Below are positions 1 to 5,336 of a stretch of DNA of 5,336 bases, in pieces; the stretch's first letter is position 1; the number at the start of each line of letters is the position of its first letter. Position numbers and translations under genes: made by a program. The notes below the pieces were generated by a model that saw only the letters and a program-made list of their open reading frames with translations, searched no databases and had not been told where the DNA came from. Origin of the DNA: Candidatus Peribacteria bacterium. GTDB lineage: Bacteria > Patescibacteria > JAEDAM01 > Absconditabacterales > Absconditicoccaceae. The stretch is taken from the NCBI GenBank assembly GCA_031288635.1, contig JAITQZ010000067.1, forward strand, positions 1 through 5,336, given 5' to 3'.

Positions 1-1883
1 GAAGAAAAGTCATTTTAGACGGTTGGGGATTTTATTTCCCGATGTTCCATCAGTTAATGCAGGTGAACCTCAATACCGTAGCGTTTGAAGTAGCACAATA
101 AGGTCCTGAGGCATTTATCACTAAAGATAATTTGCGTGCGGACATTTGTGCAAAGTTCTTTATCAAGGTAAAACGCGATGCCGAAGCTATTGGTCGAGCG
201 GCAACTACCTTGGGTAATAAGGCCGTAGACGATAAGACCTTGAAAGACTTTGCCAATGATAAATTGGTGTCTACACTAAGAAGTGTTACCGCCAAAAGTA
301 CGTTGATTGAATTGCACCAGAATCGTGAACAATTTAAGCAAGATGTTCGCGAAATCGCAGCAAGCGATCTCGAAGAAAATGGCTTTGAGTTAGAAAATGT
401 GTCTATCGTGAAGCTGGATCAAACCGACTATTCACGTATTGACATCAAGAATAACATTTTTGATGCTCAAGGTGCGAAAACCATTGCAGAGACGACACAG
501 GCAGCGTTGGTAGCAAAAAACAAGATTGAAAAATTGGCAGAGGTAGAAAAAGAAAGCCAAAACCTCGAAAATTTGCAACAAATCAACGAAATCAATGTGA
601 AAAAGTCTGAGTCTTCCGCAAATGCTGCTAAAGAACAGCAAAACAAACAAGCTCTGGCTAATGCTGAAGCTCGTGAATTTGCCGCCGAACAACAACGGAA
701 AGCTCAAGAAGCTGAAATTGCCTCAGGAAAAGCAGTTGCGGTGCAGCAAGCGAAAGCTGATCAGGAAACTGAAGCTGCTCGAATTGCTAAAGAAAAGGCT
801 GTGGAAGCTGCTGAATTTGAAAAACAGCAGGCTGTGGAAGCTGCTCGAATTGCTAAGGAACAGGCTGTTGAGACGGCAGATGTGAATAAAAAGCAAACTG
901 TTGCCGTAAAAGATGCCGAAGCGACAAAAGCAAAAGAAGTCGCTGCTCAAGAAGCAGCAATTGCGATTGCTGTTAAAGAGAAAGAAAAAGCTGCTGCAGA
1001 AGAACAGAAGAATTTAGCACTTGCGAAAGCCAAAGCTGCTGAAGAATCCGTTATTACTGCTCAAGCAAAAGCTAAAGCAGACAGAGAAAAAGAAGTCGCT
1101 ATCATCAACGAACAGGCACAAGCGACCAAGACTCAGGTCAAGGAGCAAATGCAGGTTGATGTAGAAGCGTACAAGAAAGAAAAACTTGCTCAGGCCGACA
1201 AAACTGCTGCGTTGAATAAGGCAGAAGCAGTGAGAACCGCTGCACAAGCTGACGCAGATGCTGCAAAACTCCGTGCTGAAGGTCTTAAAGCAGAACAAAT
1301 TGTTCCTGTGGAAGTAGACCAAAGAGCCGTGGAAGTAGAAGCTGCTCGTGTAGCGGTCTTGAAAGACCGTCTGGAAGCTGAAGGTAAAAACTTGGAAGTT
1401 TCCGTAACGAAGGCAATCAATATTGCTGCAATTCAGGCGGACAAGGAAGTTCGTGTTAAATTTGCTGAATCTCTTGGACTTGCCTTCAAAAATGTTGATA
1501 TACAAGTCTTCGGAGACCCGAATACATTGGAAACCGTTCTTGCAAACTTTACAGCAGGTGCGGGTAAGAGTGCCTTTATTACAGGTATTCAAACACCGAT
1601 TTTGCCGGGAGCGACTAAAGGGTCTATAATTAGCAACGATGCGAAAGCATTGATTTCTGATTATTGGAGCGGTCTGAAAACAGCTTTTGAAATCCAAGGT
1701 ACAGCAGATAATGTTAGCACCGAAGTAAAGAGCTTGATTTCTCAATTCGCTCAGTCTTCTGGAGGCGGAAACTTAGCCGGTTTACTGGCTTTGTCCCGTT
1801 TTGTGAAGTCAGACGCAAGTGAAATTGAAGCAGAAAAGCTCGAAAAACTGTATAAAGCTTTGGAAGCAAAATCTGCTGAATAA
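1..1883 (+). CDS. Flotillin-like SPFH/coiled-coil membrane scaffold protein, 5' partial and interrupted by an in-frame UAA
   Basis: Flotillins (FloT/YqiK type) are membrane-anchored scaffolds that oligomerise in lipid microdomains. The frame is open from nt 3 and reads the SPFH core (GWGFYFPMFHQ, then FITKDNLRADICAKFFIKV), then IGRAATTLG, LVSTLRSV and LDQTDY, all typical of the family. A long Ala/Glu/Lys-rich coiled coil covers about nt 550-1400. The C-terminal part includes VFGDPNTLE, as in flotillin tails. The membrane-anchor N-terminus lies outside the window. A UAA at 99-101 splits the conserved SPFH region. The first conventional start after it is TTG at 132, which would give 583 aa, but it has no Shine-Dalgarno sequence and no anchor. 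A point mutation, a sequence error or a decaying gene is therefore more likely than a true start there. All of its roughly 20 glycines use GGN codons and none uses UGA. The stop is UAA. Family assignment is very likely; whether the gene is intact is unresolved. Confidence 0.88.
99..101 (+). other. In-frame UAA inside the conserved flotillin SPFH domain
   Basis: The frame reads ...FEVAQ, UAA, GPEAFITKD.... Both sides match flotillin in the same frame, so there is no frameshift and a single base separates the codon from CAA, GAA or AAA. UAA ends other genes in this window, so reassignment of UAA is unlikely. Confidence 0.85.
771..902 (+). repeat. Four tandem 33-bp (11-residue) repeats in the flotillin coiled coil
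   Basis: Successive 11-residue units read EAARIAKEKAV, EAAEFEKQQAV, EAARIAKEQAV and ETADVNKKQTV. Units 1 and 3 are almost identical in DNA, so the pattern also appears as a 66-bp duplication (771-836 and 837-902). Hendecad periodicity is typical of long, nearly straight coiled coils. The repeat is in phase with the coding frame. Confidence 0.8.
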
Positions 1884-1914
1884 TGAATGATGAATTTTGA
1901 ATATACGTTGAATC

Positions 1915-1940
1915 GTCCCGCTATTTCTAGCGGGACTTTT
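1915..1940 (+). terminator. Rho-independent terminator of the flotillin-like gene
   Basis: A perfect 9-bp stem (GTCCCGCTA at 1915-1923 with TAGCGGGAC at 1928-1936) closes a TTTC loop and is followed at once by TTTT, then CG and TTTT. It lies 32 nt after the UAA stop and separates this gene from the tRNA cluster. Confidence 0.93.
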
Positions 1941-1983
1941 CGTTTTATTCCATTTTCCTCATAAAAAAATCTTTCATTTCCTC

Positions 1984-2011
1984 TTGATTTTCTCCTCCGA
2001 TTTCGTACACT
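1984..2011 (+). promoter_or_regulatory. Putative sigma-70 promoter of the tRNA cluster
   Basis: TTGATT (1984-1989) and TACACT (2006-2011) are separated by 16 nt. They fall between the terminator and the first tRNA, implying a leader of about 25 nt before the mature tRNA 5' end. The match to consensus is moderate and was made by eye. Confidence 0.45.
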
Positions 2012-2042
2012 ACTAACCACTTATGGGTAGCAATGAGGTTGT

Positions 2043-2116
2043 GCGGATATGATGTAGTTGGTGTAGCATAGCAGACTTCAGCTCTGCTCGTACGGGTTCA
2101 AGTCCCGTTATCCGCT
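2043..2116 (+). tRNA. tRNA-Gly(UCA), decodes UGA as glycine
   Basis: A complete cloverleaf is visible: a 7-bp acceptor (GCGGATA with TATCCGC), a 4-bp D stem with a canonical AGTTGGTGTA loop, a 5-bp anticodon stem (GCAGA with TCTGC), loop CTTCAGC with anticodon TCA at 2078-2080, a 4-nt variable region, and a 5-bp T stem with loop TTCAAGT. The discriminator is U73 and CCA is not encoded. C35, U73, G1-C72 and C2-G71 are known bacterial glycine identity elements. U73 argues against tRNA-Trp (G73), and the short variable loop and 7-bp acceptor rule out tRNA-Sec. tRNA-Gly(UCA) is the known adaptor for table 25. Position 37 is G, which is unusual beside A36. The fold is near certain and the Gly charging is an inference from the identity elements. 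Confidence 0.95.
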
Positions 2117-2138
2117 ATTTATACTTTGTAGATGGATA

Positions 2139-2375
2139 ATGAAAGCTTTTCTTCTCGGACTCGTCTTTATGGGAGTGGGTGGTGCAATGATGTATTATGC
2201 CTACCCTCTCAAGGAAATGTTTGGGCAGAATGCTTGGGCGGAGAGAAACCTCGGAGGAACGAGAAATCTGTTTCTGATGATGGGGTTTGTCTTGATTATT
2301 GTAGGAGGATTGATAATGTTTGGCATTGTGCAAGTTGCTAATCCTACCGAATCATTACCTGAAGGAATTACTTAA
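2139..2375 (+). CDS. Small two-helix membrane protein (78 aa), function unknown
   Basis: I do not recognise a named function. The protein has a hydrophobic segment at about residues 4-22, a short polar loop (FGQNAWAERNLGGTRN), a second helix at about 46-67 and a short polar tail. Small proteins of this shape, with a WAE-x-x-LGGTR-like loop before the second helix, seem to me familiar from Candidate Phyla Radiation genomes; this is an impression and was not searched. ATG at 2139 is chosen because it begins the first helix; GATGGA just upstream is at best a weak Shine-Dalgarno. The stop UAA (2373-2375) leaves one nucleotide before tRNA-Tyr, so the gene is probably co-transcribed with the flanking tRNAs and its mRNA may be cut during tRNA processing. 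It contains no in-frame UGA among about a dozen glycines. Confidence 0.82.
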   Translation: MKAFLLGLVFMGVGGAMMYYAYPLKEMFGQNAWAERNLGGTRNLFLMMGFVLIIVGGLIMFGIVQVANPTESLPEGIT

Positions 2376-2376
2376 T

Positions 2377-2459
2377 GGGGAGATGGCAGAGCGGTCAATT
2401 GCAGCTGACTGTAAATCAGCCGCCTCACGGCTACGTAAGTTCAAATCTTACTCTCCCCA
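2377..2459 (+). tRNA. tRNA-Tyr(GUA)
   Basis: The 7-bp acceptor GGGGAGA pairs with TCTCCCC, followed by A73. The anticodon stem GCTGA pairs with TCAGC, and the loop CTGTAAA gives anticodon GTA (2411-2413). A long variable arm (GCC...GGC hairpin) marks a class II tRNA, as expected for bacterial tRNA-Tyr. The T stem GTAAG pairs with CTTAC. A36-A37-A38 fits MiaA recognition. CCA is not encoded. Confidence 0.96.
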
Positions 2460-2463
2460 AAAT

Positions 2464-2536
2464 GGGCTCTTAGCTTAGTTGGTAGAGCGCCTGCTTTGCA
2501 CGCAGGAGGTCAGGGGTTCGACTCCCCTAGAGTCCA
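2464..2536 (+). tRNA. tRNA-Ala(UGC)
   Basis: The acceptor GGGCTCT pairs with AGAGTCC and includes the G3-U70 wobble that specifies alanine. The anticodon stem CCTGC pairs with GCAGG, and the loop TTTGCAC gives anticodon TGC (2497-2499). The T arm is AGGGG-TTCGACT-CCCCT and A73 is present. CCA is not encoded. It starts 4 nt after tRNA-Tyr, so the two are almost certainly processed from one transcript. Confidence 0.97.
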
Positions 2537-2608
2537 AAAAAAGGTTTTCGTTGAACCATCGGCGGAAATTTTTTCGAACAGCCTTTTATCTTTTTTTCCT
2601 TTCTAGAG

Positions 2609-3073
2609 ATGACAGAAAACCATTTTTCTATCAAAGTCGCAGACCTCCTCAATCATCTCGGAAGCGATACGATTGAGTTTTCAGAGATCAAGACCCCCCT
2701 TTTACCTAATTTGACTGTGGAAGGACTCAAAGGAACTCTCTATCTCCATTCGGTAGATGGGAAAAGCGTGCTTGTTCGCGTGGAACGCCTGGAAGGAGCA
2801 ATTCAAGAAATCTGTGAATGCTGCGGAGCTCCGTTTGTACGCCCTTTTTATATTGAAGTATATACTGCGAAATTCACGCTTGATGTGGATGAAGAACAGG
2901 ATTCTGCAGAAGAAGTATTTCTCCCCATTGACTGAAAAAATGCTACTATCAATATTGAAGAAATGCTGTACCAGGCAGTAAAATTACAAGACCCTTTTGT
3001 GATGAGATGTGCAGCGTGTGAAGCCACTACAGCAGATGATAAAGAGGAATTAGAGGAGTCCTCCCTTATCTAG
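2609..3073 (+). CDS. DUF177/YceD-like protein (154 aa), completed by UGA read as Gly109
   Basis: YceD (DUF177) proteins are linked to large-subunit rRNA accumulation and usually lie beside rpmF. Visible here are a first cysteine cluster (C69, C71, C72 in EICECCGAPF), the F-x-IEVYTAKF strand, PIDG-K-ATINIEE, then ALK-like helix residues and Q-DPFVMRC-AAC with C134 and C137. This paired-cysteine plan and length fit the family. The UGA at 2933-2935 is read as glycine; the standard code would end the protein at residue 108 and remove the second CxxC. The stop is UAG (3071-3073). ATG at 2609 follows a pyrimidine tract and has no clear Shine-Dalgarno. No rpmF follows. The final 24 nt overlap the tail of the opposite-strand PrgI-like gene. 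It may be transcribed from the tRNA promoter. The gene call is strong; the family name is by eye. Confidence 0.82.
2933..2935 (+). other. UGA decoded as glycine (YceD-like Gly109)
   Basis: The 45 codons after this UGA are open and carry PFVMRC-AAC, the second Cys pair expected in DUF177 proteins. GGA and GGG glycine codons occur elsewhere in the same gene, so UGA is an additional rather than sole glycine codon. Confidence 0.85.
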
Positions 3074-3490
3074 TTTATCAAGCGTATTAAAATCCCTTCA
3101 GCTTTTTATTTCAATTTTTTGCTTGCTCTCTCTTTGGCGAGATTTAGCGATAATGATATCAGAAGGCTGATTTTTTTTGAAATTGATTTGGAATTTTCTC
3201 GTAGTATCCAGAAAAAGGTCTCTAATTTTCTTTGCCATAAACTCCAAAAGGTTCATCTCAGAGACTTTGAAAAAAGTAATAAAAGCAAACATCAGGATAA
3301 TAATCACTGCAAAAATTACTCCCAATTCTTTTGCGTCCGCTTTTTGAAACGTACTAAACGTCGCGAGAGCAATGACAATCCCTATCGCCATCAGAAACAT
3401 CTGTATCATCGTAATATTAAATCACAAAATACTAATCCCAAATCCGGAAAAGAACCCTTTTTGAATATTCTGTGGGAAGATAACTTTCAT
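3050..3490 (-). CDS. PrgI-like two-helix membrane protein (146 aa), two UGA codons read as Gly
   Basis: PrgI-type proteins are small inner-membrane proteins found beside conjugation or type IV secretion-like ATPase genes. The N-terminus MKVIFPQNIQ resembles the VPQ/IPQ opening of that family. Two helices follow at about residues 27-45 and 56-74, then a conserved-looking FKVSEMNLLEFMAKKIRD and RKFQINF segment, and a charged Lys/Gln-rich tail ending DKGGLL. UGA at 3422-3424 (Gly23) and 3098-3100 (Gly131) lie in frame. Without table 25 the start would be placed at 3409 and the end at 3098, losing the N-terminal motif. ATG at 3490 is chosen for that motif, although the sequence upstream is pyrimidine-rich with no Shine-Dalgarno. 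The stop is UAA (3050-3052). It is the probable second gene after the membrane protein at 3622-4227. The PrgI name is moderate; the gene itself is well supported. Confidence 0.8.
3098..3100 (-). other. UGA decoded as glycine (PrgI-like Gly131)
   Basis: Reading through it adds RDFNTLDKLDKGGLL before a UAA at 3050-3052, a hydrophilic continuation of the charged tail. Confidence 0.75.
3422..3424 (-). other. UGA decoded as glycine (PrgI-like Gly23)
   Basis: It lies between ATG 3490 and the first helix. Reading through it joins MKVIFPQNIQ to the membrane segments in one frame. Confidence 0.78.
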
Positions 3491-3621
3491 AGGAGCAAAG
3501 GAGAGATAAAAGAGAAAAAGAGGAAAGTTTAAAGAGGAAAGTCGAAAGTTTTTTCTACTTTTCTTTATTTTATTCAAAAACAGGAAATTTGCAACTTTTC
3601 TCAGCTTTTTTCTTACGTTTC
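3491..3621. other. Intergenic spacer, purine-rich low-complexity with short repeats
   Basis: This 131-nt gap lies between two minus-strand genes. On the plus strand it carries reiterations of GAGGAAAGT/GAAAGT (about 3519-3550) followed by a T-rich stretch. A weak GAAAGT...ACTTTT inversion is present, but it has no good stem and I do not call a terminator. It may separate the two genes or hold a promoter; neither is clear. Confidence 0.4.
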
Positions 3622-4227
3622 TTATTCTTCTCCTAGTCCTTCTGGTAAGGTGGTGGACTTTTTTGCAAAACTCAACTTCATACGAATATGACTTGAAATC
3701 AGCAAGACAATAACCCCGTGAGTGAGCATTCGTAGTGGCATCGCTTGGATAAAATTACCAACGAAAGAAAACGTACCACTTACATTTTGCTTTATCATTG
3801 TCATCGTTTCAATCCCTTGCCCCATCACTGCCAAGGAGAGAGCAAAAATAAAGCTGAGCAAGGTCAGAGGAATTAGTGCAATATAGTACAATTTTTCAGC
3901 TGAGGGATTTTGCATTGTAGAGACTTTGATGGTACTAGAAGTATAGACTAAGATGGTTAATATGACGAATAATAATAAAACGAAGGTCAGTTGTCCCGTA
4001 TTTAGGAAATTTGCCAATGTTTGGTAATTCAGCCCGAGAAAACTGGTTTCTGGAGTGCTTGCCAATTGGTTTGCCCAATAGTGGATACTCTCCCCAAAGG
4101 CGTAACAGGTTCCTCCGATGATGTAATTGCCAATGATGAGGCTGACCATTTTTTCTGTTCCCATAATGATTGCCCAAATGAGGATGGCAATTGCTCCGAG
4201 GAGAATGGCGTAGCCAATTCGTTCCAT
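3622..4227 (-). CDS. Polytopic membrane protein (201 aa), function unknown
   Basis: I do not recognise the family. Hydrophobic segments lie at about residues 4-23, 28-44, 79-95, 114-136 and 160-180, separated by a polar loop (about 45-75, including the HYWANQL and STPETSF motifs). The tail is charged (RMKLSFAKK and EGLGEE). This suggests four or five membrane spans. ATG at 4227 is the first start after an in-frame UAG at 4240-4242; no Shine-Dalgarno is visible. The stop is UAA (3622-3624). No in-frame UGA occurs despite about 15 glycines. It lies upstream of the PrgI-like gene on the same strand, which suggests a part in a secretion- or conjugation-like membrane complex; this is inference from position only. 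A divergent promoter region separates it from the pilin-like gene. Confidence 0.88.
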   Translation of the reverse strand: MERIGYAILLGAIAILIWAIIMGTEKMVSLIIGNYIIGGTCYAFGESIHYWANQLASTPETSFLGLNYQTLANFLNTGQLTFVLLLFVILTILVYTSSTIKVSTMQNPSAEKLYYIALIPLTLLSFIFALSLAVMGQGIETMTMIKQNVSGTFSFVGNFIQAMPLRMLTHGVIVLLISSHIRMKLSFAKKSTTLPEGLGEE

Positions 4228-4258
4228 ATTGCTTGATAGCTATGAAATAAAAATTAGA

Positions 4259-4286
4259 TTGATTATTTAGTGTGATTCTATAGTAT
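4259..4286 (+). promoter_or_regulatory. Putative promoter of the pilin-like gene
   Basis: TTGATT (4259-4264) and TAGTAT (4281-4286) are 16 nt apart, giving a leader of about 35 nt before ATG 4328. Matches are moderate. It shares the near-palindromic ATTCTATAGTAT core with the minus-strand promoter. Confidence 0.4.
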
Positions 4287-4307
4287 GAACTTGGTAAAGA
4301 TTTTCAA
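4280..4307 (-). promoter_or_regulatory. Putative promoter of the minus-strand membrane-protein operon
   Basis: On the minus strand TTGAAA (4307-4302) and TACTAT (4285-4280) are 16 nt apart. The implied leader to ATG 4227 is about 45 nt. Matches are moderate. Its -10 overlaps the -10 of the opposite promoter. Confidence 0.4.
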
Positions 4308-4327
4308 TTTATTTTTCTATTTAGAGA

Positions 4328-5005
4328 ATGTCTAAAGCTCAACGTGGTTTTACCTTAATTGAAACAATCATAGCACTCACGCTTTTTGCATTTGTGATTA
4401 TTGGGGTATTTATGGCGGTCAATAGAGCCTATGCGTTTGTCCAACAAGCTAAACTCAATGTGATTGCGATGAATTTAACCAGAGAAGGAGTAGAGATGAT
4501 GTATAATATTAGAGATACAAACTGGAAAAGGCGGGCTGGAGTAAAGGATACCCATTGGTTGAAGAGAGATAGTTTCACCGGGAGTAACTCGAGTGATTTG
4601 TTTTCCAACAACGGAAGCGGTGTATATGCTCTTATCTGGAAAGATTCTAGCACCAATCAAACCTATGCTACCACAACCGTAACAGACTGTGATTATGATG
4701 CTACTGTAATAAGCTTCATAAATAATCCTTCTCCCAACTGCAAAAATTATTCTCTATTATCTTTTACGGGGAATGTGATGTTGTCTGGGGTATCTACTCC
4801 GATTTCTGGTCTGATGGCACAAGAGGGAGATTTTTATAGGATAGTGAAAGTAATTGGATTGTATAATAAAAGATGAAACAATGCTAATATAGCAGCGACT
4901 GATTGTGAAGCTTGTGAGCTTCGTTTTTGTGTGAAGACCTTTTACGTAGGAGTCTATAATGGAGCTACAGAACTGTGTAGCGTGATGACGAATTTCAGGG
5001 AGTAG
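4328..5005 (+). CDS. Type IV pilin-like protein (225 aa) with class III signal peptide; UGA read as Gly183
   Basis: The N-terminus MSKAQRG^FTLIETIIALTLF is a textbook prepilin: a short basic leader, cleavage by PilD-type peptidase after Gly7, Phe+1 and Glu+5, then a hydrophobic helix to about residue 30. The exported domain is Ser/Thr/Asn-rich with C121 and C138. UGA at 4874-4876 continues into GNNANIAATDCEACELRFC and then an 18-residue stretch ending LCSVMTNFRE, before UAG at 5003-5005. This adds C193, C196, C201 and C217, so four of the six cysteines lie beyond the UGA; disulfides in the exported pilin are plausible. ATG 4328 gives the short leader expected; AGAG just before it is only a weak ribosome site. 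The protein could be a major pilin or a pseudopilin; nothing here distinguishes them. It is divergent from the membrane-protein operon. Confidence 0.92.
4874..4876 (+). other. UGA decoded as glycine (pilin Gly183)
   Basis: The 42 residues beyond it include four cysteines and hydrophobic/polar strand patterns (RFCVKTFYVGVYNG) that look like a genuine folded pilin C-terminus. Confidence 0.87.
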
Positions 5006-5095
5006 AGGGGGAAAGGCTTCTGTGGTGGAGGGAGGTATGGTTTGTATGTGACGGGGGAACAAATCATTTGGACGTGATGAAGAAACAAATGCGTC

Positions 5096-5137
5096 CGAAC
5101 GGTTTATTTCCCCAGCAAAATACATCCGAACCGTTTG
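5096..5137 (+). other. Imperfect inverted repeat beside the tandem repeat
   Basis: AACGGTT (5098-5104) pairs with AACCGTT (5129-5135). With wobble pairs the stem extends to about 10 bp around a 22-nt loop. No T-run follows, so it does not look like an intrinsic terminator. Confidence 0.4.
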
Positions 5138-5139
5138 TC

Positions 5140-5211
5140 AAACCACCCACCAACATCAAACCATTCACCAACATCAAACCATTCACCAACATCAAACCAT
5201 TCACCTACAAA
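5140..5211. repeat. 18-bp tandem repeat (minisatellite), about four units
   Basis: The unit is AAACCATTCACCAACATC. Unit 1 (5140-5157) has two changes, units 2 (5158-5175) and 3 (5176-5193) are perfect, and unit 4 (5194-5211) matches for its first 12 nt. On the plus strand, read from ATG 5077, it encodes NIKPFT repeats; on the minus strand it encodes VGEWFD repeats. Confidence 0.9.
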
Positions 5212-5336
5212 TACTAAATAAGGAAACTCTGAATAACCAAAAATTAGACATAAAAAAATATCCCTCTTAGAAAATAAGGAATTTTTATACATTGAGAGGC
5301 GTGTGTATACGTTATTTTTCTCTACTTAAACTTACT

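Follow-up and report, generated by a model that had tools for sequence, protein, structure and literature searches.

The stretch of DNA analysed here, referred to as the window, is 5,336 nucleotides long and carries six inferred protein-coding genes and three tRNA genes. An SPFH/flotillin-like frame occupies positions 3..1883 of the forward strand; it ends in TAA, contains no UGA and is interrupted by an in-frame UAA at 99-101, which the original prediction had overlooked. It is followed by a terminator-like hairpin with a T tail (1915..1936, forward strand); a hairpin search over 1850-2650 gave 2 sites, against 1.0 expected in shuffles. The tRNA genes lie on the same strand and are read as tRNA-Gly(UCA) (2043..2116), tRNA-Tyr(GUA) (2376..2460) and tRNA-Ala(UGC) (2463..2537). 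Between the first two is a small membrane-protein-like ORF of 78 aa (2139..2375, forward strand). Of 30 genomes compared at the tRNA locus, 28 have a homologue near the tRNA; all Pfam matches of the 78-aa ORF were under the cut-off.

A YceD-like (DUF177) ORF at 2609..3073 (forward strand) ends in TAG and encodes 154 aa if UGA is read as glycine; the Pfam YceD match (E 2.4e-6, residues 61-150) is below the Pfam cut-off. A PrgI-like membrane-protein ORF (3050..3577, reverse strand; Pfam PrgI E 7.5e-6, just under the cut-off) ends in TAA and probably starts at ATG 3490-3488. The next ORF on the reverse strand (3622..4227) ends in TAA and encodes a membrane-type protein of 201 aa, identical to its L001 counterpart at 120 of 199 residues, for which Pfam returned nothing at E 1. 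A type IV prepilin-like ORF of 225 aa (4328..5005, forward strand) ends in TAG and matches N_methyl over the cut-off (E 9.1e-8). The six inferred genes end in TAA, TAA, TAG, TAA, TAA and TAG; the claim that genes here end in UAA or UAG was true of every one, and none ends in UGA.

The tRNA with anticodon UCA and the in-frame UGA codons

The tRNA gene at 2043..2116 (74 nt) was called by both ARAGORN and Rfam. Its acceptor end carries G1-C72, C2-G71, G3-C70 and U73, the glycine acceptor set, which was present in 28 of the 29 tRNA-UCA genes called at the loci of 30 relatives, and all of its 74 bases are identical in three other genomes (G001, G093 and G149). The same set, together with anticodon UCA, is the rule given for a UGA-reading glycine tRNA in PMC8629427. 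The two programs and the acceptor set agree with the original prediction of a UCA-anticodon tRNA with glycine identity at this place.

ARAGORN itself labels the gene 'SeC', which we take to stem from the anticodon alone. Selenocysteine tRNAs are about 90 nt or more in length and have a long variable arm. The window tRNA has the anticodon UCA in common with them, but is of 74 nt, with ordinary arms, a glycine acceptor end and no long arm. This length and the end-to-end fit of an ordinary tRNA model disagree with a selenocysteine identity.

TGA was confirmed in frame at 2933-2935, 3424-3422, 3100-3098 and 4874-4876. The first (2933..2935, forward strand) is residue 109 of the YceD-like protein and is a variable site, at which 13 database relatives have K (5), A (4), R, M, V or G (1 each) and 0 of 15 relatives read as DNA have Gly; the 13 database relatives, the window's own cut copy left out, all continue past it. 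When the YceD alignment was scanned over viral contigs, none of 79 pattern-matching stretches held a relative. Both UGAs of the PrgI-like frame are on the reverse strand. Opposite the one at 3422..3424 are UGA in G001, GGA in G141 and CCG in G003; the one at 3098..3100 faces N, S and Q in three relatives and is followed by a conserved LDKGGLL. The frame is identical to that of L001 at 111 of 161 residues, and both sides of each UGA are matched. Since a start at ATG 3409 would avoid UGA 3424, the case for this codon rests on the conserved stretch upstream. The UGA at residue 183 of the prepilin-like protein (4874..4876, forward strand) corresponds to GGA in G001, Ala in G141 and Ser in G003, in a frame identical to that of L001 at 110 of 220 residues and matched on both sides of the codon.

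The family-like sequence that had been described past the four codons was confirmed, as homologues continue at 4 of 4 sites; the proposed check of the extended proteins against relatives showed that these do not end at the UGA positions. Judged by homology, UGA is a sense codon at all four sites. It could instead be a stop, with the continuations being decayed genes, readthrough or selenocysteine sites, and some decay or error is indeed indicated by the in-frame UAA of the first gene. This explanation is scarcely credible, as the four UGAs are spread over three frames with conserved sequence past each, the tRNA, at 74 nt, has no long arm of the tRNA-Sec kind, UGA ends none of the inferred genes, and many glycines of the window correspond to UGA in relatives.

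The meaning of the codon was examined in alignments that assumed no amino acid for TGA, CGA or CGG. Of 197 TGA codons of relatives, 143 were opposite window Gly and 2 opposite window Trp; 54 were opposite non-GGN window codons, one of these being itself a window UGA. In the prepilin signal, the window encodes the glycine preceding FTLIE by GGT, and 3 of 3 relatives compared have TGA there. The codons of G001 were also counted against those of G049, a genome with RF2, over 91 frames with the three codons masked. Among 135 places, TGA faced Gly in 78, Trp in 5 and Arg in 2; GGA, as a comparison codon, faced Gly in 595 of 860. TGA was opposite Gly in 13 of 22 places in G141, 6 of 10 in G093, 45 of 75 in G149, 12 of 23 in G087 and 39 of 68 in G003.

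A UGA that is sense and encodes another amino acid, either tryptophan (as in mycoplasmas) or arginine, would accord with the Arg found at the site of UGA 2933 in the closest YceD relative (P0001, 86% identical) and with the lack of Gly there in the 15 relatives read as DNA. This is very improbable, given that U73 and the G1-C72/C2-G71/G3-C70 stem suit glycine and not tryptophan, and given the prevalence of Gly over Trp at the relatives' UGAs and over both Trp and Arg in the G001 count. The locus had been put forward as a self-contained demonstration of the code. Its four UGAs do show sense, but only 2 of them are opposite Gly in some relative read as DNA; it is the tRNA and other genomes that point to glycine. 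UGA stands for glycine in the relatives, and we infer that it does so in the window.

In the proposed mechanism, the dedicated tRNA-Gly(UCA) would insert glycine at UGA, after being charged, presumably, by glycyl-tRNA synthetase through the G1-C72, C2-G71, G3-C70, U73 end. RF2 would be expected, from the relatives, to have been lost, with RF1 ending genes at UAA and UAG only.

CGA and CGG codons

In the same alignments, 18 of the 27 CGA and CGG codons of relatives were opposite window Trp (CGA 15/23, CGG 3/4), and two of the other 9 faced a window CGA. G001 has CGA or CGG at window Trp codons at 4 sites in two genes, and G141 at 2 sites. Trp33 of the 78-aa ORF is encoded in 28 genomes by TGG (17), CGA (9) or CGG (1), with Phe in the one remaining.

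Three such codons of the window itself were compared. The CGA at residue 166 of the 201-aa protein (3730..3732, reverse strand) probably encodes Trp; it is CGA in G001 and G141 and TGG in L003. Among 16 database relatives, 3 of which do not reach this site, the other 13 have R (7) or W (6) and nothing else. Two of the W entries (P0137 and P0148) have W where others have G, their source may have translated UGA as W, and they should be given little weight; the codon behind the W of P0140 was not found in the available DNA stretches. The CGG at residue 69 of the prepilin-like protein (4532..4534, forward strand), also probably Trp, faces TGG in L003, Tyr in G001 and Asn in G141. At this site as at residue 166, TGG is found in one relative of three. 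The CGA at residue 3 of the 201-aa protein (4219..4221, reverse strand), CGA also in G001 and G141 and uninformative alone, is probably Trp by analogy.

In the comparison of G001 with G049, CGA faced Trp in 25 of 90 places, Tyr in 11, Phe in 9 and Arg in 3; for the comparison codons, TGG faced Trp in 38 of 94 and AGA faced Arg in 369 of 580. CGG gave a mixed result over 21 places (Arg 6, Trp 3), and no single gene lies behind the Arg-facing ones. Counts of CGA opposite Trp in other genomes were small and uneven (G141 3/10, G093 2/2, G149 1/5, G087 0/2, G003 0/3), and the single CGG of G003 was opposite Arg. The tryptophan features looked for in tRNAs reading these codons were G73 and the lack of A20. 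G001 carries tRNAs with anticodons UCG and CCG and a G73 discriminator, their stems and D-loop having been judged by eye, while the window itself has neither tRNA; ARAGORN names both 'tRNA-Arg', a label taken to follow from the anticodon alone. Tryptophan-type UCG and CCG molecules like those of this near relative would be the ones to read CGA and CGG as Trp.

Arginine could still be the meaning of both codons, with table 25 complete as it stands. In agreement with this, none of the homologues of the SPFH-like gene has Trp at any of its four CGA/CGG sites (195, 696, 780 and 846), where their residues are Arg or other polar ones, Arg being the commonest at two; the CGG count in G001 is mixed, G003 has no Trp at three CGA and one CGG, and the CGA at residue 3 of the 201-aa protein, shared by both close relatives, does not inform on meaning. 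We regard arginine as unlikely in view of the CGA and CGG codons that G001 and G141 have at window Trp positions, the TGG of L003 opposite residues 166 and 69, and the restriction of residue 166 to R and W in database relatives. By these comparisons, CGA and CGG very probably encode tryptophan in the organism from which the window derives. The assignment of the locus to table 25 was in part supported, for UGA as glycine, but that table lacks CGA and CGG as tryptophan. We know of no numbered NCBI table with the two in combination.

A 2021 report (Codetta; PMC8629427) describes CGA and CGG as Trp in Absconditabacteria and CGG as Trp in some Gracilibacteria. The present case resembles that of Absconditabacteria in having CGA and CGG at Trp positions on a background of UGA as glycine, and in the G73 tRNAs of G001. 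Here, by contrast, the recoding shows up when the window is compared with G141 and with one genome labelled Peribacteria and one labelled Gracilibacteria, CGA or CGG in one of them taking the place of TGG in another. The GC content of the window (0.35-0.45 in 500-base windows) also reaches above the range of 0.26-0.38 given in that report.

The SPFH-like gene

The UAA at 99-101 is opposite 15 different residues in 118 homologues. A sense meaning for UAA was rejected, as this site is variable and UAA ends 4 of the 6 genes. Of the Gly codons, GGT makes up 13 of 23 in the SPFH-like gene and 7 of 59 in the remaining five (Fisher p 7e-5); the lack of UGA is not significant by itself (p 0.57). Of 77 class genomes that lack RF2 over the cut-off, 75 gave no match to the protein, in a search that had no positive control. 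Seven loci of relatives were tried and the tRNA was located in six (not in L170); none of the six has an SPFH-like gene upstream of the tRNA. G087 and G182 have one gene in common at this place and the other four loci differ. Two phage records matched the protein, one with 40% identity over 27% of the query and the other with 39% over 12%, so a phage origin was set aside.

The SPFH-like gene is probably foreign or a chimeric join. A misassembly, in which positions 1-1883 come from another organism, is a serious possibility that falls short of being probable. The difference in GGT preference, the absence of UGA, the CGA/CGG sites without Trp and the 75 genomes without a match all speak for it, but a gene recently transferred into a genuine chromosome would be expected to show the same pattern, the lack of UGA alone is not significant (p 0.57), and the genome searches had no positive control. 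More tentatively, the gene may be a recent arrival from a standard-code donor in a host with three recoded codons (UGA as Gly, CGA and CGG as Trp), now broken by the UAA and with its CGA and CGG codons misread as Trp.

Release factors, affiliation and meaning

In G001, G002 and G003 the sole release-factor match by NCBIfam was RF1, with the RF2 score under the cut-off. Among 192 genomes sampled from the class of G001, 32 match the tRNA and 115 have RF2 over the cut-off; the two were found together in none of the 192 (0 of the 32 with the tRNA). Neither was found in 45, among them the SR1 genome G002.

The nearest named public genome (L001/G001) is filed in NCBI as 'Candidatus Peribacteria'. 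The standard code with RF2 is expected for Peregrinibacteria. G001 departs from this expectation in spite of its label: it has a tRNA-Gly(UCA) identical to that of the window, UGA opposite Gly in the 78 of 135 places given above, and RF1 without RF2 over the cut-off. The placement in Absconditabacteria or Gracilibacteria agrees with the code and sits awkwardly with this filing. The window fits the Absconditabacteria/Gracilibacteria clade (GTDB JAEDAM01 by the literature).

With the table 25 code of Absconditabacteria (SR1) and Gracilibacteria (BD1-5) the window has in common the tRNA-Gly(UCA), the published acceptor set, in-frame UGA and UAA/UAG ends, and, as in that lineage, RF2 was not found in the relatives that carry the tRNA. 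It does not differ in kind from the known UGA-glycine code. For a BD1-5 bacterium, PMC4032931 reports proteomics with 97 peptides unique to UGA as Gly, 3 to UGA as Trp and 0 to a stop. The code is already known, and the window is another case of it and not new biology. Taken as a whole, the window is almost certainly chromosomal DNA of an uncultured patescibacterium from the clade that reads UGA as glycine, CGA and CGG being very probably tryptophan.

The recoded clade includes at least one genome that is public under the label 'Candidatus Peribacteria' (L001/G001). Its proteins P0009 and P0139 are truncated at UGA as deposited, and its CGA codons would be misread even with table 25. Close relatives of the window proteins are encoded in other records with this label, which, judged from those proteins, are likely to share the recoding. 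If the SPFH-like gene did arrive recently, the locus would offer a direct look at the fate of standard-code genes in a recoded host.

Gene content and in-frame UGA codons

The window contains three tRNA genes and six gene-sized frames. The tRNA genes are a tRNA with anticodon UCA (2043-2116), tRNA-Tyr (2376-2460) and tRNA-Ala (2463-2537). The frames are an SPFH/flotillin-like frame that enters at the left edge and runs to 1883, a membrane-type ORF of 78 aa (2139-2375), a YceD-like ORF (2609-3073), a type IV prepilin-like ORF (4328-5005) and, on the minus strand, a PrgI-like ORF (3577-3050) and a 201-aa membrane-type protein (4227-3622). No named family scored over the cut-off for the 78-aa ORF; 28 of the 30 genomes for which the tRNA locus was fetched have a homologue of it close to the tRNA-UCA gene, and tRNA-Tyr comes next in two relatives' loci (L007 and L008), as in the window (2043-2460). 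The YceD, PrgI, membrane-protein and pilin genes are collinear and equally oriented in L001, the locus of the nearest named public genome (G001). L001 also has a 1574-aa minus-strand frame (6677-11401) with 45 in-frame UGAs and with glycine-rich and repeated stretches.

The four UGA codons of the original prediction (2933, 3424-3422, 3100-3098 and 4874) were each confirmed in frame. As it had said, every one of the six genes ends in UAA or UAG. Homology shows UGA to be a sense codon in the window. All 13 database relatives of the YceD-like frame (the window's own standard-code, table-11 copy left out) extend beyond the UGA site. The PrgI and pilin proteins were matched by L001 on both sides of every UGA, including the LDKGGLL tail after UGA 3100 and ELRFCVK...SVMTNF after UGA 4874.

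Glycine as the amino acid at UGA

The window tRNA-UCA has G1-C72, C2-G71, G3-C70 and U73, which is the tRNA-Gly(UCA) rule in PMC8629427. The same acceptor set was found in 28 of the 29 tRNA-UCA genes called at 30 loci; the exception was L039 (A3-U70), and L038 gave no call, as the contig end falls inside the tRNA. The window sequence of this tRNA is identical in G001 and in two further comparison genomes (G093 and G149).

Taken by themselves, the four UGAs of the window give weak evidence on which amino acid is inserted. GGA stands opposite UGA 4874 in G001 and opposite UGA 3424 in the genome G141 (UGA in G001). No Gly was found opposite UGA 2933 in 15 relatives read as DNA or opposite UGA 3100 in 3 relatives so read; at the former site, Gly occurs in P0014, one of 13 database relatives. 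The reverse comparison, of relatives' TGA with the window, is strong evidence for glycine. To keep the alignments independent of their meaning, TGA, CGA and CGG were masked; relatives' TGA then fell opposite window Gly at 143 of 197 places, Val being second with 11 (28 relatives for the 78-aa ORF, 15 for YceD, 3 for each of the other three genes). The Gly before FTLIE in the prepilin signal, for instance, is GGT in the window and TGA in G001, G141 and G003. When 401,528 bases of G001 (91 frames with a match) were compared with the RF2-bearing reference G049, TGA was opposite Gly at 78 of 135 places, then Ala (13), with Trp at 5; a smaller run (307,439 bases) gave Gly at 61 of 111, gaps included. 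Small stretches of other genomes gave 13/22 (G141), 6/10 (G093), 45/75 (G149), 12/23 (G087) and 39/68 (G003). By the acceptor set and the relatives' UGAs opposite window Gly, UGA very probably encodes glycine, and the original prediction was right in its observation and in this reading.

Among 192 genomes sampled from G001's class, the tRNA-UCA was matched in 32 (E 1e-5; in G110 the match covers 24 bases only), RF2 exceeded the curated cut-off in 115, and the two occurred together in none (Fisher p 1.6e-15, kinship between genomes ignored). Neither was found in 45, including the SR1 genome G002; a diverged tRNA overlooked by the search in part of the clade, or incompleteness of some genomes, would account for this. 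RF1 was the sole release factor matched in G001, G002 and G003.

CGA and CGG codons and the SPFH-like gene

The CGA profile of G001 (90 places: Trp 25, Tyr 11, Phe 9, Leu 7, Arg 3) resembles that of TGG (94 places: Trp 38, Phe 11, Tyr 9, Leu 7), unlike that of AGA (Arg at 369 of 580). Four Trp codons of the window are CGA or CGG in G001: two in the 201-aa protein (residues 18 and 51) and two in the pilin (66 and 77). G141 and G003 have CGA at both pilin residues, but UGA at residue 51 of the 201-aa protein. At Trp33 of the 78-aa ORF, the 28 relatives have TGG (17), CGA (9), CGG (1) or Phe (1). Overall, relatives' CGA fell opposite window Trp at 15 of 23 places, with two further ones opposite window CGA, and CGG at 3 of 4. 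Where the window has CGA at residue 166 of the 201-aa protein, G001 and G141 also have CGA and the locus L003 has TGG; the 13 of 16 database relatives that reach this site have R (7) or W (6) and no other residue, although the sources' translations may differ. The window CGG at pilin residue 69 lies opposite TGG, Tyr and Asn. G001 has tRNA-UCG and tRNA-CCG with G73, alongside tRNA-Trp(CCA); its tRNA-CCG has A1-U72 (stems judged by eye). That CGA and CGG are still Arg in the window's organism, table 25 being complete as it stands, is improbable; on its side are the mixed CGG of G001 (Arg 6, Trp 3 of 21) and the small samples of CGA opposite Trp in G141 (3/10), G093 (2/2), G149 (1/5), G087 (0/2) and G003 (0/3). 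PMC8629427 already assigns both codons to Trp in Absconditabacteria, and CGG to Trp in some Gracilibacteria, so the very probable Trp reading of the two codons here extends a known change and is not a discovery.

The SPFH-like frame is open from 3 to 1883 save for UAA at 99-101, a site variable across 118 homologues; a sequencing error at this UAA is possible. The frame has no UGA in 626 codons, which is not significant (p 0.57), and uses GGT for 13 of 23 glycines; in the five remaining genes together, 7 of 59 are GGT (p 7e-5). None of 119 homologues has Trp at its four CGA/CGG sites; Arg is commonest at two (60 and 29 of 119), and Asn and Glu are the most frequent residues at the remaining two. 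The 77 class genomes with no RF2 above the cut-off were searched for this protein without a positive control: 75 gave no match and two gave weak ones (E 6e-5 and 6e-4). The protein had no match at E 0.01 in the relatives' loci compared (G049 left out), and other genes lie upstream of the tRNA in the six relatives with a readable upstream region. The gene may have been transferred from a donor with the standard code and then decayed; a chimeric contig is also possible. TGG stands at 24-26, where 116 of 117 aligned homologues have Gly; this is near the window's left edge, so that an alignment error is possible.

Recoded relatives and their labels

Of the named genomes the nearest is JAISMG010000013.1, recorded as 'Candidatus Peribacteria bacterium isolate Im510_bin22'. 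NCBI names, given for part of these proteins, carry the Peribacteria label in 6 of the 14 YceD relatives and in 4 of the 17 found for the 201-aa protein; in each list one relative is labelled Bacteroidia. To judge by isolate names of this kind, these relatives presumably come from termite guts. Two public proteins of this closest genome are cut at UGA: P0009 (142 aa) is the L001 YceD-like frame cut at its UGA, and the start of P0139 lies at an internal codon, beyond an upstream UGA; both forms are the outcome expected from standard-code annotation. By its code, tRNA and release factor, G001 belongs with the recoded clade and not with its Peribacteria label. This public MAG is recoded, with UGA as Gly and probably CGA as Trp. 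A literature search combining Peribacteria, Gracilibacteria or Absconditabacteria with termite, subscription journals mostly outside it, gave no title on recoded termite-gut genomes among the matches listed.

One review confines the change of UGA to glycine to the Gracilibacteria/JAEDAM01 lineage, and this code has been known since 2013, as cited in PMC13293708 and PMC8629427. The CGA/CGG part and a misfiled public relative are the two points that add usefully to what is otherwise an ordinary further case of a known code.
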